Shown: positions 1 to 10,085 of the stretch, piece by piece
Numbering within the stretch: position 1 is the first letter of the stretch
Layout of the letters: the number at the start of each line of letters is the position of its first letter
Origin: Clostridia bacterium
GTDB taxonomy: Bacteria; Bacillota_A; Clostridia; Oscillospirales; SIG627
NCBI GenBank assembly: GCA_017508505.1
Contig: JAFVYT010000095.1
Location: 1-10,085, forward strand
Reading direction: 5' to 3'
DNA: 10,085 nt
Position numbers and translations under genes: made by a program
The notes under the pieces: model-generated
The model's database searches: none
Told to the model about the DNA's origin: nothing
The model's input: the letters and a program-made list of their open reading frames with translations, nothing else

Positions 1-486
1 GCCGTGTTCCCAGAAGTTATCCGCCTTGCCGAGCTTTACAATGCGGCTTTCGGGCACGCCGATTACATCTCTCCAAAGAGCATAAGCCTCATCATCCTGC
101 TCATATACAGAGGGCCAGAGAAGCTCTTCGGGGATCTCCAGGGTCTTGGTCAAAAACTCCCACGCAAAGGGGATGGCCTCCTCCTTGAAGTAATCTCCGA
201 AGGAGAAGTTGCCGAGCATTTCAAAATAGGTACCGTGGCGGGCTGTCTTGCCCACGCGCTCCAGATCCGGAGTGCGGATGCACTTCTGACAGGTGCAGAC
301 GCGCCTTCTGGGGGGCTCCTCCTCCCCGGTAAAATACTTTTTCATCGGTGCCATTCCGCTGTTGATCAAAAGCAGGGACTTGTCTCCCTGAGGAACCAGA
401 GAGAAGGAGGGCAAGCGGAGATGCCCCTTGGATTCAAAGAAGGACAGATATTTTTCTCTCAGTTCGTTCAGTCCGGTGTATTTCAT
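1..486 (-). CDS. alaS: Alanyl-tRNA synthetase, N-terminal 162 residues (cut by window edge)
   Basis: Cytosolic class II aminoacyl-tRNA synthetase that charges tRNA-Ala with alanine. Reading the minus strand from ATG at 484-486 gives an unbroken frame to base 1, so the gene continues beyond the window. The visible part is the start of the catalytic domain. It begins [17 protein letters not shown], followed by the AlaRS-typical stretches [35 protein letters not shown] and [18 protein letters not shown] (class II motifs 1 and 2 region, residues about 38-98). The start is supported by GAGGA about 6 nt upstream. The gene lies 19 bp after the potCD fusion stop with no terminator, promoter or T-box leader between them, so it is probably read from the pot operon or from a promoter inside potCD. 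Family assignment is secure; completeness cannot be judged. Confidence 0.96.
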
Positions 487-505
487 AGCTTTCCTCGTTT
501 TTGCT

Positions 506-2398
506 TTATTTGTTTTGGATCTTGATCTGATTCCACAGATCCGTCATCAAATCGTTGGTCTCGGCAGGCAGGTAGCGGAAGGCCTCCCAATTCTCCTTGC
601 GGACGGGATACGCCACGGGATTCTCCCGCATCTCCGGCTCCAGCGCCTCGTACACCACCGAGTTGGGGGTGGAATAGTAAACGAATTCGGTATTGGCCTT
701 TCCTGCCTCGGCAGTGAGCATAAAGTTGATGAAGGCCTCGGCGTACTCCTTCTTCTCGCTGGTGGCGGGCACGCACATCGCATCGTTGAAGAGGTTGGTG
801 CCGCACTCGGGAATCACGAAGCGCAGATCCTCGTTCTCCTCCATCACCGCCATACAGTCACCTGCATAATAGGTGGCAATGGCAAGGTCCCCTCCGGGCA
901 TCATTTCAAAGAACTGATCCATGGCGTAGTAGAACTTCTGCTCCCCCAGAAGGGCCGCCGCCTCGCGGATCTCAGCCTCGTTTTGGGTGTTCTGAGAGTA
1001 GCCCAATTGCTTTAGGGCGATGCCGAAGGCGTCTCTGGGATTGTCAAACATCATAATCTTGTCTTCATACTTGGGATTGTCACTCCAGAGAATGCTCCAA
1101 TCCTTGCAGTCCTCCAGCAGGGCGAGGTCCTCCTCGTCCAGCATCGACTCGTTGTAGATGATGCCCACCGTTCCCCAGAAATAAGGCACGGTGTACTTTT
1201 CCTCGGGGTCGTAGTCGAGCCCCTTGAAATCGTCCATAATATTGGCGTAATTGGGAATGTTGTCGTAATCCAATTCTGCCAGCATCCCCTCTTCGATCAT
1301 CTTTTCGGCCATATAGTCGGAGGGAAAGATCACGTCGTAGGAGCCGGAGCCCGACTTCATCTTGGCATAGAGCGCCTCGTTGGATTCCGCGGTCACGTAC
1401 TCCACCCGAATGCCCGTTTCCTCCTCGAAGGCCTCGATCACGTCGAAGTCGCAGTCTCCCGTGGACATATACTCACCCCAGTTGCACACCACGATGGACT
1501 TGTCCTTCCCGCCAAAGACACGGGGCAGGCAAAGCCCGAGGATCAGGCCGAAGGCAAGAACGCCGGCCGTCACCTTCAAAAGGGTGCCGCCGCGACGGGG
1601 GGCGGGTGCGGGGATCTTGCCCTTTTCAATGGCGTCCGCACGGGCATCGTGGATGTTCATGATCACAAGGATCAGAAAGACCGCGATGAAGATCACACCG
1701 GTCATAGAGGCCATCCAGGGCTGGATTCCCTTTTTCATACTGTTGTTGATGAAAACGGAAAGGGTCTGGAAGTTGTCTCCGGTAAAATAGCTGATGATGA
1801 AATCGTCAAAGGAGTAGGTCAGGGAAATAAGAAAGCCCGCAAAGACGCCCGGGAAGATCTCGGGCAGGACCACCTTGAAAAAGGCCTTGGTGGGAGGGCA
1901 TCCCAGATCCAGCGCCGCCTCGTACAGATTTTTATCCATACGGCGCAGACGGGGCATTACGTTGAGAATGACGTAGGGCGTATTGAACACGATATGGGAC
2001 AAAAGCACCGTGAAAAAGCCCAGCTTCAGGGAAAAGACGCCGATGAAGAGCAGGGTCAGGGAAACGCCCGTGACGATCTCGGGGTTGATGATGGGGAGAT
2101 TCGAGAGGTTCATCAGAAGCCCTCTTCCCCTCTTGACGTTGTTCAGTCCCAGAGCACCCAGCGTCCCCAAAAGGCAGGCACCCAGAGCCGACAGCACCGC
2201 GATCACAAGAGAATTGACCAAGGCGTCGATCAGGGCGTCGTAGCGGAACAGGGACAGGTAATTGTCCAGGGTAAAGCCGCTCCAATTGGAAATGCCGTGG
2301 GAGGCGCTGTTGAAGGACAGCACGATCATCACCGCAATGGGTGCGTACAAGAAGAGGAATACAAGGGCAAGGTACAGGGTCGGAATGCTTTTTTTCAT
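506..2398 (-). CDS. potCD: Spermidine/putrescine ABC importer, PotC permease fused to PotD-type substrate-binding domain
   Basis: A 630-aa fusion of two normally separate polyamine-importer subunits. Residues 1-255 are a PotC-type permease: hydrophobic segments near 7-28, 62-85, 104-122, 128-148, 185-205 and 233-250, with the EAA coupling loop at 160-185 ([20 protein letters not shown]), which contacts the PotA ATPase. A basic Pro-rich linker (260-270) leads to another hydrophobic segment (273-293). Residues 300-630 match PotD-type periplasmic-binding-protein folds ([49 protein letters not shown]). The last membrane segment would tether the binding domain outside the cell in place of a lipid anchor; Cys290 is not in a proper lipobox because Leu precedes it. 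The start has GGGAGGGG just upstream and lies 12 bp after potB. Substrate is inferred from family; other organic cations are possible. Confidence 0.93.
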
Positions 2399-2410
2399 CT
2401 TGCCCCTCCC

Positions 2411-3202
2411 TTAAACCAGAACGATGTCGTCGTCCTTGTCAAAATAATTCATCACGGCCATGGAAATGACGATGACGATCATCAGAACAAAGGAGAGCAT
2501 AGCGGTGGCATTCAGATTGTAGCTCTTGGTGTAATAGGTGTCGATGGTATCTCCGATGAGATTGAAGCCGCCCAGACGGGAGGCAATGACAAAGGAGGAT
2601 GCCGCCGGCACGAACACCATGGTAATCCCCGAAATGACCCCGGGCACGGACAGAGGGAAGATCACCTTCCAAAGAAGGGTCCAGCCGTTGCACCCAAGAT
2701 CCCTTCCCGCCTCCAGAACGGACTTGGAGATCTTCTGCATCACCGTATAAAGGGGCAGGACCATAAAGGGCAGGTAGTTATACACAATGCCGATGACCAC
2801 CGCAGAGGTGGTATGGAAAATGGGATTGGACTCCCAGCCGAAGAGCTGATTGAGCACCCCGTTGGGGGTCAGGATCACCTCGAGGGAGCAAATGCGGAGG
2901 ATGAAGTTCATCCACATGGGAAGCATCACGAGAATGTTCATCATTCTCTGTCCCCGAGGGCTCATCCGCGTCATCACAAGTGCCAGAGGATAGGCAATGA
3001 GAAGGCAGACCGCGGTGGAGAGCAGCGCAATCCAGAAGGAATCCAGATAGACCTGCTTATTCTGTGCGATGAACTTTAAATTTTCCAGAGTAAAGGAGCC
3101 GTCCTTGGCGGTGAAGGCGTAGTACGCGACCATCCCCAAGGGAATGACCACGAAGGTCGCCATCCAAAAAAGGTACGGCGCCAAAGGCTTCTTCGACTTC
3201 AT
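2411..3202 (-). CDS. potB: Spermidine/putrescine ABC importer, permease subunit PotB
   Basis: A 263-aa integral membrane permease of the polyamine (PotABCD) importer family; it pairs with the PotC half of the downstream fusion to form the translocation pore. Hydrophobic segments lie near residues 9-29, 56-78, 88-108, 132-155, 184-207 and 234-252. The EAA coupling loop is at 164-185 ([20 protein letters not shown]), with the conserved Gly needed for docking on the ATPase. Family-typical sequence includes [10 protein letters not shown] (94-103). Its ATG overlaps the potA stop as ATGA (3199-3202), so translation is probably coupled; an AAGGAG also lies about 7 nt upstream of the start. Length is slightly below the usual 270-285 residues but no core part is missing. 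Confidence 0.94.
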
Positions 3203-4599
3203 CCCTGCGCTCCTTTCCCGAGACGCACCCCTTCGGGAGCAAAACGGAAAAAGACCTCGGAGCCCACCTGCTCGTCCATCTGACTCTTGACCAGCCAGCG
3301 GCGATGCTGGGAAATGATGATCATTTCATAATAGCTGCCCTTCCAGACGATGCTGTCCAGAACGCCCGAGAACAGTGCGTCCTCGGGGTCGCACAGCTCA
3401 ATGGCCTCGGGCGCAAGAGTCAGGGTGACCTCGTCCGACTCCGCAAGGCCCGTAGCAGGGCAGGAAACCGTTATCTCGTCGAAGGCGAGCTCGCACCCCT
3501 CCTCCGACACGGAGGCGACGGTGGCCTCCACCACGTTTTCCGCGTGGGGGAACATCCGCTTCATTACGTGAATGTTCTCGGGAGCAACCCGCATTCCGAT
3601 GGTATCTCCGGGGGTGGCGGTACGGGTGGAGTGGATGATCCACTGCTCCCCGCCGCAGGAAACGGTCATTTCATAGTGAACGCCCTTGAAAAGGCTGGCC
3701 TCTACGAGGCCGACCACGGTTCCCTCCTCAGCGGAGACGATCTCCACGTCCTCGGGACGGATGACCACGTCCACCAGCTCTGCGGGCTTGCGGTCCACGC
3801 AAATAAACTCCGCGCCGCAAAGGTAGACCTTCCCGTCCTCGTTCATACGGGCGTCGAAGATATTGCTTTCCCCGATAAAGTCCGCAACGAAGGCGTTGGC
3901 GGGCTCGTTGTAGATGTCCTGAGGCGAGCCGATCTGCTGGATGGTGCCGGACTTCATCACCACGATGGTATCACTCATGGTCAGAGCCTCCTCCTGATCG
4001 TGGGTCACGTAAAGGAAGGTGATCCCCGACTGACGGTGCAGGTTCTTCAATTCCAGCTGCATATCCTTGCGGAGCTTTAAATCCAGCGCTCCGAGGGGCT
4101 CGTCCAAAAGAAGCAGACGGGGCATATTCACCAGAGCGCGGGCGATGGCGACCCGCTGCTGCTGACCGCCGGAGAGCTTGGCAATGGGTCTTTTCTCATA
4201 TCCCTTCAGGTCCACCATGGCGAGCATTTTTCTCACCTTTTGGCGGATCTCCTTTTCCGGGAGCTTTTTTATACGCAGGCCGAACGCCACGTTGTCGAAA
4301 ACGTTCAGATGCGGAAAAAGAGCATACTTCTGAAAAACGGTGTTAATGGGTCTCAAATGGGCAGGGGTATCCACCAGACTCTTCTCCTCAAAGAGGATAC
4401 TGCCCGCATCGGGGGTCTCAAACCCCGCGATACATCGCAATATGGTGGTCTTACCGCAGCCCGAGGGGCCTAAAAGTGTGACGAATTCCTTGTCACGAAT
4501 GGTGAGATTGACGCTTTTCAGGATCTGCTCGTTATCAAACGATTTGCAAAGGTCCTCCAGACGAATGAGTACATCTGCTCCGGAGACACATTTTTCCAT
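3199..4599 (-). CDS. potA: Spermidine/putrescine ABC importer, ATP-binding subunit PotA with duplicated C-terminal TOBE-like unit
   Basis: A 466-aa cytoplasmic ATPase that powers polyamine uptake through PotB and PotCD. The ABC domain is complete: Walker A GPSGCGKT (44-51), Q-loop Gln90 ([10 protein letters not shown]), signature LSGGQQQR (142-149), Walker B LLLLDEP (162-168), D-loop ALD (171-173) and switch His200 (VTHDQEEA). Usual PotA proteins are about 350-380 residues. The extra length here comes from two similar C-terminal units at about 275-347 and 389-462. Each has a PE-x-(V/I)-E start, a KG-x-x-YEM centre, a following Trp and an APE-(N/G) near the end, so they look like repeated TOBE regulatory or substrate-sensing domains. 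The start ATG has AGGAGG 7 nt upstream. It is the first gene of its operon, behind a strong promoter. The family is certain; polyamine specificity is inferred from the whole cassette. Confidence 0.95.
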
Positions 4600-4666
4600 T
4601 TATCTACCTCCTCACTTTTGTGCTCCTTTTTTTCAAAGGAATGCACGGTAAAAAAAATGCAAGATA

Positions 4667-4695
4667 ATGATACACATTTTCCGCTGAAATGTCAA
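4667..4695 (-). promoter_or_regulatory. Sigma-A type promoter of the pot-alaS operon
   Basis: On the minus strand the -35 box TTGACA (4695-4690) is followed by a 17-nt spacer and the -10 box TATCAT (4672-4667). Only one base of the twelve departs from consensus. Transcription should begin near 4660, leaving a leader of about 60 nt before the potA ATG. The leader holds a small hairpin (TCCTTT/AAAGGA in plus-strand terms at 4624-4629 and 4635-4640) but is too short for a T-box or a typical riboswitch. Confidence 0.85.
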
Positions 4696-4773
4696 GAAAA
4701 GCGCCGCTATTTTTCCTCAAAATTCCCCTTGTTTTTTTCCCGCGTCCGATCCCTTCTTTTTTCCCTTCCCGCC

Positions 4774-4802
4774 TTGACACGGAAATGGAAAGAAATTATA
4801 AT
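4774..4802 (+). promoter_or_regulatory. Perfect consensus sigma-A promoter of the cyclophilin-ribF operon
   Basis: TTGACA (4774-4779), 17-nt spacer, TATAAT (4797-4802): every position matches the vegetative sigma-A consensus. The expected start of transcription is 7 nt downstream of the -10 box, at about 4809, which is the A of the first ATG of the next gene. The 53 bases at 4723-4775 contain only six purines on this strand, including several T-tracts directly upstream of the -35 box. The promoter points away from that of the pot operon, and the two -35 boxes are 78 bp apart. Confidence 0.9.
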
Positions 4803-4808
4803 GATAGT

Positions 4809-5144
4809 ATGTTCAAAAAATTATATATGAAACTGTTCCCCGACCGCTACTACGCCTCCGCCGCCTATCGCAGGGAGGCCGCAGCCAAATACGACAGCAA
4901 GATCTTAAAATACGTCACCGAACGGCTCGAGACCGGGGATATCGTGCTTTGTAAGGACGCTTACATCTGTGTCAGGATGGGCTACGTTTTCGTGAACAGC
5001 GAGACCGAATCCATCTTTAAATGCTGTGACGAAAGCGTGCAGTCGGGGGAATTGATGAGCCACGACGGCGTGATCTTCACGGGATACGACGAAATTCAGG
5101 GAAAGGAAAGAAGTATCGTTTGTTACTTCAAATATTACCGATGA
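4809..5144 (+). CDS. Unrecognised 111-aa protein, probably leaderless
   Basis: I do not recognise this family. The frame begins MFKKLYMKLFPDRYY and ends IVCYFKYYR. The first third is basic and aromatic (Lys, Arg, Tyr) with a likely helix at residues 18-40. The remainder alternates hydrophobic and polar residues as in a small beta-rich fold (GDIVLCKDAYICVRMGYVFV, then HDGVIFTGYDEIQGKERS). There is no signal peptide or membrane helix, so it is probably cytosolic; four Cys are present (positions 48, 53, 72, 73). The chosen ATG coincides with the predicted transcription start of a perfect promoter and has no ribosome binding site; a second in-frame ATG at 4827 also lacks one. The stop overlaps the next gene's ATG (ATGA, 5141-5144), so it is the first gene of the operon. 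The open frame extends upstream to 4689, but that part covers the promoter. Confidence 0.72.
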   Translation: MFKKLYMKLFPDRYYASAAYRREAAAKYDSKILKYVTERLETGDIVLCKDAYICVRMGYVFVNSETESIFKCCDESVQSGELMSHDGVIFTGYDEIQGKERSIVCYFKYYR

Positions 5145-6385
5145 AACAGCTCCGCACCGTCCTCTCAATCGTTCTGGTCCTCGCCGCCCTCCTCTCGCTG
5201 TTCTCCTGCAGCGCCGAAAAGGCCGGGGAGACGGGCTCGCTTCCCGAGGGCTTTGAAAAAAGCGACGAGACCTCCAACTACGTTTGCATCCAAATGAACA
5301 CGGGAAAAAACATCATTTTGGAGCTTTATCCCGATATCGCTCCCAAGACCGTGGCCAACTTTCAGAAGCTGGTCGGAAAGGGCTTTTACGACGGGCTGAT
5401 CTTCCACCGCGTCATCTCCGGCTTTATGATCCAGGGCGGTGACCCGGACGGAAACGGCACCGGCGGCCCCGGCTGGACCATTGAGGGTGAGTTTGCCTCC
5501 AACGGCTTCCAAAACAACCTCAAGCACGAGCGCGGCGTCATCTCCATGGCAAGAAGCCAATCCCCCAACTCCGCGGGCAGCCAGTTCTTCATTATGCACG
5601 AGGCCGCCGCCCATCTGGACGGGCTATACGCCGCCTTCGGCAAGGTCATCCACGGCCTTGACGTGGTAGACGAGATCGCAGGGTGCAAGGTGGCGGGTGA
5701 GACCCCCGTGACCAAGCAGGTGATGGAAAAGGTCTATTTTCTGACCAAGAACGGCTCGGTGGGCACCGTGCCCGCCTCCACCGAGGAGAAGAAGAGTGAG
5801 ACGGCGGAGACGGAGGAGGAGAAAAAGACCGAGGAGAAGGCTCCCCCTCAGATCATCGTTCCCACGGGCTACACCCGCTCCGAGGAGAAAACCGATACCG
5901 TCTGCATTCAGATGAAGGCAGGGGGACATATTCTGGTGGCACTCTCCACCGAGGCGGCTCCCCTTACCGTTTCCAACTTTAAGTCTCTGGTGTCAAAAGG
6001 CTTTTACGACGGACTGACCTTCCACCGTGTCATGTCGGGCTTTATGATTCAGGGCGGTGATCCGGACGGAGACGGCACCGGCGGTCCCGGCTGGACCATC
6101 GACGGTGAGTTTGCCGAAAACGGCTACGTAAACGAAAAGCAGCCCTCCCACGTGCGCGGCGTCATCTCCATGGCCCGCAAGACCGCTCCCAACTCCGCCG
6201 GAAGCCAGTTCTTTATTATGCACGCAGACGCTACCTATCTGGACGGCAAGTACGCCTCCTTCGGCAAGGTCATCGAGGGAATGGACGTGGTAGACCGAAT
6301 CGCCTCCTGCGAGGTTTCGGGAGAGACTCCCAAGGAAGCACAGGTCATCGAGGCCGTGTATTTCGTGACCAAAGCAGAAGCGTAA
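5141..6385 (+). CDS. Lipoprotein peptidyl-prolyl cis-trans isomerase with two tandem cyclophilin domains
   Basis: A 414-aa exported foldase predicted to speed cis-trans isomerisation of X-Pro bonds in proteins outside the membrane. A signal peptide (1-22) ends in lipobox LFSC, so Cys23 should be lipid-modified and anchor it to the outer face of the membrane. Cyclophilin domain 1 spans about 45-203 with the active-site run [15 protein letters not shown] (88-102: Arg90, Phe95, Met96, Gln98) and SQFFIMH (147-153). Domain 2 spans about 250-412 with [15 protein letters not shown] (294-308: Arg296, Phe301, Met302, Gln304) and the same SQFFIMH. A charged Glu/Lys/Thr/Ala linker (about 205-238) joins them. 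Both active sites look intact. The start at 5141 is chosen because it gives the signal peptide directly and overlaps the previous stop; an upstream in-frame ATG at 5120 adds seven residues before it. No strong ribosome binding site is seen, consistent with coupled translation. Confidence 0.93.
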
Positions 6386-6428
6386 GAGATCGCTTGAATT
6401 TGCATCAACCGTGAAAGGAAAAAAGAAA

Positions 6429-6941
6429 ATGGCATTTGTAAGAAGTGAAGAAAAGACCGAATGGGTCAAATTCGTAATGGAAAACGGAAACGAGATGGTC
6501 GCGCGCCTTTACCCCGACGTAGCTCCCATCACCGTAGCAAACTTTCAGAAGCTGGTGGACGGAGGCTTTTACAACGGGCTGATCTTCCATCGCGTCATCC
6601 CCGGCTTTATGATTCAGGGCGGTGACCCCAAGGGCATCGGCACCGGCGGTCCCGGCTGGACCATCAAGGGTGAATTTGCCGCCAACGGCGTCAAAAACGA
6701 CCTCAAGCACAAGCGCGGCGTCCTCTCCATGGCACGCTCCATGGCTCCCGACTCCGCAGGAAGTCAGTTCTTCATTATGCACGAGGCCGCCCCCCATCTG
6801 GACGGGCAATACGCCGCCTTCGGTGAATTGGTGGAGGGGCTCGAGACCGTGGACGCCATCGCTGAGGTACAGACGGACTTTGCGGACAAGCCCCTGTTCG
6901 ATCAGGTTATGAAGGAAGTCTATTTCGTAAAGGAAGCATAA
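6429..6941 (+). CDS. ppiB: Cytosolic cyclophilin-type peptidyl-prolyl cis-trans isomerase
   Basis: A 170-aa single-domain cyclophilin without signal peptide, so it should act in the cytosol on X-Pro bonds of folding proteins. The active-site run [15 protein letters not shown] (53-67) carries Arg55, Phe60, Met61 and Gln63; RGVLSMARS and SQFFIMHEA follow (96-120), then [14 protein letters not shown]. Length is typical for bacterial PpiB. ATG at 6429 is preferred because AAAGGA lies 9 nt before it; GTG at 6411 would add six Lys-rich residues. It starts 43 bp after the two-domain lipoprotein and is closest to that protein's first domain (shared ANFQKLV and DLKH/NLKH-type segments), which suggests an origin by local duplication. 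The ppiB name reflects family membership rather than proven orthology. Confidence 0.93.
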
Positions 6942-6947
6942 ATCCAA

Positions 6948-7856
6948 ATGTCGTTTCGTTACCCCGAGGGGACCGCAGTCGCCCTGGGCAATTTCGACGG
7001 GATCCATCTGGGACACCGCGCCATCATCGAGCCCTGCGCCGAGGACGCCGCAAAGATGGGTCTGACTCCCCTTGTGTGGAGCTTTTACCGCCATCCGGAG
7101 GAGCTCCTGCGGGCAGGGGGTGCCCCCGGCTGTCTGACCCCGCCCGAGGAAAAAAGAGAGCGCATCCTCAAAATGGGCATCCGCGAGGTGATCCTGGAGG
7201 AATTCGTCCGCTTCCGCGATCTTTCCCCCGAGGATTTTTGCAAACAAGTCCTGCGGGACACCCTGAACGCCAAGCGGGTCTATTGCGGCTTCAACTTCCG
7301 CTTTGGAAAGGGCGGTGCGGGAGACGCGGCCTTTTTGAAGCACTGCCTTGCCGAAATGGGGCTTGACACGGTGGTTGTTCCTCCCGTGTGCATCGGGAAT
7401 GAAGCCGTTTCCTCCACCCGCATCCGCGGGATGCTTTCCGAGGGAAGGGTCGAGGAGGCCGCCGCGCTTTTGGGCCGTCCCCACTCCCTGACGCTCCCCG
7501 TTTCCCACGGGAAAAAGCTGGGTCGGAAAATGGGCTTTGCCACCGTCAATCAGGTGCTTCCCGAGGGTCTTGCCACGCTCAAGCGCGGGGTCTACGGGGT
7601 TCGTTGTCACACCGCGAGCGGAGCGTTCTACGGCATTTGCAACCTCGGACTCCGTCCCACCGTAGACTCTGACGGAAGGACCGTGGCGGAAACGCACCTG
7701 TATGATTTCGATGCGGACCTTTACGGGCAGACCGTCACAACGGAATTTTGCTTTTTCGTGCGTCCCGAGATGCGCTTCGACTCTCTGGAGGCACTGCAAA
7801 TAAGAATCGGGCAGGACACCGAATTCGTCCGCGCCCGCTGGAAGGAAATCATATGA
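6948..7856 (+). CDS. ribF: Bifunctional riboflavin kinase / FMN adenylyltransferase (FAD synthetase)
   Basis: A 302-aa cytosolic enzyme that phosphorylates riboflavin to FMN and adenylates FMN to FAD. The N-terminal nucleotidyltransferase domain (about 8-175) has LGNFDGIHLGH (13-23) and the SSTRIR motif (155-160). The C-terminal kinase domain (about 182-302) has GRKMGFATVNQ (192-202), GVYGV (214-218), NLGLRPTVD (232-240) and Glu248 in AETHLYDF, the position of the catalytic base in this family. The usual GFPTAN nucleotide-binding signature reads GFATVN: Thr199 and Asn201 are kept, but Pro and Ala are changed. The N-terminus is short, starting directly before the first strand. It lies 6 bp after ppiB, with AGGAAG 11 nt upstream, and its stop overlaps the next start (ATGA, 7853-7856). 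No FMN riboswitch precedes it. Confidence 0.95.
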   Translation: MSFRYPEGTAVALGNFDGIHLGHRAIIEPCAEDAAKMGLTPLVWSFYRHPEELLRAGGAPGCLTPPEEKRERILKMGIREVILEEFVRFRDLSPEDFCKQVLRDTLNAKRVYCGFNFRFGKGGAGDAAFLKHCLAEMGLDTVVVPPVCIGNEAVSSTRIRGMLSEGRVEEAAALLGRPHSLTLPVSHGKKLGRKMGFATVNQVLPEGLATLKRGVYGVRCHTASGAFYGICNLGLRPTVDSDGRTVAETHLYDFDADLYGQTVTTEFCFFVRPEMRFDSLEALQIRIGQDTEFVRARWKEII

Positions 7857-9685
7857 AAAAAAGGCTTCTTGCGCTTCTTTGCAGCCTGATCGCGGCAGTA
7901 TGCTTGCTGTCGCCCTTCGTCGTTTCTGCAGAAGAGCCGGAGGAGCCCGAGATCAGCTGTCCCACCGCCGCCGTGTACAATCTGGAGTCAAAAAAGCTTC
8001 TGTTTGAAAAGAATTACACGGGTCGCCTCTCCCCTGCCGCCTTCACCAAGCTGATGACGGCGATGCTCGCGCTGGAGTATCGGGAAACGGCGGGCAACGT
8101 GAGCGTAACCGTGACGGAGGAAATGCTCTCCTCCTTTTCCGGCGGCACCTCTATGAAGCTCAAGGTGGGGGAAACGCTCCCCCTCGACTCCCTTCTCGAG
8201 GGGCTGATCGTATACGGAGCCAACGACGCCGCCCTGGTTCTTGCCTCGGTCAGCGGAGGCAACATCTCTTCCTTTGTGGACGCGATGAACGCGCGTGCCG
8301 AGGAATTGGGGATGGAGAACACCCACTACACCAACCCCACGGGCGTCCACTCCTCCGCCATGTACACCACACCGGAGGATACCGTCCTGCTCTGTGAAAG
8401 CATCTATCGGGTCAACCGCTTTATGCTCCTTTCGGAAAAGCCGAACACGGTCATCCCCGCCACCAACCTGACCGGGGAGCGCAGCTACACCAACCGCAAC
8501 GCCCTGGTCCCCTTCTCCTACGTCACCGACTACTATATGGAGGGCGTCAGAGGAATGGTCTCCGGCTATACGCAGGAGGCGGGCTGGTGCGTGGCCACGG
8601 TTCGCCAAAAGAAAAACGCCACCTACCTTGTGATCGTCTCCGGAGGAGAGGATCGCAGCGAAAAGCAAAACCAAACGGATATCTCCTCCTATCGGGATGC
8701 CAAGACCCTTCTGGAATGGGCGGAGGAGAGCTTTGCCTTCCAAAGCGTCCTGACCAAGGGCAAGATCGTCTGCGAAAAGAAGGTGCGCCTCGGGGCAGGG
8801 GTCGACCACGTGATTCTGGCCACGGGGGACGAGGTCAATGCCCTCCTTCCCGTCACCTTTGATCCGGAGACCGACATCCGTTTGGAGACAAACGTATCCA
8901 AGGACACCTTCACCGCCCCGGTCATTGAGGGCTCCTCCTACGGGACGATGGACGTGTATTACAAGGACGAGCTGCTGGCAAGTGTTCCTTTGGTGGCGGC
9001 GTCCGGCGTGGGTCTGTCCCGATGGCTCGTCACCTGGGATGCCATCACGGGCTTCTTTTCCCACGGTCCCGCCCACGTGGCCCTGATCCTCGTGATCCTC
9101 GCAGGGGTCTCCTACGTAGGCGTTCTGGTGGGAACGGTGTGGGTCCACCACGCAAGGGAAACCCGTGCCAAGCGCCGTGCCGTGAAGGAAATGAACCAAG
9201 AGGAAAACCGCAGACTGCGGCTGGTCCGCCAGGAGGAGAAGAAGGCCTCCCGTGCCAGACTCCGCCGCGTGACCCGTGCTCTGCACGAGGGCTTTTTGGT
9301 GCTCTCGGGAGAAACGGAGGACGGCTCTGCGGGACAAAGCACCCCCAGGCGTGCCGTGGCAAGGGTTCCCGAAAAGTATCGGAAGCACCCGACACCGCCT
9401 CGAGCCCCCCGAGCCGCACGCCCTGCGGCAAAGCGAGCGCCGACCCCCGCAAAGGGACAGAAGCGCCCTGTCGTTCGCTCCACCCCGCAAGTCCTGCACC
9501 GTCCCGCAGGCATCGGCCAAGGCGGCAAGAAGCCTCCCCTGAAGGGAGAAAAGGTAACTCTTTCCGTCAAGCGCCCCGCTCCAAACAAAGACAGAAAAAA
9601 GGCCCCTACCCCGCCAAGACCCCCGCAGCAGCGGCCGCCCCAAAGGCAAAAGCCCCAGGGAAACCCAAGGAAGCCGAAAGGATAA
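7853..9685 (+). CDS. DacF-like (peptidase S11) membrane protein with degenerate active site and long basic cytoplasmic tail
   Basis: A 610-aa protein related to D-alanyl-D-alanine carboxypeptidases, which trim peptidoglycan stem peptides outside the cell. Signal peptide 1-26 ends in VVSA. The S11 domain (about 33-290) keeps its surrounding sequence: CPTAAVYNLESKKLLF, KLMTAMLALE, LLEGLIVYGANDAALVLA, THYTNPTGVH, SGYTQEAGW. The catalytic motifs are changed: the SxxK site reads A63-F-T-K66, SxN reads G122-A-N124, and KTG is missing (VSG at 236-238, or R233 with a three-residue insertion). A beta-rich PBP5-C-like domain follows (about 295-385). A transmembrane helix at about 407-430 precedes a cytoplasmic part: a charged, probably helical segment (434-478), then an Arg/Lys/Pro-rich tail to the end. 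The start at 7853 fits the signal peptide and has AAGGAAA upstream; an in-frame ATG at 7748 lies inside ribF. An intrinsic terminator follows. Carboxypeptidase activity is unlikely; a receptor or scaffold role is inference. Confidence 0.9.
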   Translation: MKKRLLALLCSLIAAVCLLSPFVVSAEEPEEPEISCPTAAVYNLESKKLLFEKNYTGRLSPAAFTKLMTAMLALEYRETAGNVSVTVTEEMLSSFSGGTSMKLKVGETLPLDSLLEGLIVYGANDAALVLASVSGGNISSFVDAMNARAEELGMENTHYTNPTGVHSSAMYTTPEDTVLLCESIYRVNRFMLLSEKPNTVIPATNLTGERSYTNRNALVPFSYVTDYYMEGVRGMVSGYTQEAGWCVATVRQKKNATYLVIVSGGEDRSEKQNQTDISSYRDAKTLLEWAEESFAFQSVLTKGKIVCEKKVRLGAGVDHVILATGDEVNALLPVTFDPETDIRLETNVSKDTFTAPVIEGSSYGTMDVYYKDELLASVPLVAASGVGLSRWLVTWDAITGFFSHGPAHVALILVILAGVSYVGVLVGTVWVHHARETRAKRRAVKEMNQEENRRLRLVRQEEKKASRARLRRVTRALHEGFLVLSGETEDGSAGQSTPRRAVARVPEKYRKHPTPPRAPRAARPAAKRAPTPAKGQKRPVVRSTPQVLHRPAGIGQGGKKPPLKGEKVTLSVKRPAPNKDRKKAPTPPRPPQQRPPQRQKPQGNPRKPKG

Positions 9686-9691
9686 TTTTTG

Positions 9692-9723
9692 AAAAAAAGC
9701 CCTTGACAAGAGGGCTTTTTTTT
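9692..9723 (+). terminator. Intrinsic terminator of the cyclophilin-ribF operon
   Basis: Stem of 12 bp: seven A (9692-9698) plus GCCCT (9699-9703) pair with AGGGC (9711-9715) plus seven T (9716-9722), around a 7-nt loop (9704-9710). It starts 6 bp after the last stop codon. The T-run on the right side gives the release signal for plus-strand transcription. The loop and its flank contain the TTGACA box of the following tRNA promoter. Confidence 0.9.
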
Positions 9724-9731
9724 GTTACAAT
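9703..9731 (+). promoter_or_regulatory. tRNA promoter overlapping the upstream terminator
   Basis: TTGACA (9703-9708), 17-nt spacer, TACAAT (9726-9731), with TG one base before the -10 box (extended -10). Transcription should start near 9738, giving a short leader before the tRNA at 9755. That leader contains ATGC-GCGA-GCAT (9743-9754), a small tetraloop hairpin touching the tRNA 5' end. The -35 box is built from the last stem base and the loop of the preceding terminator. Confidence 0.8.
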
Positions 9732-9754
9732 ACACCTTGCGAATGCGCGAGCAT

Positions 9755-9831
9755 GGGCCTTTAGCTCAGCTGGTCAGAGCAGCCGGCTCATAACCGGTCG
9801 GTCCGGGGTTCAAGTCCCTGAAGGCCCACCA
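9755..9831 (+). tRNA. tRNA with anticodon CAU: probably tRNA-Ile2 (lysidine type), otherwise elongator tRNA-Met
   Basis: Full cloverleaf of 77 nt with encoded CCA (9829-9831). Acceptor GGGCCTT (9755-9761) pairs with AAGGCCC (9821-9827), discriminator A9828. D stem GCTC/GAGC (9764-9767, 9777-9780), anticodon stem 9782-9786/9794-9798, anticodon CAT at 9789-9791, T stem 9804-9808/9816-9820 with loop TTCAAGT. A perfectly paired first base pair argues against the initiator. C4-G69 and C5-G68 in the acceptor stem match the known TilS recognition pairs of E. coli tRNA-Ile2, so the anticodon C is probably changed to lysidine and reads AUA as isoleucine. An automatic scan by anticodon alone would label it Met. 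Confidence 0.95.
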
Positions 9832-9941
9832 GTTTTTCCCGCATCGCCGAGAAGAGCGTAACACTCGGTTGAGGAGCGCACCACTTCCCTTCCCTCAACC
9901 GGTTTTATATAGATTCTCACAGCGCGCTTCCATTTTTATAT
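9832..9941 (+). other. Spacer between the two tRNA genes with inverted repeats
   Basis: No gene is seen. CGGTTGAGG (9866-9874) pairs perfectly with CCTCAACCG (9893-9901) around an 18-nt loop and is followed by GTTTTATA, so it could be a weak terminator or a processing structure. A second hairpin, CCGAG (9847-9851) with CTCGG (9864-9868), shares three bases with the first, so both cannot form at once. TTTTATATAG occurs at 9903-9912 and again at 9934-9943. No convincing promoter for tRNA-Trp is visible, which suggests read-through from the upstream tRNA promoter. Confidence 0.55.
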
Positions 9942-10017
9942 AGGGGTATAGCTCAGTTGGTAGAGCAGCGGTTTCCAAAACCGCGTGCCCAGGGTTCAAG
10001 TCCTTGTGCCCCTGCCA
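9942..10017 (+). tRNA. tRNA-Trp (anticodon CCA)
   Basis: Cloverleaf of 76 nt with encoded 3' CCA (10015-10017). Acceptor AGGGGTA (9942-9948) pairs with TGCCCCT (10007-10013) with one G-U pair; discriminator G10014, as usual for tRNA-Trp. D stem GCTC/GAGC (9951-9954, 9963-9966), anticodon stem GCGGT/ACCGC (9968-9972, 9980-9984), anticodon CCA at 9975-9977, T stem 9990-9994/10002-10006. It decodes UGG only. TGA is used as an ordinary stop in this window (for example potA and ribF), so the standard code applies. Confidence 0.97.
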
Positions 10018-10052
10018 AAAAATTCGACAAGTTTTGACTTGTCGAATTTTTT
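10017..10052 (+). terminator. Intrinsic terminator directly after tRNA-Trp
   Basis: A perfect 15-bp stem (10017-10031 with 10038-10052) around the loop TTTTGA. The left arm starts with six A, the first being the terminal A of the tRNA CCA, followed by TTCGACAAG; the right arm ends in six T. The structure is symmetric, so it could terminate transcription from either side. Confidence 0.9.
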
Positions 10053-10054
10053 AT

Positions 10055-10085
10055 CCAAGCCGCAGGCTTGGCATATCATCACGAC
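10055..10085. repeat. Small hairpin plus CATATCATC unit, possibly the first of a modular repeat array
   Basis: CCAAGCC (10055-10061), loop GCA, GGCTTGG (10065-10071) form a perfect 7-bp hairpin followed by CATATCATC (10072-10080) and ACGAC at the window end. Arrays of short palindromes separated by near-identical (C/T)ATATCATC linkers are something I recall from intergenic DNA of gut Clostridia. ACGAC would be the left arm of the next palindrome. Only one unit is visible, so the array is inferred. Confidence 0.4.

Follow-up and report, generated by a model that had tools for sequence, protein, structure and literature searches.

Gene layout downstream of ribF

The window, by which we mean the entire 10,085-nucleotide stretch of clostridial DNA analysed here, carries ribF directly upstream of a gene for a protein with the peptidase S11 fold. 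The ribF stop codon TGA (7854-7856) overlaps the ATG (7853-7855) of the S11-fold gene on the same strand. Features of the two genes are as follows.

6948..7856, + strand: ribF, bifunctional riboflavin kinase / FAD synthetase, the upstream partner (Pfam FAD_syn 137.5 bits, Flavokinase 112.3 bits)
7853..9685, + strand: putative S11-fold pseudo-carboxypeptidase gene, 610 codons plus stop
7853..7930, + strand: signal peptide, residues 1-26 (ending VVSA), a hydrophobic segment with a predicted cleavage site
7934..8626, + strand: Peptidase_S11 domain, residues 28-258 (PF00768, 124.4 bits, cut-off 27.6)
8039..8050, + strand: degenerate SxxK, A63-F-T-K66, nucleophile Ser lost, Lys kept
8216..8224, + strand: degenerate SxN, G122-A-N124 (GGA-GCC-AAC), Ser lost, Asn kept
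8558..8566, + strand: degenerate KTG, V236-S-G238 (GTC-TCC-GGC), Lys lost, Gly kept
8741..9010, + strand: PBP5_C domain, residues 297-386 (PF07943, 29.9 bits, cut-off 21.2)
9020..9061, + strand: short pre-membrane helix in the structure model, residues 390-403
9068..9148, + strand: transmembrane segment, about residues 406-432 (Kyte-Doolittle 2.62 at residue 409)
9149..9304, + strand: predicted cytosolic helix with conserved E/R positions, residues 433-484 (sidedness also predicted)
9350..9382, + strand: tail motif RAVARVPEKYR, residues 500-510, clade consensus KAVAKVPEKYRK, from a pattern search in homologues

The original prediction had described an intact 610-codon frame with a signal peptide, and the same frame also holds an S11 domain, a PBP5_C domain, a transmembrane segment and a tail. 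Within the signal peptide, the best 19-residue Kyte-Doolittle window scores 2.63, at residue 6. In the predicted structure pLDDT exceeds 90 over most of the S11 block and dips near residues 91-100 and 211-230, and a helix spans residues 406-484. The protein shares the S11 fold and profile of D,D-carboxypeptidases (DacF/PBP5) and, by prediction, their PBP5_C domain and membrane anchor.

Elsewhere in the window, an ORF on the minus strand (509-2398) encodes a fusion of a PotC-like permease (BPD_transp_1) and a solute-binding protein (SBP_bac_8), with a relative of similar size (636 aa) in genome G001 (L138). Just before ribF lie genes for a two-domain cyclophilin (5120-6382, +) and a one-domain cyclophilin (6411-6938, +); relatives occur at the loci read from G001, G003, G004 and G005. 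The 151-aa product of the ORF at 4689-5144 (+) has no Pfam match at E 0.01 and has a 154-aa relative in G002.

Degenerate catalytic motifs

All three active-site motifs of S11 D,D-carboxypeptidases, an SxxK with its serine, an SxN and a KTG, are missing from the window protein. Ala63 (GCC, 8039-8041; context P61-A-A-F-T-K66) stands in place of the nucleophile, G122-A-N124 in place of SxN and V236-S-G238 in place of KTG, exactly as originally predicted. The alternative first offered for the third motif, an R with a 3-residue insertion, is unnecessary, since V-S-G aligns directly to the K-T-G of solved S11 proteins and of homologues. A scan of all 610 residues found no S-x-x-K, S-x-N or K-[TS]-G, so no displaced motif is available as a substitute, and a second Ser-x-x-Lys in the active site, which would have undone the prediction, is ruled out. 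Sequencing error or a frameshift is ruled out by the intact frame together with motif states common to homologues. Judged by sequence, the window protein is S11 by fold and fails as a D,D-carboxypeptidase at each of its three motifs.

The degenerate states are common to a clade. A homologue search returned at least 166 proteins at E 0.001 among 7997 scored candidates, and the best 120 were compared, with the window protein as the first. Among the first 60, which include several fragments, residue 63 is mostly Ala (A 43, S 8, T 4, gap 5), residue 122 is never Ser (N 50, G 4, A 1, C 1, gap 4) and residue 236 is never Lys (V 26, I 21, A 7, and G, S and T 2 each). Lys66 is present in all 55 rows with a letter at that position and Asn124 in all 56, and Gly238 and Thr240 are each present in 60 of 60. 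The tail motif occurs in 55 of these 60 and in none of the next 60; three of the five rows lacking it are short sequences (346-483 aa). The few source names given to close homologues are hypothetical protein or D-alanyl-D-alanine carboxypeptidase.

A W-P-D/N/E at or near the C-terminus was seen in 16 of the 52 close homologues of at least 540 aa (P0002-P0056 plus the window protein) and is absent from the window protein itself; it is possibly a short partner-binding motif.

Linkage to ribF in one clostridial order

The nearest relative of the window protein in the genome collection (57%) lies in G001, whose GTDB family was sampled as 22 genomes. A KTG-less S11 relative sits directly downstream of ribF in 19 of them, and the pairing is kept while other flanking genes vary. 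No such gene was found in the remaining three, of which G006 and G017 gave K[ST]G-type matches only and G019 no match at 1e-40; these absences may reflect incompleteness or dispensability. Each of the 22 genomes has 2-5 S11 matches. SxxK and K[ST]G are both present in 36 of the 37 further S11 loci drawn from them; the remaining one (L129) is the linked gene of G013 itself. Thus 21 genomes encode at least one S11 protein with SxxK and K[ST]G, either in addition to the KTG-less relative or in its absence, and 20 encode one that also has SxN, the exceptions being G014, whose copy reads SxC, and G013, whose other match is a fragment. Eight of the family's loci (L082, L103-L108, L128) keep SxxK and K[ST]G with an SxN that reads S-x-C.

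The survey was widened to the order by a profile search of 197 genomes, which gave 18 loci outside the family, and 60 further places were fetched. With 79 other loci, the 19 family loci and the window, these 78 yielded 174 S11 genes whose upstream stretch reached 400 nt or more, after removal of L001 (the same gene as L138), L156-L167 (already represented among the family loci), rows gapped at two or more of the seven motif columns, and the 8 of 182 with less than 400 nt upstream. ribF lies directly upstream of 37 of the 174, and all 37 lack the KTG Lys, whereas Lys236 is present in 126 of the 137 unlinked genes and missing from the other 11; the Fisher value is 2.4e-28, which is not a probability for independent genes, as the rows are related and the sampling profiles themselves derived from the KTG-less family or its close kin. 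In 25 of the linked genes, Asn occupies position 236. Lys66 (37/37 linked against 133/137 unlinked) and Asn124 (37/37 against 126/137) are retained, while Ser122 is rare (11/37 against 130/137) and Ser63 is variable (26/37, with A 5, G 3, N 2 and T 1, against 128/137). Measured from domain to domain, 36 of the linked genes are separated from ribF by -29 to +129 nt, and L020 by 525 nt. The window falls within this family, being directly downstream of ribF and without the KTG Lys while keeping Lys66 and Asn124. Eleven of the 78 loci L168-L245 are linked, a lower bound on prevalence, as a single match per genome was examined.

Three loci (L173, L184, L197) are KTG-less (N-Y-G or N-A-G) and have no ribF in the fetched upstream stretch. 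Among other S11 loci, L045 has Asp in place of Ser with KTG kept, and L053, L062, L065 and L066 have Gln/Asn replacing the SxxK Lys.

Spread across the class is not supported. A class search of 196 genomes, some of the same order, matched 59, and the best matches of 29 of these all have Lys at the KTG position, with no ribF seen before the S11 gene (L253 has only 175 nt upstream); as only the top match in each genome was considered, linked copies of lower rank could have escaped this search. Relatives of the window gene that are linked to ribF and lack the KTG Lys are seen beyond one GTDB family, inside one clostridial order.

Order of loss and selection

Trees were built without the near copies L020 and L242 and with 16 close homologues; canonical rows, all picked with Ser63, K236 and G238, numbered 28 in a quick 90-row tree and 8 in a 70-row tree. 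On the 70-row tree, with the motif columns left out, K236 needs 2 changes and Ser63 needs 14, at least 11 of them inside the 52 ribF-linked and close rows; on the 90-row tree the values are 3 and 14. The linked and close rows do not form a single clean clade (3 changes on the 70-row tree), and on the 90-row tree the linked L206 and L217 branch apart from the main group, near L173, L184 and L197. The simplest reading is that the ribF-linked family lost the KTG Lys at an early stage, that the SxN Ser drifted, and that the nucleophile then varied freely, changing many times. This order argues that the Ser-bearing linked members may be non-catalytic too; an active ancestor of altered specificity is a possible alternative.

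Across the S11 domain, Nei-Gojobori estimates for the window against G001-G003 give dN 0.31-0.36 and dS 1.2-2.7 (saturated); for the close pair G012/G009, both Ser-bearing, dN is 0.036 and dS 0.68. Purifying selection on the Ala form is thus suggested by distant, dS-saturated pairs and conserved columns. A coupling of Ser loss to the long tail is unsupported, as the short L049, L219 and L245 (411-434 aa) also lack Ser and the long-tailed G013 and G014 retain it. The original proposal of a selected pseudoenzyme is well supported, because the fold survives along with the SxxK Lys and the SxN Asn, a clade shares the state and dS exceeds dN; its picture of three losses together gives way to losses that were not one event.

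A probable non-catalytic role

We consider that the window protein is probably a secreted, non-catalytic S11 protein of the DacF/PBP5 fold, anchored in the membrane and under selection to serve as scaffold or receptor. This reading draws on the fold, the loss of Ser, Ser and Lys, the retention of Lys66 and Asn124, a single predicted C-terminal transmembrane segment, the tail and the ribF overlap. The extracytoplasmic domain would recognise peptidoglycan stem peptides, or a PBP or hydrolase partner, without cleavage, and the transmembrane segment might report position or state to a partner in the cytosol that binds the conserved tail. Co-translation with ribF could keep the level of the S11 protein in step with flavin cofactor production, or just with growth. 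More generally, S11 relatives that lack the third motif lie beside ribF in many Clostridia and seem to be retained for a non-chemical job.

The main competitor, which we judge rather unlikely, is that the linked family is an active serine hydrolase of changed specificity, in which Ser63, Lys66 and Asn124 work with a third motif N-[AS]-G and some lineages, including that of the window, later lost Ser. Some SxxK-fold enzymes have a third motif other than KTG, position 236 is mostly Asn in the linked set, and the full set of Ser63, Lys66 and Asn124 survives in 26 of the 37 linked members, so that a large part of the family could hydrolyse a substrate other than D-Ala-D-Ala; this counts against a scaffold or receptor, as do the three family genomes in which no copy was found and the lack of a clean clade. 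On the other side, Ser63 changes repeatedly within the linked and close rows, and Ser-less lineages still hold the gene, the domain and the ribF pairing. Positions T65, S99, H170 and Y171, well kept in canonical S11 proteins, are eroded in the linked set (in the window protein T65 and Y171 are intact and the other two read T99 and M170).

An extended form of the receptor reading is unlikely as a whole: ribF-coupled dead carboxypeptidases would be transmembrane receptors that read stem peptides uncut, the window's clade signalling via its KAVAKVPEKYRK tail and so tying wall growth to flavin supply.

Less likely still, the ectodomain or tail may work with RibF or its products, for example in membrane sensing or placing of flavin metabolism, rather than with peptidoglycan. 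The absence of the KTG Lys from all 37 ribF-adjacent S11 genes, and a pairing that outlasts changes in other neighbours, fit such a role. Pfam detects no flavin-binding domain in the window protein, however, and the 8 loci scanned contain no FMN riboswitch, tRNAs alone reaching the gathering score. Gene neighbourhood may persist for expression reasons, and it does not prove a shared pathway. That the gene is decaying towards loss, as its missing catalytic residues and the three family genomes without a detected copy might suggest, is very improbable given its intact frame, a state common to 59 homologues, invariant Lys66 and Asn124, and dN well below dS; equally improbable is a carboxypeptidase that works through unusual residues, for which Lys66 and Asn124 are retained but a nucleophile and any other SxxK are missing.

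The family offers a natural series from canonical enzyme through KTG loss to Ser loss, a direct test bed for a non-catalytic function of the S11 fold. Because it lacks the nucleophile, the window protein should not be a covalent penicillin target.

Comparison with known systems

The open-licence literature searched held no report or explanation of a dacF-ribF pairing, and so of this lasting link between S11 and flavin genes; in the titles and abstract openings covered, a ribF-linked KTG-less S11 family is likewise undescribed. Passages of PMC2605481 concern family S12, not S11. The closest known proteins are DacF, DacA and PBP5 (MEROPS S11, PF00768 plus PF07943), which are alike in fold, domain order, signal peptide and C-terminal membrane attachment; unlike them, the window protein has three degenerate motifs, a long conserved tail and an overlap with ribF.

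Non-catalytic roles have precedents among proteins of the PBP fold. The native active sites of B. subtilis PBP 2B and C. difficile PBP3 are intact. Catalysis-independent roles are described for PBP 2B (PMC5656894) and PBP3 (PMC12713402), where mutants were inactivated or activity was shown to be dispensable, whereas the window gene appears natively dead. Midcell localisation of E. coli PBP4 is likewise independent of its activity (PMC9166362). DipM (PMC10336132) is a catalytically inactive LytM regulator that binds autolysins and stimulates some of them. Like the window protein, it is a dead peptidoglycan-hydrolase fold; the two folds are unrelated, and the regulatory role demonstrated for DipM is for the window protein a proposed one.
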